From Actinocatenispora sera (lineage in GTDB: Bacteria > Actinomycetota > Actinomycetes > Mycobacteriales > Micromonosporaceae): a stretch of DNA of 64,000 nucleotides. Position 1 is the stretch's first letter. Every line of letters starts with the position of its first letter. A model generated the notes under the pieces. The model was given only the letters and a program-made list of their open reading frames with translations. It ran no database searches and had not been told where the DNA came from. The position numbers and the translations under genes are program-made. Location of the stretch: assembly GCF_018324685.1 (NCBI RefSeq), contig NZ_AP023354.1, positions 1,860,001 to 1,924,000 on the forward strand, written 5' to 3'. Positions 1 to 64,000 of the stretch are shown piece by piece.

Positions 1-418
1 GCAGTGCGGGCGCGACCATCCCGCCGAGCGCACCGAACACCGGCAGCATCGCGGTACGCGGGTTGCGCAGTTCGCCGACGACCAGCTCGCGCTTGAGCTC
101 CAGCCCGGCGATCACGAAGAACAGGGTGAGCAGCCCGTCGGACGCCCATTCGCCGGTGGTCAGCGACAGGTGCAGCGCGCCGGGGCCGAACCGGGCGTCC
201 CGGACGTGCTGGTACAGCTCGGCGGCGGGGCTGTTCGCGACGAGCAGCGCGGCGATGGCGGCGCCCAGCATCACGATGCCGCCGATGGTCTCGGTGCGCA
301 GGTAGCCGGCGAGCGTGACCGCGGCGTCCGCGGTGCGGCGTTGTGCCCGGTGGCGGCGCTGGCGGATTCGCCGGGCGCGGTCGATCAACCGGGCGGTGAC
401 GGGCGGGCGCTCGGGCAT
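1..418 (-). CDS. nhaA: Na+/H+ antiporter NhaA, N-terminal part (cut by window edge)
   Basis: Integral membrane sodium/proton antiporter used for pH and Na+ homeostasis. Translating the minus strand from the ATG at 418 gives about 139 residues with no stop before the window edge. They include a first hydrophobic segment (GGIVMLGAAIAALLVANSP) and the family signature FFVIAGLELKRELVVGELRNP. The cytoplasmic N-terminus is Arg-rich. The C-terminal two thirds, including the paired aspartates of the ion site, lie outside the window, so activity cannot be judged. A 122-bp gap separates it from the response regulator gene on the same strand. Confidence 0.88.
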   Translation of the reverse strand, partial: MPERPPVTARLIDRARRIRQRRHRAQRRTADAAVTLAGYLRTETIGGIVMLGAAIAALLVANSPAAELYQHVRDARFGPGALHLSLTTGEWASDGLLTLFFVIAGLELKRELVVGELRNPRTAMLPVFGALGGMVAPAL

Positions 419-540
419 CGGCTGGCTCCTGGTCCGGGTAGCACGACAACGTGTGCCGACCAGACTTCCCGGCGCTCCGCCGCCAACCCTACCTGGACGC
501 CTCCCGCGCCCGGCCACACTTCGGCGGGCGCGGGGTGGCG

Positions 541-1179
541 TCACGTACGCAGGTAACTGAGCACCGCCATGACCCGGCGGTGGTCGGAGTCGGACGGGGC
601 CAGCGCCAGCTTTCCGAAGATGTTGGAGATGTGCTTCTCCACCGCACCCTCGGTGACCACCAGCGCCCGGGCGATCGCGGTGTTGGTGCGCCCCTCGGCC
701 ATCAGCTGCAGCACGTCGCGCTCGCGCGGGGTCAGGGTGCGGATGGGGTCCTTGCGGGACACGAACAGCTGGGAGACCACCTCGGGGTCGAGCACCGTCC
801 CGCCACCGGCGACCCGGACCAGCCCGTCGAGGAACTCGTCCACGTCCGCGACCCGGTCCTTGAGCAGGTAACCCACCGCGCCGACGCGGTCGGCGAGCAG
901 GTCGTCGGCGTACGACACCTCGACGTACTGGGAGAGCACCAGGATCGGCGTGCCCGGCACGTTCTTGCGTGCCTGGATGGCGGCGCGCAGCCCCTCGTCG
1001 GTATGGCTGGGCGGCATCCGGACGTCGACGATCGACACGTCCGGGCGGTGCTCGGTGATCGCGTCGACCAGCGACGGCCCGTCGCCGACCGCCGCCACCA
1101 CCTCGTGCCCGGCCTCGGTGACCAGCCGGACGATGCCCTCGCGCAGCAGCACCGAGTCGTCGGCGACTACGACGCGCAT
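541..1179 (-). CDS. NarL/LuxR-family response regulator
   Basis: DNA-binding response regulator, 212 aa. The receiver domain (about residues 1-120) has the acidic pair ADD at 6-8, the phospho-acceptor Asp52 in SIVDVRMPP and the conserved Lys in YLLKDRV. The LuxR-type helix-turn-helix follows (about 147-190, LTPRERDVLQLMAEGRTN). The ATG at 1179 overlaps the end of the upstream histidine kinase by 13 bp, so the two are co-translated and form a cognate pair. Target genes are not evident. LiaR- or NarL-like regulation of envelope or stress genes is typical of the family but is not shown here. Confidence 0.93.
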   Translation of the reverse strand: MRVVVADDSVLLREGIVRLVTEAGHEVVAAVGDGPSLVDAITEHRPDVSIVDVRMPPSHTDEGLRAAIQARKNVPGTPILVLSQYVEVSYADDLLADRVGAVGYLLKDRVADVDEFLDGLVRVAGGGTVLDPEVVSQLFVSRKDPIRTLTPRERDVLQLMAEGRTNTAIARALVVTEGAVEKHISNIFGKLALAPSDSDHRRVMAVLSYLRT

Positions 1180-2459
1180 GGCAGTTCCGCGGTCAGTACG
1201 GTCGGGCCGCCGGCGGGGCTGTCCACGTGGAACCGGCCGTCCGCGGCGCGCACCCGGTCGGCCAGGCCGGACAGGCCGTGGCCCTTGGCGGTGTGCGCAC
1301 CGCCCTTGCCGTTGTCGGAGATCGTCACGTACAACAGACTGCCATCCCCGGTCACCTTCACCTCGCACCACGTCGCGCCGCTGTGCTTGGCCACGTTCGT
1401 CAGTGCCTCGGCGACGAGGAAGTACGCGGTGTTCTCGGTGCTCTCCGGCAGCCGCTTGCTGTCCGGCAGCGACACCGACAGTTCGGTCGGTACGGTGCAG
1501 CGCCCGGTCACCGCGGCCAGCGCGGCGGCGAGGCCCCGGTCGGCGAGGATCGGCGGCGCGATGCCGCGAGACAGCGCGCGCAGTTCGTCCAGGGTTTCGC
1601 GGGTCTGCTGGATCGCCTCGGCGAGCAGCGGCTCGGCCCGCTCCGGGTCGGTGCGCATCCGGCGCTGCGCGAGGCTCAGGTCCATGGTGAGGCGCACCAG
1701 TCGCTGCTGCGGGCCATCGTGGATGTCGCGCTCCAGCCGGCGCAGCGCGGACGCCTCGGCCGAGCGGGCCGCCTCGCGGCTCTCGGTCAGTTCGTCGACC
1801 CGTTCCTGCAGCGCGTCGACGCGGTGGCGGGTGAGCAGGCCGCGGGCCAGGCCGGCGTTCATCAGCGTCATCCCGCGCACCACGAACGGCGCGCTGAGCA
1901 GGAACAGCAGCCCCACGCCGGTGTCGACTGCGACCACGTAGCCGTATTTGTGCGGCATGCCCAGCAGGTCGGAGATGCCGTTCAGGTAGGGCAGTACCGG
2001 GTACGCCCACAGGAAGCTGAGCGTGTATCCGATGGCGACCGCCCACCAGGTCACCGTCACCACGAACGCGGTCACGCCGGTGACGAACCGGGCGATCCCG
2101 AACACCAGGTCGCGCCAGCACTGCGGGTCGACCAGCGGTACCAGCTGTCGGCGCAGCCCGGTGTGCTTGGTGTGGTCCTTGCGGTACCGGGGGGCGGTGA
2201 CCGGCGTCCGCAGCACGCTGGACAGCCGCCGCCGCTCCAGCCCGGCGAACGCCCGCGCCACGTGCATCCCGGCGAGCAGGACGAACGCGCCGCCGGCGCC
2301 GGCGAAGGTGCCCAGCCCGACGGAGAACAGCGTCAACAGCACGACGAAGCTCGCCACCGACAGCGGGAAGTCGGCGAGGCAGTAGCCGGTGTCGGCGAAG
2401 AACTGGGACACGGTCGTACGGCGTCGGTTCTCGGCCGTGCCGGGGGCAGCGGTGCTCAC
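1167..2459 (-). CDS. Sensor histidine kinase (HisKA_3 / NarL-type) with membrane sensor domain
   Basis: Membrane sensor kinase, 430 aa, partner of the following response regulator. The N-terminal half carries about four hydrophobic segments (for example LSVASFVVLLTLFSVGLGTF) like the putative sensor domain found in actinobacterial kinases. A short coiled linker (VDALQERVDELTESREAARS) leads to the dimerisation/phosphorylation box with His247 in LERDIHDGPQQRL. The ATPase region has NVAKHSG (N box) and ISDNGKGG (G1). I chose the GTG at 2459 because AGGAGG lies about 7 nt upstream; an in-frame start 12 codons further up has no such site. It is divergent from rex. Confidence 0.9.
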   Translation of the reverse strand: MSTAAPGTAENRRRTTVSQFFADTGYCLADFPLSVASFVVLLTLFSVGLGTFAGAGGAFVLLAGMHVARAFAGLERRRLSSVLRTPVTAPRYRKDHTKHTGLRRQLVPLVDPQCWRDLVFGIARFVTGVTAFVVTVTWWAVAIGYTLSFLWAYPVLPYLNGISDLLGMPHKYGYVVAVDTGVGLLFLLSAPFVVRGMTLMNAGLARGLLTRHRVDALQERVDELTESREAARSAEASALRRLERDIHDGPQQRLVRLTMDLSLAQRRMRTDPERAEPLLAEAIQQTRETLDELRALSRGIAPPILADRGLAAALAAVTGRCTVPTELSVSLPDSKRLPESTENTAYFLVAEALTNVAKHSGATWCEVKVTGDGSLLYVTISDNGKGGAHTAKGHGLSGLADRVRAADGRFHVDSPAGGPTVLTAELPCAS

Positions 2460-2729
2460 GAACCTTCCTCCTTCGTCGGAACGTTCGCGAGGCACCTACC
2501 CATGGTTCGCTCGCTGGCGCTCGCTCATGCCCTTGACGGTAGAGATTCGACGGCCGGATGCCCATCGGGTGGCCCGGCGAGCCTGCCCTGGGGCCAGCCC
2601 CACCGACCGTGGCCCACGCCACCCGGCACCGGTTGGGCGGTTTGGTGGCGTCCGTCGCAAACACGGTCGATCGCGGCGCCAAGATACGCCGCTCCGTGTG
2701 CGACCGGTGACGAATCGTCAAGATCGCGA

Positions 2730-2749
2730 TTTGTGCGTGCGTTCACAAA
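2730..2749. promoter_or_regulatory. Putative Rex operator (ROP)
   Basis: TTTGTG-N8-CACAAA: 6-bp arms with the same 20-bp span as the Rex operator consensus TTGTGAANNNNTTCACAA. The right half (GTTCACAAA) matches well; the left half has CG where the consensus has AA. It overlaps the -35 and spacer of the promoter at 2731-2759. In Streptomyces coelicolor Rex represses its own rex-hemACD operon, and the gene order here is the same, so NADH/NAD+-responsive autoregulation is a reasonable inference. Confidence 0.6.
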
Positions 2750-2759
2750 CGCATACGCT
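2731..2759 (+). promoter_or_regulatory. Putative promoter of rex-hemACD
   Basis: TTGTGC (2731-2736), 17-bp spacer, TACGCT (2754-2759). Predicted start of transcription is near 2766, giving a leader of about 165 nt. The Rex-like operator covers the -35 and most of the spacer, the position expected for a repressor that blocks RNA polymerase. Confidence 0.5.
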
Positions 2760-2930
2760 GGCGGGCAGCGGCGCGAGACCTATCACACCGTGACCGCGGT
2801 GCGTCAGCGGGTCCGCACGATCAGCTCGACGTGCCCGTCACCGTCGGCGCCGCTGCTTCACCCGCGACTGGCCCGGCCCGCGCCGTGCCGGTCGTACGCT
2901 GGGACGCCGAGGATCGCAACCGAGAGTCAG

Positions 2931-3644
2931 ATGAGTCAGCAGCGCACCGACAGTTCAGCGAGCCCCGTGTTCCCGGACCTGCCCGAGGCCACCGTGGCCC
3001 GGCTGCCCGAATACCTCCGCGCCCTGCACGGCCTGGCGCAGGACGGGCACGACACGGTGTCCAGCGAGGGCCTGGCCACCGCCGCCGGGGTGAACTCGGC
3101 GAAACTGCGCAAGGACCTCTCCCACCTCGGGTCGTACGGGACTCGTGGCGTCGGCTACGACGTGGCGCTGCTGATCACCCAGATCGAGGCGGTGCTCGGG
3201 CTCACCAAGCACCGCAAGGTGGCCCTGGTCGGCATCGGTAACCTCGGTCACGCCCTCGCCGGGTACGGCGGGTTCGCCAGCCGCGGGTTCTCCGTTGCCG
3301 CGCTGTTCGACGCCGAGCGGTCCCAGATCGGCGAGCGGATCGGCACACTGGTGGTGCGCCACATCGACGAGCTGGCCGAGGTGGTGGCCGCGGAGGGCAT
3401 CTCGATCGGCGTGATCGCCACCCCCGCGCGAGCCGCCCAGCAGGTGGCCGACCAGCTGGTCGGTGCCGGTGTGACCAGCATCCTGAACTTCGCACCCTGC
3501 GTACTCAACGTGCCGAGCGGGGTGGACGTGCGGAAGGTGGACCTGGCGGTGGAGATGCAGATCCTGTCGTTCCACGAGCACCGGAAGGCGCTGACGGCCC
3601 TGCCGGCCCCGGAGCAGCCCGCCGGGGAGGCGACCGGGTCGTGA
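2931..3644 (+). CDS. rex: Redox-sensing transcriptional repressor Rex
   Basis: Cytoplasmic repressor of 237 aa that senses the NADH/NAD+ ratio. The winged-helix domain (about residues 15-80) contains SAKLRKDLSHLGSYGTRGVGY, typical of Rex. It is followed by a Rossmann NAD(H) domain with VGIGNLGHALAGY (about 100-115) and the C-terminal domain-swapped helix. It is the first gene of a Streptomyces-type rex-hemA-hemC-hemD cluster: its TGA overlaps the GTG of hemA (GTGA, 3641-3644). The ATG at 2931 fits the family N-terminus; the Shine-Dalgarno is weak. A Rex-like operator lies upstream at 2730-2749. Confidence 0.95.
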   Translation: MSQQRTDSSASPVFPDLPEATVARLPEYLRALHGLAQDGHDTVSSEGLATAAGVNSAKLRKDLSHLGSYGTRGVGYDVALLITQIEAVLGLTKHRKVALVGIGNLGHALAGYGGFASRGFSVAALFDAERSQIGERIGTLVVRHIDELAEVVAAEGISIGVIATPARAAQQVADQLVGAGVTSILNFAPCVLNVPSGVDVRKVDLAVEMQILSFHEHRKALTALPAPEQPAGEATGS

Positions 3645-5107
3645 ACCTGCTCGTCGTCGGACTGTCGCACCGCACCGCACCGGTCGAGCTGCTGGAGAAG
3701 CTGTCCGTACCGGGCGGCGACCTGCCGGAGCTGCTGCACCGGCTGCTGGCCCGGCCGTACCTGGCCGAGGCCGTCGTGCTGTCCACCTGCAACCGGGTGG
3801 AGGTGTACGCGGCGGTGTCCGCGTTCCACGGTGCGCTGGCCGACATCGGCGCCGAGCTGGCCGACCGGGCCGGCTGCGACGTCGCCGCGCTCGCCAGCCA
3901 CCTGTACGTGCACTACGACGACGAGGCGGTCCGGCACGCGTTCCGGGTCGCCGGCGGGCTGGACTCGATGGTCGTCGGCGAGGCGCAGATCCTCGGTCAG
4001 CTGCGCGACGCGTACGCGGTGGCCCGGGACGCCGAGGCGCCCGGCCGGCTGCTGCACGAGCTGCTCCAGCAGGCGCTGCGGGTCGGCAAGCGGGTGCACT
4101 CCGAGACTGGCATCGACCGGGCCGGGCAGAACGTGCTGACCGCGGCGCTGTCGCTCGGCACGCAGCGGGTCGCCGGTACCGCCGCCGAGGAGTGGCTGCC
4201 CGGCCGGCGCGCTCTGGTCGTCGGCGCCGGCGCGATGGGCGCCCTGTCCGCCGCGACCCTCTCCCGGTACGGCGTGGGAGAGCTGGTGATCGCCAACCGC
4301 GGCCTGGACCGGGCCCGCCGGCTCGCCGGTCACCACGGCGGCCGGCCGGTCGGCCTGACCGACCTGGCCGGCGAGGTCGCCGCGGCCGACCTGGTGGTGT
4401 CCGCGACCGCCTCCACCGGGCACGTGTTCGGCACCGAACTGGTCGCCGAGGCGACCCGGCTGCGCGGCGACGATCCGTTGCTGCTGCTGGATCTCGCGGT
4501 ACCGCGAGACGTCGAGGCCGGGGTGGCCGAGCTGCCTGGCGCGGTCGTGGTGGACATCGAACAGCTCGGTTCGTCGTTGGACAGCGCGGACGACACGTCG
4601 GCTCCGGCCGGCGGTGCGCTGGCGTCGGACCTCGGCGGCGGGTCGGCGCGGCCGGCGGCCCCGGCCGCCAGCGCCGCGTCGTTCGCGGCGGAGGGCTCGG
4701 TGCCGGCGGCGGAACGCATCGTCGCCGACGAGTTGGACGCCTTCCTCGGCTTCCTGCGCAGTGCGAACGTGGCCCCCACGGTCGCCGCGCTGCGGGGCCG
4801 GGCGGACGACGTGGTCGCCGCCGAACTGCGCCGGCTGGCCCAGCGCCGGCCGGAGCTGACCGACGCGCAGCGTGCCGAAATGGCCCGCACCGTGCATCGG
4901 GTGGTACAACGCCTGTTGCACCAGCCGACGGTCCGGGTTCGACAGCTGGCCGCGGAGCCCGGTGGGGACCGGTACGCGGAGGTCCTGCGCGAGCTGTTCG
5001 ACCTGGACGTGGCGGACGGCGTCGCGGCCGAGGCGATCCGGGTGGCGCCCACCGAGAGCAGGCCGATCAGCGGCACCGAGGTACGTGAGGACGGAGAGAT
5101 CGGGTGA
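3641..5107 (+). CDS. hemA: Glutamyl-tRNA reductase
   Basis: First committed enzyme of C5-pathway heme synthesis: reduces glutamyl-tRNA(Glu) to glutamate-1-semialdehyde with NADPH. 488 aa. The catalytic Cys50 sits in STCNRVEVY, the substrate domain has GEAQILGQLRDAY, and the NADPH domain has VVGAGAMGALSA. A C-terminal dimerisation helix follows. A low-complexity Ala/Gly/Ser stretch of about 40 residues around 320-355 separates the NADPH and dimerisation domains and makes the protein longer than the usual 420-450 aa. Translationally coupled at both ends (GTGA with rex, GTGA with hemC). The next enzyme, HemL, is encoded at 29.7 kb. Confidence 0.96.
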   Translation: MNLLVVGLSHRTAPVELLEKLSVPGGDLPELLHRLLARPYLAEAVVLSTCNRVEVYAAVSAFHGALADIGAELADRAGCDVAALASHLYVHYDDEAVRHAFRVAGGLDSMVVGEAQILGQLRDAYAVARDAEAPGRLLHELLQQALRVGKRVHSETGIDRAGQNVLTAALSLGTQRVAGTAAEEWLPGRRALVVGAGAMGALSAATLSRYGVGELVIANRGLDRARRLAGHHGGRPVGLTDLAGEVAAADLVVSATASTGHVFGTELVAEATRLRGDDPLLLLDLAVPRDVEAGVAELPGAVVVDIEQLGSSLDSADDTSAPAGGALASDLGGGSARPAAPAASAASFAAEGSVPAAERIVADELDAFLGFLRSANVAPTVAALRGRADDVVAAELRRLAQRRPELTDAQRAEMARTVHRVVQRLLHQPTVRVRQLAAEPGGDRYAEVLRELFDLDVADGVAAEAIRVAPTESRPISGTEVREDGEIG

Positions 5108-6030
5108 CGGGCAGTTCAGCGGCCCGGCCGATACGGCTGGGCACCCGCGGCAGCGCGCTCGCGGTCGCGCAGTCGAGCCAGGTGGCGGAGGCGCTGCGGG
5201 CGGCCAGCGGCCGCCCGGTGGAGTTGGTCGAGGTGGTCACCACCGGCGACCGGTCCGCCGCGCCGGTGCAGCGGCTCGGCGTCGGGGTCTTCGTGTCCGC
5301 GTTGCGCGACGCGCTGCTCGGCCGTGAGATCGACGTCGCCGTCCACTCGTACAAGGACCTGCCGACCGAGCCGGCGACCGGCCTGGTGATCGCGGCGGTG
5401 CCGGAGCGCGCCGACCCGCGCGACGTGCTCGTCGCAGCCGGCGGCGTGGGCCTCGCGAAGCTGCCCGTCGGTGCCCGGATCGGTACCGGTGCGCCGCGCC
5501 GGATGGCCCAGCTCAACGCGCTCGGCGCCGGGCTGACCTGCGTACCGATCCGCGGCAACGTGGACACCCGGCTCCGCAAGGTGGAGTCCGGCGAACTGGA
5601 TGCCGTGGTGGTCGCCGCGGCTGGCCTGCAGCGCCTCGGCCGGCTCACCGAGGTGACCGAGTTTCTCGACCCCGACGTGGTACTGCCCGCGCCGGCGCAG
5701 GGTGCGCTGGCGGTGGAGTGCCGGGTCACCGACGCCGAGCTGACCGCGACCGTGCGCGCGCTGGATCACCCGGCGACCCGCGCCGCGGTCCTCGCCGAGC
5801 GTGCCCTGCTCGCGACGCTGGAGGCGGGTTGCAGCGCCCCAGTGGGTGGGTACGCGACGGTGATGAACGGGGTCCTTTCCCTGCGCGGTGTCGTGGTGAC
5901 GCTCGACGGCAGTACGTCGATCCGTCGCCTCGGTACCGGAACGCCCGCCGACGCCGAGTCGGTCGGCCGGCGGCTTGCCGCCGAGCTGCTCGACGCTGGC
6001 GCTGATTCCCTGTTGGAGAGTGCACGATGA
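5104..6030 (+). CDS. hemC: Hydroxymethylbilane synthase (porphobilinogen deaminase)
   Basis: Polymerises four porphobilinogen molecules into hydroxymethylbilane on a covalently bound dipyrromethane cofactor. 308 aa. The N-terminal motif IRLGTRGSALAVAQ, the DLPTEPATGL loop and the cofactor-binding Cys243 in EAGCSAPVGG are all present. The GTG start overlaps the hemA stop and its own TGA overlaps the ATG of the hemD fusion, so rex-hemA-hemC-hemD are translated as a coupled unit. Confidence 0.96.
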   Translation: MTGSSAARPIRLGTRGSALAVAQSSQVAEALRAASGRPVELVEVVTTGDRSAAPVQRLGVGVFVSALRDALLGREIDVAVHSYKDLPTEPATGLVIAAVPERADPRDVLVAAGGVGLAKLPVGARIGTGAPRRMAQLNALGAGLTCVPIRGNVDTRLRKVESGELDAVVVAAAGLQRLGRLTEVTEFLDPDVVLPAPAQGALAVECRVTDAELTATVRALDHPATRAAVLAERALLATLEAGCSAPVGGYATVMNGVLSLRGVVVTLDGSTSIRRLGTGTPADAESVGRRLAAELLDAGADSLLESAR

Positions 6031-7610
6031 CCCGCGCGCGTAAGTCCGTCGGCCGCATCACCGTGGTGGGCGCCGGTCCCGGTGACCCGGGCCTGCTCAC
6101 CCGGCGTGCGGCGGAGGCGGTGGCCGCAGCCGACCACGTGGTGTACGACCGGTCGGTGCCCGAAGTCCTGCTGTCCGCCGTGCTGCCCGAGGGGGCGGAG
6201 CGCAGCCCCGCGGAGGGCGCGCCCGGCGACATCGCCAAGGTGCTGCTGTCGGCGGCCCGGTCCGGGCTGTCCGCGGTCCGGCTGGTGGCCGGCGACCCGT
6301 ACGGGCACGACTCGGTGGTGAAGGAGATCCAGGCGGTGTCGCGCAGCGCGGTGCCGTTCGAGGTGGTGCCGGGGATCAGCCACGCCTCCGCGGTCGCCTC
6401 GTACGCGGGGATGCCGCCCGGCCCGGTGCGTACCGAGGTGGACGCGGACGACGTGGTCAACCTCGACTTCGACGCGGTGGCGGCGGCGCTCGGTGGCGCC
6501 GGCGACCAGTCGTCGCTCGCCCTGACGGTGGACGCCGGCAGCCTCGCCCAGGTACGTGACGGCCTGCTCGCCGCGGGCGTGGACGGCGGCGTGCCGGTCG
6601 CGGTCACCGGCGACGGCACCGGCGAGACGCAGTACACCACGTCGTCCACTGTGGACAGTTTCGTGGAGGCGGCGCTGGGCTTCGGCGGCCCGGTGGTGCT
6701 GACCCTGGGCGGCGGCGTGCCGCAGCGCGACAAGCTCGGCTGGTGGGAGAACCGCCCGCTGTACGGCTGGAAGGTGCTGGTGCCGCGCACCAAGGAGCAG
6801 GCTGGCGCGATGTCCGCCCGGCTGCGGGTGTACGGCGCGATCCCGTCCGAGGTGCCCACCATCGCCGTGGAGCCGCCGCGTACCCCGGCGCAGATGGAAC
6901 GCGCGATCAAGGGCCTGGTCGACGGCCGGTACGCGTGGATCGTGTTCACCTCGACCAACGCGGTGCGCGCGGTGTGGGAGAAGTTCGCCGAGCACGGGCT
7001 GGACGCCCGGCACTTCGGCGGCGTCAAGATCGCCTGCATCGGCGACGCGACCGCCGAGGCGGTCCGCGGGTTCGGCATCCAGCCCGAGCTGGTGCCGGGC
7101 GGTGAGCAGTCCTCCGACGGGCTGCTGGCCGAGTTCCCGCCGTTCGACGACGTGCTCGACCCGGTGGGCCGGGTGCTGCTGCCGCGCGCCGACATCGCCA
7201 CCGAGACGCTCGCCGCCGGCCTGGTCGATCGCGGCTGGGAGGTCGACGACGTCACCGCGTACCGCACCGTGCGCGCGGCGCCGCCGCCGGCCGACATCCG
7301 CGACGCGATCAAGTCCGGCGGGTTCGACGCGGTGCTGTTCACCTCGTCCTCCACGGTGCGCAACCTGGTCGGCATCGCCGGCAAGCCGCACGCCCGTACG
7401 GTGGTCGCCTGCATCGGGCCGAAGACCGCCGAGACCGCGGTCGAGTTCGGGCTGCGGGTGGACGTGCAGCCGGAGCACGCGTCGATCACCGACGAGGTCG
7501 AGGCGCTCGCCGAGTATGCGGTCGAGCTGAAGGAGAAGCTCGCCCAGATGCCGCCCAAGCAGCGCCGCGGCTCCAAGGTGCAGGGCCCGAGCGCGCTGCG
7601 GTTCCGCTGA
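6027..7610 (+). CDS. hemD: Fused uroporphyrinogen-III C-methyltransferase-like / uroporphyrinogen-III synthase
   Basis: 527 aa. Residues 1 to about 245 form a tetrapyrrole methyltransferase-like domain with [23 protein letters not shown] and [10 protein letters not shown] (compare SUMT/CobA). Residues about 250-510 form uroporphyrinogen-III synthase with [27 protein letters not shown] and [10 protein letters not shown]. This CobA-HemD fusion is normal in actinobacteria. The HemD half closes hydroxymethylbilane with inversion of ring D. The methyltransferase half appears divergent (the usual GDPFIFGR-type loop reads GDPYGHDS), so its activity is uncertain. Starts with an ATGA overlap on hemC. 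Confidence 0.93.
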
Positions 7611-7705
7611 CGGCGGCCCCGGTGGCGGCGTTCGCGCCGCCGGCGGGGTCTCGCCGCCCTCGATCTGCCGGCCCGAACCGCCGGCCTCGATGTGAGGAGA
7701 AGCCG

Positions 7706-8686
7706 ATGTACCCGGACGTACGACCGCGCCGGTTGCGGACCACCCCGGCGATGCGCCGGTTGGTGGCCGAGACCGTGGTCCGGCCGGCCGACCTGATCCT
7801 GCCGCTGTTCGTACGGGAGGGGATCGCCGAGCCGAAGCCGGTGGCGTCGATGCCCGGCGTGCTGCAGCACACCCGCGACTCGCTGCGCAAGGTGGTCGTC
7901 GAGGCGGTGGAGGCCGGCGTCGGCGGCATCATGCTGTACGGCGTGCCGCTGACCCGCGACGAGGTCGGCTCCGCCGGTACCGACCCGGACGGCGTGCTCA
8001 ACGTGGCGATCCGGGACGTGGCCGCCGAGGTCGGCGACGCCACCGTGGTGATGTCCGACCTGTGCCTGGACGAGTTCACCTCCCACGGCCACTGCGGCGT
8101 ACTCGACGCGCAGGGCCGGGTGGACAACGACGCGACGCTCGCCCGGTACGCGGACATGGCGGTCCGCCAGGCCGAGGCCGGGGTGCACCTGGTCGGCACC
8201 AGCGGCATGATGGACGGCCAGGTCGGCGTCGTGCGCGAGGCGCTGGACGCGGCCGGCCACACCGACGTCGGCATCCTCGCGTACGCGGCGAAGTACGCGT
8301 CGGCGTTCTACGGCCCGTTCCGGGAGGCGGTGGAGTCCACCCTGCAGGGGGACCGCCGCGCCTACCAGCAGGATCCGGCGAACGGCCGGGAGGCGCTGCG
8401 CGAGGTCGCGCTCGACGTCGCCGAGGGCGCCGACCTGGTGATGGTCAAGCCGGCGCTGCCCTACCTGGACGTGGTCGCCGCGGTGCGCGCCGCCGTCGAC
8501 GTGCCGGTGGCCGCCTACCAGGTGTCCGGCGAGTACGCGATGGCCGAGGCGGCGTTCGCGAACGGCTGGCTGGACCGGGAGCGCACCATCCTGGAGACGC
8601 TGACCTCGATCCGGCGGGCCGGTGCCCAGCAGATCCTCACGTACTGGGCGACCGAGGCGACCGCGCTGCTCCGAGCCGGCTACTGA
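7706..8686 (+). CDS. hemB: Delta-aminolevulinic acid dehydratase (porphobilinogen synthase)
   Basis: Condenses two 5-aminolevulinate molecules to porphobilinogen. 326 aa, full length. The metal/active-site region [15 protein letters not shown], the lysine of [15 protein letters not shown] and the Schiff-base lysine of [13 protein letters not shown] are present. The ATG at 7706 has a good GAGGAGA site 8 nt upstream; the preceding 95 bp after hemD do not look coding. With hemA, hemC and hemD it completes the set up to uroporphyrinogen III apart from hemL, which lies at 29.7 kb. Confidence 0.96.
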
Positions 8687-8699
8687 CCGCCGCGCGGTG

Positions 8700-8939
8700 T
8701 CAGCCGCAACGGCGGATCAGCAGGCCCGCGGTGCGGGCGTAGAACTCGCGTACCCGGGCGTCGCCGTCGACGTCGGCGAGCGGTACCACTCGCAGGTAGA
8801 CGGCGCCCTTGACGAGTGCCTGGCTGGTCGACACGACCAGCGCCCACCAGGAGCCCTGGCCGTGGATCCCGGCGGCCGGTGAGATCCAGACCTGGTCGCC
8901 GGCGTGCGGGGTGCCGTAGTGAATCGCGGAATGGCTCAT
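8700..8939 (-). CDS. Hypothetical small protein (79 aa)
   Basis: I do not recognise the family. The product is a soluble-looking protein starting MSHSAIHYGTPHAG, with aromatic residues (GSWWALVV) and a C-terminal ARTAGLLIRRCG. The ATG at 8939 is preceded by GGAAGG about 9 nt upstream. It converges on hemB, leaving 13 bp between the stops. Another frame is also open here, so this call rests on the ribosome site and a plausible composition. Confidence 0.5.
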   Translation of the reverse strand: MSHSAIHYGTPHAGDQVWISPAAGIHGQGSWWALVVSTSQALVKGAVYLRVVPLADVDGDARVREFYARTAGLLIRRCG

Positions 8940-9083
8940 GGTCGATCACCTTCCGGGCGGGGGCTGACGCTGGTTCGACGGCCACACCCCGGGGTCATGA
9001 CGGAACTGTCACGAACCAGACGCACCTCGTATTCCCGGCCGGGCCGTCGCGCTCTCGAGCGTGCGGTGGATCGGGACGGCTTG

Positions 9084-9112
9084 CGAAATCATTCACGGCG
9101 TGAATGATTTCG
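9084..9112. promoter_or_regulatory. Perfect 13-bp inverted repeat, putative MarR autoregulatory operator
   Basis: CGAAATCATTCAC, 3-nt centre (GGC), GTGAATGATTTCG: 13/13 bases pair. It is AT-richer than its surroundings and ends 6 bp before the TAGCAT -10 box of the marR gene (9119-9124), so bound protein would cover the -35 region. MarR proteins usually bind palindromes of this kind in their own promoters. Confidence 0.75.
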
Positions 9113-9118
9113 GCGCAC

Positions 9119-9124
9119 TAGCAT
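9119..9124 (+). promoter_or_regulatory. -10 box of leaderless marR gene
   Basis: TAGCAT ends 7 nt before the ATG at 9132, which puts the transcription start at or next to the start codon. No Shine-Dalgarno is present, and the 13-bp palindrome occupies the -35 position. Confidence 0.5.
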
Positions 9125-9131
9125 GCTCGCC

Positions 9132-9578
9132 ATGACCGACGTCGACTACGCGCCCCTGCTTGGTACCTCGGCGTTCCGGCTCGGTGTCGTCGGCGCCGTG
9201 GTGACCGAGCGCTTCGCCACCGAGATCGCCGGGTACGACCTGAAGCCGAAGCACGTCGGCGTCCTCGCCCTGCTTGCCTCCGCTCCCGCCACCTCGCAGC
9301 TCGACCTCGCCCGGACGATGGGCGTCGCGCCGAGCCTCATCGTCCGCATCGCCGACCACCTGGAACGCATCGGCGCGGTCGAACGCGTCCGCGACCCCGC
9401 CGACCGCCGGCGCCAGGCGCTCCGGCTCACCCCGCACGGCACCGAGCTGCTGGCCGAATGCACCCGGCTGTCCGAGTCGATGGAGCACGACCTGCTCGCC
9501 GGGCTGAGCGCACCGGACCGCGCCGCCTTCCGTACCGCCCTCGCCCGGGTCGCCACGAACCTCGACCTCCCCAGCTGA
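9132..9578 (+). CDS. MarR-family transcriptional regulator
   Basis: 148-aa winged-helix regulator: helices LDLARTMGVAPSLIVRIADHL (recognition) and a wing containing VRDPADRRRQALRLT, the DxR signature of MarR proteins. The helical dimerisation ends are MDHD-like (ESMEHDLLAGL). I chose the ATG at 9132 over 9123 because a TAGCAT -10 box lies 7 nt upstream, which suits a leaderless mRNA. No obvious target gene is adjacent apart from its own promoter. The downstream DNA is a decayed gene and an insertion sequence, so a partner gene may have been lost. Confidence 0.9.
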   Translation: MTDVDYAPLLGTSAFRLGVVGAVVTERFATEIAGYDLKPKHVGVLALLASAPATSQLDLARTMGVAPSLIVRIADHLERIGAVERVRDPADRRRQALRLTPHGTELLAECTRLSESMEHDLLAGLSAPDRAAFRTALARVATNLDLPS

Positions 9579-9662
9579 CCGCCCCGCCCCGCCCTCGGGC
9601 GACTTGGCCACGGTTCCAGTCATGATGGGCTGATCGCAGAACCCGGCGAACGGGGAGGCGGG

Positions 9663-10100
9663 ATGCGATCGGTCGGTCATCGGGACGCGGTGAAGCTGCT
9701 CGCGCCGGAGCGAAGCCTGCTCGCCGGGCTCGACCGGGCGCTCGGGGACGCGCTGCTCGGCGCCACCCCTGGCCACCGGTGGGCTGGCCAGCCCGGTGCT
9801 CGGCCTGTTCGACGTGAGGGCGGAGGTGCTGAAGCTCGCCGGCCCGTTGCTCGGCCGGCTGTCCGAGCACCTCACCGGCGCCACCCGGTACGACCGCATC
9901 CAGCGCCTGCTCGCCGCGCACACCGTGCCCCGGTGCCGGCGGTGCCCCCTTGGTCGGCCGGCTGGCCGACCTGCTCCTCGGCCCGCGCAGCCACATCGGC
10001 CGAAACCCTGACGGGCCAGCTGGCGCGACCCGGCCGATCGGGGAACGCACGGGTCGGGTCGCAGCGCCGCGGCCCATGCTCGATGCGTACTGGGTGAGCC
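9663..10100 (+). pseudogene. Remnant of an NACHT/NLR-like protein N-terminus (frameshifted)
   Basis: Reading across frames gives a recognisable order. From 9663: VGHRDAVKLLAPERSLLAGL and DRALGDALLGA. After a shift near 9770: GGLASPVLGLFDVRAEVLKL, LLGRLSEHLTGATRYDRIQ and RLLAAHTV (to about 9930). A further shift follows before ADLLLGPRS. From memory this resembles the N-terminal helical (NNH-type) domain of actinobacterial NACHT STAND proteins, which carry a DRALGG...LFDAR...R.QRL.AAHTV pattern. No ATPase domain follows: the coding signal stops and 190 bp later the insertion sequence begins. The family match is an inference without a search. Intact bNACHT proteins act in antiphage defence. Confidence 0.5.
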
Positions 10101-10253
10101 CGTCGAAGACCACTCCGAGTCCGATCCCTGACCCCGCGGACGGGTGGAGTTCCGTTGTGCGACAAGGGATCTGCCAGTCGCTACACCGTGGCTTCATAAT
10201 GACGAAACCGATGCCGACCTTACCCCAACCACCTATTCGCGACCCTTTGCTCT

Positions 10254-10270
10254 GCTTCCTCATAGGAAGC
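10254..10270. repeat. GCTTCCT-CAT-AGGAAGC palindrome, copy 1
   Basis: Perfect 7-bp inverted repeat with a 3-nt centre. Further copies lie at 11728-11744 (one mismatch), 11756-11772 (identical) and 11784-11800 (reverse orientation). The insertion sequence lies between copies 1 and 2; without it, copies 1 and 2 would be about 70 bp apart. Confidence 0.85.
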
Positions 10271-10279
10271 AGACAGAAC

Positions 10280-10287
10280 GGTGCGGG
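10280..10287. repeat. Left copy of 8-bp target-site duplication
   Basis: GGTGCGGG directly before the left inverted repeat. The same octamer follows the right end at 11669-11676. Confidence 0.9.
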
Positions 10288-10314
10288 GGGACTGTAAGAC
10301 GTTCGGTGTAACTC
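10288..10314 (+). repeat. Left terminal inverted repeat of the IS256-family element
   Basis: Begins GGGACTGTAAGACG. It pairs with the reverse complement of 11642-11668 (GGGTCTGTCAAACG), differing at four positions within 27. Confidence 0.88.
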
Positions 10315-10320
10315 CCGATC

Positions 10321-11628
10321 ATGGAAGTGACATCGATGACCGAGATGATGTCTGGTATGGACAACACCGACGATCCGACACGGGCGGCTGGCCTGGGCGG
10401 GCTGGATGAGCAGCTGATTGATCAGCTGGTCGATCGGGCCAAGGCCGGTGGGCTGCAGCTGACCGGGGAGGGCGGGCTGCTGGCGGCGCTGACCAAGCGG
10501 GTGCTGGAGTCGGCGTTGGAGGGCGAGATTACCGACCATCTGGGCTACCAGGCTCACGATCCGGCTGGTCGAGGTAGCGGCAACTCCCGCAACGGCGTCC
10601 GCAGCAAGACCGTGCTCACCGAGGTCGGTCCGGTCGAGCTGGATGTTCCTCGGGACCGCAATGGCAGTTTCGAGCCGAGGATCGTGGCGAAGCGACAGAA
10701 GCGGCTGTCCGGGGTCGATGAGATGGTGATCTCTCTGGCGGCCAAGGGATTGACTACCGGCGAGGTCCAGGCCCATCTGGCTGAGGTGTATGGGGCGCAG
10801 GTGTCACGCCAGACGATCTCCACGATCACCGACAAGGTGATCGAGGGCATGGTCGAGTGGCAGAACCGGCCGCTGGATGCAGTGTATCCGGTGGTGTTCA
10901 TCGACGCTATCCACGTCAAGATCCGTGATGGTCAGGTTGCGAACCGGCCGATCTATGTGGCGCTGGCGGTCACCTGCGAGGGCAACCGTGACATCCTCGG
11001 GCTGTGGGCCGGTGACGGCGGTGAAGGCGCCAAGTACTGGCTGCATGTGCTCACTGAGCTGAAGAACCGGGGCGTGGCCGATGTGTTGATGATGGTCTGC
11101 GACGGGCTGTCCGGGCTACCGGAAGCGATCGCCAGTGTGTGGCCAGCCACGGTGACGCAGACCTGCGTGGTGCACCTGCTGCGCAACAGTTTCCGTTACG
11201 CCGGCCGGCAGCACTTCGACGCTATCGCCAAGGCGCTACGGCCGGTCTACACCGCGCCCACCGAGGCCGCCGCGGCCGAGCGGTTCGCCGAGTTCACCGA
11301 GGCGTGGGGCACCCGATACCCGGCCATCGTCCGGCTCTGGGAACGCGCCTGGGCCGAGTTCGTGCCGTTCCTGGCGTTCGACCCGGAGATCCGGCGGGTG
11401 GTCTGCTCGACCAACGCGATCGAGTCGGTCAACGCCCGGATCCGTCGCGCTGTGCGGGCCCGCGGGCACTTCCCCAACGAACAGGCCGCGCTCAAGTGTG
11501 TCTACATGGCGGTGATGAGCCTGGACCCGACCGGCATCGGACGCAAACGCTGGATGATGCGGTGGAAGCCCGCACTCAACGCGTTCGACATCGCCTTCGA
11601 CGGCCGTCTGGCCGCCGGCAAGAAGTAA
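10321..11628 (+). CDS. IS256-family (Mutator-type) transposase
   Basis: 435-aa DDE transposase. Candidate catalytic residues are Asp195 (VVFIDAIHVK), Asp261 (MMVCDGLSGLPEA) and Glu368 (CSTNAIESVNARIRR), with the family Cys/His block VTQTCVVHLLRNSFRYA between the second and third. The N-terminal part holds the DNA-binding region (HLGYQAHDPAGRGSGNSRNG). The reading frame is intact, so the element may be active. Several in-frame ATGs (10321, 10336) compete and there is no clear ribosome site. It starts only 6 bp inside the left inverted repeat. Confidence 0.95.
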   Translation: MEVTSMTEMMSGMDNTDDPTRAAGLGGLDEQLIDQLVDRAKAGGLQLTGEGGLLAALTKRVLESALEGEITDHLGYQAHDPAGRGSGNSRNGVRSKTVLTEVGPVELDVPRDRNGSFEPRIVAKRQKRLSGVDEMVISLAAKGLTTGEVQAHLAEVYGAQVSRQTISTITDKVIEGMVEWQNRPLDAVYPVVFIDAIHVKIRDGQVANRPIYVALAVTCEGNRDILGLWAGDGGEGAKYWLHVLTELKNRGVADVLMMVCDGLSGLPEAIASVWPATVTQTCVVHLLRNSFRYAGRQHFDAIAKALRPVYTAPTEAAAAERFAEFTEAWGTRYPAIVRLWERAWAEFVPFLAFDPEIRRVVCSTNAIESVNARIRRAVRARGHFPNEQAALKCVYMAVMSLDPTGIGRKRWMMRWKPALNAFDIAFDGRLAAGKK

Positions 11629-11641
11629 CCCACCCAACCCT

Positions 11642-11668
11642 GAGATACACCGAACGTTTGACAGACCC
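11642..11668 (+). repeat. Right terminal inverted repeat of the IS256-family element
   Basis: GAGATACACCGAACG through ACAGACCC; reverse complement of the left end with four differences. Followed by GGTGCGGG (11669-11676), the right copy of the target duplication. Confidence 0.88.
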
Positions 11669-11980
11669 GGTGCGGGCCGGACGTCGGCGCATCCGCACCG
11701 AGCGTCGCACCGACATTCCCTCGCTCTGCTCCCTGAGAGGAAGCAAAGCGGCTCTGCTTCCTCATAGGAAGCACCGTGCCAGCGCTTCCTATGAGGAAGC
11801 AAAGCAAAGGGCTGTGAACAGGGGTGGTGGCCGGGAAGGGCAGAGTTCCGTCGGGCGGCGAGTTCGGCTACTGCGGTGGTGAGGTGCGGTGCGGTAGCAC
11901 GATTGGTGCGACGGAAGGACGACATCCACAGGGCTGTGCATAAGTGGAGCCGCGGTGACGAGGGGCGAGACGATCGACGT
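11669..11980. other. Non-coding stretch after the insertion sequence
   Basis: 312 bp without a convincing gene. It starts with the right target duplication, then holds three copies of the GCTTCCT/AGGAAGC palindrome (11728-11800), then about 180 bp of moderate GC leading into the XRE-like gene. No transposon end or tRNA was seen. Confidence 0.6.
11728..11800. repeat. Cluster of three GCTTCCT/AGGAAGC palindromes
   Basis: Copies at 11728-11744 (GCTCCCT-GAG-AGGAAGC, one mismatch), 11756-11772 (GCTTCCT-CAT-AGGAAGC) and 11784-11800 (GCTTCCT-ATG-AGGAAGC, the inverted form). Flanking bases CTCT before and AAAGC after are also shared. Each can form a small hairpin. Probably a dispersed palindromic repeat family of this genome. 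Confidence 0.8.
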
Positions 11981-12604
11981 ATGAGCGCCTGGGGCACGGA
12001 GAAGAGCCGGCAGTCGAAGGGTCATCCGGACGGCGTCGTGTGCTGGGCGACGGCCCGGCCCAGGCCGTCGGTGACTGCGTTCGTTGCGGGAATCGTGCGC
12101 CGCGTGCGTCGGCTTGGGCGGGCGAGTCAGCGTGAACTCGCGGACGTGGTCGGATTGAGTCCCTCGGTGATCGGTCGGATCGAGACCGGCTCGTACCGAC
12201 TGAGCGTCGAGGTGTTCGATCGGATCCTCGCCACGGTGGGGCTGCACCTGAGCGTGCTGGACGATGAGGGTCGGCTGGTGCTGCCGATGCAGGTGTGGGA
12301 CGACACCCGCGACGGTGCCGGACGACGCTACCCTGCCCATCTCGACACGATCCTGGATCCTGTCGCCGGAGAATGGTGGGGCGACATCTACGGGCTGGCG
12401 CGGCCGCCGGAGACGTTTCATAGGGACCCGCAGCGGCGGGAGGCGCAGCGGCGTCGCAGCCAGTGGGAGGTGCGGGTCGCGCAGTATCGGTTCGATCCGC
12501 CTCCTCCCGATCCCCTGCACGATCCCGGCTGGCAGCATCGCACGGCGTGGCGCCGAGGCGCCTGGGCGGATGCGCGGATCAGGCGGTGCGGCGGGATTCG
12601 ATGA
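11981..12604 (+). CDS. XRE-type helix-turn-helix DNA-binding protein
   Basis: 207 aa. An XRE helix-turn-helix lies near residues 27-75 (RRLGRASQRELADVVGLSPSVIGRIETGSYRL). The rest is Trp/Arg-rich with no recognised domain and no membrane segment. The ATG at 11981 fits; an in-frame extension upstream lacks a convincing start. The gene overlaps the 3' end of the convergent GNAT gene by 26 bp. The target is unknown. Its proximity to the insertion sequence and repeats suggests accessory DNA. Confidence 0.7.
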   Translation: MSAWGTEKSRQSKGHPDGVVCWATARPRPSVTAFVAGIVRRVRRLGRASQRELADVVGLSPSVIGRIETGSYRLSVEVFDRILATVGLHLSVLDDEGRLVLPMQVWDDTRDGAGRRYPAHLDTILDPVAGEWWGDIYGLARPPETFHRDPQRREAQRRRSQWEVRVAQYRFDPPPPDPLHDPGWQHRTAWRRGAWADARIRRCGGIR

Positions 12605-13592
12605 CGGCGGAGACCGGGGCCTCGTAGTCGTACCAGCGGCGGTGCGGGCGGAAGCCGAGTTCGGCGTTGACCCGCAGCATCTGCTCGTCACCGACCGGCT
12701 GCCAGGTCTGCACCGTGGCGACCTGCCGTTCGGCCGTACGCAGCGCGAGCAGCAGCCGGGCCTTCATGGTCAGCCCGAGCCCGTAGCCACGATGCTCCGG
12801 CACCACGATCGTGTCGTACTGGTCGGCGCGGTCCGGGCGGTGGGCCGGGACGACGAGCTCGGTGAGGCCGGCGACCTCGCCGCTGGCGGTGTGGATGGCG
12901 ACGGTGACGTAGGGCCGCAGCCCGCGGGCCCGCAGGGTACGCAGGCTGTCCCGGATCCGGTCGGCCTCGAAGCCGGCGTGCCATTCGACGTCGGCGACCG
13001 GGGTGTGCCGGGTGATCAGCTTGGCGTCGGCGTACGAGGCGAGCAGCGTTTCCGGTGGCCCGTCGGGGAAGTGCTCGATGTGGTAGCCGGCGCCGATCCG
13101 GCCGGACTTCTCCGTCACCGCATCCCAGTCTACTGTGGACAGTGAGAGCAGGCTGCTCTCCTCGACCACCGTCGGCCGGAACCCGTGCGCGGCGTAGAAG
13201 TCGACGGTCGGGGTGCCCTCGACGATCTCGGTGCTGATCAGCTCGCGGTCGTGCGCGGCGGCGTGCCGGGCCGCGGCCGCGAGCAGCTCGCCGCCGACGC
13301 CACGCCGGCGGTGGGACGGCTCGGTGAACAGTTCGATCACCGCGGTACCGGTCATGTCGTAGCCGAGCAGGTTCTCCCCGACGTACCCGATCAGCTCGCC
13401 GTGGTCCTCGGCCAGCCAGGCGGCGCGCCGTTCGTTCGGCATCGTGGCGGACAGGTAGTCGCGCAGCCGGTCGCGCCGCCACGGCGGTTCGCCGGGCACG
13501 TCGGCGGCGATGGCCGCGTTGTACACCCGCAGCCACGCGTCGATCTCCGCGTCCGACGCGGTGGCCGGCGCCCACTCTCTGATCCGCACCAC
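12579..13592 (-). CDS. GNAT-family N-acetyltransferase, two tandem GNAT folds
   Basis: 337 aa. The N-terminal GNAT domain (about 1-155) carries the acetyl-CoA loop EPSHRRRGVGGELL. A second GNAT-like half (about 165-337) has VVPEHRGYGLGLTMKARLL. This tandem arrangement is common in actinobacterial acetyltransferases; the substrate (small amine or antibiotic) cannot be told from sequence. GTG starts at 13592 and 13589 compete. The 3' end overlaps the convergent XRE gene. Confidence 0.85.
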   Translation of the reverse strand: MVRIREWAPATASDAEIDAWLRVYNAAIAADVPGEPPWRRDRLRDYLSATMPNERRAAWLAEDHGELIGYVGENLLGYDMTGTAVIELFTEPSHRRRGVGGELLAAAARHAAAHDRELISTEIVEGTPTVDFYAAHGFRPTVVEESSLLSLSTVDWDAVTEKSGRIGAGYHIEHFPDGPPETLLASYADAKLITRHTPVADVEWHAGFEADRIRDSLRTLRARGLRPYVTVAIHTASGEVAGLTELVVPAHRPDRADQYDTIVVPEHRGYGLGLTMKARLLLALRTAERQVATVQTWQPVGDEQMLRVNAELGFRPHRRWYDYEAPVSAVIESRRTA

Positions 13593-13705
13593 TCCTGCCT
13601 ACCCGATGGGGGAGTCCGTGCGCGAGTGTGTGCGGCGAGTTATTTTGCTGTCGGGGCGATCAGTCATTCGGACATACTACGTGAAATGTCCGTTGATGGG
13701 TCGGA

Positions 13706-14500
13706 TCACAGCCGCCCGGACTCGATGATGCGCTGCAGGAACTGCCGGGTACGCGGCTGCTGCGGGTCGCCGAGCACCTCGGCCGGCGTGCCCTGCTCCA
13801 GGATCCGCCCCTCGGACAGGAAGCAGACCCGGTCGGCCACCTGCTTGGCGAACCCCATCTCGTGCGTGGCGAGCAGCATCGTCATGCCGTCCGACTTCAG
13901 GTCGCGCACCATCGTGAGGACCTCGCCGACCAGCTCGGGGTCGAGCGCCGAGGTCACCTCGTCGAGTAGCAGCAACCGCGGCGAGTTGACCAGTGCCCGG
14001 ACGATCGCGACCCGCTGCTGCTGCCCGCCGGACAGCCGGTCGGGGTACTCCCTGGCCTTGTCGGCGAGCCCGACCCGGGACAGCCAGGCCATCGCCCGCT
14101 CCTCGGCCTGCGCGCGCACCACCCGGTGCACCCGGCGCGGCGCCAGCGTCACGTTGTCCAGCACGCTCAGGTGCGGGAACAGGTTGTACGACTGGAAGAC
14201 CAGCCCGATGCGCTGCCGCACCCGGTCCGGGTTGATCCGCGGGTCGGTGATGTGCTCGCCGTCCAGGTGGATCGTGCCGTCGTCGACGTCCTCCAGCAGG
14301 TTGACGCACCGCAGCAGCGTCGACTTGCCCGAGCCGGACGCGCCGATCAGCACCACGACCTCGTGCTCGGCCACGTCCAGGTCGAACCCGGCGAGCACCT
14401 CGGTGGAACCGAACCGCTTCCGCACCCCGGCGCAGGACAGCACCGGCGCGTCGGCCCCGGCGGCAGCCTGGCCGGCCGGTTCGCGTCGTACGGTGCTCAT
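13706..14500 (-). CDS. Polar amino-acid ABC transporter, ATP-binding protein
   Basis: 264-aa ATPase of a GlnQ/HisP-type importer. Walker A is GASGSGKSTLLRC, the signature LSGGQQQRVAIVRAL, Walker B LLLLDEVTSALDP and the switch His lies in LATHEMGF. The ATG at 14500 overlaps the permease stop (ATGA). With the permease and binding protein on the same strand it forms a three-gene operon transcribed binding protein, permease, ATPase. Confidence 0.94.
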   Translation of the reverse strand: MSTVRREPAGQAAAGADAPVLSCAGVRKRFGSTEVLAGFDLDVAEHEVVVLIGASGSGKSTLLRCVNLLEDVDDGTIHLDGEHITDPRINPDRVRQRIGLVFQSYNLFPHLSVLDNVTLAPRRVHRVVRAQAEERAMAWLSRVGLADKAREYPDRLSGGQQQRVAIVRALVNSPRLLLLDEVTSALDPELVGEVLTMVRDLKSDGMTMLLATHEMGFAKQVADRVCFLSEGRILEQGTPAEVLGDPQQPRTRQFLQRIIESGRL

Positions 14501-15357
14501 GCGGCACCGTCCGCGCTCTGGCGGCGGGCGGAGCGCAGCGTCACCCAGTCGGTCACCGCGATCAGCGGGATCGCCATCAGCACGAACAGCGCGCCGGCGA
14601 CGATGTACGGGGTGAAGTTGTAGTGCTCGGCGACGCCGATCTGCGCGGCCCGGATCGCGTCGATCGGCCCGGCCAGCGAGATCAGCCCTACGTCCTTCTG
14701 CATCGACACCACGTCGTTGAGCAGCGGTGGCGTGACCCGCCGGACCGCCTGCGGCAGCACCACGAACCGCATCGTCTGCCGGTACGACAGCCCCAGCGAC
14801 CGGGCCGCCGCGCGCTGCGACGGGTGTACCGACTCGATGCCGGCCCGGAACACCTCGGCCATGTAGGCGCCGTAGGTGATCACCAGCGCGATCCCGCCCA
14901 GCACCACGACCGACGGGGTACCGGCGAGGCGCAGCCCGGGCACGCCGAGCGTCAGCACGTACAGCACGATGATCAGCGGCGCGCCGCGGAACGAGTACGT
15001 GTAGCCGATCGCGAGCGCCCGGAACGGGAAGAACACCGGCCCGCGCAGGGTGCGCAGCACCGCGATCAGCAGTCCGAGGATCAGCGCGCCGATCGTGCAG
15101 CACACCAGCAGCCGGATGTTGAGCCACAGCCCGACCAGGATGTCCGGCAACGTCTCGGCGGCGACCTTGGGGTCGAAGAACGACTCGCGGACCCGGTCGA
15201 AGCCCGGCGCACCGGTGATCGCGACGGTCAGGACCAGCCCGAGCGCCACCGTGGACCCGGCCGCGACCAGCACCGACTTCACCGTCTGCCGGCGCCGGTA
15301 CGCGAGCCGGCCCAGCTGCACCTCGCTCGGTGCCGGTGCGGCGGCGGTACCGGTCAT
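14497..15357 (-). CDS. Polar amino-acid ABC transporter permease
   Basis: 286-aa HisM/GlnP-type membrane permease with about five hydrophobic segments. The coupling motif EVFRAGIESVHPSQRAAARS matches the conserved EAA loop. The N-terminus is cytoplasmic and about 30 residues long. Its ATG overlaps the stop of the binding-protein gene (ATGA) and its stop overlaps the ATPase start, so all three are translationally coupled. Confidence 0.93.
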   Translation of the reverse strand: MTGTAAAPAPSEVQLGRLAYRRRQTVKSVLVAAGSTVALGLVLTVAITGAPGFDRVRESFFDPKVAAETLPDILVGLWLNIRLLVCCTIGALILGLLIAVLRTLRGPVFFPFRALAIGYTYSFRGAPLIIVLYVLTLGVPGLRLAGTPSVVVLGGIALVITYGAYMAEVFRAGIESVHPSQRAAARSLGLSYRQTMRFVVLPQAVRRVTPPLLNDVVSMQKDVGLISLAGPIDAIRAAQIGVAEHYNFTPYIVAGALFVLMAIPLIAVTDWVTLRSARRQSADGAA

Positions 15358-16265
15358 TTCAGCTCCGGCGCGCCCGCGGTGTCGGCCAGCCACTTCTTCT
15401 GCAGCGCGGCGAGCGTCCCGTCGGACTGCAGAGCATCCACCGCCTTCGACACGCAGGCGGTCAGCGGCGAGTCCTTGTCCAGCACGATGCCGAACTGCTC
15501 GGGCTTGCCGGACAGCTTCGGCAGCTGGCCGACGATCGTGCTGCCCTTGATCTCCGCGGTGACCGCGAACGCGGTGGGCAGGTCGACGACCAGGCCGTCG
15601 ATCTGCCCGTTCTGCAGCGCCTTCTTGGCATCGTCGTTGTTGTTGAACACCTGCGGCTTGACGCTGGGCTTGACCGACTCGGTGATCGCCTGGTAGCTCG
15701 TGGTGCCGACCTGCGCGCCGAGCTTGGCGTTCTTCAGCGCGGCCACCGAGGTCGCCTTGGCGATCTTCGACGACGACAGCGCGACCACCGTCTGCCGCAC
15801 GTCGTAGTACGGCGAGGAGAAGTCGACCGCCTTGCGCCGCTCCGGCGAGATGGAGAACTCGTTGATGTCCATGTCGTACTGCTTGGGGCCGGGGGCGATC
15901 GCGGTGTTGAACGACACCACGATCCACGTCACCTTGTCCTTGGCGTACCCGAGCTTGTCGGCGACCGCGTACGCGACGGCCGACTCGTAGCCCTTGCCGT
16001 TGGCCGGCTTGTTGTCGATGAACCACGGCGGGTACGCCGGCTTGTCGGTGGCGACGGTCAGCGTGCCCTTCGTCTTGGTGGCGAGCCCATCCGGCGTGCA
16101 GGACGCCGCCTTGGCCGAGGACTTCGACGAACCGGAGTCCGAACTCTGCGGTGCGCAGCCGGCGCCGACGGCGGCCAGCGTGACGGCACCGGCGACGGCA
16201 AGGGCCGCAGCCGGTACGCGGGATTCCGAAACGCGCCCTGGGACGCGGCGCGAGCGTGAAGACAT
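15354..16265 (-). CDS. Polar amino-acid ABC transporter, substrate-binding lipoprotein
   Basis: 303-aa extracellular solute-binding protein of family 3. The signal peptide ends in the lipobox VGAGC (Cys about residue 37), then a Ser-rich linker. The mature part begins GTLTVATDKPAYPPWF and includes DMDINEFSISPERRKAVDFS, the ligand-binding loop of the family. The preferred amino acid is not determined. A TATGCT -10 box lies exactly 6 nt before the ATG and there is no Shine-Dalgarno, so the operon mRNA is probably leaderless. Confidence 0.92.
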   Translation of the reverse strand: MSSRSRRVPGRVSESRVPAAALAVAGAVTLAAVGAGCAPQSSDSGSSKSSAKAASCTPDGLATKTKGTLTVATDKPAYPPWFIDNKPANGKGYESAVAYAVADKLGYAKDKVTWIVVSFNTAIAPGPKQYDMDINEFSISPERRKAVDFSSPYYDVRQTVVALSSSKIAKATSVAALKNAKLGAQVGTTSYQAITESVKPSVKPQVFNNNDDAKKALQNGQIDGLVVDLPTAFAVTAEIKGSTIVGQLPKLSGKPEQFGIVLDKDSPLTACVSKAVDALQSDGTLAALQKKWLADTAGAPELK

Positions 16266-16271
16266 GCCGGA

Positions 16272-16277
16272 AGCATA
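16272..16277 (-). promoter_or_regulatory. -10 box of leaderless amino-acid transporter operon
   Basis: TATGCT on the minus strand, 6 nt from the ATG at 16265. No good -35 was found. Confidence 0.5.
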
Positions 16278-16347
16278 AGTGAGCTGCGCCGATGGCTGGT
16301 CCAGGCGGTGCTCGGTACCGCCAGGTGGGCGGATGCCCGAATGTTGC

Positions 16348-17208
16348 TCAGCCCTGCTGGCTGGCCACCCCGTAGGCGTCGGCCGCCGCGTAGACGTCCG
16401 AGGCGTACTTGTCGAGGTTGTTGTACGAGTGGATGGCCTGCCACCAGCCCGTGCCGGTCGACAGATCGTGGCCGTCCGCGCACAGGTAGCGGGCCGCGGA
16501 CAGTGCCGCGTCGTTGATGTCCTGCGGGTCGGCAACGTCGTCGTCGTCCGCGTCGGTGCCCCACTTGGTCCAGGTACCGGGCAGGAACTGCATCGGGCCG
16601 ACGGCCCGGTCGTACACCGTGTCGCTGTCCAGCGCGCCCTTGTCGGTGTCCTTGATCAGCTTGTCGCCGCGGGCGCCGTTCAGCGGCGGGCCGTAGATCG
16701 GCGGGACCGCCTTGCCGTCGGGGGTCAGCTGGGAGCTGCCGTGCGTGCCGTGGTTCGACTCGATCTTGCCGATGCCGGCCAGCGTGGTCCAGCTCAGGTG
16801 ACAGCCCGGGGTGGCCTGCGCGGTGACCACCTGGGCGTACCCGTACGCCTGCAGGGCGACCTGCGAGATGCCGAGCCTGGTCAGGTTGTGCGCCCAGGAC
16901 GACACGGTGGCCGGCCCGGAGGACGGGGCGGCGCTGCTGGACGGCGACGGGGTGTCGCTGGGCTGGCCGAGCGGTCCGCCGCCGGGCAGTCCACCGGCGG
17001 GGGCCGGGCTGGTCGACGTGGCGGGGCCGGCCACCTTCTTGGCCGGACCGTCGTGCGCGGTCAGCGTGGGCACGACGTAGCCGCCCACCGTGCCGACGGC
17101 GCCGATGACGGCGACCGCGGCGAGACCGGTCAGGCCGAGCCGTACCGCTGGCCGGCGCCAGCCGGACCAGCGGAGAATGTGCAGCGAGGGGAGTGCAAGC
17201 CGTACCAC
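16348..17208 (-). CDS. Lytic murein transglycosylase-like secreted/membrane protein
   Basis: 286 aa. One N-terminal hydrophobic segment (LTGLAAVAVIGAVGTVGGYVV), then a Pro/Ser/Gly-rich linker, then an SLT-type domain. The domain carries the catalytic-type Glu in LAGIGKIESNHGTHGSSQL, and downstream GPMQFLPGTW and DINDAALSAARYLC as in SLT_2/MltB-like proteins. It likely cleaves peptidoglycan glycan strands at the outer face of the membrane. I chose the GTG at 17208 because TTGAGC-N17-CATACT ends 7 nt upstream. A longer reading from a TTG at 17244 would lie on top of that promoter. Confidence 0.88.
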   Translation of the reverse strand: MVRLALPSLHILRWSGWRRPAVRLGLTGLAAVAVIGAVGTVGGYVVPTLTAHDGPAKKVAGPATSTSPAPAGGLPGGGPLGQPSDTPSPSSSAAPSSGPATVSSWAHNLTRLGISQVALQAYGYAQVVTAQATPGCHLSWTTLAGIGKIESNHGTHGSSQLTPDGKAVPPIYGPPLNGARGDKLIKDTDKGALDSDTVYDRAVGPMQFLPGTWTKWGTDADDDDVADPQDINDAALSAARYLCADGHDLSTGTGWWQAIHSYNNLDKYASDVYAAADAYGVASQQG

Positions 17209-17215
17209 GACGTCG

Positions 17216-17244
17216 AGTATGTCGGGTCCTTCCGGCACGCTCAA
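17216..17244 (-). promoter_or_regulatory. Promoter of the transglycosylase gene
   Basis: Minus strand TTGAGC (17244-17239), 17-bp spacer, CATACT (17221-17216), then 7 nt to the GTG at 17208. This is a leaderless arrangement. Confidence 0.5.
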
Positions 17245-17294
17245 CCGGTACTGTCGATTGCTTGCCTCGGTCCGACCGGAAGGATGTGCCCGTC

Positions 17295-17504
17295 ATGCCT
17301 CGGTACGAGTACCGCTGTCGCGCGTGCACGCGCACGTTCGAGCTGGACCGGCCGATGTCCGCCTCGGCCGATCCGGCGGTGTGTCCGCAGGGGCACACCG
17401 ACACGGTGAAACTGCTGTCCACGGTCGCTTTGGGCGGTGTCGGCGGGCCGGCGCCGGCGGCCGGCGGCGGCTGCTGCGGTGGCGCCTGCGGCTGCGGCCA
17501 CTGA
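17295..17504 (+). CDS. FmdB-type zinc-ribbon protein
   Basis: 69 aa. Begins MPRYEYRCRACTRTFEL and continues PAVCPQGH, giving the Cys/His set of the small FmdB/putative regulatory zinc ribbon. It ends in a Gly/Cys-rich tail (GGGCCGGACGCGH) that could bind another metal. GGAAGGA lies upstream of the ATG. Function unknown in actinobacteria. A rho-independent-like terminator follows at 17555. Confidence 0.88.
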   Translation: MPRYEYRCRACTRTFELDRPMSASADPAVCPQGHTDTVKLLSTVALGGVGGPAPAAGGGCCGGACGCGH

Positions 17505-17554
17505 CGCCTCCGCGCCCCGCGGGCGACGGCGCGCGCGCCGCGTCGATCTCGACG

Positions 17555-17590
17555 GCCACACCCGACCCGGGTGTGGCTGTTTTGTTGTCT
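17555..17590 (+). terminator. Intrinsic terminator after the FmdB gene
   Basis: Perfect 9-bp stem GCCACACCC / GGGTGTGGC (17555-17563 and 17569-17577), 5-nt loop, followed by TGTTTTGTTGT. One of few hairpins in the window with a T-rich tail. Confidence 0.75.
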
Positions 17591-17634
17591 TGGGGAGCGA
17601 TCAACCGTTAGGGCACGATGCCCGAAATCGGCGA

Positions 17635-17663
17635 TTGACGGGGTAAGACGAATACATTAAGGT
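17635..17663 (+). promoter_or_regulatory. Promoter of the chitinase gene
   Basis: TTGACG (17635-17640), 17-bp spacer, TAAGGT (17658-17663). Predicted start near 17670, about 105 nt before the GTG at 17774. It sits in an AT-rich island. Confidence 0.65.
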
Positions 17664-17675
17664 CCGAAAACTATA

Positions 17676-17688
17676 AGGAAAGTTTCCT
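17676..17688. promoter_or_regulatory. Putative operator AGGAAAGTTTCCT in the chitinase leader
   Basis: Perfect 6-bp inverted repeat around a central G, just downstream of the predicted transcription start. A repressor bound there would block initiation or elongation. I recall similar AGGAAA...TTTCCT palindromes upstream of actinobacterial glycoside hydrolase genes and suspect a ROK-type or other sugar-responsive repressor, but this is not shown here. Confidence 0.55.
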
Positions 17689-17773
17689 AAAGATCGGCAC
17701 CGAAGCTCCATCCCGGTTGCGACAGATCCGCGCGGCCACCCCCGCCGCGTGGCCGACTCCCCGAGGAGGATCT

Positions 17774-20221
17774 GTGCACAGACCGATCAGCAAGGCGCTC
17801 TGCGCCGCCGCGGTGGGCGTGCTGTTCGCCGGCACCGCCGCGGCCGCCGGAGACGCCGCACCCGCAGCAAGACAGGTGGCGCCGAGCGCCGCGCTGTCCA
17901 CCAACTGGTACGCGGCCGCGCCGTACCTGATGCCGGCCGACAACAACCCGCCCGACCCGGCCGAGATCATGGACGCCACCGGGCAGAAGGCCTTCCAGCT
18001 CGCGTTCATCCTCTCCGACGGCGGCTGCAACCCGGCCTGGGACGGCACGACGCCCATCGGCTCGGCGCCGGCCATCACCACGGCGATCGACACCATCCGG
18101 GGCAAGGGCGGCGACGTGTCGGTCTCGGTCGGCGGCTACAACGGCACCAAGCTCGGCCAGGCCTGTTCGGACGTCGCTTCCACCGCGGCGGCGTACCAGA
18201 AGGTGATCGACGCGTACGGCCTGCACGCGATCGACTTCGACCTGGAGGAGCCGGAGTACGAGAACACCGCGGCGATCGCCCGCGAGCTCGGTGCCGCGAA
18301 GCAGCTCCAGTCGAACAACCCCGGCCTGTACGTGTCGGTCACGATGCCGGGCACCACCGCGGGCACCGGCTGGTTCGGCACCCAGCTGCTCGACCAGGCA
18401 AAGTCGATCGGCTTCACCCCGTCCAACTTCTCCATCATGCCGTTCGACAACGGCTTCGGCGGCGGCGGCGCGAGCCAGACCGCGGCGTTGGAGGCGTTCC
18501 ACGGGCTGCTGGAGAGCCACCTCGGCTGGGCCTCCGACTTCGCCTACCAGCACGAGGGCGTGTCGAGCATGAACGGCCGGACCGACGCCGCCGAGTACTT
18601 CCGGCAGGCCGACTTCCAGACCGTGCTGAACTACGCGCTGTCGCACCAGCTCGGCCGGTACACGTACTGGTCGGCCAACCGGGACCGGGAGTGCGACCCG
18701 CCGGAGAACCAGAAGCTGTCCGGCGAGTGCTCCAGCGTGACGCAGCAGAAGTGGGAGTTCACCACCTACACCACCGCGTTCGCGAACCAGACCACGGTGG
18801 TCGACCCGCCGACCACCCCGCCCGGCGGTGGCGGTACCGACCCGGGCACCTGCGCCGCGGCGGCCTGGGACGCCTCCGCGGTGTACACCGCCGGCGACGA
18901 GGTGAGCTACGACGGCCACACCTGGACCGCCAAGTGGTGGACGCAGGGTGAGACGCCCGGCGCCGCCGAGTGGGGCCCCTGGCAGGACGACGGTGCCTGC
19001 GGCGGTGGCGGCGGTGGCGGCACGGCGCCGGCGGCGCCGACCGGGCTGACCGCGATCGCGACCGGGGCGACCACCGTGGCCCTGGCGTGGACCGCGCCGG
19101 CCGGCACGGTCGACAGCTACAACATCTACCAGGACGGTGGGAAGGTCTCCTCGGCGAGCGGTACGAGCGCCACCGTTTCCGGCCTGACCGCGCAGACCAC
19201 GTACCAGTTCCAGGTCACCGCGGTGAACGCGGCCGGGGAGAGTCCGAAGACCGACGCGGTGTCGGTCACCACCCCGACCGGGGGCGGCGGTAGCGGCGAC
19301 GGCGACACGTCCGGCTACATCAACGGATCGGGTGCCGGTGACAAGAACATCATCTACTTCGACCAGTGGTCGATCTACCAGAACGCCTACTACCTCAAGG
19401 ATCTGGACCGGTATGCGGACGACATCGACGTCATCAACTACGACTTCGCGAACATCGACCCGAACAGCAAGACCTGCTTCGAGGCGACGAAGGCGTCGAC
19501 CCCGGACCCGGGCGGCGAGTCCGACCCGAACGCCGGTGACGGTGCCGGCGACGCGTTCGCCGACTACCAGAAGTCGTTCGGCGCGGACATCAGCGTCGAC
19601 GGCACGGCCGACACCTACAACCAGCCGATCGTCGGAAACTTCAACCAGCTGAAGGAGCTGAAGGCCCGGCACCCCAACCTGAAGGTCGTCATGTCCATCG
19701 GCGGCTGGACGTACTCCAAGTACTTCTCCGACGCGGCGGCGACCGCGGCGTCCCGGCAGAAGTTCGTCAGCTCCTGCATCGACATGTTCATCAAGGGCAA
19801 CATTCCGGAAGCCGGCGGGTACGGCGGGCCGGGCACCGCGGCCGGGATCTTCGACGGCTTCGACATCGACTGGGAGTACCCGGCGTCGGACGCCGGCCAC
19901 GTCGGCAACCACCACAGCCCGGACGACACCGCGAACTACACCGCGCTGCTCGCCGAGTTCCGGTCCCAGCTGGATGCGTTGGGCGGCCAGCACCACCTGC
20001 TCACCGCGGCGCTGCCGGGTGGCCAGGACAAGATCGACAAGGTCCAGACCGACAAGGTCGGCCAGTACCTGGACTACGGCAACGTGATGACCTACGACAT
20101 GCACGGTGCCTGGGACGCGACCGGCCCGACCAACCTGCAGGACCCGCTGTTCCCGTCCGCCGACGACCCGTCACGCAGGTACCGGGCGGCACCCAGCAGT
20201 ACGACTCGGACACGGTGCTGA
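17774..20221 (+). CDS. Chitinase with two GH18 domains, upstream reading frame (ends at a frameshift)
   Basis: Secreted chitin-degrading enzyme. The GTG at 17774 follows GAGGAGGA and opens a signal peptide (KALCAAAVGVLFAGTAAAAG). First GH18 domain about 35-345 with the DxDxE motif in AIDFDLEEPE (near 154). Then a CBM5/12 chitin-binding module about 359-410, rich in Trp (TWTAKWWTQGETPG). Then a fibronectin III domain about 417-502. Then a second GH18 domain from about 515 with VVMSIGGWTYSKYF and GFDIDWEYP. After NVMTYDMHGAWDATGP and SADDPS the frame runs into 15-20 unrelated residues and stops. The missing end of the barrel is encoded in the next frame (to 20805). Restoring one base near 20171 would give about 1010 aa. 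Confidence 0.88.
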   Translation: MHRPISKALCAAAVGVLFAGTAAAAGDAAPAARQVAPSAALSTNWYAAAPYLMPADNNPPDPAEIMDATGQKAFQLAFILSDGGCNPAWDGTTPIGSAPAITTAIDTIRGKGGDVSVSVGGYNGTKLGQACSDVASTAAAYQKVIDAYGLHAIDFDLEEPEYENTAAIARELGAAKQLQSNNPGLYVSVTMPGTTAGTGWFGTQLLDQAKSIGFTPSNFSIMPFDNGFGGGGASQTAALEAFHGLLESHLGWASDFAYQHEGVSSMNGRTDAAEYFRQADFQTVLNYALSHQLGRYTYWSANRDRECDPPENQKLSGECSSVTQQKWEFTTYTTAFANQTTVVDPPTTPPGGGGTDPGTCAAAAWDASAVYTAGDEVSYDGHTWTAKWWTQGETPGAAEWGPWQDDGACGGGGGGGTAPAAPTGLTAIATGATTVALAWTAPAGTVDSYNIYQDGGKVSSASGTSATVSGLTAQTTYQFQVTAVNAAGESPKTDAVSVTTPTGGGGSGDGDTSGYINGSGAGDKNIIYFDQWSIYQNAYYLKDLDRYADDIDVINYDFANIDPNSKTCFEATKASTPDPGGESDPNAGDGAGDAFADYQKSFGADISVDGTADTYNQPIVGNFNQLKELKARHPNLKVVMSIGGWTYSKYFSDAAATAASRQKFVSSCIDMFIKGNIPEAGGYGGPGTAAGIFDGFDIDWEYPASDAGHVGNHHSPDDTANYTALLAEFRSQLDALGGQHHLLTAALPGGQDKIDKVQTDKVGQYLDYGNVMTYDMHGAWDATGPTNLQDPLFPSADDPSRRYRAAPSSTTRTRC

Positions 20222-20805
20222 AGGCCTACACGGTCGGTGATTCGATGTACTCCATTCCCGGCGGTTTCCCGGCCGACAAGCTCACGATCGGGATCCCGAT
20301 GTACTACCGGGGCTGGACCGGGGTGCCGGCCGGCGCCAACCACGGCGAGTACGGCTCCGCCACCGGGCCCAGCGCGCCGCATCCGCTGTCCGGCAACGTA
20401 CCCGGCGTGGCGCTGCAGAAGGAGATCTCCGGCACCGCGTACTACGACCCGGTGCGGATGGCCGGCTGGTACTACGACGGCACGACGTTCTACGCCGGCA
20501 GCACACCTCAGTCCATCGTGGACCACGTGGCGTACGCGAAGTGCAACGGCCTGGGCGGCATGATGATCTTCTCGGCGTACGACGAGACGGCGGCGAGCCA
20601 GCCGCTGCTGGAGAAGATCCTGGCCGAGTCCGGCAAGAGCAAGCCCGCCGACTGCTCGAAGTACGCCACCGACACCTGGGGCGTGTTCGGGCCGCCGTCG
20701 AGTTCGGCCACCACCAACTCGATCCAGGCATCGCCGGCGCACGGTGACGGTTCCGGCGCCGCGCCGTACGCGCCGCCGGCCGCGATCACCTCGCGCAAGC
20801 ACTGA
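20215..20805 (+). CDS. C-terminal part of the second GH18 chitinase domain, displaced frame
   Basis: Continues the chitinase in another frame. The match begins just before this open frame (TQVPGGTQQYDSDTVLKAYT, from about 20171), then KLTIGIPMYYRGWTGVP and NGLGGMMIFSAYDE, the last strands of a GH18 barrel. About 60 further residues of Ser/Ala-rich tail follow. It has no ribosome site and no signal peptide, so it is not an independent gene. It is either the lost end of a broken chitinase or the result of a one-base sequence error. Confidence 0.75.
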   Translation: MLKAYTVGDSMYSIPGGFPADKLTIGIPMYYRGWTGVPAGANHGEYGSATGPSAPHPLSGNVPGVALQKEISGTAYYDPVRMAGWYYDGTTFYAGSTPQSIVDHVAYAKCNGLGGMMIFSAYDETAASQPLLEKILAESGKSKPADCSKYATDTWGVFGPPSSSATTNSIQASPAHGDGSGAAPYAPPAAITSRKH

Positions 20806-20828
20806 CCCACGCTGCCCAACTCCCCCAC

Positions 20829-20865
20829 GGCGTCCCGTCCCCGCCCCTACCGGGGGCGGGACGCC
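20829..20865 (+). terminator. Hairpin after the chitinase gene
   Basis: 14-bp stem with one G-T pair (20829-20842 with 20852-20865) and a 9-nt loop. It starts 24 bp after the stop and lacks a T-run, as is common for actinobacterial terminators. Confidence 0.55.
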
Positions 20866-20884
20866 TCGGTGCAGGCCGACCGCC

Positions 20885-20947
20885 CCGGCAACGGCGAGCA
20901 GTCCGGCAACGGCGAGTAGCCCGGCGGCGGCGAGTAGCCCGGCGAGG
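20885..20947. repeat. 18-bp tandem repeat, three copies plus a partial
   Basis: Units CCGGCAACGGCGAGCAGT, CCGGCAACGGCGAGTAGC and CCGGCGGCGGCGAGTAGC follow one another directly. Located between the chitinase hairpin and the DGPF gene. Confidence 0.8.
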
Positions 20948-21064
20948 ACGAAATTCGCGATCTGCGGATGGTCGAGGCGCAGCGTTCCCTGTCACATAGG
21001 CTGGGACGACGTTCGGGTATGGCGCCGCCGCACCGGGGGCGCGAAACCGAGCAAGGAGCACGAC

Positions 21065-21388
21065 ATGCGATACCTGATGACCACCGGTCCGTCGGACACC
21101 GCGCCGGACAAGAAGCTGTTCGCCGAAATGGGCGAGTTCGTCCGGGAACTGACCGCTTCCGGGGTGCTGCTCGCCACCGGCGGGCTGGAGCCGGGCGGTA
21201 CCCGGATCACGTCGAACGGCGCCGAGATCACCGTCACCGACGGCCCGTTCACCGAGGCCAAGGAGGCCATCGCCAGCTTCGCGCTGGTCGAGGTGCGCTC
21301 CAAGGAGGAGGCCATCGAGCTCGGCCGCCGGTTCCGCCGGATCGTGGGCGACGGCCAGAGCACGATCCAGCAGGTCTTCTCGGCATGA
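21065..21388 (+). CDS. YCII-related (DGPF-domain) protein
   Basis: 107-aa protein of the YCII/DGPF family with the name-giving motif VTDGPFTEAKE. GCAAGGAG lies upstream of the ATG. Such genes almost always precede an ECF sigma factor of group ECF42, as here (next gene 17 bp downstream). The role is unknown: it may be a sensor, a modulator of the sigma factor, or an enzyme. Confidence 0.92.
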   Translation: MRYLMTTGPSDTAPDKKLFAEMGEFVRELTASGVLLATGGLEPGGTRITSNGAEITVTDGPFTEAKEAIASFALVEVRSKEEAIELGRRFRRIVGDGQSTIQQVFSA

Positions 21389-21405
21389 GGGCCCGCACGT
21401 AGGCG

Positions 21406-23340
21406 ATGAGCGACGTCGAGGCCGCACTCGACGCGGTGTGGAAGCTGGAGTCGGCGCGGATCATCGCCGCGCTGACCCGGCTGGTGCACGACGTCGGGCT
21501 GGCCGAGGAACTGGCGCAGGACGCGCTCGTCGCCGCGCTCGAACGGTGGCGGGCCGACGGCGTACCCGACTCCCCGGCGGCCTGGCTGACCACGGTGGCG
21601 AAACGGCGGGCCGTCGACCACCTGCGCCGCTCCGCCCGTGCCGACCGGGCCACCGAACGCATCGGGTACCAGCAGCAGGCCGCGGCCGCCGAGGCCGAGC
21701 CGGACGACGTGCTGCGGCTGATGCTGCTCACCTGCCACCCGGTGCTGGCCCCGCCGTACCGGGTGGCGTTGACGTTGCGGCTGGTCGGCGGGCTGACCGT
21801 GGCCGAGATCGGGCGCGCGTTCCTCGTCGACGAACCCACCGTGGTACGCCGGATCGCGGCGGCCCGGCGGACCCTCGCCGAGGCGGGGGCGCGGTTCGCG
21901 CTGCCGGCCGCGGACGAGCTGGCCGACCGGATCGCCGCCGTCCTCGACGTGCTCTACCTGATCTTCAACGAGGGGTACACGGCCAGCGCCGGCGACGACC
22001 TGATCCGGCCCGGGCTCTGCCTGGAGGCGCTGCGGCTGGCCCGGCTGCTCGCCGCACTCGCACCGGGCACCGCCGAGGTGCACGGGCTGGTCGCGCTGCT
22101 GGAGATCCAGGCGTCCCGGTCCGCGGCGCGCACCGCCGCCGACGGCACCCCGGTACCGCTGGCCGAGCAGGACCGCGGCCGGTGGGATCCGCTGCTGATC
22201 CGGCGCGGGTTCGCCGCGCTGCTGCGCGCCCGGGACACCGGCGAGCCGCCCGGCCGGTACGTGCTGCAGGCCGCCATCGCCGCCTGCCACGCCCGGGCCC
22301 GGCGGGCGGAGGACACCGACTGGGCGGAGATCACCGCGCTGTACGACGCGCTGGTACGGCTGCTGCCGACGCCGGTGGTACGGCTCAACCGGGCCGTCGC
22401 TGTCGGCCTGGCGCGCGGACCGGCGGCCGGCCTCGCCGCGGTCGACGAGCTGGCCGGCGACCCGGCCCTGCGCGACTACCACCTGCTCCCCGGGGTACGG
22501 GCCGACCTGCTCGCCCGGCTCGACCGGCCCGCCGAGGCGCGCCGCGAGTACGACCGGGCGGCGGCGCTGGCCCGCACGGCCGCGGAACGGCGGTTCCTGC
22601 GCCGCCGGGCCGCCGAGCTGCCCGCCGCGCCGTCGACCGGCCGCACCCTGGACACCGCCGTGGCCGAGTTCCTCGGCAGCGACCGGCACCGCGCCGGCAC
22701 GCTCCGCTCGTACCGGCAGACGCTGCGCCGGATCGTCCTCGACCTCGGCCCGAACACCCCGCTGGCCGAGATCACCGCCGACTCCGTGGCCCGGGTCTTC
22801 GCCGTCGCCTGGGGCACCGCCGCGGCCCGTACCTGGAACCGGCACCGGGCGGCGGTCCGGTCGTTCGGCGCCTGGGTCGGCCGCAGCGGCCTCGACGTCG
22901 GGCTGGACCGCCGGGCCGAGCCGGCGGAGCGTACCGAGCCGCTGCCGGCGGCCGACCTCGCCGCGCTCTGCGCCCGGCCCGACGTCGCGCTCCGGGAGCG
23001 CGCGCTGTGGCTGCTGCTGGCCGAGTCCGGCGCCCCGGTCGGCACGGTGCTCGGTCTCGACGTCGACGACCTCGACCTGCCGAACCGCCGCGCCCGGGGC
23101 GACCGCGGCTGGCTGACCTGGGGTACCGGCTCCGCGGCGGTGCTGCCCGAGCTGGTTGCCGGCCGGCGACGCGGGCCGCTGTTTCGCAGCGACCGCCGGC
23201 CCGCTCCGGCCCGCCGGCCGGCGGACGCCGACCTGTGCCCGGACACCGGCCGGCGGCGGCTGTCCTACGAACGCGCCGAGTACCTGTTCAAGCGCGCCAG
23301 CGGCGGCCGCACCCTGCGCCAGCTGCGTACCCGCGGCTGA
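21406..23340 (+). CDS. ECF42-type sigma factor fused to a degenerate tyrosine-recombinase domain
   Basis: 644 aa in one uninterrupted frame. Residues 1 to about 405 are a complete ECF42 sigma factor: region 2 (AEELAQDALVAALERW, AAWLTTVAKRRAVDHLRR), region 4 (LTVAEIGRAFLVDEPTVVRR) and the long helical C-terminal extension of the group (LIFNEGYTASAGDDLIRPGL, LNRAVAVGLARGPAAGL). ECF42 proteins normally end near here. From about 412 a second module resembles a site-specific integrase: a core-binding domain (TLRSYRQTLRRIVLDLGPNT, WNRHRAAVRSFGAWV), then catalytic-domain landmarks (LLLAESGAPVGTVLGLDVDD, YLFKRASGGRTLRQLRTRG). The first catalytic Arg and the His of HxxR are replaced, and the protein stops before the Tyr region. 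The module is therefore probably DNA-binding only. It follows the DGPF gene. Confidence 0.85.
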   Translation: MSDVEAALDAVWKLESARIIAALTRLVHDVGLAEELAQDALVAALERWRADGVPDSPAAWLTTVAKRRAVDHLRRSARADRATERIGYQQQAAAAEAEPDDVLRLMLLTCHPVLAPPYRVALTLRLVGGLTVAEIGRAFLVDEPTVVRRIAAARRTLAEAGARFALPAADELADRIAAVLDVLYLIFNEGYTASAGDDLIRPGLCLEALRLARLLAALAPGTAEVHGLVALLEIQASRSAARTAADGTPVPLAEQDRGRWDPLLIRRGFAALLRARDTGEPPGRYVLQAAIAACHARARRAEDTDWAEITALYDALVRLLPTPVVRLNRAVAVGLARGPAAGLAAVDELAGDPALRDYHLLPGVRADLLARLDRPAEARREYDRAAALARTAAERRFLRRRAAELPAAPSTGRTLDTAVAEFLGSDRHRAGTLRSYRQTLRRIVLDLGPNTPLAEITADSVARVFAVAWGTAAARTWNRHRAAVRSFGAWVGRSGLDVGLDRRAEPAERTEPLPAADLAALCARPDVALRERALWLLLAESGAPVGTVLGLDVDDLDLPNRRARGDRGWLTWGTGSAAVLPELVAGRRRGPLFRSDRRPAPARRPADADLCPDTGRRRLSYERAEYLFKRASGGRTLRQLRTRG

Positions 23341-23357
23341 CCGTCGCGGCCGCGGCC

Positions 23358-23407
23358 GTATGGCCGAGTGTCGGCTGCGGCGGTATGGCCGAGTGTCGGC
23401 TGCGGCG
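23358..23407. repeat. 25-bp direct repeat, two copies
   Basis: Two adjacent copies beginning GTATGGCCGAGTGTCGGC, at 23358-23382 and 23383-23407, between the convergent ends of the sigma-factor fusion and the protease gene. Confidence 0.8.
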
Positions 23408-23418
23408 GGGCCGGGCCG

Positions 23419-24462
23419 TCACTGCTCGCCGAGTCTGACCCTGATCTTCTGCTGGTTGCCGTCCCGGTCCACGGTCACCTCGACGGTGTCGCCCGGCTTG
23501 TGTTCGGCGAGGATCGCGGTCAGCTCCGCGACGTCGGTCACCTGGGTACCGCCGACCGCGGTGATCACGTCGCCGGCCTTGATGCCCGCCTTGTCCGCCG
23601 GGCCGTTCTTCTGCACCGACACGACCGCCGCGCCGGCCGGCTGGAAGTCCTGGTTCAGCACCGGCCGTACCGTCACGCCCAGCGCCGCGCGGCCCGACTT
23701 GCTGACCGAGCCCTGCTCGATGATCTGGTCGGCGATCCGGCTGACCGTGTTGCTGGACAGCGCGAAGCCGATGCCGGGGGCGGCGCCGCCCTCCTGCTGG
23801 TCCGTCGCCGCCAGCGTCGGCACCCCGACGACCTGCGAGTTCATGTCGACCAGGGCGCCGCCGCTGTTGCCCGGGTTGATCGCCGCCGAGGTCTGCACCA
23901 TGTCGGTGATCGTGGTGGCGGGGCTGCCCTCGCTGCCGGGCTCCTGCACCGTACGGCCGACCGCCGAAACGATGCCGTTGGTCACCGAACCGGACAGTCC
24001 CAGCGGGCTGCCCATCGCCAGTACCTGCTGACCCACCCGCAGCTTGCCGGAGTCGCCGAACTTGGCCGCCGGTACCTTCAGGCCGCCGGATACCCTGATC
24101 ACCGCGATGTCGCTCGGCGGGTAGCTCGCCACCAGCGTCGCCGACAGCGGCTTCCGGCTGGTCGCCGTGGTCACCTCGAACGTCTTCGCGGCGCCCACGA
24201 CGTGCGCGTTCGTCACGATGTCGCCCTTGTCGTCGTAGACGACACCCGAGCCGAGGCCCTCGGACGTGTTGATCTGCACCACCGAGCGCAGCACGTTCGA
24301 CACGACCTTCTCGTACGAGCTGCTCTGCTGGTCCTGGCCCGCCGCGGCGGTACTGCTCGGCGTGCCGGAACCGTCCTTCTTGCCACCGCCCGTGCAGCCG
24401 GCCAGTACCACCGCGGTCAGCAGTACCGGCAGCACCACCATCACCGATCGTTTCCCGTACAT
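23419..24462 (-). CDS. HtrA/DegP-type serine protease, lipoprotein
   Basis: 347-aa trypsin-like protease with one PDZ domain, acting outside the membrane in protein quality control. Lipobox VVLAGC (Cys23) then a Ser/Gly/Gln-rich linker. The catalytic triad is His87 (TNAHVV), Asp118 (PSDIAVI) and Ser200 (NPGNSGGAL). The PDZ domain covers about 255-347 (SVQKNGPADKAGIKAGDVIT). Most actinobacterial HtrA proteins have a transmembrane anchor; this one has a lipoprotein signal instead. Confidence 0.93.
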   Translation of the reverse strand: MYGKRSVMVVLPVLLTAVVLAGCTGGGKKDGSGTPSSTAAAGQDQQSSSYEKVVSNVLRSVVQINTSEGLGSGVVYDDKGDIVTNAHVVGAAKTFEVTTATSRKPLSATLVASYPPSDIAVIRVSGGLKVPAAKFGDSGKLRVGQQVLAMGSPLGLSGSVTNGIVSAVGRTVQEPGSEGSPATTITDMVQTSAAINPGNSGGALVDMNSQVVGVPTLAATDQQEGGAAPGIGFALSSNTVSRIADQIIEQGSVSKSGRAALGVTVRPVLNQDFQPAGAAVVSVQKNGPADKAGIKAGDVITAVGGTQVTDVAELTAILAEHKPGDTVEVTVDRDGNQQKIRVRLGEQ

Positions 24463-24520
24463 GACCTGTGGTTACCAGCCTGCGCGGTACAGCGTGGCCG
24501 TTTCGATGAACCGTCCCCAG

Positions 24521-24660
24521 GCCCGAGTGTGTTGATCAAGGCCCGAGTGTGTTGATCAAGGGATCGGTGCATCGAGTCCTGGGCGAACGTGTCCCGATCC
24601 CTTGATCAACGCGCGGGGTCCTTGATCAACGCGCGGGGTCCTTGATCAACGCGTGGGGTG
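24521..24660. repeat. Tandem 20-bp repeats in opposite orientations around a 16-bp inverted repeat
   Basis: Two exact copies of GCCCGAGTGTGTTGATCAAG (24521-24540, 24541-24560), then three copies of CTTGATCAACGCGCGGGGTC (24601-24620, 24621-24640, 24641-24660; the last with two changes). The second unit is roughly the reverse complement of the first; both contain TTGATCAA. The junction is a perfect 16-bp inverted repeat (24552-24567 with 24594-24609) around 26 nt. The block lies between an HtrA gene and an MBL hydrolase gene; the latter's stop codon falls inside the last unit. Confidence 0.9.
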
Positions 24661-25272
24661 CCATTCGGGGGCGCGGGCGGCCTCGGCGGCGATGGTGGTG
24701 TGCGAGCCGTGCCCGGTGTGTACGGTCGTCGAGCCCGGCAGGGTCAGCAGCCGGTCGGTGATCGAGGCGACGATCGTGTCGAAGTCCGAGTACGACCGGC
24801 CGGTCGCGCCCGGCCCGCCCTCGAACAGCGTGTCGCCGGTGAACACCGCCGACAGCGCCGGCGCGTGGAAGCAGCACGACCCGGGCGAGTGTCCCGGCGT
24901 GTGCAGTACCCGCAGGTCGACGCCGGCCACGGTGAGCGTCTCGCCGTCGGCCAGCTCGGCGTGCGGCGCCCGGTCCGGATGCACCAGATCCCACAGCACC
25001 CGGTCGTCGGGGTGCAGCAGCACCGGCGCGTCGACCAGCTCGGACAGTGCCAGCGCGGCGTCCACGTGATCGGAGTGTGCGTGCGTACAGGCGATCGCGA
25101 CGACGTCCCGGCCGGCGACCAGCTCGGCGATCGCGGCCGCGTCGTGCGGCGCGTCGATCAGCAGGCACTCGTGCGCGTCGCCGACCAGCCAGACGTTGTT
25201 CTGCACGTCCCAACGGCCGCCGTCCAGCTCGAACACGCCGTCGGTGACGATCTGCTCGATCCTCGTCGTCAT
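24646..25272 (-). CDS. MBL-fold metallohydrolase (probable mycothiol-conjugate hydrolase)
   Basis: 208-aa metallo-beta-lactamase-fold protein. The metal motif is THAHSDHVD (HxHxDH), with further ligands in LHTPGHSPGSC, TGDTLFEGG and HTGHGSHT, as in glyoxalase-II-like hydrolases. It is downstream of a mycothiol-dependent formaldehyde dehydrogenase gene, so hydrolysis of the S-formyl-mycothiol product is a sensible inference. A GTG at 25284 overlapping the dehydrogenase stop (GTGA) is an alternative start; I prefer ATG at 25272. The stop lies within a tandem repeat. Confidence 0.87.
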   Translation of the reverse strand: MTTRIEQIVTDGVFELDGGRWDVQNNVWLVGDAHECLLIDAPHDAAAIAELVAGRDVVAIACTHAHSDHVDAALALSELVDAPVLLHPDDRVLWDLVHPDRAPHAELADGETLTVAGVDLRVLHTPGHSPGSCCFHAPALSAVFTGDTLFEGGPGATGRSYSDFDTIVASITDRLLTLPGSTTVHTGHGSHTTIAAEAARAPEWHPTR

Positions 25273-25280
25273 CGGCGCGC

Positions 25281-26366
25281 TCACAACACCACGACGCTGC
25301 GCAGCACCTCGCCGCGCTGCATTGCGCCGAACGCCGCCTCCACGTCGTCGATGCCGATCTTCTCGGACACGAACGACTCCAGCGGCAGCCGGCCCTGCCG
25401 GTACAGCTCGATCAGCATCGGAAAGTCGCGGTTCGGCAGGCAGTCGCCGTACCAGGAAGACTTGAGGGCGCCGCCGCGGCTGAACACGTCCAGCAGCGGC
25501 AGCTCCAGCGTCATCTCCGGGGTCGGCACCCCGACCAGCACCACGGTGCCGGCAAGATCCCGGGCGTAGAACGCCTGCCGGTACGTCTCCGGCCGGCCCA
25601 CCGCCTCGATCGCCACGTCCACGCCGTTGCCGCCGGTCAGCGCCCTGATCTCGGCGACCGGGTCGGCGTTGCGGGAGTTCACCGTGTGGGTGGCGCCGAA
25701 CGTACGCGCCCAGTCGAGCTTGCGGTCGTCCACGTCGACCGCCACCACCGTGGTCGCGCCGGCCAGCACCGCCCCGGCGATCGCCGCGTCCCCGACGCCG
25801 CCGCACCCGAACACCGCGACCGAGTCGCCCCGGCCGACCTGACCGGTGTTGATCGCCGCGCCCAGCCCGGCCATCACCCCGCAGCCGAGCAGGCCCGCCA
25901 CCGTCGCCGGCGTCTGCGCGTCGACCTTCGTACACTGGCCGGCCGCCACCAGGGTGAGCTCGGCGAACGCGCCGATGCCCAGCGCCGCGGACAGCGGCGT
26001 GCCATCGGCGCGGGTCATCTTCTGCGTCGCGTTGCGGGTGTCGAAACACAGCCAGGGCCGGCCCCGCCGGCAGGCCCGGCACACGCCGCACACGGCGCGC
26101 CAGTTGAGGATCACGAAGTCGCCCGGCGCCACCTCGGTGACGTCCGGGCCGACCGCCTCGACCGTCCCGGCCGCCTCGTGCCCCAACAGGTAGGGAAACT
26201 CGTCCCCGATCCCGCCGTCGCGGTAGTGCAGGTCGGTGTGGCACACCCCGCAGGCGGCCACCCGTACCAGGGCCTCGCCCGGACCGGGATCGGGCACGGT
26301 GATCGTCTCGACGCTGACCGGTGTGTCCCGGGCGGTGGCCAGGACTGCGCGTACCTCGTGCGACAT
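25281..26366 (-). CDS. S-(hydroxymethyl)mycothiol dehydrogenase (zinc alcohol dehydrogenase family)
   Basis: 361-aa class III-like zinc alcohol dehydrogenase that oxidises the formaldehyde-mycothiol adduct with NAD+. Catalytic zinc ligands Cys39 (ACGVCHTD) and His about 65 (LLGHEAAG); structural zinc cysteines in [18 protein letters not shown]+ loop [11 protein letters not shown]. The region [16 protein letters not shown] is typical of the mycothiol group. The ATG at 26366 is chosen because TTGCGC-N17-CACGAT ends 7 nt upstream. It is followed by the MBL hydrolase with possible 4-bp overlap. mshA at 41.7 kb encodes mycothiol synthesis. Confidence 0.9.
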
Positions 26367-26843
26367 GACTGCGATCGTGGCCTGTCCGGCGGCGCGGCGC
26401 AACGACCCCCGCCGGTACCGCTCCGCCCCCGGTATCGCTCCGCCCCGGGCACCGCTCCGCCCCCGAAGCGCGCCGCGCGGTCGCTACGTGGTGGCGCGCG
26501 ACGGCGCCGGAGGCGCGACTTCGCTGGCCAGGCGCACGCTCGCTCGTACCGACCACGCGCCGGCGCGGCCCGGCGGACTATTGCCCGGCAGGCCGTGAGA
26601 GGAGGATGGCCGGCCGGGAGCGGGTACGCAACTGCCGCCAGGGGCCCTCGTTGCGTACACCGAGCCGCCGTGAGATCAACTGTTGGGCAGGAGGTACCGC
26701 GCTTGCCGGTGAGCCGGGTACCGGTGACAGTGCCGGCGATCCTCGCGCCGCGGGCGCCGTACCTCCGTGGCGGATCCGGCGACGGCAGCGGTCGTCGCAC
26801 GGGCCGCGACCAGCACGGCCATTGCCGAGCAGCGGAGAAGACG
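26367..26843. other. Intergenic region between divergent dehydrogenase and cyclase genes
   Basis: 477 bp. It holds the dehydrogenase promoter (26374-26402) and a 17-bp tandem repeat, three copies (26414-26464, units of the type GGTACCGCTCCGCCCCC). The remaining 380 bp are open in several frames but none has a start, ribosome site or recognisable product. I see nothing else. Confidence 0.55.
26374..26402 (-). promoter_or_regulatory. Promoter of the mycothiol dehydrogenase gene
   Basis: Minus strand TTGCGC (26402-26397), 17-bp spacer, CACGAT (26379-26374), then 7 nt to the ATG at 26366. Leaderless geometry. Confidence 0.45.
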
Positions 26844-28826
26844 ATGAGCCACGACAGCCTGCCCAGCGGTCTGGTCACCTTCCTGTTCACCGACATCGAA
26901 GGCTCCACCAGACTCGCGCACGCACTGGGACCCGGCTACCGGGTGGTACTCGGCGAGCATCGACGGCTGATGCGGCGCTGTCTCGGCGAGTACGGCGGAG
27001 CGGAGCTGCTCACCGAGGGCGACTCGTTCTTCGCCGCCTTCGCCGATGCGGCCGACGCGGTGCGCGCCTGCATCCGGGCCCAGCGCGCCCTCGCCGCCCA
27101 CCCGTGGCCGGCGCCCGACCTGCGCCCCCGGGTACGCATGGGGCTGCACACCGGGCACGCTGTCGCCGCCGACGGTGAGTACGCCAGCCTCGAGGTGCAC
27201 CGGGCCGCCCGCGTCGCCGCCGCGGCGGCCGGCGACCAGGTGCTGTGCACCGCCGCGACCGCGGCCCGGATCGTGGCCGCCACCACGGCCCGACCCGAAC
27301 GCGCTACGACGCCTGCCGACGCCGCGATTTCGATGCGGCCCGGCGACGCGACCGCGACGCGGCTCGACGGCGTCGTGCTCACCGACCTCGGGCTGCACCG
27401 GCTGCGCGGTTTCGACGACCGGACCCGGCTGTACCAGATCGTCGCGCCGGGCCTGGCGCGCGACTTTCCCCGGCCCAAGACGGTGGACGGCCGGTGCCAC
27501 AACCTGCCGGAGCCGCTGACCAGGTTCGTCGGGCGGGGCCGGGACCGGGCCGAACTGGCCGCGCTGGTCCGCCGGCACCGGCTCGTCACCGTCTGGGGTA
27601 CCGGCGGCGTCGGCAAGACCCGGCTGGCCGTCGAGGTGGCCCGCGACCTGCTCCGGCCGGTACAGCCGGTGCCGCCGGACGGTGGGTCCGATCCGGCCAC
27701 CGACCGGCTCGCCGACGGCGCCTGGCTGATCGACCTGGCCGGGCTCGGGGACGGGTCGAGGCGGGCCGGCGACCGGTCGGTGGCCGGGCTGCTGGCAGCG
27801 GCGTTGGGGCTTCGGCCCGGACCCGGTCAGCGGGCCGTCGACGTGCTGGTCGAACACCTCCAGCCGCGCCGCTGCCTGCTGCTGGTGGACACCTGCGAGG
27901 TGGCCCGCGGTGCGGCCCGGGGGCTGCTGGCCCGGCTGCTCGCCAGCTGCCCGCTGGTGCGGGTGCTCGCGACCGGCCGGACCCCGCTCGGGGTGCCCGG
28001 CGAGATGCTCTGGCATCTCGGCCCGCTCGGCCGGGTCGAGTCGACCGAACTGCTGGCCGACCGGCTCGGCGCCACCGCGGACGGCCGGCTTGGCAGCGCT
28101 GCGGACGGCCGGCTCGGCGCCACCGGGGACGGCCGGCTTGGCGGCGCTGGGGACGGCCGGCTCGGCGCGACCGGGGACGGCCGGGCCGGCATGCCCGGCG
28201 ACGGTCGGGCCGGTGGTCTCGCCCGGCTGGCCGGGCAGCTCGCCGGGCTGCCCGCGGCGCTGGAACTGGCCGTTCCGCGGCTGCGGGCGCTGCCGGCCGC
28301 GGTGGTGGCCGACCTGCTGAGCGGCCCGGACGCCGACCCGGACGCCGTGCTGAGGGCGGGAACCCCGCCGGTGGACCTCGACTGGCCGATGGACCCGGAC
28401 CAGCGGACGAGCCGGCCGCGGACCGGGGAGACTGCTGCGGAGCCGGCCCGGCAGGCCAGCCTGGATGCGAACCTCGCCTGGTCGTACCGGCTGCTGTCGC
28501 CGCCCGCGGCGCGGCTGTTGCGCTGGCTGGCGGCGTGGCCGGGCGCGCTGGACCTGGCCGCGGTGGAGTGGTTGACCGCGGACTGGCTGGATCGGGGTAC
28601 GGCCTGCGTCGCGATCGCCGACCTGGTGGACGCGGCGCTGGTCGAGGTGGACCTGACCGCGACGAGTGCCACCTACCGGCTGCTCGACCCGGTGCGGTGG
28701 CCGGCGCGCCGGTTGGCGGTGGCGCACGGCGAAGCTGGCCGGGTCAGGGCGCGCCACCAGCTGTGGCAGCGGCAGATCGCCTGGGTGCCGACGCTGCAGC
28801 CGCTCGGCGAGCCGGTCGCCGGCTGA
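26844..28826 (+). CDS. Class III adenylate/guanylate cyclase-like protein with STAND ATPase domain
   Basis: 660 aa. The cyclase homology domain (about 8-215) begins TFLFTDIEGSTRLAHAL with both metal-binding aspartate positions (FTDIEG, TEGDSFFAAF). The position usually held by the transition-state Asn reads VHRAARV (His), a change I recall from other cyclases fused to STAND ATPases, so nucleotide cyclisation is not certain. An NB-ARC/STAND ATPase follows: Walker A GTGGVGKTRL (about 251-260), Walker-B-like LLLVDTCE, then a winged-helix region. The TPR tail found in longer relatives is absent. Residues about 408-457 are a repeat (DGRLGAT-type units). GGAG precedes the ATG at 26844. Confidence 0.82.
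   Translation: MSHDSLPSGLVTFLFTDIEGSTRLAHALGPGYRVVLGEHRRLMRRCLGEYGGAELLTEGDSFFAAFADAADAVRACIRAQRALAAHPWPAPDLRPRVRMGLHTGHAVAADGEYASLEVHRAARVAAAAAGDQVLCTAATAARIVAATTARPERATTPADAAISMRPGDATATRLDGVVLTDLGLHRLRGFDDRTRLYQIVAPGLARDFPRPKTVDGRCHNLPEPLTRFVGRGRDRAELAALVRRHRLVTVWGTGGVGKTRLAVEVARDLLRPVQPVPPDGGSDPATDRLADGAWLIDLAGLGDGSRRAGDRSVAGLLAAALGLRPGPGQRAVDVLVEHLQPRRCLLLVDTCEVARGAARGLLARLLASCPLVRVLATGRTPLGVPGEMLWHLGPLGRVESTELLADRLGATADGRLGSAADGRLGATGDGRLGGAGDGRLGATGDGRAGMPGDGRAGGLARLAGQLAGLPAALELAVPRLRALPAAVVADLLSGPDADPDAVLRAGTPPVDLDWPMDPDQRTSRPRTGETAAEPARQASLDANLAWSYRLLSPPAARLLRWLAAWPGALDLAAVEWLTADWLDRGTACVAIADLVDAALVEVDLTATSATYRLLDPVRWPARRLAVAHGEAGRVRARHQLWQRQIAWVPTLQPLGEPVAG
28065..28215. repeat. In-frame minisatellite inside the cyclase-ATPase gene
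   Basis: About six degenerate units of 24-27 bp with the core GGGGACGGCCGG, encoding DGRLGAT / DGRLGGA / DGRAGMP. It lies in the ATPase part after ELLADRLGAT. All units keep the frame, so copy number could change without breaking the gene. Confidence 0.8.
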
Positions 28827-28865
28827 GTCCGGCGGGGCGCCGGCCGTGCGTCGGCTCTGCGCGCG

Positions 28866-28925
28866 GTGACGGTCGGGGCCGGTGACGGTCGGGCGGGTGG
28901 CGGTCGGGCCGGTGGCGGTCGAGGT
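28866..28925. repeat. 15-bp tandem repeat, about four degenerate copies
   Basis: Units of the type CGGTCGGGCCGGTGG between the cyclase gene and the convergent Uma2 gene. Confidence 0.7.
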
Positions 28926-29512
28926 CAGGTGTCGAGCAGGGTCGCCGGGTGGAGCGTCACCGGGAACGGGTGCTCGACGGTGAGCTGCTCGTCCCAGGTG
29001 ACCGCGCCGACCTGCTCGTACCGCCCGTCGACCAGCTCCAGCACTCGGATCGTCGCCTTTTCCGCATCGACGATCCAATAGGCGGCGACGCCGGTGCGGG
29101 CGTACGTCTCCAGCTTGACGGTCAGGTCCTTGCGCTTGGTCGACGCCGACAGCACCTCGACCGCGAGCAGTGGCGGTCGCTGGATGGTCTTCTCCCCGAC
29201 GTCGTCCTCCCGCACCACCAGCAGGTCGGGCTGCACCGAGGTGAACCGGTCGGGCTGGTAGTCGAGTGGTGCCATGAAGACCTTCAGGTCCGGCGGGCAC
29301 GCGGTGTGCAGCAGCACGTGCAGCTCGCCCACGGTGTTCTGGTGAGCCGGGGCCGGCGCCGGGCTCACGACGAGCATCCCGTCGAACAGCTCGTACTGCA
29401 GGCCGTCGTCGGGGAGCTTGGCGAGGTCGTCGACCGTCCAGGGGCCGGTCGGCGGCAGCACCAGGCCCGCCGCCTTGAGGTCGCCCTCATCGCGCTGCAC
29501 CGGCATGACCAT
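28925..29512 (-). CDS. Uma2-family putative endonuclease
   Basis: 195 aa. The PD-(D/E)xK-like core has YELFDGMLVVSPAPAPAHQN, the metal-binding Asp in SVQPDLLVVRED, and LAVEVLSASTKRKD with Glu and a downstream Lys. The family is abundant in cyanobacteria and actinobacteria and its role is not established. GGAG lies 7 nt before the ATG at 29512. It ends within a degenerate tandem repeat. Confidence 0.9.
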   Translation of the reverse strand: MVMPVQRDEGDLKAAGLVLPPTGPWTVDDLAKLPDDGLQYELFDGMLVVSPAPAPAHQNTVGELHVLLHTACPPDLKVFMAPLDYQPDRFTSVQPDLLVVREDDVGEKTIQRPPLLAVEVLSASTKRKDLTVKLETYARTGVAAYWIVDAEKATIRVLELVDGRYEQVGAVTWDEQLTVEHPFPVTLHPATLLDT

Positions 29513-29718
29513 GATGATGCTCCGTTTCGTCTCGGTGGGCAGGGGTCATACGGCGATGATGACCGCTTGGCCCGGCAACGCCCCGGTTGTCCACAGGTTG
29601 CGGCGCCGTTGTCCACAGGTACGGCGGGGCGGGTTGCGGCACCATCCGATGTGAGGTAGCGACCCGGTTCCGGGGGTCTCCGACAGCGCGTAGAAGCACC
29701 TGCCACAATGGCGGGGTT

Positions 29719-31080
29719 GTGACCTCAGCTGACTCGACGGCCGGCGCCGGCTACCCGAGCGACGCCCCCGTTTCCCAGGACCTGTTCGATCGCGCCCGCG
29801 CCGTGGTGCCGGGCGGGGTCAACTCACCCGTCCGCGCGTTCCAGGCGGTCGGCGGCACGCCCCGGTTCATGGTGCGCGGCTCCGGGCCGTACCTGTTCGA
29901 CGCGGACGGCCGGCGCTACGTCGACCTGGTCTGCTCGTGGGGGCCGCTGATCCTCGGGCACGCGCACCCGAGCGTGATCGAGGCCGTGACGACCGCGGCG
30001 GCCGCCGGTACCAGCTTCGGTACCCCGACGCCGGGCGAGGTGACGCTCGCCGAGGAGATCGTCGCGCGGACCCCGGTCGAGCAGGTGCGGCTGGTCAACT
30101 CCGGTACCGAGGCGACGATGAGCGCGATCCGGCTGGCCCGGGGCGCGACCGGCCGGACCAAGGTCATCAAGTTCGCCGGCTGCTACCACGGGCACGTGGA
30201 CGCGCTGCTCGCCGCGGCCGGCTCGGGCGTCGCCACGCTCGCCGAGGCGGCCGAGCGCAGCGGGTCCGCGGTGCCCGATTCGCCCGGGGTCAGGGGGGCG
30301 GAGACGGCGGACACGATCGTGCTGCCGTACAACGACGTCGCGGCGGTCGAGGCCGCGTTCGCGGCCAACCCGGACACCGTCGCGGCGGTGATCACCGAGG
30401 CCGCGGCCGGCAACATGGGTGTGGTCGCGCCGCGCGACGGCTTCAACGCCACGCTCGCCGAGCTGGCCCACCGGTACGGCGCGCTGCTGATCGTCGACGA
30501 GGTGATGACCGGGTTCCGGGCCGCCCGTGGCGGTTGGAGCGAGCTGGACCCGGCCGACGCCGACCTGTACACGTTCGGCAAGGTGATGGGCGGCGGGCTG
30601 CCGGCAGCGGCGTTCGGCGGCCGGCGCGAGATCATGGCCCAGCTCGCCCCGAACGGCCCGGTCTACCAGGCCGGCACCCTGTCCGGGAACCCGCTGGCCT
30701 GCGCCGCCGGCCTGGCCACCCTCCGCGGCTGCACCCCCGAGCTGTACGCGCAGCTCGACAGCACCGCGCACACCATCGCCGAGCTGGCCGACAAGGCGCT
30801 GACCGGGGCGGGCGTGCCGCACCGGGTGTCGTTCGCCGGGACGATGTTCTCGGTGTTCTTCACCGACGCCGAGGTGCGCGACTTCGCCGGCGCGAAGCGC
30901 CAGCACACCGCCGCCTACGCGGCGTTCTTCCACGCGATGCTCGACCGCGGCGTCTACCTGCCGCCGAGCGCGTTCGAGGTGTGGTTCGTCTCGGGCGCGC
31001 ACGACGCCGCCGCGGTGGAGCAGATCGCCGCCGCCCTGCCGGACGCGGCCCGCGCCGCCGCCGCCCTGGACACTCTGTGA
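29719..31080 (+). CDS. hemL: Glutamate-1-semialdehyde 2,1-aminomutase
   Basis: PLP enzyme that turns glutamate-1-semialdehyde (HemA product) into 5-aminolevulinate. 453 aa. Signature [13 protein letters not shown] at the N-terminus, [11 protein letters not shown] for the cofactor Asp, and the Schiff-base Lys288 in [15 protein letters not shown] at 29719 is chosen by family length; upstream codons in frame do not look coding. Its TGA at 31078-31080 overlaps a GTG in frame with the next gene. Confidence 0.95.
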
Positions 31081-31112
31081 CCCCCGATGTGCCCACCGAG
31101 CCGGAGCCGACG

Positions 31113-31760
31113 ATGCCGCTGACCACCACCGTGCACCTGCTGCGGCACGGCGAGGTGCACAACCCGGAGAAGATCCTGTACGGGCGGCTGCCCGGCTACC
31201 GGCTGTCCGAGCGCGGCGAGCGGATGGCCGACGCCGCCGCCGCGGCGCTGGCCGACCGGGACGTGACCTATCTGGTGGCGAGCCCGCTGGAGCGGGCGCA
31301 GCAGACCGCGGCGCCGATCGCCGAGACGCTGCACCTGTCGATCGACACCGACCCGCGGCTGATCGAGTCGGGCAACTGGTTCGAGGGCAAGCGGTTCGGC
31401 GTCGGCGACGGCGCGCTGAAGAACCCGTCGGTGTGGCCGAAGCTGCGCAACCCGTTCCGCCCGTCCTGGGGCGAACCGTACGTCGAGATCGCCCGCCGGA
31501 TGACGGCCGCGCTGCACGACGCGCGCGACCGGGCGGCCGGTCACGAGGCGGTGTGCGTCTCGCACCAGTCGCCGATCTGGCTGCTCCGCCGGTACGCGGA
31601 GGGGCGCAAGCTGTGGCACGACCCGCGCAAGCGGCAGTGCGGTCTGGCCAGCCTCACCTCGTTCCACTTCGAGGGTGACCGGCTGACCGGCATCTCCTAC
31701 TCCGAGCCCGCCGCCGATCTGGTGGCGTCCTCGCCGGTCGCCGCCGAGCACGGGGCCTGA
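31113..31760 (+). CDS. Histidine phosphatase family protein (phosphoglycerate-mutase-like)
   Basis: 215 aa. The catalytic motif is LLRHGEVHNP; the second His is in CVSHQSPIWLL and the mid-region has SPLERAQQTAAPI. It is not the glycolytic mutase, which is encoded at 45.6 kb. In actinobacteria this gene commonly sits between hemL and the cytochrome c maturation genes; its substrate is unknown. GGAG 6 nt before the ATG at 31113 supports that start, while a GTG at 31077 overlapping the hemL stop is a coupled alternative. Confidence 0.88.
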   Translation: MPLTTTVHLLRHGEVHNPEKILYGRLPGYRLSERGERMADAAAAALADRDVTYLVASPLERAQQTAAPIAETLHLSIDTDPRLIESGNWFEGKRFGVGDGALKNPSVWPKLRNPFRPSWGEPYVEIARRMTAALHDARDRAAGHEAVCVSHQSPIWLLRRYAEGRKLWHDPRKRQCGLASLTSFHFEGDRLTGISYSEPAADLVASSPVAAEHGA

Positions 31761-31763
31761 GCC

Positions 31764-32372
31764 GTGCGGGCACCGCGTCGACACAGCATCCGGCGACTGG
31801 GCGTCGTCGCGGCCGCGCTGGCGGCCTGCGCGCTGCTCGCCGCCGGCTGCTCGACTGGCAGCGGCGCGGTGAACCAGCAGAACGGCGGCGAGAACCGGTA
31901 CCAAGCGGGCGACGGCAAGTCGCAGCAGTTCGACCCGGGCGACCGGGACAAGGCGCCGAGCGTCTCCGGCACCCTGCTGGACAGCGGCAAGACGCTGTCG
32001 CTCGCTTCGCTGCGCGGCCACGTCGTGGTGATCAACTACTGGGCGTCCTGGTGCAACCCGTGCGCGGCCGAGGCGCCCGACCTGGAGCAGGTGTACCAGG
32101 CGACGAAGGGGCAGGGCGTCCGGTTCGTCGGGGTGAACATCCGCGACCAGCGGGACGCCGCGAAGGCGTTCGTGCAGGGTCGTGGGATGACCTACCCCAC
32201 CTACTTCGATCCGGCGGGCAAGGTCGCGCTGGCCTTCCGGGTGGTGCCGCCGAACACGATCCCGGCCACCATCATCGTGGACGCCCAGGGCCGGATCGCC
32301 GCCGTACAGCGGGGCGCGATCCTCGCCGACAAGCTTCGGCCGATGGTCGAGAAGGTCGCACGGGGCGACTAG
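31764..32372 (+). CDS. TlpA/ResA-type thiol:disulfide oxidoreductase, lipoprotein
   Basis: 202 aa. Lipobox LLAAGC (Cys29) anchors a thioredoxin-fold domain outside the membrane. The active site is WCNPC (96-100), with the cis-Pro region NTIPATIIVD. In System II cytochrome c maturation this protein keeps the CxxCH cysteines of apocytochrome reduced, using electrons from CcdA, which is the next gene. Starts with GTG 3 bp after the phosphatase stop; its TAG directly abuts the ATG of ccdA. Confidence 0.92.
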   Translation: MRAPRRHSIRRLGVVAAALAACALLAAGCSTGSGAVNQQNGGENRYQAGDGKSQQFDPGDRDKAPSVSGTLLDSGKTLSLASLRGHVVVINYWASWCNPCAAEAPDLEQVYQATKGQGVRFVGVNIRDQRDAAKAFVQGRGMTYPTYFDPAGKVALAFRVVPPNTIPATIIVDAQGRIAAVQRGAILADKLRPMVEKVARGD

Positions 32373-33251
32373 ATGGGTGCCAGCTTCGCGCACGTCGCCG
32401 CGTCCGGACCGCTGCTGCTGGCCCTGGCGGTGAGCCTGGTCGCCGGCATGGTCAGCTTCCTGTCGCCGTGCGTGCTGCCGCTGGTCCCCGGCTACGTCTC
32501 GTACGTCACCGGCCTGGCCGGCGCCGACCTGGACGCGGCGCTCGGTACCGATCCGCGCGGCCGGGTGGTGCCCGCGGCCGGCGGCGAGGCGGTCTCCGCT
32601 GCCGCGGGCGAGGTCGCCGCGGCCGGCGGCGTGGCGGTGACCACGCGCACCGCGGCCGCCAGCCGGGCCCGGGTCCGCGGCCGGATCCTCGCCGGCGGGC
32701 TGCTGTTCGTCGCCGGCTTCACCGTCGTGTTCGTCCTGTCCGGCGTGGTGGTGGCGAGCCTGGGCAGCGCGTTGCTGGATCACCGGGTCGCGGTCGAGCG
32801 GGTGATCGGCGCGCTGGTGATCGTGCTCGGGCTGGCGTTCCTCGGGGTGATCCCCGGCATGCAGCGCGAGGCTCGGATGCACCGGGTACCGGCGGCCGGG
32901 CTGGTCGGCGCGCCGGTGCTCGGCGCGGTCTTCGCGCTCGGCTGGACCCCGTGCGTCGGCCCGACCCTCGGTGCGGTGCTCAGTCTGGCCGCGGTGCAGG
33001 GCTCGGTCGGCCGCGGCGTGCTGCTCGCGGTCGCGTACTGCCTGGGGTTGGGCCTCCCGTTCCTGGCGTTCGGGCTCGGGTTCCGGCGGCTGTTGCAGGT
33101 CTTCGGGGTGATCCGGCGGCACAGCGCCTGGGTGACCCGGATCGGCGGCGTCCTGCTGATCCTGGTCGGCGTGGCGCTCGCGACCGGCGCCTGGGACGCC
33201 TTCACGATCTGGCTGCAGGTTGCGGTCGGCGCCGGAAAGGTGAGCGTGTAG
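32373..33251 (+). CDS. ccdA: Cytochrome c biogenesis protein CcdA
   Basis: 292-aa membrane protein that carries reducing equivalents from cytoplasmic thioredoxin to the outside. The redox cysteines are in VSFLSPCVLPLVPG (first membrane segment) and ALGWTPCVGPTLG. About six hydrophobic segments in total. An Ala/Gly-rich stretch of about 40 residues between the first two segments is a lineage-type insertion. The ATG follows the preceding stop with no gap. Confidence 0.93.
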   Translation: MGASFAHVAASGPLLLALAVSLVAGMVSFLSPCVLPLVPGYVSYVTGLAGADLDAALGTDPRGRVVPAAGGEAVSAAAGEVAAAGGVAVTTRTAAASRARVRGRILAGGLLFVAGFTVVFVLSGVVVASLGSALLDHRVAVERVIGALVIVLGLAFLGVIPGMQREARMHRVPAAGLVGAPVLGAVFALGWTPCVGPTLGAVLSLAAVQGSVGRGVLLAVAYCLGLGLPFLAFGLGFRRLLQVFGVIRRHSAWVTRIGGVLLILVGVALATGAWDAFTIWLQVAVGAGKVSV

Positions 33252-35048
33252 ATGGCCACGACCGAGGAAACCGAGGCGGTCACCGACCGCGCCGAGCAGG
33301 CGCGGGTCGGGGCGCGGAACCGCGCGCCGGAGCAGCTGGCGGAGGCCGGCCGCGAGGACGAGAACGCGCTGTCCAGCCGGCCGGCGGCCGACTCGGCGCG
33401 GCGGGTGGCCGGGCACGGCGTGCTCGCCACCGCGCGGCGCTGGTGGCGCCAGCTGACCAGCATGCGTACCGCCCTGCTGCTGCTGTTCCTGCTCGCGGTG
33501 GCGGCGGCGCCCGGCTCGCTGCTGCCGCAGTACAACCTCAACTCCGACAAGGTCGACACGTACTACCAGCAGCATCCGACGCTCGCGCCGATCCTGGACA
33601 AGGCCGGGCTGTTCGACGTGTTCTCGTCGCCCTGGTTCGCCGCGATCTACCTGCTGCTGTTCGTGTCGCTGGTCGGCTGCCTCACGCCGCGGATCCGGGT
33701 GCACGTCCGGGCCCTGCGGCGCACCCCGCCGGACGCGCCGCGGCAGCTGTCCCGGCTGCGCGTGCACCGCGAGTACGGCGTGGAGTCGGAGCCGGCGGAG
33801 GCGGCGAAGCTGGCGCAGAAGAAGCTGCGCGGGGCCCGGTTCCGGTCGGCGCTGCGCCGGCACGACGACGGCAGCGTGACGGTCAGCGCGGAGAAGGGGT
33901 TCCTGCGCGAGACCGGCAACCTGCTGTTCCACTTCTCGCTGGTGGCGGTGCTGGTCGGCGTCGCGTACGGGGCCGGCTACGGCTGGCACGGCGGCCGGCT
34001 GATCATGCAGGGCGCCGACAACGGGTTCTGCAACACCCTGCAGCAGTACGACGAGTACAGCCTCGGGTCGCGGATCAAGGGCAGCGACCTGCCCCCGTTC
34101 TGCCTGACGATGACCGGCTTCCACGCCAGCTTCCAGGCCAACGGCCAGCCGCTGCACTACTCCGCCGACATGACCTACGAGGTGCCGGGACAGGGCGGCT
34201 CGCACCGGTACAACCTGTCGGTGAACCACCCGCTGCGGATCAACGGTGCCTCGGTGTACCTGGTCGGCAACGGCTATTCGCCGGTCATCCGGTACACCGA
34301 CCGGTACGGTCGGACGCAGACGACGACCGCACCGTTCATCCCGCAGGACGGCAACTTCACCAGCAACGGGGTGGCGCTGTTCCCGGACGCCAACGTCGAT
34401 CCGAAGACCGGCAAGCGCAACGTCGACCTGCAGATGGCCTTCCAGGGCGTGTTCTTCCCGACCACGGCCAAGAAGGGCGGCCAGGCGTCGACGTACCCGG
34501 GGCTGCGTGATCCGGGGCTGATGCTGTTCGCCTACCGCGGCAACACCGGCACCGACGCGGGCATCCCGCACTCGGTGTACACGCTGGACCAGAGCCAGAT
34601 CGACAACGGCCAGCTGAAGGAGGTCGGCAAGCCCCGGCTGCTGCGGCCGGGGCAGAGCTGGACGCTGGACGACGGGACGAAGGTCGAGTTCGTCGGGGTG
34701 AAGCGGTGGGCGACGTTGCAGATCCGGCGCGATCCGGCCTCCCGGATCATGCTGATCGCCGGCATCGCGATGCTCGCCGGCCTGCTCGGGTCGCTGTCCA
34801 TCCGGCGCCGCCGGATCTGGTTCCGGTTCACCCCGGACGGGGCGGGCAGCGCGGTCAGCGCCGGCGGGCTGGCCCGCAACGAGTACTCGGGCTTCGCCGA
34901 CGAGTTCGACCGGCTGGTGGGCGCCGCCGGCGGACCGTCCCGAACCCCACCCGCCGCCGACGCGGCGGAGGCACGGTCGGGCCCTGAAGGCGCGACGCAG
35001 GCACGGTCGAGCGCCGAAGGCGCGACGCAGGCACGAGGAAAGGACTGA
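33252..35048 (+). CDS. resB: Cytochrome c biogenesis protein ResB
   Basis: 598-aa membrane protein that with ResC forms the System II heme-delivery and heme-attachment complex. An N-terminal cytoplasmic region of about 70 residues, three hydrophobic segments in the first 240 residues, then a large extracytoplasmic domain, then a last membrane segment near 500 (IMLIAGIAMLAGLLGSL). GYGWHGG follows the third segment. The cytoplasmic tail ends in a tandem repeat (GPEGATQARSSAEGATQARG). Starts directly after the ccdA stop. Confidence 0.93.
   Translation: MATTEETEAVTDRAEQARVGARNRAPEQLAEAGREDENALSSRPAADSARRVAGHGVLATARRWWRQLTSMRTALLLLFLLAVAAAPGSLLPQYNLNSDKVDTYYQQHPTLAPILDKAGLFDVFSSPWFAAIYLLLFVSLVGCLTPRIRVHVRALRRTPPDAPRQLSRLRVHREYGVESEPAEAAKLAQKKLRGARFRSALRRHDDGSVTVSAEKGFLRETGNLLFHFSLVAVLVGVAYGAGYGWHGGRLIMQGADNGFCNTLQQYDEYSLGSRIKGSDLPPFCLTMTGFHASFQANGQPLHYSADMTYEVPGQGGSHRYNLSVNHPLRINGASVYLVGNGYSPVIRYTDRYGRTQTTTAPFIPQDGNFTSNGVALFPDANVDPKTGKRNVDLQMAFQGVFFPTTAKKGGQASTYPGLRDPGLMLFAYRGNTGTDAGIPHSVYTLDQSQIDNGQLKEVGKPRLLRPGQSWTLDDGTKVEFVGVKRWATLQIRRDPASRIMLIAGIAMLAGLLGSLSIRRRRIWFRFTPDGAGSAVSAGGLARNEYSGFADEFDRLVGAAGGPSRTPPAADAAEARSGPEGATQARSSAEGATQARGKD
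34971..35038. repeat. 30-bp in-frame tandem repeat at the 3' end of resB
   Basis: Two copies (34971-35000, 35001-35030) starting GCACGGTCG and ending CGACGCAG, plus the beginning of a third. Encodes the EGATQARS repeat of the ResB tail. Confidence 0.85.
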
Positions 35049-35053
35049 CGGTC

Positions 35054-36103
35054 GTGTACTCCTCGATCTCCGATGGCCTGATGGTGGCGGCGGTCCTCGG
35101 CTACATCGTGGCCATGGTCGGCTACGCCATCGAGTACGCCTTCGGGCGGCAGGGCGTGGTCGCCCGCATCGCCGCCCGCACGCCGCGGCAGGCGACGAAG
35201 GTACTCGTCGCCACCGACGGCACCGAGATCCCCGTGGTCGACGACGGCGAGGACGACGAGGCGGGGCACCGCCCGCCGGTGGACGCCGGCCGGGCCGCGA
35301 TGATCGGCCGGATCGCGCTGGGCGTGCAGACGGTCGCGGCCGCCGCGCACGCCGCCTGCCTGGTCTTCCGTTCGCTCGCGGCGCACCGGGTGCCGTGGGG
35401 CAACATGTACGAGTACGTGCTCACCGCGTGCTTCATCGCCACGGTGGCCTGGCTGGTCGTCGCGTACAAGCGGTCGTCGGTGCGGCACCTGGGGCTGTTC
35501 GTGTCGCTGGTGGTGGCGATCCTGCTCTGCCTCGACGCCGCGAAGCTGTACGCCACGGCGGGGCCGCTGGTGCCGGCGCTCAACTCGTACTGGCTGATCA
35601 TTCACGTCAGCGCGATGACGGTGGCGTCCGGGCTGTTCATGGTCGGGTTCGTGACCATGTCGCTGTACCTGATCCAGGAGCGCCGCGAGCATGCCCTCGC
35701 GGTGGAGGCCCGCGCCCGGCGGACCGACGGCGACGACTACGTGGAGCGGCCGCTGCGGTTCCCGCTGACGCTCGGCGAGCGGCTGCCGGCCGCGGAGAGC
35801 ATCGAACGGCTCGGCTTCCGGCTGCACGCGCTCGCGTTCCCGATCTGGACGTTCGCCATCATGTGCGGCGCGATCTGGGCCGAGCACGCCTGGGGCACCT
35901 ACTGGAACTGGGATCCCAAGGAGACCTGGTCGTTCATCGCCTGGGTGGTCTACGCGGCGTTCCTGCACGCCCGCGCCACCCCGAGCCTGCGCGGCCGCTG
36001 GTCCGGCTGGATCGCGATCGTCGGCTGGGCGGTCATGATGGTGAACCTGTTCGGAGTCAACTTCGTCGTCACCGGCCTGCACTCCTACGCCGGCGTCGGC
36101 TGA
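35054..36103 (+). CDS. ccsB: Cytochrome c biogenesis protein CcsA/ResC
   Basis: 349 aa with about eight hydrophobic segments. The heme-handling Trp-rich motif is WGTYWNWDPKETWSF, with conserved external His residues (IIHVSAMTVASG, GLHSYAGVG). It exports heme and presents it to apocytochrome together with ResB. A cytoplasmic insert of about 30 acidic residues follows the first segment. AGGAAAGGA precedes the GTG at 35054, five bp after the resB stop. Last gene of the hemL-to-ccs cluster; a hairpin follows. Confidence 0.93.
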   Translation: MYSSISDGLMVAAVLGYIVAMVGYAIEYAFGRQGVVARIAARTPRQATKVLVATDGTEIPVVDDGEDDEAGHRPPVDAGRAAMIGRIALGVQTVAAAAHAACLVFRSLAAHRVPWGNMYEYVLTACFIATVAWLVVAYKRSSVRHLGLFVSLVVAILLCLDAAKLYATAGPLVPALNSYWLIIHVSAMTVASGLFMVGFVTMSLYLIQERREHALAVEARARRTDGDDYVERPLRFPLTLGERLPAAESIERLGFRLHALAFPIWTFAIMCGAIWAEHAWGTYWNWDPKETWSFIAWVVYAAFLHARATPSLRGRWSGWIAIVGWAVMMVNLFGVNFVVTGLHSYAGVG

Positions 36104-36117
36104 TCCCGTACCACCGC

Positions 36118-36150
36118 GAAGGCCCGACGCTCGCCGAGCGCCGGGCCTTC
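36118..36150. terminator. Hairpin between convergent ccs operon and the 36.2-kb gene
   Basis: GAAGGCCCG pairs with CGGGCCTTC, and inside it CGCTC pairs with GAGCG. It begins 14 bp after the ResC stop and ends just before the stop of the convergent gene, so it could serve both. No T-run. Confidence 0.6.
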
Positions 36151-36155
36151 GCCGT

Positions 36156-36812
36156 TCAGTCGAAGACCTCGTCCAGCGTCGGCGCTGTGACGGCACGCCG
36201 CACCCAGCGCTTGAGCTGGTCGATGTCCCGGCACCGGATGATGCGGAACCAGGTCTTGTCGGTAACCTCCCAGCCCCGTGCGTCGAGCACCTCGCCGAAC
36301 GCCGTGGTGACACCATCGGCGCGGAGGCGGCGGGCGTAGTGGCTCTGATACTCGTACGTGCACTCGGACATGTGTGTCTCCCAGTGCTGACGTGCCCGCC
36401 TGGGCAGTGCCCTGAGCAGTAGCTCGGCGTAGTAGGCCGCGACATCGAGATCGGGTCGGTCGGACACGAAGGCCGTCACGCTCAGGCGAGTCGCAGGTCC
36501 GGGTACGGCGGTCGGCTCCTCGATCTCGTCGGGCGGTTCCTGCCGAGACGACGGGTCGCTCAGGTCGTTGGCGGGGTGGATGGTGAGGCCGTCGATGCGG
36601 GCGGTGCGCCAGGTCTCACCTTCGTGGCCGGGTTGACCGTGGTGGTCGGCGTCCCAGCCGAGGAGGCGGCAGCAGCCGGGTCGCTCCGGGTCCAGCTCGG
36701 CGGCAATCACCCGCCAGCGCCGGACCGGTTGGTCACCAGGGCGTAGCAGGGCCCGTTCGGTGATCCAGACGAGGTCACCGACGGCCGGCAGCCGGCCGGT
36801 CACCGCGGCCAT
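36156..36812 (-). CDS. Hypothetical protein, last gene of a three-gene operon
   Basis: 218 aa, not recognised. The N-terminal part (VGDLVWITERALLRPGDQP, WRVIAAELD, GWDADHHGQ) reads like a small beta-rich domain. A Pro/Glu linker follows, then a helical part (DVAAYYAELLLRALPRRARQ, YEYQSHYARRLRADGV). No signal peptide or membrane segment. GGAG lies 7 nt before the ATG at 36812, and the gene overlaps the preceding membrane-protein gene by 13 bp. Confidence 0.75.
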   Translation of the reverse strand: MAAVTGRLPAVGDLVWITERALLRPGDQPVRRWRVIAAELDPERPGCCRLLGWDADHHGQPGHEGETWRTARIDGLTIHPANDLSDPSSRQEPPDEIEEPTAVPGPATRLSVTAFVSDRPDLDVAAYYAELLLRALPRRARQHWETHMSECTYEYQSHYARRLRADGVTTAFGEVLDARGWEVTDKTWFRIIRCRDIDQLKRWVRRAVTAPTLDEVFD

Positions 36813-37087
36813 GACGGTGCTCCGGTCGGTGCGGGGCGCCGGGCCAGCCGGAGCGCCTGCTGGTACGGGTCCGCCGGCCGCAGCGTCTGTCCGTGCGGGC
36901 TGGCGGGGCGCACCGTCGGACGGTACGGGCGGGATCGGCGCCCGGTTGCCCGCACGGTGTACCGCGCCCGCCAGCGGCGCAGCGCGCGGCCCAGCGCCTC
37001 GATGACGACCACCGCGACACCAGCCACGGCTGGCAGCGCGAGCAGCACGGCGAGGGCGGCCAGGGCCGCCGCGGTCAGCGGACTCAC
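36800..37087 (-). CDS. Small single-span membrane protein
   Basis: 95 aa. One long hydrophobic segment (LTAAALAALAVLLALPAV) followed by a strongly basic, Pro-rich tail (RRWRARYTVRATGRRSR, HGQTLRPADPYQQAL), so the tail is probably cytoplasmic. The GTG at 37087 overlaps the stop of the upstream 37-codon gene (GTGA); other GTGs at 37093 and 37096 are possible. Function unknown. Confidence 0.6.
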   Translation of the reverse strand: MSPLTAAALAALAVLLALPAVAGVAVVVIEALGRALRRWRARYTVRATGRRSRPYRPTVRPASPHGQTLRPADPYQQALRLARRPAPTGAPSWPR

Positions 37088-37197
37088 CGCCACCACCCGG
37101 CCGGGTCATAGTCGTTGCGGCGCAACCGTTCCACCGCAGCCCGGTAACGGTCGGCTACCGTTCGCAACGCACGGACGGTACGGTGAACGAACTCCAT
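37084..37197 (-). CDS. Hypothetical 37-aa protein
   Basis: Too short for routine gene finders. The ATG at 37197 is preceded by TTGGAGAAACC. The product is basic and helical (HRTVRALRTVADRYRAAVE) and ends NDYDPAGWWR. Its TGA overlaps the GTG of the membrane protein (GTGA), the coupling seen throughout this genome, which is the main support. Function unknown. Confidence 0.5.
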   Translation of the reverse strand: MEFVHRTVRALRTVADRYRAAVERLRRNDYDPAGWWR

Positions 37198-37568
37198 CAC
37201 GGTTTCTCCAATCGGCTCGATGGGGTCCGGGCGTGGTGGATGCTTGCCGGCTCAACCGCGCCCAGTCGGGCCGGCCCTCTCCGGGTACGACGGAGAGGGA
37301 CCGGCTACCGGCCGGACGTTTGCGACGGGGGAGTCACCGGGTCCGGCCGGGTCGAGTGTCGTCACGCTTCGCAGTGGAATCCCTCGCGCAACGTCACACC
37401 GACGAGCGGACATTAGCGTGCTCAGGATGCTTGTACAACGTTCTACGGTGTCCGTTGTCTGAAATTCTTTGTATCTAGTTTTGTCGTATGTTGCGTAACC
37501 CAGGGTCGGTGTTGCATGGTGTGACTCTTGGGTTCCGTATGCGACACCTCATCCCTGCGGAGGTTGCG
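37198..37568. other. Divergent promoter region of the small-protein operon and the XRE gene
   Basis: 371 bp, clearly AT-richer than the rest of the window between about 37420 and 37560. Contains a TTGTACAA palindrome near 37430 and a cluster of TTTGTAT/TTTTGT motifs near 37465-37490. I could not fix a -35/-10 pair with confidence. It probably carries both divergent promoters and an operator for the XRE protein. Confidence 0.5.
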
Positions 37569-38426
37569 ATGACGGATGTCGGATCGGCGATTCCTCGGCG
37601 GCAGTTGGGCCGGCAGTTGCGTGCGCTGCGTGACGGTGCCGGCGTGACCGCCGATGAGCTGGCCGCCGAGCTCGGCTGGCACCGGTCCAAGGTGTGGCGG
37701 ATCGAGACCGGCCAGTCCCCGGTGGTGCGCTCCGACGTGCTGTCCCTGACCCAGGTCCTCAAGGCGTCCAGCGAGATGCGCGAGGTGCTGCTCGCGCTGT
37801 CCGCCGAATCCCGCAACAAGGGCTGGTGGCACAGCCGCGGCGACGCCATCCCCGACTGGTTCGAGATGTACGTCAGCTTCGAGACGGCCGCCGACCGGAT
37901 CCGGACGTATGCGTCCGACGCACTGCCCGGGCTGCTGCAGACCGCTGACTACGCGCGGGCCGTTTACCGGGCGGCCTCGGAGGACTCGGACGAGGAAGTC
38001 GAACGTCGGGTGCAACTGCGGATCGATCGGCAGTCACTGCTGACCCGAGAGTCGCCGAGCGCGCCCCGGTTCGACGTCATCATCAACGAATCGCTGCTGC
38101 GGTCGGCATTCGGTGGCGCGGCGGTGATGCGTCGCCAGCTGGCGCAGCTGATCCTGTGGACCGACTTGCCCAACGTGACGATCAGGGTGTTGCCGTTCGC
38201 CGCCGGTGCACACGCCGGAACCGAGGGGACGTTCGTTCTGCTGAGCTTCCCGGAAGCCTTCGCCGAGCCGGATCTCGTCTACGTCGAGGGCGCTACCGGA
38301 GCGCTCTACCTGGATAAACCGAAGGAACTGGCGCGCTATGGATTCATCATGCGCGACCTCACCACGCGTTCCCTCGACCCGGAGCGGTCCCGGGAATTCA
38401 TCGAAGCGACGGCGAAGGAGTGGTAG
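37569..38426 (+). CDS. XRE-family regulator with DUF5753 domain
   Basis: 285 aa. Helix-turn-helix near 12-70 (LRALRDGAGVTADELAAELG, WHRSKVWRIETGQSPV). From about 85 a DUF5753-type domain with LPGLLQTADYARAVY, RVQLRIDRQSLLTRE and the end motif PERSREFIEATAKEW. CGGAGG lies 6 nt before the ATG. Such genes are amplified in filamentous actinomycetes and are almost always followed by a DUF397 gene (here 3 bp downstream). They have been compared with antitoxin/anti-sigma-like pairs controlling development, but the biochemical role is not settled. Confidence 0.92.
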   Translation: MTDVGSAIPRRQLGRQLRALRDGAGVTADELAAELGWHRSKVWRIETGQSPVVRSDVLSLTQVLKASSEMREVLLALSAESRNKGWWHSRGDAIPDWFEMYVSFETAADRIRTYASDALPGLLQTADYARAVYRAASEDSDEEVERRVQLRIDRQSLLTRESPSAPRFDVIINESLLRSAFGGAAVMRRQLAQLILWTDLPNVTIRVLPFAAGAHAGTEGTFVLLSFPEAFAEPDLVYVEGATGALYLDKPKELARYGFIMRDLTTRSLDPERSREFIEATAKEW

Positions 38427-38429
38427 CGG

Positions 38430-38621
38430 ATGGAGCTGCGAGACGCGCGGTGGCGAAAGTCGAGCCGATCCGGCGGCAGCGGCGGCAACTGCGTCGAGGT
38501 GGCCGGGAATCTCACGGGTGTGGTGGCGGTACGCGACAGCAAGGACCCGTCCGGCCCCGCTCTGCTGGTGACCCCGACAGCCTGGTCCGCCTTTACCAGC
38601 ACGCTCAAAGCTGACCGCTGA
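38430..38621 (+). CDS. DUF397 domain protein
   Basis: 63 aa. Typical DUF397: WRKSSRSGGSGGNCVEVA, then VAVRDSKDPSGPALLVTP and a final WSAFTS. Lies 3 bp after the XRE/DUF5753 gene and ends just before a perfect 17-bp hairpin. Probable interaction partner of the regulator by analogy with the WhiJ-type pairs. Confidence 0.92.
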   Translation: MELRDARWRKSSRSGGSGGNCVEVAGNLTGVVAVRDSKDPSGPALLVTPTAWSAFTSTLKADR

Positions 38622-38658
38622 CATGTGCGGCCCCGGTCGATGACCGGGGCCGCACATG
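38622..38658 (+). terminator. Perfect 17-bp hairpin after DUF397
   Basis: CATGTGCGGCCCCGGTC, 3-nt loop (GAT), and the exact reverse complement (38642-38658). Starts one base after the DUF397 stop. No T-run follows. Confidence 0.7.
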
Positions 38659-38923
38659 GCGCCGTACCCGGTAGGCGGCCGGGGTGAGTTGTGAAGGCGC
38701 CCCGGTCTGGCTGACCGGAGCGCCGGAGTGGTGCGGTGCGTGGTCGGTGGGGACGCCCGTGTCCTCCTTGGCTCAGGATCTTCGCCGGCAACCGAAAGAC
38801 ATCGTGTGCCGGCACCGGTGTACCGCGGACGGCGGCGGGGCGAGGTTCCGCCGAAGACGCGCGCCGAGCCGCCCGCCGCATATCGGTCGTGCTGCCGGGC
38901 CGGCGCGACTACGGTCACCGTTC
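38659..38923. other. Gap between the DUF397 hairpin and the CPT-like gene
   Basis: 265 bp (302 with the hairpin). Open frames exist but no start or product is convincing. A TACGGT hexamer at 38910-38915 lies 8 nt before the GTG of the next gene and may be its -10. Confidence 0.5.
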
Positions 38924-39448
38924 GTGGACGTGATCTTCCTGAACGGTGGCTCCAGCTCGGGGAAGTCGACCATCGCCCGGGCGGTGCAGGCGCTGTTGCC
39001 GGAGCCATGGTTGGCCTTCGGCGTGGACACGTTCGTCGCGGCGTTGCCGGAAACCGGCGGGGGCATCGAGTTCGGCCCGGACGGCGAGATCGTGGTGGGC
39101 CCCGAATTCCGCCGGTTGGAGGAGTTCTGGATGGCGGGCCTCGCCGCGATGGCGGCGGCCGGCGCGCACCTGATCGTCGACGAGGTACTGCTGTCCGGCG
39201 GCGCCGGGCAGGACCGGTGGCGCTCGGCGCTGGCCGGCCTCGATGTGCTGTGGGTGGGGGTACGGTGCGATCCCGTCGTCGCCGCGGCCCGGGAGGCGGC
39301 GCGCGGCGACCGGATCGGCGGGATGGCCGCCGACCAGGCTCGCCGGGTGCACGCGGGGATGGCCTACGACCTGGTCGTCGACACCACCGCCACGGACCCG
39401 GACGCGTGCGCTCGGCACGTCGTCGCCGCGCTGAAATCGGCCAGCTGA
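38924..39448 (+). CDS. Chloramphenicol phosphotransferase-like kinase
   Basis: 174-aa P-loop kinase. Walker A IFLNGGSSSGKSTIARAVQ, then the family pattern WLAFGVDTFVAALPE and HLIVDEVLLSG, and the Arg-rich lid region AAREAARGDRIGG. The family includes chloramphenicol 3-O-phosphotransferase, but many members probably phosphorylate other small molecules, so resistance cannot be claimed. GTG codons at 38924 and 38930 both fit; TACGGT upstream suggests a leaderless or nearly leaderless mRNA. Confidence 0.8.
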   Translation: MDVIFLNGGSSSGKSTIARAVQALLPEPWLAFGVDTFVAALPETGGGIEFGPDGEIVVGPEFRRLEEFWMAGLAAMAAAGAHLIVDEVLLSGGAGQDRWRSALAGLDVLWVGVRCDPVVAAAREAARGDRIGGMAADQARRVHAGMAYDLVVDTTATDPDACARHVVAALKSAS

Positions 39449-39546
39449 GCAGCATCGGATGACAGAGCGCATCGGCGGGCTGAGCGGCATCGGACGGCTG
39501 AGCGCATCGGACGACTGAGCGCATCGGCCGGCTGAGCACCCTCGCC
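39443..39546. repeat. 17-18-bp tandem repeat, about six degenerate copies
   Basis: Units of the type GGCTGAGCGCATCGGAC run from the end of the kinase gene into the intergenic space. The kinase stop codon is in the first unit. Confidence 0.8.
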
Positions 39547-39672
39547 TCGGCTGGTCCGGCACGGTTACTGCCGTGCCGCGTGCGCGCCCACCGCCAGCGC
39601 TCCTGCGCGGCCCGCCGCTGTTTCCGTGCGCTGGCCGCTGCGGGGAGCCGGGCGTGGCCGCGGGACCGCTGG

Positions 39673-39978
39673 TCAGAAATCGCGGGCGGTCTCGGTGGGG
39701 ATCGCGGGATTCAGCCGGCGCAGGTGCACCCGGCGCGCCAGCCGGATCACCGGGCGGATCAGCATCTCGACGCTGCCGATGACGAACAGCCAGATCGCCA
39801 GGTGTTCGTGCGCGGGGTAGAAGAACAGCACGCTGCCGACGAGGAACCAGCCGCCGGTCAGGATGTCGTTGAGGATGCTGACCACCTCGTACCGCTGCCG
39901 GATGATCAGCTCTTCCCGGCCGATGTGCAGCACCAGCGGCGGCTTGCGGTCTCCGCTGGTGTCCGGGTTGGTCGACAC
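39673..39978 (-). CDS. YrhK-like membrane protein
   Basis: 101 aa. IRQRYEVVSILNDILTGGWF is the YrhK signature, followed by two hydrophobic stretches (LVGSVLFFYPA, LAIWLFVIGSVEMLI) and a basic tail. Probably an inner-membrane protein of unknown function. It is 16 bp downstream of a methyltransferase-like gene on the same strand. Confidence 0.85.
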   Translation of the reverse strand: MSTNPDTSGDRKPPLVLHIGREELIIRQRYEVVSILNDILTGGWFLVGSVLFFYPAHEHLAIWLFVIGSVEMLIRPVIRLARRVHLRRLNPAIPTETARDF

Positions 39979-39994
39979 GTTGGCTCCTCCTCGG

Positions 39995-40849
39995 TCAGCG
40001 GGCGGGATTCGGGGCGACGGCGGGCCAGGCGACGGTGAGCTCGCCGCGGCGCCAGCGGTCCGGCTCCCGCTCGATCGGCCAGCCGGCCGCCCGGGTCGCG
40101 GTCACCGCCGCCGCGAACCGCTGCCGTACCCCGAAATCGGCGTACGGCGCGGCATTCCGCCAGCTGTCGTCCAACGTGGACAGGAAGGCGTGTACCGGCT
40201 CGCCCGGCACGTTGCGGTGGATCAGCGCCTTCGGCAGCCGCTCCGCGAACGTCGCCGGACTGTCCAGAGTGGACAGTTTGGCGGCCAGGGTGAGGCCGGC
40301 CGGCCCGGCGTCGGTCAGTGTCACCCAGCAGGCCAGCCGGCCCAGCTCGTCGCAGGTACCGTCGATCGCGGCACCCCCGGCCGCGAGCCCGTGCCGCAGT
40401 GCCGTCCAGGCCGCCGGCACCTCGCCCTCCGCGTACTGGCGGAGCACGTTCAACGCGCGCACCAGCACCGGCCGCAGCCCGGCCAGCTCGAAACCGCCGC
40501 GCCGGAACTCGACCCGTGGCGGGTCGGCCGTCGGTGCCGCGGCGGAGACCCGGGCCGGGTCGATCTCCAGCCCGACCACCCGGACCGCCGGCGCCACGGT
40601 GCGCAGCCGGGCGGCGAGTTCCAGCGTGGTCACCGGGGACGCGCCGTACCCGAGGTCGACCACCAGCGGGTCGGCGGCGTCGCGCAACAGCCGGCCGTAC
40701 CGGTGCGCGAGGTACCGGTCGACCCGGCGCAGCCGGTTCGGGTTGGTGGTGCCGCGGGTGATCGCCCCGAACGGCCGCCGCGCCGGCACGTCAGCCGCCC
40801 GGCAGCCCGGCGAGGCAGCTCGGGACCGGCCGTACCGGGGCCCGTGCAC
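39995..40849 (-). CDS. Class I SAM-dependent methyltransferase-like protein
   Basis: 284 aa. Motif I reads VVDLGYGASPVTTLELAARL, followed by VRVVGLEIDPARV, as in SAM-binding folds; the rest is divergent. The substrate is not predictable. The GTG at 40849 lies 10 bp downstream of the SDR gene, so SDR, methyltransferase and YrhK genes are probably co-transcribed. Residues 1-30 look unstructured, so a later start is possible. Confidence 0.72.
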   Translation of the reverse strand: MHGPRYGRSRAASPGCRAADVPARRPFGAITRGTTNPNRLRRVDRYLAHRYGRLLRDAADPLVVDLGYGASPVTTLELAARLRTVAPAVRVVGLEIDPARVSAAAPTADPPRVEFRRGGFELAGLRPVLVRALNVLRQYAEGEVPAAWTALRHGLAAGGAAIDGTCDELGRLACWVTLTDAGPAGLTLAAKLSTLDSPATFAERLPKALIHRNVPGEPVHAFLSTLDDSWRNAAPYADFGVRQRFAAAVTATRAAGWPIEREPDRWRRGELTVAWPAVAPNPAR

Positions 40850-40858
40850 CCGGCATCA

Positions 40859-41626
40859 TCAGCCGATCTTGCCCTTGATCACCTTGTGCTGGGCGGCCTG
40901 CGCGAGCGGGCGCACCACCAGGCGGTCGATGTTGACGTGCTGCGGCAGCTCGACCGACCAGCGCACGCACTCGGCGACGTCGTCGGCGGTCAGCGGTTCG
41001 GCGACCCCGTCGTACACCCGGGCGGCGCGGTCGGCGTCGCCGTGGAAGCGGGTCAGCGAGAACTCCTCGGTGGCCACCATGCCCGGCGCGATCTCGACCA
41101 CCCGTACCGGCCGGCCGGCGAGTTCGAGCCGCAGCGTCTCGGCGACCGCCTGCTCGGCGTGCTTGGCCGCGGTGTAGCCGGCGCCGCCCTCGTACACCCC
41201 GTACGCGGCGGTGGAGGTGATCATGACGATGGTGCCGCGGTGGCTGGCGACCAGCTGCGGCAGCAGTGCGGCGGTCACCCGCTGGGTGCCGACCACGTTG
41301 ACCCGCCACATGGTGTCCCAGTCGGCCAGGTCGGCGGACTCGACCGGTTCCAGCCCGTAGGCCCCGCCGGCGTTGTTGACCAGCACCCGCAGCTCGCCGG
41401 GCAGCTCCGACACCGTGTCGGCGAGCGCCGCCACCTGCGCCGCGTCGGTGATGTCGCAGGTCACCGCGGTGCCGTCGAGCTCGGCGGCCAGCGCGGTGAT
41501 CCGGCCGGCCCGGCGTGCCGCCGCGACCACGTGGTACCCGGCGGCCGCCAGCTGCCGGGCGCTCGCCGCGCCGATCCCGCTGGACGCGCCGGTCACGACG
41601 GCCAGCGGACGGTTCGTGTCAGCCAT
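40859..41626 (-). CDS. Short-chain dehydrogenase/reductase
   Basis: 255-aa classical SDR. Cofactor motif VVTGASSGIGAASA, NNAGGAYG, catalytic Ser-Tyr-Lys as ITSTAAYG and YTAAKHAEQ, and IAPGMVATEEF. The ATG at 41626 (MADTNRPLAVVTG) fits the family start better than one 8 codons upstream. The substrate is unknown. Divergent from mshA with a 104-bp gap. Confidence 0.9.
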   Translation of the reverse strand: MADTNRPLAVVTGASSGIGAASARQLAAAGYHVVAAARRAGRITALAAELDGTAVTCDITDAAQVAALADTVSELPGELRVLVNNAGGAYGLEPVESADLADWDTMWRVNVVGTQRVTAALLPQLVASHRGTIVMITSTAAYGVYEGGAGYTAAKHAEQAVAETLRLELAGRPVRVVEIAPGMVATEEFSLTRFHGDADRAARVYDGVAEPLTADDVAECVRWSVELPQHVNIDRLVVRPLAQAAQHKVIKGKIG

Positions 41627-41730
41627 GATCCCGATCCTGCCATGCGACATCCGTCACTGACGGGGCCGGGTAGTTCGGTGATTGTCGTATCACCAGGCAA
41701 AGATGGGTACGGGGGAGCGAAGGAGGACTG

Positions 41731-43083
41731 ATGGTCTCGCGCGGCACCCCGAACATGCACCTGTGCGCCGGGCCGGGCCGGGCGGACGTGGACCGCCCGC
41801 ACCGGATCGCCCTGCTGTCCATGCACACCTCACCGCTGCACCAACCGGGCACCGGAGACTCCGGTGGCATGAACGTGTACATCGTGCAGGCGGCGAAGCG
41901 GCTCGCCGCCCGGGGGATCGCGGTCGACATCTTCACCCGGGCCACCACGAGCAGCGAGCCGCCGGTCGCGCAGCTCACCGACGGGGTGCGGGTGCGGCAC
42001 GTGCCGGCCGGGCCGTACGAGGGGCTGACCAAGACCGACCTGCCCGCCCAGCTGTGCGCGTTCACCGCCGGCATCCTGCGGGCCGAGGCCGCCCGCCCGG
42101 CGGGCTGGTACGACCTGGTGCACTCGCACTACTGGCTGTCCGGGCAGGCCGGCTACCTGGTCGCCGACCGCTGGGGGGTGCCGCTGGTGCACACCGCGCA
42201 CACCCTGGGCCGGGTCAAGAACGCGCAGCTCGCCGACGGCGACCAGGCCGAGCCGGCGACCCGGATCATCGGCGAGGACCAGGTGGTCGCCGAATCCGAC
42301 CGGATGGTCGCCAACACCGCCGCCGAGGCCGACGACCTGATCAAGCGGTACGGCGCGGCGCCGGACCGGGTGTCGGTCGTGCTGCCCGGCGTCGACCTGG
42401 AGTGCTTCACCCCGGGCGACCGGTTCACCGCGTCCGGCCCGGACACCACCGCCGACCTGCGCCGCCGGCACGACCTGCCCACCGATGCGTTGATCGTGCT
42501 GTTCGTCGGTCGGATCCAGCCGCTCAAGGCGCCGGACGTGCTGCTGCACGCGCTGGCCCGGCTGCGCGACCGGGAGGCCGCGCTGGGCCGGCCGGTGGTG
42601 GCCGTGATCGCCGGTGGGGCCAGCGGCAGCGCGACCGCGCGGCCCGACTACCTGCACGGGATGGCCGCCGAGCTGGGGGTCACCGACCGGGTCCGGTTCC
42701 TGCCGGCGCAGCCCGGCGCCCGGCTGGCCGAGCTGTACCGGTGCGCCGACCTGGTCTGCGTGCCGAGCCACAACGAGTCGTTCGGGCTGGTCGCGCTGGA
42801 GGCCCAGGCCTGCGGTACCCCGGTGGTCGCGGCCGCGGTCGGCGGCCTGACCACCGCGGTCCGGCACGGTGCGACCGGCGTACTGGTCGACGGGCACGAA
42901 CCGGGGCGCTGGGCGACCGTGCTGGGCGACCTGCTCGCCGCGCCGGCCCGCCGGGCCGCGCTGGCGGTCGCCGGCGTCGAGCACGCCGGGCACTTCTCCT
43001 GGGACCGCACCGCGGACGGCCTGTTCGACGTCTACACCGACGCGATCGGCGAGAACCGCCGCCGCACCCGGGCCTGCGCCTGA
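41731..43083 (+). CDS. mshA: D-inositol-3-phosphate glycosyltransferase (mycothiol synthesis)
   Basis: First step of mycothiol synthesis: transfers N-acetylglucosamine from UDP-GlcNAc to 1L-myo-inositol-1-phosphate. 450-aa GT-B fold (GT4). The N-terminal domain has [14 protein letters not shown] and [18 protein letters not shown]. The C-terminal domain has [34 protein letters not shown] and [22 protein letters not shown] is an excellent ribosome site before the ATG. Fits with the mycothiol-dependent dehydrogenase at 25.3 kb. Confidence 0.96.
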
Positions 43084-43145
43084 CCGCCAGGCCCGTACCG
43101 CCGGGCCCGCGCCCACCCGGCACCCCGGCGTGCTGTTATGGCGGG

Positions 43146-43646
43146 ATGACGGACGCCGAGATCACCGAGCTGATCGAGCAGAGCCTGGCCGCCGCGGAGC
43201 TGGACTGGGAGCGTACCGGCGAGGCCAGCTACGCGGTGACGCTGCCGGGCACGCACAAGCTGAAGACCACCTGCAACCTGATCGTCGGCCAGCACACGCT
43301 GCGCATCGAGGCGTTCGTGATGCGGCAGCCGGACGAGAACCGCGAGCAGCTCTGGGCGTACCTGCTGCGCCGCAACGCCCGGATGTACGCGGTGTCGTTC
43401 GCCATCGACACCGTCGGCGACGTGTACCTGATGGGCCGGGTACCGCTGGCCGCGGTCACCGCCGACGAGCTGGACCGGCTGCTCGGTTCGGTGCTGACCT
43501 ACGCGGACGAGAGCTTCGACGAGATGCTGGAGATCGGCTTCGGCTCGGCGATCCGGCGCGAATGGGAGTGGCGGGTCAAGCGCGGCGAGTCGCTCGCCAA
43601 CCTGCGCGCCTTCGCGCACTTCGCCGACCCCACCCGGCAACGCTGA
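43146..43646 (+). CDS. YbjN-domain protein
   Basis: 166 aa. YbjN/type III secretion chaperone-like fold: TLPGTHKLKTTCNLIVGQ, YLLRRNARMYAVSFAID and the tail LTYADESFDEMLEIGFGS. This gene is conserved next to mshA in many actinobacteria, including mycobacteria. No enzymatic motif; role unknown. Confidence 0.9.
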   Translation: MTDAEITELIEQSLAAAELDWERTGEASYAVTLPGTHKLKTTCNLIVGQHTLRIEAFVMRQPDENREQLWAYLLRRNARMYAVSFAIDTVGDVYLMGRVPLAAVTADELDRLLGSVLTYADESFDEMLEIGFGSAIRREWEWRVKRGESLANLRAFAHFADPTRQR

Positions 43647-43701
43647 CCGCCCGGCCGCCGCGGTACCGGCCTGCCGGGCGATGATCAACCGGGGCCAGGC
43701 G

Positions 43702-44940
43702 TCAGTCGGGGACCGGGTCGTGGTGGATCTGCGCCGGGGGGACCCGCAGGCGGGCCAGGACGCGGTCGAGGGCGTGCACCAGGCCCGGCGGGCCGGAGAG
43801 GTAGACCTCGTGCTCGTGCCACGGGCCGGTCGAGGACACCAGCTCCGGCAGCGCGCCGCGCGGCCCCGGGAAGTCCGGGTCGTCGGTCGCCACCGGCACC
43901 AGGGTGAGCGCCGGGTACCGCTCGGCCAGCTGCGCCAGGATCGGCAGGTTGTACAGCTCCTGGGTCTGCCGGGCGCCGAAGATCAGCCTGATGGGCCGGC
44001 CCGGCTGGGTGGTGAGCACCTGCTCGACGATGGCCCGGCACGGCGCGAGGCCGGTCCCGCCGGCGACGACCAGCAGCGGCCGCTCGCCGGTCGTCGCGAT
44101 CACCGCCGAGCCCATCGGCGGGCCCAACCGCAGCGTCGAGCCGACCCCCATGTCGTGCACCAGCGCGGTCGACACCTGGCCGAGGTCGATCGCCCGGACG
44201 TGGAACTCCAGTACGCCGTCGGGGCGCGGCGCGGTGGCCATCGAGTACGGCCGCCACGCCCGCGGCACCGCCGGCACCTCGATCGTCGTGTACTGCCCGG
44301 CGCGGTAGCGGTAGGCCACGTCGGTGCGCACCTTCATCACCGCGATGTCCAGGTAGGGCCGGTGGTGCGCGACGATCGTGCCCTGCCAGTACGGCGGGTC
44401 GGTGGACGCCGCCCCGGCCGCCTGCATCACCGCCGCGGCGAAGTCGTACGCCCGCAGCCAGGCCTGCTCGTACTCCGGGCGCCAGCCGGCGCCGGCATGC
44501 TCGCGCAGCGCGCCGACCAGCGCCTGCCGCACCGCGTCGTAGTGCGCCGGGCGGATCCCGTACTTGCGGTGGTCGCGGCCGAGCTGCTCCAGCCGTTCGA
44601 CCAGCCGGGGCAGGTCGGACAGCGCCTCGGCCAGCCCGATCAGCGCGTTGAACAGCCGGTCGCCGTCGGCCCGCAGCCCGGCCGGGAACAGCCCCCGCAG
44701 GTACGGCCGGCCCAGGAACAGCTGCGCGTAGAACGAGCGGACCACCTCGTCGGCGGACGAACCGATAGTCTCCAGGCTCGCCACCATCAGCGCCTGGTCG
44801 CCCTCCCGCGCCGGGTAGCCGGTGGGCCGGCGGGCGGCGATCGGCGCGGCGCTGCGCCCTTCCTCGCGCAGGGACCGACGCAGCTGCATGGCGTGGTGCA
44901 GCGCGAGCAGCTGCTCGTAGTCGGAGCTCGCGTCGGTCAT
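43702..44940 (-). CDS. Flavohemoglobin-like protein (globin plus FAD/NAD reductase)
   Basis: 412 aa. Globin domain about 45-180 with the B10-type Tyr in VVRSFYAQLF and the proximal His in GRDHRKYGIRPAHYDAV. FAD domain with WRPYSMATAP. NAD domain with LLVVAGGTGLAPC. These proteins oxidise nitric oxide to nitrate. A 40-residue N-terminal extension precedes the globin. GAAGGA lies 7 nt before the ATG, and a TTACAT-N17-CACTAT promoter lies upstream. Confidence 0.9.
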   Translation of the reverse strand: MTDASSDYEQLLALHHAMQLRRSLREEGRSAAPIAARRPTGYPAREGDQALMVASLETIGSSADEVVRSFYAQLFLGRPYLRGLFPAGLRADGDRLFNALIGLAEALSDLPRLVERLEQLGRDHRKYGIRPAHYDAVRQALVGALREHAGAGWRPEYEQAWLRAYDFAAAVMQAAGAASTDPPYWQGTIVAHHRPYLDIAVMKVRTDVAYRYRAGQYTTIEVPAVPRAWRPYSMATAPRPDGVLEFHVRAIDLGQVSTALVHDMGVGSTLRLGPPMGSAVIATTGERPLLVVAGGTGLAPCRAIVEQVLTTQPGRPIRLIFGARQTQELYNLPILAQLAERYPALTLVPVATDDPDFPGPRGALPELVSSTGPWHEHEVYLSGPPGLVHALDRVLARLRVPPAQIHHDPVPD

Positions 44941-44972
44941 GATGTCCTTCGGTGGCAGTTGTCCGAATCCGG

Positions 44973-45001
44973 ATAGTGTCAGGAAACCGGCCGTGATGTA
45001 A
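44973..45001 (-). promoter_or_regulatory. Promoter of the flavohemoglobin gene
   Basis: Minus strand TTACAT (45001-44996), 17-bp spacer, CACTAT (44978-44973). Predicted start near 44966, a leader of about 26 nt that carries the ribosome site. Confidence 0.45.
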
Positions 45002-45189
45002 GCCCGGACGGTTGGTGACGGTCGGCTCGGCGGGGGTTTTCGCCGGTCACTACATTGCTCCTCGTCGATGCCGTCCGCCAGTTCGGGTACCTGCCGGTAG
45101 CTTTCCAGATCCCGGTGGGGTTCGGCCGGTTGGCCGGATGCGACATACTGCGATCCGTCCCGATCCGGCAGCAGCGTGCGAAGGTGCCC

Positions 45190-45507
45190 ATGTACTCGCA
45201 GACCAACCCCGTCCACCAGGAACGCTGGTTACCGGTGGAGGCGCTGGAACAGAACCCGCGGCTGCTCGACGACTATCCGCACCGGTACGTGTTCGTGGTG
45301 ACGAACAGTGCGCACGAGATGACCGACCCGACCAGCCGCAGCCGGATGGTGGCCGCCCGGCTGTTCTGGGCGGTCGAGGCGCTGGAGGCGCAGGGTTGGG
45401 AGCCGGCGGCGTGGGACCTGGACGGGACCGCGGTCGGCGTGGTGATGCGCCGCGTCGGTGGCGGCGGCACCTCGTACCAGCTGGACAACGGCGGCCAGTG
45501 GAGCTGA
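45190..45507 (+). CDS. Hypothetical protein (105 aa)
   Basis: Not assigned to a family. Starts MYSQTNPVHQERWLPVEAL, with a central RYVFVVTNSAHEMTD and a helical LFWAVEALEAQGWEPAAW, ending in a strand-like VVMRRVGGGG. GAAGG lies 5 nt before the ATG. Probably a small soluble alpha/beta protein. Divergent from the flavohemoglobin gene. Confidence 0.7.
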   Translation: MYSQTNPVHQERWLPVEALEQNPRLLDDYPHRYVFVVTNSAHEMTDPTSRSRMVAARLFWAVEALEAQGWEPAAWDLDGTAVGVVMRRVGGGGTSYQLDNGGQWS

Positions 45508-45650
45508 CCGGCCCGGCAAAGCCGACCCCCGGCAGCGCGAGCCGGTACGCGGAGACAGCCACCCAGTGGACCTGACCGGCCCCGATGCGCTCGCCGCGGT
45601 CCGGCGCGCAAAGATGGGACGGCGAGCGGTCGCGACGCGAGGGAGTGCGC

Positions 45651-46394
45651 ATGAGTGTGGGCAAGCTTGTCCTGGTTCGCCACGGCGAGAGCGAATGGAA
45701 CGCCAGGAACCTGTTCTCCGGCTGGGTCGACGTCGACCTGAACGACAAGGGCCGGGCCGAGGCCGCCCGCGCCGCCGAGCTGCTGCGTGAGCACGGGATC
45801 GCCCCCGACCTGGTGCACACGTCGGTGCTGCGCCGCGCCATCCGTACCGCCGAGATCGCGCTGCACGGGGTCGACCGGCACTGGATCCCGGTGCGCCGCT
45901 CCTGGCGGCTGAACGAGCGGCACTACGGCGCCCTGCAGGGCAAGAACAAGAAGGAAACGCTCGCCGAGTTCGGCGAGGAGCAGTTCATGATCTGGCGCCG
46001 GTCGTACGACACGCCGCCGCCACCGATCGCCGACGACGCCGAGTACTCGCAGGCCGGTGACCCGCGCTACGCGGCGCTGCCGCCGGAGCTGATGCCCCGC
46101 ACCGAGTGCCTCTCCGACGTGCTGGAGCGGTTCCTGCCCTACTGGTACGACGCGATCGTGCCGGACCTGCGCACCGGCGCCACGGTGCTCGTCGCCGCGC
46201 ACGGCAACTCGCTGCGCGCCCTGGTCAAGCACCTGGACCAGATCTCCGACGACGACATCGCCGCGCTCAACATCCCCACCGGCATCCCGCTGGCGTACGA
46301 GCTGGACGACGAGCTGCGCAAGGTCAAGTCGGAGTACCTCGACCCGGAGGCCGCCGCGGCCGGTGCCGCCGCGGTCGCCAACCAGGGCCGCTGA
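45651..46394 (+). CDS. gpmA: 2,3-bisphosphoglycerate-dependent phosphoglycerate mutase
   Basis: Glycolytic interconversion of 3- and 2-phosphoglycerate. 247 aa. Catalytic [18 protein letters not shown], the mutase-specific [19 protein letters not shown], and [15 protein letters not shown] with the second His. GAGGGAG precedes the ATG at 45651. Lies upstream of phoU/senX3 as in many actinobacteria (with one hydrolase gene inserted here). Confidence 0.96.
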
Positions 46395-46608
46395 CCCGCG
46401 CCCCGGCGTGGTCCACCTCCGGACCGCGCCGGCCGCTCGGCCGCCCGGACCGCGCCGGCCTCCCGTGGCGGCGCCGGCCGCTCGTACCCGAGGACGTCGA
46501 GCGCCGCGAAGACCGGCCGCCGGGTGGTCGCCGAGACGGGTGCGCCCCGGCGCGTTCGGCGAGCTGCCCGGGGTCCTCGCGATCCCGGCCGAGTGAGTTC
46601 GCCGGTGC

Positions 46609-47475
46609 TCAGGCGAGGGTGCGGGTGAAGAACTCGACGGCGGCGCCGGCGACGGCGGTACGGGCCGGCGCGCCCGCCTCGTTGTCGGCCAGGAACGCGT
46701 AGTGCTCGACGGCGTCACCGGCGCTCTGCGCGCTCGCCCCCGGGATCAGCGAGGCGTACCGCAGGGCGTGGTCGGGCGCGGGCGTCTGGTCGTCGGCGCC
46801 GGCCCACCAGATCGACACCGGCTCCTCGACGTGGCGCAGGCTGTCCGCATCGATCAGCGGCCCCATCCCCGGGCAGATCAGGAACCCGGCCCGGGCACGC
46901 GCGTCCCGGTAGTTGCGGCCGCAGTGCTCGACCCACTGGTCCCGATCGGACTCGGTGAGCCGGGACGTCAGCTCCTCGACGATGGTCGGGTACTCCGGAT
47001 TCGGCGGCTGCGGCACCCGCAGGTGCACCAGGTCGCTGTAGCCGGCGCGGTCGATCCGGGCGCCGAGCAGGGCCGCCGCGGTGTACCCACCCGCCGAGTA
47101 CCCGGCGACGCCGACCGGGCCGGTCTCCTCCCGCGCGGCCACCTCGGACAGCGCCACGGTCAGGTCCAGCGGCCGGTCCCACCAGCACGCGAACGCCTCC
47201 GCGACGTAGCCGGTCGGGTAGCTGTTGCCGTGGTGGTCCACGCCGACGGCGAGGAATCCGGCCGCGGACAGCGCCTCGGCCAGCCAGGACAGCGTCTCCG
47301 CGGCGCCGCCGCTGCCGTGCGAGAGCAGTACGGTGCCGCGTGGCGTACCGGTCGGACGCCACAGGTACGTGCGCACCGGCCGCGGCGCGTCGCCGTGCCA
47401 GGCCTGCCGTACCGGGTCGGTGAGGTCGAGGACGTCGGGCGTGGTGGCCGGGGGGATCGCCATGCGGCGGATCAT
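46609..47475 (-). CDS. Alpha/beta hydrolase (dienelactone-hydrolase-like)
   Basis: 288 aa. Oxyanion region LLSHGSGGAAETLSW, nucleophile elbow VGVAGYSAGGYTAAAL (Ser in GYSAGG), acid WWAGADDQTPA, and the late His in AVEHYAFLA. No signal peptide, so cytoplasmic. The substrate is unknown. The ATG at 47475 and one four codons later are equally plausible. Confidence 0.87.
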   Translation of the reverse strand: MIRRMAIPPATTPDVLDLTDPVRQAWHGDAPRPVRTYLWRPTGTPRGTVLLSHGSGGAAETLSWLAEALSAAGFLAVGVDHHGNSYPTGYVAEAFACWWDRPLDLTVALSEVAAREETGPVGVAGYSAGGYTAAALLGARIDRAGYSDLVHLRVPQPPNPEYPTIVEELTSRLTESDRDQWVEHCGRNYRDARARAGFLICPGMGPLIDADSLRHVEEPVSIWWAGADDQTPAPDHALRYASLIPGASAQSAGDAVEHYAFLADNEAGAPARTAVAGAAVEFFTRTLA

Positions 47476-47505
47476 ACGGCCTGGCCCGGAGCCGATCGCC
47501 GGCCG

Positions 47506-48150
47506 TCAGCCGGCGTGCTCGCCGGTGACGAGGTAGATGACCTGGGTGGCGGCGTTGACGGCGTGGTCGGCGTACCGCTCGTAGTAGCGGCCGAGCAGCG
47601 CGGCGTCGACCGCCGCCGCCGCGCCGTGGCTCCAGCCGGCGGCGAACATGATGCCGAACATCCGGCGATGCAGCTCGTCGAGCTCGTCGTCGTCCCGGTC
47701 CAGCTGCGCGGCGAGTTCCGCGTCGTGGTCGGCGACCACGGCGCGCATCTTGCCCGCCATCCGTACCGCGGTGTCGGCCATCGAGGCGAACACGCCGGCG
47801 AGCTGGTCCACCACCGCCCGCTCCGGGTATCGGCGCAGGGCCGCGCGGGCCACGTGCCGGGCCAGGTTGCCCATCCGCTCCAGGTCGGCGCCGACCCGCG
47901 GCGCGGTGAGCAGGGTGCGCAGGTCGGCGGCGACCGGCGCCTGCAGCGCGACCAGCTCGTAGGTGCGCGCCTCGACCTGGTCGCGCCGGGCGATCAGGGT
48001 GGGGTGGTCGGCGAGCACCGACTCGGCGGCGGCGCGGTCGGCGCCGAGCAGCCCGGCGGTGGCATGGCGCATCGCGGTACCGACGTCCTCGGCCATCGCC
48101 GACAGCAGCTCGCCGACCAGCGCCAGCTGCACCTGATACTCGTCTCGCAT
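47506..48150 (-). CDS. phoU: Phosphate transport system regulator PhoU
   Basis: 214-aa all-helical protein with two repeats of the PhoU motif (APVAADLRTLLTAPRVGADLERMGNLARH; in the second copy LLGRYYERYADHAVNAA). It couples the Pst transporter to the SenX3-like kinase and keeps the response off when phosphate is plentiful. The start is preceded by an unbroken run of nine Gs on the coding strand, which overlaps the ribosome site. Divergent from senX3. Confidence 0.94.
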   Translation of the reverse strand: MRDEYQVQLALVGELLSAMAEDVGTAMRHATAGLLGADRAAAESVLADHPTLIARRDQVEARTYELVALQAPVAADLRTLLTAPRVGADLERMGNLARHVARAALRRYPERAVVDQLAGVFASMADTAVRMAGKMRAVVADHDAELAAQLDRDDDELDELHRRMFGIMFAAGWSHGAAAAVDAALLGRYYERYADHAVNAATQVIYLVTGEHAG

Positions 48151-48206
48151 GGTCCCCCCCCCTGGTGGTCGGTGCGGGTCCCGACGGTAGGCAGCCGGGG
48201 CGTACC

Positions 48207-48248
48207 GGCGGTGAACGGCGGTGAACGCCGCCTTCCTGGGGTGTGAAC
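48207..48248. promoter_or_regulatory. PHO/RegX3-like direct repeats between phoU and senX3
   Basis: GTGAAC at 48211, 48221 and 48243; the first two lie in two adjacent copies of GGCGGTGAAC. On the other strand these read GTTCACC, the core of the Streptomyces PHO box. Spacings of 10 and 22 bp put all three on one face of the helix. Likely autoregulation by RegX3 of both divergent units. Confidence 0.55.
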
Positions 48249-48308
48249 ATTCCCCGAACCGCGCCTGGTTTGTGGTGGAATGCTCCTTCGTTGCGGTGCA
48301 GCCCGGCC

Positions 48309-48314
48309 TACGAT
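48309..48314 (+). promoter_or_regulatory. -10 box of leaderless senX3 gene
   Basis: TACGAT, 6 nt before the GTG at 48321. No Shine-Dalgarno. Confidence 0.5.
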
Positions 48315-48320
48315 CGCCCC

Positions 48321-49625
48321 GTGGACTGGGCAGCACTCGGCGTCGGAGGGCTCGCCGGGCTGCTGGTCGGCGGCCTGGGCATGCTCGCGGCCCTGCGCGG
48401 CCGGCATGATCGGACCCGTCGCGCCGAACCGGGGCAGACCCCGTCGATCCGGCCGGCAGCGCCGGACCGGGAGGCCGCCACCCCGCCGGCTCGGGCCGAT
48501 CGTCGCGCGCACGCCGCGCTCGTCGAGCAGAGCGTCGCAGCGCTGCGGGTCGGCCTCGTCGTACTCGGCTGCGACGGCGAGGTGATCCTGACCAACCCGG
48601 CCGCCCGGCGGCTCGGACTGGTGCGCGTGCAGTCGACCGGGCTCACCCCGCACTCGGTACTGCGCACCCTCGGTTGCCGCATCACCCGGCCCGGCCAGCA
48701 GCGCGACGTCGATCTCGAACTCCACCGGCGCGACCTGCCCGGCGCCGCCACCGACGGCCCGGACCGGCTCGGTGTCCGGGTGCACCTGGTCGGGCTGGCC
48801 GGCGGGTACGTGGCGATGGAGGCCGAGGATGTCACCGAGGCGCACCGGGTCGCCCGGGTCCGCCGCGACTTCGTCGCGAACGTCAGCCACGAGCTGAAGA
48901 CCCCGGTCGGTGCGCTGCAGCTGCTCGGCGAGGCGCTCGTCGACGCGCTCGACGACCCGGAGGCGTCCCGCCGGTTCGCCGAACGCATCGCGCACGAGTC
49001 GTCCCGGCTCGGCCGGCTGATCACCGAACTGCTCGAACTGTCCCGGCTGCAGGGCGCCGAACCGCTGCCCGACCCGGTACCGGTCGACGCCGACCGGCTG
49101 GTCGCCGAGGTGCTGGACCGGACCCGAACCACCGCCCAGGCCAAGCAGATCTCCGTGGTCGCCGAGGGCGAGCGCGGGCACACCGTGTACGGCAACGAGA
49201 CGCAGCTCGCCACCGCGCTGGCGAACCTGGTCGAGAACGCCGTGGCGTACTCGCCGGAACGCACCATCGTCACGGTGCGGACCGGCCACCGGGCGGAAAC
49301 CGTACTGCTGTCGGTGATCGACCAGGGGATCGGGATCGAGCCGCGCGACCTGGACCGCATCTTCGAGCGGTTCTACCGCGCGGACAAGGCACGCTCGCGG
49401 GCCACCGGGGGTACCGGGCTCGGGCTCGCGATCGTCAAGCACATCGCCACCAACCACGGCGGCCGGGTCGACGTCGCCAGCACCGTCGGGATCGGCTCGA
49501 CGTTCACCCTGCGGCTACCCGGCCGCCCGCCGGCCGACATCGCGGTGGAGCACAACCCGGGTGAGATCGCCGAAGACATCGGACAAGTAGAGGTACAACC
49601 CGGCGCGCCCGCCCGGCGCGCGTGA
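48321..49625 (+). CDS. senX3: Sensor histidine kinase SenX3-like
   Basis: 434 aa. One N-terminal hydrophobic segment (LGVGGLAGLLVGGLGMLAAL), a PAS-like region, the phospho-acceptor box FVANVSHELKTPVGALQLL, and ATPase boxes NLVENAVAYSP, DQGIGIEPRDL and GGTGLGLAIVKH. It phosphorylates RegX3 under phosphate limitation. GTG at 48321 is chosen because TACGAT ends 6 nt upstream and the family N-terminus matches; an in-frame extension upstream overlaps the PHO-like repeats. regX3 follows after 10 bp. Confidence 0.94.
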   Translation: MDWAALGVGGLAGLLVGGLGMLAALRGRHDRTRRAEPGQTPSIRPAAPDREAATPPARADRRAHAALVEQSVAALRVGLVVLGCDGEVILTNPAARRLGLVRVQSTGLTPHSVLRTLGCRITRPGQQRDVDLELHRRDLPGAATDGPDRLGVRVHLVGLAGGYVAMEAEDVTEAHRVARVRRDFVANVSHELKTPVGALQLLGEALVDALDDPEASRRFAERIAHESSRLGRLITELLELSRLQGAEPLPDPVPVDADRLVAEVLDRTRTTAQAKQISVVAEGERGHTVYGNETQLATALANLVENAVAYSPERTIVTVRTGHRAETVLLSVIDQGIGIEPRDLDRIFERFYRADKARSRATGGTGLGLAIVKHIATNHGGRVDVASTVGIGSTFTLRLPGRPPADIAVEHNPGEIAEDIGQVEVQPGAPARRA

Positions 49626-49635
49626 GAGGACAGCC

Positions 49636-50316
49636 GTGACCCGCGTACTGGTCGTGGAGGACGAGGAGTCGTTCTCCGACGCCCTGTCGTACATGCTGCG
49701 CAAGGAGGGGTTCGAGGTCTCCGTCGCGGCCACCGGCACCGAGGCGCTCACCTCGTTCGAGCGCACCGGCGCCGACATCGTGCTGCTCGACCTGATGCTG
49801 CCGGAGATGTCCGGCAGCGAGGTGTGCCGCCAGATCCGGCAGCGGTCCAACGTACCGATCATCATGGTCACCGCGCGCGACGCGGAGATCGACAAGGTCG
49901 TCGGGCTGGAGATCGGCGCCGACGACTACGTGACCAAGCCGTACTCGCCGCGCGAGCTCGTCGCCCGCATCCGCGCCGTGCTGCGCCGCCGGTCCGAGCC
50001 TGCCGAGGCCGAGTCGCCGACGCTCGCCGCCGGCCCGGTACGGATGGACGTCGACCGGCACGTCGTCACCGTCGGCGGCGACGGGGTTTCGTTGCCGCTC
50101 AAGGAGTTCGAGCTGCTGGAGATGTTCCTGCGCAACGCCGGCCGGGTGCTGACCCGCGGCCAGCTGATCGACCGGATCTGGGGCGCCGACTACGTCGGCG
50201 ACACCAAGACGCTGGACGTGCACGTGAAGCGGCTGCGCGGCAAGATCGAACCGGAGCCGTCCAGCCCGCGCCACATCGTCACGGTCCGCGGCCTAGGCTA
50301 CAAATTCGAGTCTTAG
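49636..50316 (+). CDS. regX3: Response regulator RegX3-like (OmpR family)
   Basis: 226 aa. Receiver domain with VVEDEESF, phospho-acceptor Asp52 (VLLDLMLPEMSG) and TKPYSPRELV. C-terminal OmpR-type winged helix (LKEFELLEMFLRNAGRVLTR, TLDVHVKRLRGKI, VRGLGYKFES). Activates phosphate-starvation genes. GTG at 49636 with GAGAGGA upstream. Confidence 0.95.
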   Translation: MTRVLVVEDEESFSDALSYMLRKEGFEVSVAATGTEALTSFERTGADIVLLDLMLPEMSGSEVCRQIRQRSNVPIIMVTARDAEIDKVVGLEIGADDYVTKPYSPRELVARIRAVLRRRSEPAEAESPTLAAGPVRMDVDRHVVTVGGDGVSLPLKEFELLEMFLRNAGRVLTRGQLIDRIWGADYVGDTKTLDVHVKRLRGKIEPEPSSPRHIVTVRGLGYKFES

Positions 50317-50456
50317 GGTCGCTGCGCCGGCCCCAGGCTCGCTTCTGTGACCTCACATCACCGCGGAATCAAAACCAAGGCAAAACGGAGACGAGCTCGC
50401 ATTCTGGCCAGGGTGGCCGACCGGGTTGTCGTATCGCTGGGGCGCGGTGCCGGCGA

Positions 50457-51950
<1,494 letters not shown>

Positions 51951-51963
51951 CCGGCGGGCCCGG

Positions 51964-52791
51964 CTACTTCTTCTTGCGCCGGGGCGCGGCGGCGGTGGCC
52001 GGGTGTTCGGCGACCAGGCCGCGCTTCGCGCGGGCGGCGCACAGCTCGGCGAGCCGCCCGTACGCCTCCTTGCCGATCAGCTCGGTCAGCTCCGGCTCGT
52101 ACGACTGGTAGACGGCCTCGCCGCCGGTGTGCGCCTCCGGCGACGACGTGCACCACCAGTGCAGGTCGTGGCCGCCCTCGCCCCAGCCGCGCCGGTCGTA
52201 CTCGCCGAGGGTGTCGACGAGGACCCGGGTGCCGTCCGGCCGGTCCTCCCACTCCTGCAGCCGCCGGATCGGCAGCTGCCAGCACACGTCGGGCTTGTAC
52301 TCCAACGGATGCACGCCGTCGCGCAGCGCCTGGGCGTGCAGCGCGCAGCCGTACCCGCCGGCGAAACCGGGACGGTTGTGGAAGATGCAGGCGCCGTCGA
52401 CGACCCGGGTCTTGCGGCCGTCGGCCTCGCCGTCGGTGCTGTCCACCTCGGTCCAGTTCTTGAACCCGGTGGTGTAGTGCTGCCAGGTCTGCGGGGTGAG
52501 CTTCTTGACCGCGGCGCGGACCCGCTTCTCGTCGTCGGCGTCGGTGAAGAAGGCGCCGTGCGAGCAGCAGCCGTTCTCCGCCAGCCCGGCGACGATCCCG
52601 TGGCAGCCGGCGCCGAAGATGCACTGCCAGCGCGACAGCAGCCAGGTCAGGTCGGCGCGCACCACGTGCTCGTCGTCGGTCGGGTCGGTGAACTCGATCC
52701 ATTCCCGCGGAAAGTCGAGCGGGACCTCCCGGCTCCGCGGCTCGTCCGGGTCTTCCACCGTCACCTGCACCTGTACCCGTTTGGTCGCCAC
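51964..52791 (-). CDS. Cys-rich hypothetical protein, possibly metal-binding (YkgJ/DUF3109-like)
   Basis: 275 aa, soluble. Cysteines are arranged in blocks: [20 protein letters not shown] then CCSHG, later [19 protein letters not shown] and [11 protein letters not shown]. The order Cys, GCALH, Cys before a Leu-Pro-Ile segment recalls zinc/iron-chelating YkgJ-type and DUF3109 proteins. The tail is Lys-rich (APRRKKK). The role is unknown. Converges on gdhA. Confidence 0.75.
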
Positions 52792-52824
52792 CCGACCAGC
52801 GTACGCAGCCGTGCGCGCGCCGGG

Positions 52825-52945
52825 CCGGAGTCCCCGGCACCGAACGCCGGAGTCCCTGCACCGAACGCCGGAGTCCCCGCACCGAACGTCGGTGCGCGGC
52901 CGCTCCGCACCGAACGCCGGTGCCCGCGGCTCCGCACCGACGGCC
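52825..52945. repeat. 21-bp tandem repeats followed by longer degenerate units
   Basis: Three units of the type CCGGAGTCCCCGCACCGAACG, then two longer ones that keep the CCGCACCGAACG end. It lies upstream of the micro-ORF and the Ppx/GppA gene. Confidence 0.8.
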
Positions 52946-52962
52946 CTGTCGTACCCGTCCCG

Positions 52963-52968
52963 TACGGT
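52963..52968 (+). promoter_or_regulatory. -10 box in front of a micro-ORF
   Basis: TACGGT, 6 nt before the ATG at 52975; same geometry as the other leaderless starts in this window. Confidence 0.4.
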
Positions 52969-52974
52969 GCCGGT

Positions 52975-53022
52975 ATGGACGACCAGTTGAGCCCGTTGTT
53001 TCCGAACGGCCCGGGTGACTGA
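52975..53022 (+). CDS. Possible leader peptide of 15 aa
   Basis: ATG to TGA encodes [15 protein letters not shown]. It has no Shine-Dalgarno but sits 6 nt after TACGGT. It is followed by a long inverted repeat (53044-53101) and then the Ppx/GppA gene, which has its own -10. Acidic and Pro-rich; Pro codons could stall ribosomes. Speculative. Confidence 0.35.
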
Positions 53023-53043
53023 CCGCCACCCTTGGAGGTCCGT

Positions 53044-53101
53044 ACGGAAAGGGACTGTCGGCGCCCAGCGGATCTCGCTGGCCGTCCAACGCCCTTTCCG
53101 T
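53044..53101 (+). promoter_or_regulatory. Inverted repeat between leader peptide and Ppx/GppA gene
   Basis: 10-bp arms ACGGAAAGGG and CCCTTTCCGT separated by 38 nt, which contain a smaller stem (CAGCG/CGCTG). Could be an attenuator, a terminator or an operator. Confidence 0.45.
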
Positions 53102-53111
53102 GCGCACCTCC

Positions 53112-53117
53112 TATGCT
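53112..53117 (+). promoter_or_regulatory. -10 box of leaderless Ppx/GppA gene
   Basis: TATGCT, 6 nt before the GTG at 53124. Confidence 0.5.
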
Positions 53118-53123
53118 TCCGTC

Positions 53124-54053
53124 GTGCGCCTCGGAGTGATCGACGTCGGGTCCAACACCGTGCATCTGCTGGTGCTGGACGCCCATCCGGGTGCCCACCC
53201 GTGGCCGGTGACCTCGCGGAAGTGGACGCTGCGGCTGGCCGAGCAGATCGGCCCGGACGGCACCCTCACCGCGGCGGGCGCCGATGCCCTCGTGGCCGCG
53301 GTACGCGAGGCGCACGCCGAGTCCGAACGGATCGGCGCCGACGACCTGCTCGCGTTCGCCACCTCCGCGGTGCGGGATGCGACGAACTCGGCGACGGTGC
53401 TCGACCGGGTCCGCGCCGAGGCCGGTGTCGACCTGCAGGTGCTGACCGGGGTGGACGAGGCGCGGCTGACCTTCTTCGCGGTCCGGCGCTGGTTCGGCTG
53501 GTCGGCCGGCACCCTGCTGGTGCTCGACATCGGCGGCGGTTCGCTGGAGGTGGCGTGCGGCATCGACGAGTCGCCCGACGTCGCCCTGTCGGTACCGCTG
53601 GGCGCGGGTCGGCTCACCCGGGAGTGGCTGTCCGCCGATCCGCCCTCCGCGGCCGAGCTGGCCGCGTTGACCGAGCACGTCGGTGGGCTGCTCGACGGCG
53701 TGGTCGCCGAGCTGGGCCCGGCCCGGCCGGACCGGGCGGTCGCCACCTCCAAGACGTTCCGCAGCCTGGCCCGGCTGGCCGGCGCGGCGCCGTCCGGGGC
53801 CGGCATCCGGGTGCCGCGCAGCCTCACCCGTACCGGCCTGCACCAGGTACTCGGGTTCGTGCGGCGGATTCCGTCCGCGAGCCTGGCCGAGCTGGACGGG
53901 GTGAGCCCGGCGCGGGCGCATCAGCTGCTGGCCGGCGGCGTGGTCGCCGAGCAGGCGCTGTGCCGGCTGAAGCTGTCCACCGTCGACCTGTGTCCGTGGG
54001 CGCTGCGGGAGGGCGTGATCCTGCGCCGGCTCGACTGGATCCGCGGCACCTGA
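53124..54053 (+). CDS. Exopolyphosphatase / pppGpp phosphatase (Ppx/GppA family)
   Basis: 309 aa. Actin-like ATPase fold: phosphate loop [29 protein letters not shown], and [16 protein letters not shown]. The C-terminal HD-like part of long Ppx proteins is absent, as in the short actinobacterial type (Ppx1-like). It degrades polyphosphate or pppGpp, fitting with senX3/regX3/phoU 5 kb away. GTG at 53124 is chosen for the -10 box 6 nt upstream; a longer reading from 53100 would start before it. Confidence 0.9.
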
Positions 54054-54149
54054 CCCGCCGTACGGGTGATTCCGCAGGTCAGCGGCGGTGGAGAGGCCGT
54101 GTCGGGTTCATCTACGGAGGGTGATGATGCCGCCGGCCGCGATGGCGAT

Positions 54150-54155
54150 TACGCT
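54150..54155 (+). promoter_or_regulatory. -10 box of leaderless isomerase gene
   Basis: TACGCT, 6 nt before the GTG at 54162. Confidence 0.45.
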
Positions 54156-54161
54156 GTACCG

Positions 54162-54986
54162 GTGACATCCGACGCAAAGCACAGTCGGCACCCGGTCCCG
54201 GTCCTGCTGTCCACCTCGGCGGTCTATCCGGAGCCGACGGCGGTGGCCTTCGAGCTGGCCGTGAAACTCGGGTACGACGGCGTCGAGGTCATGGTGTGGA
54301 CCGATGCGGTGAGCCAGGACGTCGGTGCGCTCCGCGGCCTGGCCGAGCACTACAACGTCCCGATCGGCACCGTGCACGCGCCGTGTCTGCTGATGACCCA
54401 GCGCGTGTGGAGCCCGGATCCGTGGGAGCGGCTGCGCCGCGCCGCGGTGATGGCCGAGGAGCTGAACGCCGGCACCGTGGTGGTGCACCCGCCCTTCTTC
54501 TGGCAGCGGGAGTACGCCCGCACGTTCTCCGCCGGGCTGGACAAGCTGCGCGCCGCGCACCGCGGTGTGCGGTTCGCCGTGGAGAACATGTACTGGGTGA
54601 AGATGGCCGGCCGCCGGTTCGTGCCGTACTCGCCCGACTGGGACCCGACGGTGGTCGGCTACCACGACTACACCCTGGACATCTCGCACTGCGCGGCCGC
54701 CGGCGCCGACCCGCTGGCGCTGGCCGACCGGATGGGTTCGGCGCTCACCCATCTGCATCTCGGTGACGGCAACTCGCCGGGCCGGGACGCGCACCTGGTG
54801 CCGGGGCGCGGCACGATGCCGTGCGCCGACGTGCTGCGCAAGCTCGCCTCCGACGGCCACGTGCAGTCGGTCGGGGTCGAGATCGCCACCCGCAAAATGG
54901 ACCGGGCCGGCCGTGAGGCGGCGCTGGCCGAGACGCTCGCGTTCGCCCGGACCCATCTGACTCTCCCCTCCACTGCCGACGTCTAG
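54162..54986 (+). CDS. Sugar phosphate isomerase/epimerase (AP endonuclease 2 family TIM barrel)
   Basis: 274 aa. VLLSTSAVYPEPTAVAFELA then KLGYDGVEVMVWTDAVSQD, HAPCLLM, TVVVHPPFFWQ, FAVENMYW, LDISHCAAAG, HLHLGDG and VPGRG: the metal-binding Glu/Asp/His pattern of xylose-isomerase-like barrels. The Ppx-isomerase gene order is common in actinobacteria; the substrate is unknown. GTG at 54162 is preferred over an earlier in-frame start because of the -10 box 6 nt upstream. Confidence 0.87.
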   Translation: MTSDAKHSRHPVPVLLSTSAVYPEPTAVAFELAVKLGYDGVEVMVWTDAVSQDVGALRGLAEHYNVPIGTVHAPCLLMTQRVWSPDPWERLRRAAVMAEELNAGTVVVHPPFFWQREYARTFSAGLDKLRAAHRGVRFAVENMYWVKMAGRRFVPYSPDWDPTVVGYHDYTLDISHCAAAGADPLALADRMGSALTHLHLGDGNSPGRDAHLVPGRGTMPCADVLRKLASDGHVQSVGVEIATRKMDRAGREAALAETLAFARTHLTLPSTADV

Positions 54987-54998
54987 AGGCTTTCCCCC

Positions 54999-55718
54999 AT
55001 GGCGGTTACCGGACGGGCCAGGCCGCGCCGCGACCTGGTGATGCAGGGCAGTCCAGCATGGCCGGAGATCTCGGCCGTGCTGTCCGACGGCGCGGTCTCG
55101 GTCGAGGTGTTACCGGTCGATCCGGCGGCCGGTGAGCGGTGCCTGCGCCGGATCGGCGCCACCGCGGACAGCTGGCTCGGCGCGATGGCCCTGCACACCG
55201 GCGGCGCGCTGGTCGACAACGGCTGGCTCCGGGTGTACGGCGGGGGCTGCCCGCAGCGCCGGATGCCCGACCTGGCGAGCGCCAACCCCGATCCGGAGGC
55301 GGCCGGTCATCTGCTTGTCGGCGCCGACGTGCTCGGCGGCCGGTACGTGATCCGGGGCCGCGACCCGGAACCCACCGAGTCCACTGTGGATAGTGTGGTG
55401 CTGCCCGGCCAGCCGGGCGAGATCTGTTACCTGGGGCCGGACACGCTGCGCTGGGAGCCGCTGTCCTGGGCGTACCGCGACTGGTTGTCGCTGCTGGTCG
55501 GCGGCGCGATCGTCGACTTCTACCACGATCTGCGCTGGCCGGGCTGGGAGGCGGAGGTGTCCGCGGTGCCGCCGGATCGGCTGCTGTCGCTCTACCCGCC
55601 GGTGTACACCAAGGAGGGCCGGGCGCGGCTCGCCGACTCCGAGCGCGAGGCCGTCGGCGCCGACGAGCTTTATGGCCTGCTCGACGAGCTCACCGCCGAA
55701 CGCGCCGCCCGCGCCTGA
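54999..55718 (+). CDS. DUF2625-domain protein
   Basis: 239 aa. TADSWLGAMALHTGGALVDNGWLRVYGGGC and the DLASANPDPE segment match my recollection of DUF2625 proteins, and LRWEPLSWAYRDWLSLLV is typical of that fold. No catalytic motif is known. It starts 12 bp after the isomerase stop and is probably in the same operon. Confidence 0.8.
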   Translation: MAVTGRARPRRDLVMQGSPAWPEISAVLSDGAVSVEVLPVDPAAGERCLRRIGATADSWLGAMALHTGGALVDNGWLRVYGGGCPQRRMPDLASANPDPEAAGHLLVGADVLGGRYVIRGRDPEPTESTVDSVVLPGQPGEICYLGPDTLRWEPLSWAYRDWLSLLVGGAIVDFYHDLRWPGWEAEVSAVPPDRLLSLYPPVYTKEGRARLADSEREAVGADELYGLLDELTAERAARA

Positions 55719-55769
55719 GCTCCGCCCCGGCCGGGCAACGCCAACGTCGGGCCCGAACCGGAGGTGGGG

Positions 55770-56297
55770 TCAGCCGACCGCGGCGGCGCGCTTGCGGGCG
55801 CGGTGCGCGGCGACGTGCGAGCGGGTGGCGCAGCGCTCCGAGCAGAACCGCCGGCAGTTGTTCGACGAGGTGTCCAGGTAGACGTTGCCGCACTGCTCGT
55901 CGGCACAGACACCGAACCGGTCGCTGCCGTTCTCGCACAGCCAGACCGACAGCCCCCAGACCGCGCCGGCGATGTGCTCGGCGCTGGCGGTGGAGCCGCG
56001 GCCGGTGACGTGCACGTGCCAGGACTTGCCGTCATGGCCGGAGATGTGCGGCTGCACCGGATGGGCCACCAGCAGCGCGTTCAACTCGTCGACGGCCTCA
56101 GCGTCGCGGCCGCTGGCACCGAGCTCGAACACCCGCCGCAATCGCTTGCCGGCGCGACGCACGGCGACCAGATCGCGCTCGCCGGCTTCCTGTGCGGCCC
56201 GGGTGTCCGGGCCGAAGGCGACCGCCGGATCGACCGGGTCGTCGGCCGGGAGGTTCGCCAGTGTGACCGCCGTCTGCGCGTACGCGTCGAAGTCCAC
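55770..56297 (-). CDS. CGNR zinc-finger protein
   Basis: 175 aa. An N-terminal stress-response (ABATE-type) domain with FDAYAQTAVTLANLPADD, then the C-terminal CGNR zinc finger CADEQCGNVYLDTSSN with FCSERCATRSHVAAHRARK. Probable DNA-binding regulator. TAACGT lies 6 nt before the GTG, so it is likely leaderless. Divergent from the sugar transporter operon. Confidence 0.93.
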   Translation of the reverse strand: MDFDAYAQTAVTLANLPADDPVDPAVAFGPDTRAAQEAGERDLVAVRRAGKRLRRVFELGASGRDAEAVDELNALLVAHPVQPHISGHDGKSWHVHVTGRGSTASAEHIAGAVWGLSVWLCENGSDRFGVCADEQCGNVYLDTSSNNCRRFCSERCATRSHVAAHRARKRAAAVG

Positions 56298-56626
56298 GAA
56301 CCTACGTTAGACAAAATCGCGGTCCGTAACCAACCGGCGGGCCACCGTGGGGTCATTCCTCGTTCCCGATCGTGATGATCCCATCGGTCTGCGGGTAAAA
56401 CGGCCAGCCGATCGCACCGCCGGCCAGCGCGGTGGCAGCAGGATCGGACAAAAGCACGGCAACAGCGGCCATGTCGCCGCAGGGGCCGGATCCTAGCCTC
56501 GATTCCGAACAACATCCCTGGACAACCGGGTGATCCGGGCCCGCGTCGGCCACCTTTCGCCGCCGCCGTGCCGGGCCGTCCGGCAGCGTCCGCATGCATG
56601 CGTACAGGAGAGTGGAGGTGTCGGCC
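56298..56626. other. Divergent regulatory region before the sugar transporter operon
   Basis: 329 bp. Holds the CGNR -10 (56304-56309, minus strand) and a TAGCCT hexamer at 56494-56499 that may serve the transporter operon. No clear operator palindrome was found. The 3' part carries the GGAGG ribosome site of the permease gene. Confidence 0.5.
56304..56309 (-). promoter_or_regulatory. -10 box of leaderless CGNR gene
   Basis: Minus strand TAACGT, 6 nt before the GTG at 56297. Confidence 0.5.
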
Positions 56627-57628
56627 ATGCCAGGGTCCGCGGCAACGTCTCGCGTGCCGGGTGGTGCTCCGGCGCCGCCAGGTGCCGGGGCCGGCACGGG
56701 CCCGGTCGTACCGGCACGCCCGGTTCGGCCGGCGCGCCGCGCGGGGGGCGCACGGCGGCTGCGCGAAGCGGTCACCGCGTACGCGTTCCTCGGTCCGAGC
56801 CTGTTCGGGGTGCTGGCGTTCCTGCTGGCGCCGGTGGTGATCGTGGCGGTCGTCAGCCTGTTCCGGTGGAGCATGCTGGCGCCGCCGGAGTTCGTCGGGC
56901 TGGCGAACTACCGGCGGATGGCCGGGGACGGCACCGTGTGGCACTCGGTCGCGGTGACCGCGCTGTACGTGTTGATCGCGATCCCGACCCAGACGATCCT
57001 GGCGCTGCTGCTCGCGCTGCTGCTGAACACCAGGCTGCGCGGGATCCGGTTCCTGCGGGCGTTCTTCGTGATCCCGTGGATGGCGACGCCGGTGGTGATG
57101 GGCGAGGTCTGGAAGTGGATCTTCTCCACCCAGAACGGTGCGCTGGACGCCTTCCTCGGGCTGTTCGGGGTCGATCCGATCGCCTGGCTGTCGTCCGGTA
57201 CCTGGGCGCTGCCCGCGGTGGCCGCGGTCGGCGTGTGGGGCGGGACCGGGTACACGATGCTGTTCTTCCTGGCCGGGCTGCAGGGCATCCCGGAGCACCT
57301 GTACGAGGCGTCCCGGCTGGACGGGGCCGGCCGGGTGCAGCAGTTCTTCGCGATCACCCTGCCGCTGCTGCGGCCGACCATGTTCTTCGTGCTGGTCACC
57401 AGCATCATCGGGTCGTTCCAGGTGTTCGACACGGTGTTCGCGATGACCAAGGGCGGGCCGGACGACGCGACCACGGTGCTCAACTTCAAGATCTACGCCA
57501 CCGCGTTCCAGAACTTCGACGACGGGTACGCCTCGGCCCTGGCGATGCTGCTGTTCGGCCTGTTGTTGCTGCTGACGCTCGTCCAGGTGCTCTATTTCCG
57601 CAAGCGCACCACGTACGACTACAGCTAG
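56627..57628 (+). CDS. Carbohydrate ABC transporter permease (MalF-type)
   Basis: 333 aa, six hydrophobic segments after a Pro/Ala/Arg-rich cytoplasmic N-terminus of about 50 residues. The EAA loop is YEASRLDGAGRVQQFFAITLPLL. First gene of a transporter-glycosidase operon. The ATG at 56627 has GGAGG 8 nt upstream. Confidence 0.93.
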   Translation: MPGSAATSRVPGGAPAPPGAGAGTGPVVPARPVRPARRAGGARRLREAVTAYAFLGPSLFGVLAFLLAPVVIVAVVSLFRWSMLAPPEFVGLANYRRMAGDGTVWHSVAVTALYVLIAIPTQTILALLLALLLNTRLRGIRFLRAFFVIPWMATPVVMGEVWKWIFSTQNGALDAFLGLFGVDPIAWLSSGTWALPAVAAVGVWGGTGYTMLFFLAGLQGIPEHLYEASRLDGAGRVQQFFAITLPLLRPTMFFVLVTSIIGSFQVFDTVFAMTKGGPDDATTVLNFKIYATAFQNFDDGYASALAMLLFGLLLLLTLVQVLYFRKRTTYDYS

Positions 57629-57639
57629 GAGCGGCGACG

Positions 57640-58461
57640 ATGAAGCGGGTGGCGGTGTATGCGGTGCTGGTGGTCGGCGCGTTCGTGTCGGTCTTCCCGT
57701 ACCTGATGGTGGTGTTCACGTCGCTGAAGACCGCGCCGGAACTGAACTCGACGGCGCCGTGGCTGCCGGCGCTCCCGGGCACGCTGGACAACTTCGTCTC
57801 GCTGTTCGACGGTTCGATCGCGAACGTCTCGTTCGTCGCGTACCTGTGGCACACGGTGCTGCTCACCGTCGTACTGACGGTGGGGCAGCTGGTGTTCACC
57901 ACGTTCGCCGCCTACGCCTTCGCCCGGATGCGGTTCCCCGGACGGCAACTGCTGTTCTGGGCCTACGTGGCGACGCTGATGGTGCCGAACGTGGTGACGA
58001 TGATCCCGCTGTACCTGATCATGCGCCAGATCGGTTGGGTGGACACCTGGATGGGGCTGGTCGCGCCGTACGTTCTCGGCTCGCCGTACGGCATCTTCCT
58101 GATGCGGCAGTTCTTCCAGACGCTCCCGGCCGACCTGGAGGACGCGGCGCGCATCGACGGGGCGGGCACGATGTCGATCCTGCTGCGGGTGATCCTGCCG
58201 TTGAGCAAGCCGATCCTCGGCACCCTGACGATCCTGACCATCGTGTTCTCCTGGCACAACTTCCTCTGGCCGCTGATCATCAGCTCGTCGGACTCGACCC
58301 GGGTCGTGACGGTCGGGATCGCGTCGCTGCAAGGGAACCTGGGTGCCGACTACAACCTGATGATGGCCGGCAGCTTCGTCGCGCTGGTGCCGCTGATCGT
58401 GGTTTTCCTGCTGTTCCAACGTTCCATCGTGCGCTCGGTCGCCCTCACCGGCCTGAAGTGA
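57640..58461 (+). CDS. Carbohydrate ABC transporter permease (MalG-type)
   Basis: 273 aa, six hydrophobic segments. The EAA loop is LEDAARIDGAGTMSILLRVILPL; ends VALTGLK, the usual tail. TAGGAG lies upstream of the ATG. Pairs with the preceding permease; the ATPase is not in this operon and is probably a shared MsiK-like protein encoded elsewhere, as in other actinobacteria. Confidence 0.94.
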   Translation: MKRVAVYAVLVVGAFVSVFPYLMVVFTSLKTAPELNSTAPWLPALPGTLDNFVSLFDGSIANVSFVAYLWHTVLLTVVLTVGQLVFTTFAAYAFARMRFPGRQLLFWAYVATLMVPNVVTMIPLYLIMRQIGWVDTWMGLVAPYVLGSPYGIFLMRQFFQTLPADLEDAARIDGAGTMSILLRVILPLSKPILGTLTILTIVFSWHNFLWPLIISSSDSTRVVTVGIASLQGNLGADYNLMMAGSFVALVPLIVVFLLFQRSIVRSVALTGLK

Positions 58462-58508
58462 CCGCGCACCACCACACTTTCGTTCGTACGACCCGAGGAG
58501 ACTGCACC

Positions 58509-59837
58509 ATGCACGGATGGCAGAGGCGCTCGGTGCTCACCGCGATGACCGGCGGTGCCGCGGCGCTGGGACTGGTCGCCTGCGGCGGCGGCGCGAGCGG
58601 CGGCGGCAAGGGCAACGGCAAGGGCACGGTCGTGTTCCGCATCTGGGACGAGACCCAGCAGCCCGGCTACGAGAAGTCCGCGGCGGCCTTCCACCGGAAG
58701 CATCCCGACATCACCGTCAAGGTCGAGCAGCTGCCCTACCCGCAGTACTGGTCGAAGCTGACCACCGAGGTGGCCGCCGGCAAGGGGCCGGACATCTTCT
58801 GGAACACCGTCTCCTACTTTCCCGAGCTGGCCACCCAGGGCGTGCTGGTCGACCTGACCGACCTGATCAAGCAGGACTCGGTGGACATGTCGGCGTTCTA
58901 CCCGCAGGTCGTCGACTCGTACCGGCACCAGGGAAAGCAGTACGGGATGCCGGCCGACTTCGGCGTGACGGGGATGGTGTACAACGCCGACCTGTTCCAG
59001 GCGGCCGGGCTGCCCCACCCGGGCCAGCTGACCTGGGCGCCGGACGGCTCCGGCACGCTGCTCGCGCTGGCGCGCAAGCTGACCGTGGACGAGAACGGCA
59101 GGCACCCGGACCAGGCCGGCTTCGACCCGAAGCACGTCAAGCAGTGGGGCTTCTGCGCCGAGAACCACAACCAGACGCAGTACCTGAACTGGATCCCGCA
59201 GAACGGCGGGACCTTCATGGACAAGCCGTTCGGGACGTTCACCTTCGACCAGCCGAAGGCGATCCAGGCGCTGCAGTGGCAGTCGGATCTGATCAACAAG
59301 TGGCACGTGGCGTTCCCGCCGTCGGCCGGCTCCGCGCTCGACCTGTTCAACCGCGGGCAGGTCGCGATGTACCCGTGCGTCAACGCGATCCTGCCGTTCA
59401 TCGCGCCGAAGGTGAAGTTCACCGTCGGCGTCACCAACCTCCCGTCCGGGCCCGAGGGCGCGGCCAACAACGTCAACGGGCTCTCGTTCGCGCTGGCCAG
59501 GACCGGCCGGAACCAGAAGGCGGCCTGGGAGGTCGTCAAGTGGTTCGCGTCGGCCGAGTCGCAACACATCATGGGATCCGGCGGCTACGTCTGGCCGGCG
59601 CTGAAGTCCGAGGGGCAGTCCTACCTCGACTACTGGCAGGGCAAGGGGCAGGACTTCGGCCCGTTCCGGCAGGCGGCGACCGGGCCCACCACGTTGCTGC
59701 CGGAGACACCCGCCTGGAACGCCTGCGAGACCACTATCGACAACACCTTCCAGCCGATGTTCCAGGGCAGCAAGCCGGTCCCGGCCACCGCCCGCGGCCT
59801 CGTCAGCAAGCTCAACCAGCAGATCGCCACCAAGTAA
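58509..59837 (+). CDS. Sugar ABC transporter substrate-binding lipoprotein
   Basis: 442-aa family 1 solute-binding protein. N-terminal RRSVLTAMTGG resembles a Tat-type leader and ends in the lipobox LGLVAC (Cys about residue 25). Mature domain: VVFRIWDETQQPGYEKSAAAF, GKGPDIFWNT, MYPCVNAILPF and WEVVKWFAS. GAGGAG precedes the ATG. By context the ligand is probably an alpha-galactoside. Confidence 0.94.
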   Translation: MHGWQRRSVLTAMTGGAAALGLVACGGGASGGGKGNGKGTVVFRIWDETQQPGYEKSAAAFHRKHPDITVKVEQLPYPQYWSKLTTEVAAGKGPDIFWNTVSYFPELATQGVLVDLTDLIKQDSVDMSAFYPQVVDSYRHQGKQYGMPADFGVTGMVYNADLFQAAGLPHPGQLTWAPDGSGTLLALARKLTVDENGRHPDQAGFDPKHVKQWGFCAENHNQTQYLNWIPQNGGTFMDKPFGTFTFDQPKAIQALQWQSDLINKWHVAFPPSAGSALDLFNRGQVAMYPCVNAILPFIAPKVKFTVGVTNLPSGPEGAANNVNGLSFALARTGRNQKAAWEVVKWFASAESQHIMGSGGYVWPALKSEGQSYLDYWQGKGQDFGPFRQAATGPTTLLPETPAWNACETTIDNTFQPMFQGSKPVPATARGLVSKLNQQIATK

Positions 59838-59849
59838 AGGTAGTCGCGC

Positions 59850-61631
59850 ATGCCGACCGACCCGGTGACCCTCACCACCGCGCCGCCCCCCGTGGACTCG
59901 CTCGACGTTCACGGGATGCGGCTGCACCTCGATGCCGATTCCGGCAAGCCGGAGGCGACGATCGTCACCGCCGCACCGGACGTACTGGAGGTTCGCGTCA
60001 CCGCGCCGCCGGGCGCCGGGACGCTGGACATCGACTGGGACGTACCGGCCGACGATGCGACGGTGTACTGGCAGCCGGACTACGCGCAACGCCGGCACCT
60101 GCCGGCGGAGTGGGGGTCCCGGCGGTCGGTGAGCCTGCTGCGGTCCGCGCCGGTCGGTGCCCTGGTCGACGCCGCGGACCGCAACGTGGCGTGCTGGTCG
60201 CTGTCCGAGACCTCGCACCGGATCCAGGTGCGGCGCGAGGGAATCCGGGAGGAGTCGGCCCGGTTCCGTTGCACGGTGCGGATTTCCCTGTCCGGTACCG
60301 AGGATCCGGTGGTGCTGCGGGTCGACCGGCGCCGGTTGCCGTACTGGTCGGTGCTGGCCGACGTGGCGTCGTGGTGGGACGAACTGCTCCCGGAACCGCC
60401 GATGCCGGCGCCGCCGGCCGGTCGCGCGCCGACCTACTGCACCTGGTACTCGATGCATCAGGAGCTGACCGCGGATCGGATCGAACGGGCCGCCGAGGAC
60501 GCTCGCGCGCTGGGGTTCGGTGCGCTGATCGTCGACGACGGCTGGCAGACCGACGACACCTCCCGCGGCTACTGGTACTGCGGTGACTGGGAGGTGGCGG
60601 CCGGCAAGATGGGCAGCCTGGCCGAGCACGTGGCGCGGGTGCGGTCGGCCGGCCTGAGCTACCTGCTGTGGCTGGCGCCGCCGCTGCTCGGCCGGCGTAG
60701 CCCGGCCCGAGCCCGGTTCGCCGACCGCACCCTGGGTTCGCTGTCCGCGCAGGACGCCGACATCCTCGACCCGCGCTACCCGGAGGTGCGGGCGCACCTG
60801 ACCGACGTGTGCGCGCGCCTGCTGGACGGCACCGACGTGGACGGCTTCAAGCTCGACTTCCTGGACGCCTGGCTGGTCGCCGATCCGCCGCCGGCCGGGA
60901 CCGGCACCGACGTACCGGACGTGGAGAGCGCGGTCGCGCGCTGGCTCACCGAGCTGCGGGCCGAGCTGACGAAGCGCCGGTCGACGGTGCTGCTGGAGTT
61001 CCGGCAGAACTACACCGGGCCGGCGATGCAGCGCTACGGCAACCTGTTCCGCGCCGCGGACTGCCCGATGGACATCGTCGACAACCGGACCCGGACACTC
61101 GACGTGCGCCTGCTGTTGCCCGGTCGTACCGTGCATTCGGACCCGATCCTGTGGAATCCCACCGGATCCGCGGTGTATGCCGCGGAGCAGTTGCTGTGCG
61201 CGCTGTTCAGCGTGCCGCAGGTGTCGGTGGAGCTGTCCGAGTTGCCGGCCGAGCATCGTCGGATGCTGTCGCACTGGCTGGGCTTCCACACCGCGCACTC
61301 GCAGACCCTGGTCGTCGGGGCGATCGAACCGTCCCGCCCGGACCTCGCGTACCCGGTGGTCCGGGCCCGGGGTGACGGCGAGACGATCGTCGCCGCCTAC
61401 GCGAAGCTGCCGGTCACCGTTGACGACACCGACCCCCCGACGGTGATACTAGTCAACGCCACCGGCTCGGAGGGCCTGGTGGTCGACGTGGCGGCGGCGA
61501 ACGGTGCGCGGGTGACCTCGGTGCGCGATCACTGCGGCGATCCGCTGCCGCTGCCGGCGACAGCGTTGTCGCCCGGCCTGACGAGACTCGCGGTACCCCG
61601 GGCCGGGTTGGTGGAGCTCGCGGTCGGCTGA
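59850..61631 (+). CDS. Alpha-galactosidase-like glycoside hydrolase (GH36/clan GH-D)
   Basis: 593 aa, no signal peptide, so it acts on imported sugar. N-terminal beta-sandwich (about 1-185), then a TIM barrel: TYCTWYSMHQELT, LIVDDGWQTDD, YLLWLAPPLL, and GFKLDFLDAW with the nucleophile Asp of the KLD motif. Acid/base candidate Asp in FRAADCPMDI. A C-terminal beta domain completes it. Lies 12 bp after the binding-protein stop, in one operon with the transporter. Confidence 0.87.
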   Translation: MPTDPVTLTTAPPPVDSLDVHGMRLHLDADSGKPEATIVTAAPDVLEVRVTAPPGAGTLDIDWDVPADDATVYWQPDYAQRRHLPAEWGSRRSVSLLRSAPVGALVDAADRNVACWSLSETSHRIQVRREGIREESARFRCTVRISLSGTEDPVVLRVDRRRLPYWSVLADVASWWDELLPEPPMPAPPAGRAPTYCTWYSMHQELTADRIERAAEDARALGFGALIVDDGWQTDDTSRGYWYCGDWEVAAGKMGSLAEHVARVRSAGLSYLLWLAPPLLGRRSPARARFADRTLGSLSAQDADILDPRYPEVRAHLTDVCARLLDGTDVDGFKLDFLDAWLVADPPPAGTGTDVPDVESAVARWLTELRAELTKRRSTVLLEFRQNYTGPAMQRYGNLFRAADCPMDIVDNRTRTLDVRLLLPGRTVHSDPILWNPTGSAVYAAEQLLCALFSVPQVSVELSELPAEHRRMLSHWLGFHTAHSQTLVVGAIEPSRPDLAYPVVRARGDGETIVAAYAKLPVTVDDTDPPTVILVNATGSEGLVVDVAAANGARVTSVRDHCGDPLPLPATALSPGLTRLAVPRAGLVELAVG

Positions 61632-61696
61632 CGGTCGCGGCGGCACGGTGGCGCGCCCCGGCGACGGGGCGGGCGTACCGGTGGGAGGGAGCGGCG

Positions 61697-62572
61697 GTGT
61701 ACACCGAGGTTCCGGCGCCGGATCTGTTGTGTGCCGGTCGGTTCGACGAGACGCCGGGGTTCACCGTGTACCGGGAGAACGGCGCCCGCAACTGGATGGT
61801 CAGCCTGACGGTCGCGAACCGCGGCGACTACTGGGCCGACGGCCGGCACGTGACGATCGAGACGGGCGACCTGGTGGTCATCGCACCGGGTGCGGTGCAG
61901 CACTACCGGGCGGCGCCGGACGGCCCGCCGTGGGGCTACTGGTGGGCGCACTTCCAGCCGCGGACGGCGTGGTTCTCGTGGCTGCGGCTGCCCGAGCTGG
62001 CGCCCGGGTTCAGCCTGACCCGGCTGGGCACCGGCGACCGGTTGCGCGAGGCCGTCGGGGCGTTCGAACGCGTGCACCGCAACGCGACGAAGGCGACGGT
62101 GCACGCGCCGGAGGGCCGGGTGGTGGAGACGCCGCGCAGCCGGACCGGCATCTTCGCCACCGAGCTGGCGCTGAACGCGATCGAGGAGATCCTGCTGCTC
62201 GCCGCGGTGGTGCACGAGCAGCGCCGGACGCAGATGCTGGACCCGCGGATCCAGCAGGTGCTGGACCGGATCGTCGCCGACCCGGCCCGTCCGGTCACGG
62301 TGGCCGAACTGGCCCGGGACGTCGCACTGTCCGCCTCCCGGCTGTCCCACCTGTTCCGCCGCGAGGTCGGCGACTCGATCGTGAACGTGGTGCTCGCGGT
62401 GCGGTTGCGCAAGGCCGCGTCGCTGTTGGAGTTCTCCGACCGCGCCGTCGGCCGGATCGCCGCGGACACCGGGTTCTGTTCTCCGTACTACTTCAGCCGG
62501 CAGTTCCACGCCCGGTACGGGCTGTCGCCCACGGCCTACCGCAGCCGGGTGCGCAGCCACCAACCGGTGTGA
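61697..62572 (+). CDS. AraC-family transcriptional regulator
   Basis: 291 aa. N-terminal cupin-like sensor (VTIETGDLVVIAPGAVQHYR, WGYWWAHFQPR) and a C-terminal double helix-turn-helix (TVAELARDVALSASRLSHLFRRE, IAADTGFCSPYYFSRQFHARYG). Likely the sugar-responsive regulator of the transporter/GH36 operon. GGGAGGGAG precedes the GTG at 61697. Confidence 0.93.
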   Translation: MYTEVPAPDLLCAGRFDETPGFTVYRENGARNWMVSLTVANRGDYWADGRHVTIETGDLVVIAPGAVQHYRAAPDGPPWGYWWAHFQPRTAWFSWLRLPELAPGFSLTRLGTGDRLREAVGAFERVHRNATKATVHAPEGRVVETPRSRTGIFATELALNAIEEILLLAAVVHEQRRTQMLDPRIQQVLDRIVADPARPVTVAELARDVALSASRLSHLFRREVGDSIVNVVLAVRLRKAASLLEFSDRAVGRIAADTGFCSPYYFSRQFHARYGLSPTAYRSRVRSHQPV

Positions 62573-62776
62573 CGCCACGGCGACGTGCCCGCAAGCTGGC
62601 GGCGACGGCGGCAGCATCGGGCAAAACCGTAGCGCGACACGCTATGGGGCTGCCCGCCGGGCGCTCGTAGGGTCGTGGCGTGTGCTGCCCCGGCACACCA
62701 CCTCCCAGCCGGCCCCTCATTGTCCACTGTGGACTCATTGACGGCTCGTGGGGTGCCCCGGGACGACGGGAGAGCC

Positions 62777-64000
62777 ATGCACGCCCCGATCAGTCGCCGT
62801 ACGATCCTCGCCGCGGGCGGGGGCATCGCCGCCGCCACCGCCGTCGGCGGCACCGGACTCGCCACGGCTGCTGCGGCGGACCCGGCCAGTACCAACGGAT
62901 ACGTCGACGTCCAGCTGCTGAACATCACCGACCTGCACGGGTACCTCCAGCCGCCGGCGGACGGCAGCGGTGGCCTCATCACCGGTGCCGGCGGCGCCAC
63001 GGTCCGGGTCGGCGGGGTCGCCTACCTCGCCAGTCACCTGAAGCGGATCAGGCGCAGCGATGCCAACTCGATCTTCTGCTCCGCCGGGGACAACTTCTCC
63101 GGCTGGCCGTACGAGGTCGACTCGCAGAACAACGAGCCCACCATCGAGGTCCTCAACAAGCTCGGGCTGCGCTTCTCCTCGGTCGGCAACCACGAGCTCG
63201 ACAAGAGCACCGACTTCCTGCTGCACCACATGCAGGACGGGCACCGTTACCCGTACGACGAGCCGTTCGTCGACTTCGTCGACTCCACCGGCCGGCGCTT
63301 CCACGGCGCGGACTGGACGTTCCACACCGGAAACGTGGTGCACCGGGACGGCAACCGGCTCGTTGCCCCGGCGTACAACATCGAGTACGTGGACGCCGGG
63401 CGCGGCCGCCGGATCCCGATCGGCTTCATCCACCTGACCGTCGAAGGCTGCGTGGAAGGCCCCGGCTTCAACTGCTCGTACCAGCCGACACTCGCCACCA
63501 CCGACCTGATCGCCGCGGCGAACCGGTCGGCCGCGGCGCTGAAACGCCGCGGCGTCAACGCGCTGATCGTGGTGATGCACGAGGGCGGGGTCGCCGGCAG
63601 CGACTACAACGCGGGTACCAACCCGACCGGGCCGGCGTTCGATCTCGCAGCGGTGGCCGACCCGGACATCGCCGCGATCGTCACCGGGCACTGGCACTGC
63701 CGGTTCAACATGATGGTGCCCGGACCGGACGGCGTGCCGCGGCCGGTCACCGAGGCCGGCTGCAACGGCCAGCTCGTCACCGAGGTCAACCTGAAGCTCG
63801 ATCCGTCGTCCGGCCGGTTCGTCCGCGAGCTGACCAGCGCCACCAACCACGCGGTGACCCGGGACGTCCCGGCCGATCCGGAGGTACGGGACATCGTCGA
63901 CTACTGGGTGGCCGCCGCGGATCGGCTGGCCGCCACCCCGATCGCCCGGCAGACCGGCGATCTGGTGCGCACCCCGAACGCCGACGGGGAGAGCACGCTC
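62777..64000 (+). CDS. Secreted 5'-nucleotidase / metallophosphatase (cut by window edge)
   Basis: At least 408 aa, open to the end of the window. Tat-type signal peptide (SRRTILAAGGGIAAATAVGG). Metallophosphatase motifs: NITDLHGYLQ (Asp and His metal ligands), SAGDNFSGWP, SVGNHELDK, MHEGG and VTGHWHCRFN. The 5'-nucleotidase C-terminal domain presumably follows beyond the window. It probably releases phosphate from extracellular nucleotides, consistent with the phosphate genes upstream. GGGAGAG precedes the ATG at 62777. Confidence 0.92.
   Translation, partial: MHAPISRRTILAAGGGIAAATAVGGTGLATAAAADPASTNGYVDVQLLNITDLHGYLQPPADGSGGLITGAGGATVRVGGVAYLASHLKRIRRSDANSIFCSAGDNFSGWPYEVDSQNNEPTIEVLNKLGLRFSSVGNHELDKSTDFLLHHMQDGHRYPYDEPFVDFVDSTGRRFHGADWTFHTGNVVHRDGNRLVAPAYNIEYVDAGRGRRIPIGFIHLTVEGCVEGPGFNCSYQPTLATTDLIAAANRSAAALKRRGVNALIVVMHEGGVAGSDYNAGTNPTGPAFDLAAVADPDIAAIVTGHWHCRFNMMVPGPDGVPRPVTEAGCNGQLVTEVNLKLDPSSGRFVRELTSATNHAVTRDVPADPEVRDIVDYWVAAADRLAATPIARQTGDLVRTPNADGESTL

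Follow-up and report, generated by a model that had tools for sequence, protein, structure and literature searches.

Sigma factors read the -35 element of their promoters by region 4. One gene in a 64,000-nt stretch of the Actinocatenispora sera genome (hereafter, the window) raises the question of why an ECF42 sigma factor with a region 4 of its own should carry, in the same reading frame, the remains of a tyrosine recombinase, and what such a tail could contribute to promoter recognition. The fusion itself, the catalytic decay of the recombinase, the conservation and position of a short DNA site, and the relaxation of sigma4 are all evident at the level of sequence. The reading that we consider likely is that the recombinase tail replaces sigma4 in -35 recognition, in cis.

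The fusion gene and the decay of its recombinase domain

The gene occupies positions 21406-23340 (+ strand) as a single open reading frame of 644 amino acids without an internal stop, and Pfam assigns domains to both of its parts. The sigma part comprises region 2 (residues 18-78, 21457-21639, +; Sigma70_r2), region 4 (residues 105-157, 21718-21876, +; Sigma70_r4_2) and the ECF42 C-terminal part (residues 175-405, 21928-22620, +), which opens with DUF6596 (residues 175-275, E 2e-34) and appears as a helical-repeat (TPR-like) structure from Pfam, the structural model and the presence of TPR proteins among its Foldseek matches. NCBIfam adds a sigma70-ECF match above cut-off. The first gene of the operon (21065-21388, +; 107 amino acids) encodes a YCII/DGPF-family protein (Pfam YCII, E 6e-11; motif VTDGPFTE) and is separated by 17 nt from the sigma ATG; 75 of the 76 loci with a full-length fusion have a homologue immediately 5' of the fusion gene. 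The name DGPF for this small-protein gene, used in the earlier sequence-only reading and here, is taken from its motif. The window therefore contains the features of ECF42 membership, namely ECF-type sigma2 and sigma4, a DUF6596/TPR-type extension and an adjoining DGPF/YCII gene, and the Pfam and NCBIfam domains agree with a preceding sequence-only reading of this DNA, in which residues 1-405 were taken for an intact ECF42 sigma factor following a DGPF-protein gene. Further 5' of the operon, a chitinase-like region (by reading) is laid out as two overlapping open reading frames in different frames (17717-20221 and 20215-20805, +), which suggests a frameshift in the gene or in the assembly.

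The tail of integrase layout that the same reading had placed in frame behind the sigma factor is likewise found. Its core-binding (SAM-like) domain spans residues 424-491 (22675-22878, +) and matches Phage_int_SAM_1 with an E of 1e-6 in the whole protein and 5e-7 with the tail alone, and a recombinase fold is predicted within residues 406-644. No Phage_integrase match was found in the fusion protein up to E 1 (Pfam), as expected of a decayed catalytic domain. In that domain (residues 492-644, 22879-23337, +), alignments reproduce the residue-level observations made earlier (Pro544 in place of the box I Arg, RxxR in place of HxxR, and the end of the chain at that point) and reveal a shortened Lys hairpin, so that the window protein lacks R1, K, the box II His, H/W and Y of the R-K-H-R-H/W-Y set of active recombinases.

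AlphaFold2 modeling gave a mean pLDDT of 94.4 for the tail alone (alignment of 95 sequences including stand-alone integrases, which helped this prediction) and 88.5 for the full-length protein (alignment of the 77 fused proteins only). The structure search after residue 405, which had been named beforehand as a refuting test, returned a recombinase fold: the top Foldseek matches of the tail are the tyrosine recombinases XerA (E 1e-6; TM 0.39-0.43 and rmsd about 14-15, the domains being set differently) and the DNA-bound integrases of Tn1549 and lambda (TM 0.63-0.69 by query length). Recombinase-fold phage regulators match as well, including SroF (E 1.6e-4) and MrpR/YopR (E 0.01-0.05). The predicted fold comprises the core-binding domain and a catalytic domain that is present only up to box II.

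Loss of the catalytic residues is general among the fusions. Each of the seven positions is retained in 22/22 stand-alone integrases, as compared with 3/88 fused tails for the box I Arg, 1/88 for Glu, 3/88 for Lys, 10/88 for the box II His, 45/88 for the second Arg, 2/88 for H/W and 1/88 for Tyr, and no more than 20 residues are left from box II onward in 83 of the 88 (two pairs among which are apparently the same genomes entered twice; L117, taken in the wrong frame, and L120, the L075 locus, were left out before counting). The fused proteins of L093 and L094 reach the tyrosine region, and that of L094 retains Arg, His, Arg, His and Tyr. These two loci (L093:5983-6861, Microbispora siamensis; L094:5992-6870, a Sphaerisporangium MAG) represent transitional fusions, which still yield Pfam Phage_integrase matches.

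Recurrence, ancestry and stand-alone relatives

Several genera carry the fusion among 61 genomes (the window's own and relatives), and a tail match at E <= 1e-10 occurs in 84 of 354 same-family genomes, a figure that includes stand-alone integrases. When named genomes were scanned, 253 encoding stretches came up, of which the best 80 were kept. Among these best 80 of 253 actinobacterial loci, an ECF42 sequence is in frame with the tail in 78 and the fusion is full-length in 76; L053, L075 and L050, which are split or rearranged when compared with the others, and L098, a stand-alone integrase, were left out of the full-length set. Fusion-bearing genera include Streptomyces, Kitasatospora, Nonomuraea, Streptosporangium, Microtetraspora, Amycolatopsis, Saccharopolyspora and Actinoplanes, with an additional fusion on the Streptomyces plasmid NZ_CP108089. 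The expectation that relatives would carry the same fusion, rather than one assembly alone, is thus borne out, and an assembly or frameshift artefact as its source is rejected, since full-length fusions recur across many loci. Identity to the window's tail is 81% in a congener and 50-63% in the other fused tails aligned. The tail of a record named Rhodococcus rhodnii (L064) falls inside the Kibdelosporangium tails, with a very short branch, a placement compatible with recent transfer, contamination or a mislabelled record.

In the tail tree (98 rows, without L050 and 11 near-duplicates), 81 fused and 17 stand-alone tails are parted by one change (support 84), with L093 and L094 placed at the junction. 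In the sigma tree (88 rows, without 13 near-duplicates, and with a long-branch warning among the unfused), one change parts 64 fused from 24 unfused sigma domains (support 93). Both trees are quick searches and the split between fused and other sequences is starred in neither; each needs one event, and by these trees an ECF42 sigma factor gained a tyrosine recombinase at its C-terminus once. The dN/dS of the tail ranges from 0.11 to 0.60, below 1 in 16/16 pairs and higher than in the sigma part in 13/16, values which are rough (NG86, high GC, some sequences used in two pairs). By this measure, the tail is under purifying selection.

The stand-alone relatives have the complete R, E, K, H, R, H/W, Y set in all 22 genome loci examined, and the stand-alones L010, L011, L012 and L098 are 38-49% identical to the tail. 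A phage integrase as the stand-alone relative was considered and rejected: a set of 50,697 phage records contains no match at E 1e-10, whereas 122 plasmid records match at E 1e-20 (at least one of them, H11, being itself a fusion). The integrase of plasmid pFAJ2600 (NC_003846; an integrase by Pfam) is 43% identical to that of L098, and we take its gene to serve multimer resolution. A literature search on pFAJ2600 or PmrA gave no report of this plasmid among the matches listed.

A 13-bp arm at the operon promoter and the drift of sigma4

The proposed binding site of the recombinase tail is a 13-bp arm, TTCCCTGTCACAT, present as an exact consensus copy at the -35 position of the window operon (20985-20997, +). 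With up to one mismatch, this site occurs once in the 7.04-Mb genome, namely at the promoter of the fusion operon. Across 76 fused operons including the window (250 nt 5' of the DGPF gene, up to 3 mismatches), the forward arm is found in 71, the reverse arm in 64 and both in 59, as compared with a forward arm in a mean of 0.7 of 76 after mononucleotide shuffling. A facing reverse arm with up to one mismatch accompanies 57 of the 71 forward arms (distances 17-29 searched), at start distances of 21 (42 operons), 22 (10), 23 (3), 25 (1) and 29 (1), i.e., mostly in a 13-8-13 arrangement. The window operon has a single forward arm, and the reverse arm was not found in its promoter. The five fused operons without a forward match (L034, L063, L067 and L096 from Nonomuraea; L069 from Amycolatopsis) have the reverse arm only, near the DGPF start, and the arm-type promoter is therefore seemingly on the side of a divergent DUF998 gene alone.

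The arm accompanies the fusion rather than ECF42 in general. Among 24 unfused ECF42 operons, a forward arm occurs in one (L145, at -152) and a reverse arm in none, vs. a forward arm in 6/6 fused operons scanned alongside (for L128 and L149, two of the 24 in which no DGPF gene was found, 699 nt 5' of the sigma gene were scanned); the inverted pair as an ordinary ECF42 promoter is rejected on this ground. All 20 fused genomes chosen have an arm site no more than 3 kb from the fusion gene. Only 6 sites were found away from the fusion gene in the 19 fused genomes other than G009, and the arm therefore serves mainly its own operon. The 20 chosen fusion-free genomes have matches in 16 (20 in total, one of them exact), and the idea that the arm marks a wide regulon was dropped, distant sites in the 19 fused genomes being no commoner than in fusion-free ones. 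Symmetric substitutions in the two arms number 7 vs. 2.4 expected, a weak signal. Titles among the listed literature matches to the arm motif string were unrelated.

The excluded genome, G009 (L006/L187, C29:98000-104500, and L182-L195), has 10 exact copies of the arm on 9 contigs. Its fusion is reduced: sigma2 is missing, and what is left is sigma4, a portion of DUF6596 and the tail, preceded by an open reading frame that is methyltransferase-like by reading. Possibly, this reduced fusion regulates a scattered regulon by binding DNA, without acting as a sigma factor.

Similar arms are found at the stand-alone integrases, which have no sigma part, and this identifies the arm as a recombinase-type site. 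Inverted 13-7-13 arms (up to 2 mismatches, within 300 nt 5' of the gene) occur at 19 of 27 stand-alone integrases vs. 1% in shuffles, a count that takes 7-bp spacers only (a separate dyad search took spacers of 6-9) and is to be read with the provisos that many of the 27 are close kin, that L115 and L119 among the 19 look like GC-rich coincidences, and that in 21 genome stand-alones the gene start was set at 312 codons before the stop. In the nearest stand-alone group, the arms resemble the fused arm (GTGACA-x-AGAA), and L098, the nearest stand-alone of all and outside the 27, has ATGTGACAGGGAA-N7-TTCCCTGTCACGG about 1.6 kb 5' of its integrase gene. Spacers between the arms of fused operons vary from 8 to 16 bp vs. 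7 bp in the stand-alone sites, as expected if strand exchange would no longer constrain them. The 13-7-13 dyads of L196 (pFAJ2600), L198, L200, L201 and the same-family L101-L118 are mostly located some 110 to 205 nt 5' of the gene; the arm sequence of stand-alone integrases differs by subfamily, which makes them a ready set for the study of recombinase-site coevolution. The actinobacterial stand-alone recombinases, including plasmid ones such as that of pFAJ2600, are homologous to the tail of the fusion and, in 19 of 27, likewise have inverted 13-bp arms 5' of the gene; they differ in lacking a sigma part and, in the 22 genome loci, in possessing a full catalytic set. The sequence-only reading had proposed that an integrase fold came to serve as a tail that binds DNA or protein; the conserved putative site at the operon promoter narrows this proposal to DNA binding. 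A role of the tail as a DNA-binding module is strongly supported by these comparisons, and we infer that it binds the TTCCCTGTCACAT arm.

The arrangement of promoter elements points to what this binding could replace. In unfused ECF42 operons, TGTCGA-N15-17-TTCGAC with up to 2 mismatches is present in 15/24 (the TGTCGA -35 and TTCGAC -10 consensus having been derived from these same 24) vs. 1.4% in shuffled fused regions. In the window, the best fit to this promoter has 4 mismatches; a putative -10, GACGAC, lies 20 nt after the arm start (21005-21010, +) with 2 mismatches to TTCGAC. Of the 71 arm-bearing operons, 52 (not including the window) have a predicted TTCGAC-type -10, with up to one mismatch, at a distance of 19 or 20 nt measured from the start of the arm. 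In the main fused clade, the -10 is kept and the TGTCGA -35 is gone, because of which the fusion is filed as a variant of ECF42 and not as a typical member.

The protein side has changed in parallel. Thr145 and Arg152 of the sigma4 recognition helix are each present in 24/24 unfused proteins, as compared with 16 and 9, respectively, of the 77 fused ones (the window has Thr145 and Ala152; 21838-21861, +), and position 152 takes 11 different residues among the latter, while Arg149 is kept in 75/77. In a scan of 70 derived vs. 31 reference sequences, positions 152 and 145 rank first and second of 393 scorable sigma positions for gained variability. Residue 152 aligns without gaps, albeit weakly (E 0.83), with the FRAR arginine of RpoE (chain 2h27), R176, which contacts -35 bases.

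These two sets of changes go together. Among the 76 fused operons, the 9 whose proteins retain Arg152 have a canonical promoter (up to 2 mismatches) in 7 and an arm at -35 in none, while the 67 without Arg152 have an arm at -35 in 63, starting 18-21 nt before the predicted -10, and a canonical promoter in 3 (L038, L073 and L088, where an arm is present too); L054, L063, L069 and L096 have neither Arg152 nor an arm at -35 (4/67). Seven of the Arg152 keepers form one clade in the sigma tree (L061, L072, L077, L093, L094, L099 and L100; support 99); the other two, L034 and L067, retain Arg152 without a canonical promoter. In the seven-member sister clade, the canonical promoter is present in 7/7 (the best match of L061 lies at -230, with an equally good one nearer by reading), and the arms are further upstream, two in direct orientation or one (L072). 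Fisher p-values of 1.8e-6 and 5e-9 for the association of Arg152 with the promoter type overstate independence, because the hand-off maps essentially to a single evolutionary branch; the sigma4 and promoter changes therefore amount to one strong coincidence and not to many independent ones.

The reverse arm also has a partner. A divergent DUF998 gene (identified from the Pfam match of the L021 product, E 2e-35) is present in 45/57 operons with a reverse arm vs. 5/13 without (p 0.007), an association only, and a strict tie between the two is rejected. A mirror -10 to the left of the reverse arm is found with up to 2 mismatches in 44/45 operons with DUF998 vs. 7/12 without (p 0.001), with up to one mismatch in 32/45 vs. 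4/12 (p 0.02), and as an exact match in 4/45 vs. 2/12 (p 0.6). The combination of an inverted arm pair, a mirror -10 and, often, a divergent gene for a DUF998 membrane protein suggests a promoter that works in both directions, each with its own arm. No DUF998 gene was found at the window operon.

Promoter recognition by the tail: proposal, alternatives and implications

According to the proposed scenario, an ECF42 sigma factor would have acquired at its C-terminus, in one event, a tyrosine recombinase from a plasmid-associated family; the ability to recombine would then have been lost with the catalytic residues and the C-terminal part of the active site, and binding to the 13-bp core half-site retained. 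The sister clade presumably preserves the older state, with direct-repeat arms (single in L072) upstream of a TGTCGA-N15-TTCGAC promoter read by sigma4. In the main clade, including the window, the arm would have taken the place of the -35, 18-21 nt before the -10, as the -35-reading residues of sigma4 drifted. The arm at -35, the disappearance of the canonical -35 and the drift of sigma4 jointly argue that the tail would provide upstream promoter recognition in cis, with sigma2 going on reading the -10. Signal input would come via the DGPF protein and the TPR part. The living series would thus run from an intact integrase with a 13-7-13 site, through a fusion with arms upstream of a normal promoter, to an arm at -35 with a decayed sigma4. 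We infer that arm binding activates transcription and that sigma4 no longer reads DNA; sigma4 may nevertheless continue to recognize the initial bases of the arm, and its changes could have other causes, since in known ECF42 the extension is reported to contact sigma4 helices (PMC9023288).

The main rival, which we regard as possible but rather unlikely, is an autorepressor tail: a dead recombinase sitting on the arms would block RNA polymerase, with the sigma part acting elsewhere or in balance. It draws on the recombinase-fold phage regulators SroF and MrpR/YopR among the Foldseek matches, MrpR being described in PMC10516654 as a repressor without recombinase function, on the overlap of the arm with the promoter core, and on the scarcity of distant sites in fused genomes; a clamp-shaped protein at about -32 to -20 could clash with RNA polymerase and, to that extent, fits repression better. 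Yet autorepression needs a working promoter, and the canonical one is missing in 64/67 operons without Arg152, in the very proteins whose sigma4 recognition helix is relaxed; nor does occlusion require the distance of 19 or 20 nt between arm and -10 seen in 52 of 71. A less probable alternative leaves the reading to a sigma4 of changed specificity, for which the arm or its first bases would be the new -35, the tail a module for regulation or protein-protein contact, and the paired inverted arms a coincidental inheritance. The position of the arm and the other recognition-helix residues that are kept, such as Arg149, suit this possibility, but positions 145 and 152 vary instead of being fixed to new residues, the opposite of what a new specificity would entail, and integrases without any sigma part have arms of a similar kind. 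That the tail has no function and is what remains of an integrase inserted behind a sigma gene, or that the fusion arose in assembly, appears highly improbable: the missing catalytic features and the cut at box II might be expected of a remnant, but a full-length fusion in 76 of the best 80 of 253 loci across many genera, purifying selection in 16/16 pairs, a conserved DNA site and a confidently folded model largely exclude it. Replacement of sigma4 by the tail in -35 recognition stays our preferred reading.

Known systems offer partial precedents for this preferred reading. Characterized ECF42 members (Sven_0747, Sven_4377 and Sven_7131 of Streptomyces venezuelae; ECF-10 of Pseudomonas putida) share sigma2, sigma4, a TPR-rich extension and a neighboring small-protein gene with the fusion, and control through protein interaction via the TPR extension has been proposed for them (PMC8999054); a second paper reports that activity needs contact between the extension and sigma4 (PMC9023288). 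The fusion differs by an extra tail of ~240 residues and, in the main clade, by the 13-bp arm in place of TGTCGA and by relaxed positions 145 and 152. In reuse of the fold, the nearest analogues would be MrpR/YopR of the Bacillus prophage SPbeta (MrpR: PMC10516654) and, judging from PDB titles, SroF of phage phi3T, in which the tyrosine-recombinase fold likewise serves a sequence-specific DNA-binding regulator. The fusion has the same recombinase fold and loss of catalysis, with a DNA site deduced from conservation; those proteins, however, are separate phage repressors, whereas here the fold belongs to a sigma factor, in which it probably recognizes a core promoter element. In mechanism, the closest parallel appears to be T4 sigma appropriation, where the MotA box "replaces the promoter -35 element" (PMC6755090). 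There, a module that binds DNA at about -30 stands in for the -35 reading of sigma4, and the -10 is kept. At the sequence level, replacement of the -35 by the putative site of another module with the -10 kept is found in 63/67 operons. MotA and AsiA act on sigma70 as phage proteins in their own right, whereas here the reader is fused to sigma and recombinase-derived.

The sequence-only reading knew of no described family with this architecture, and no description of a fusion between an ECF sigma factor and an integrase was found in the openly available literature searched, an entry in the ECF re-classification being conceivable; the words "integrase" and "recombinase" have no occurrences in the main text of part of the ECF42 literature and of DUF6596 papers. 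To our knowledge, the promoter-reading mode proposed here is known from no other sigma factor. It is fairly likely, in our judgment, that this is the first sigma family in which -35 reading has passed from sigma4 to a dead, cis-fused tyrosine recombinase reading its old half-site, with the steps surviving in relatives. If true, the -35 reader would have been swapped for a recombinase domain inside one polypeptide, a change for which T4 appropriation needs separate phage proteins, and, as intermediate states survive, the origin of a new promoter specificity would be traceable stepwise. It would also yield a compact sigma/promoter pair (the 13-bp arm plus the -10), for which a test set is at once apparent, and illustrate a route by which mobile-element recombinases may become chromosomal regulators, while the likely two-way promoter shared by the DUF998 and DGPF genes would provide an entry point to the cell biology of this family.
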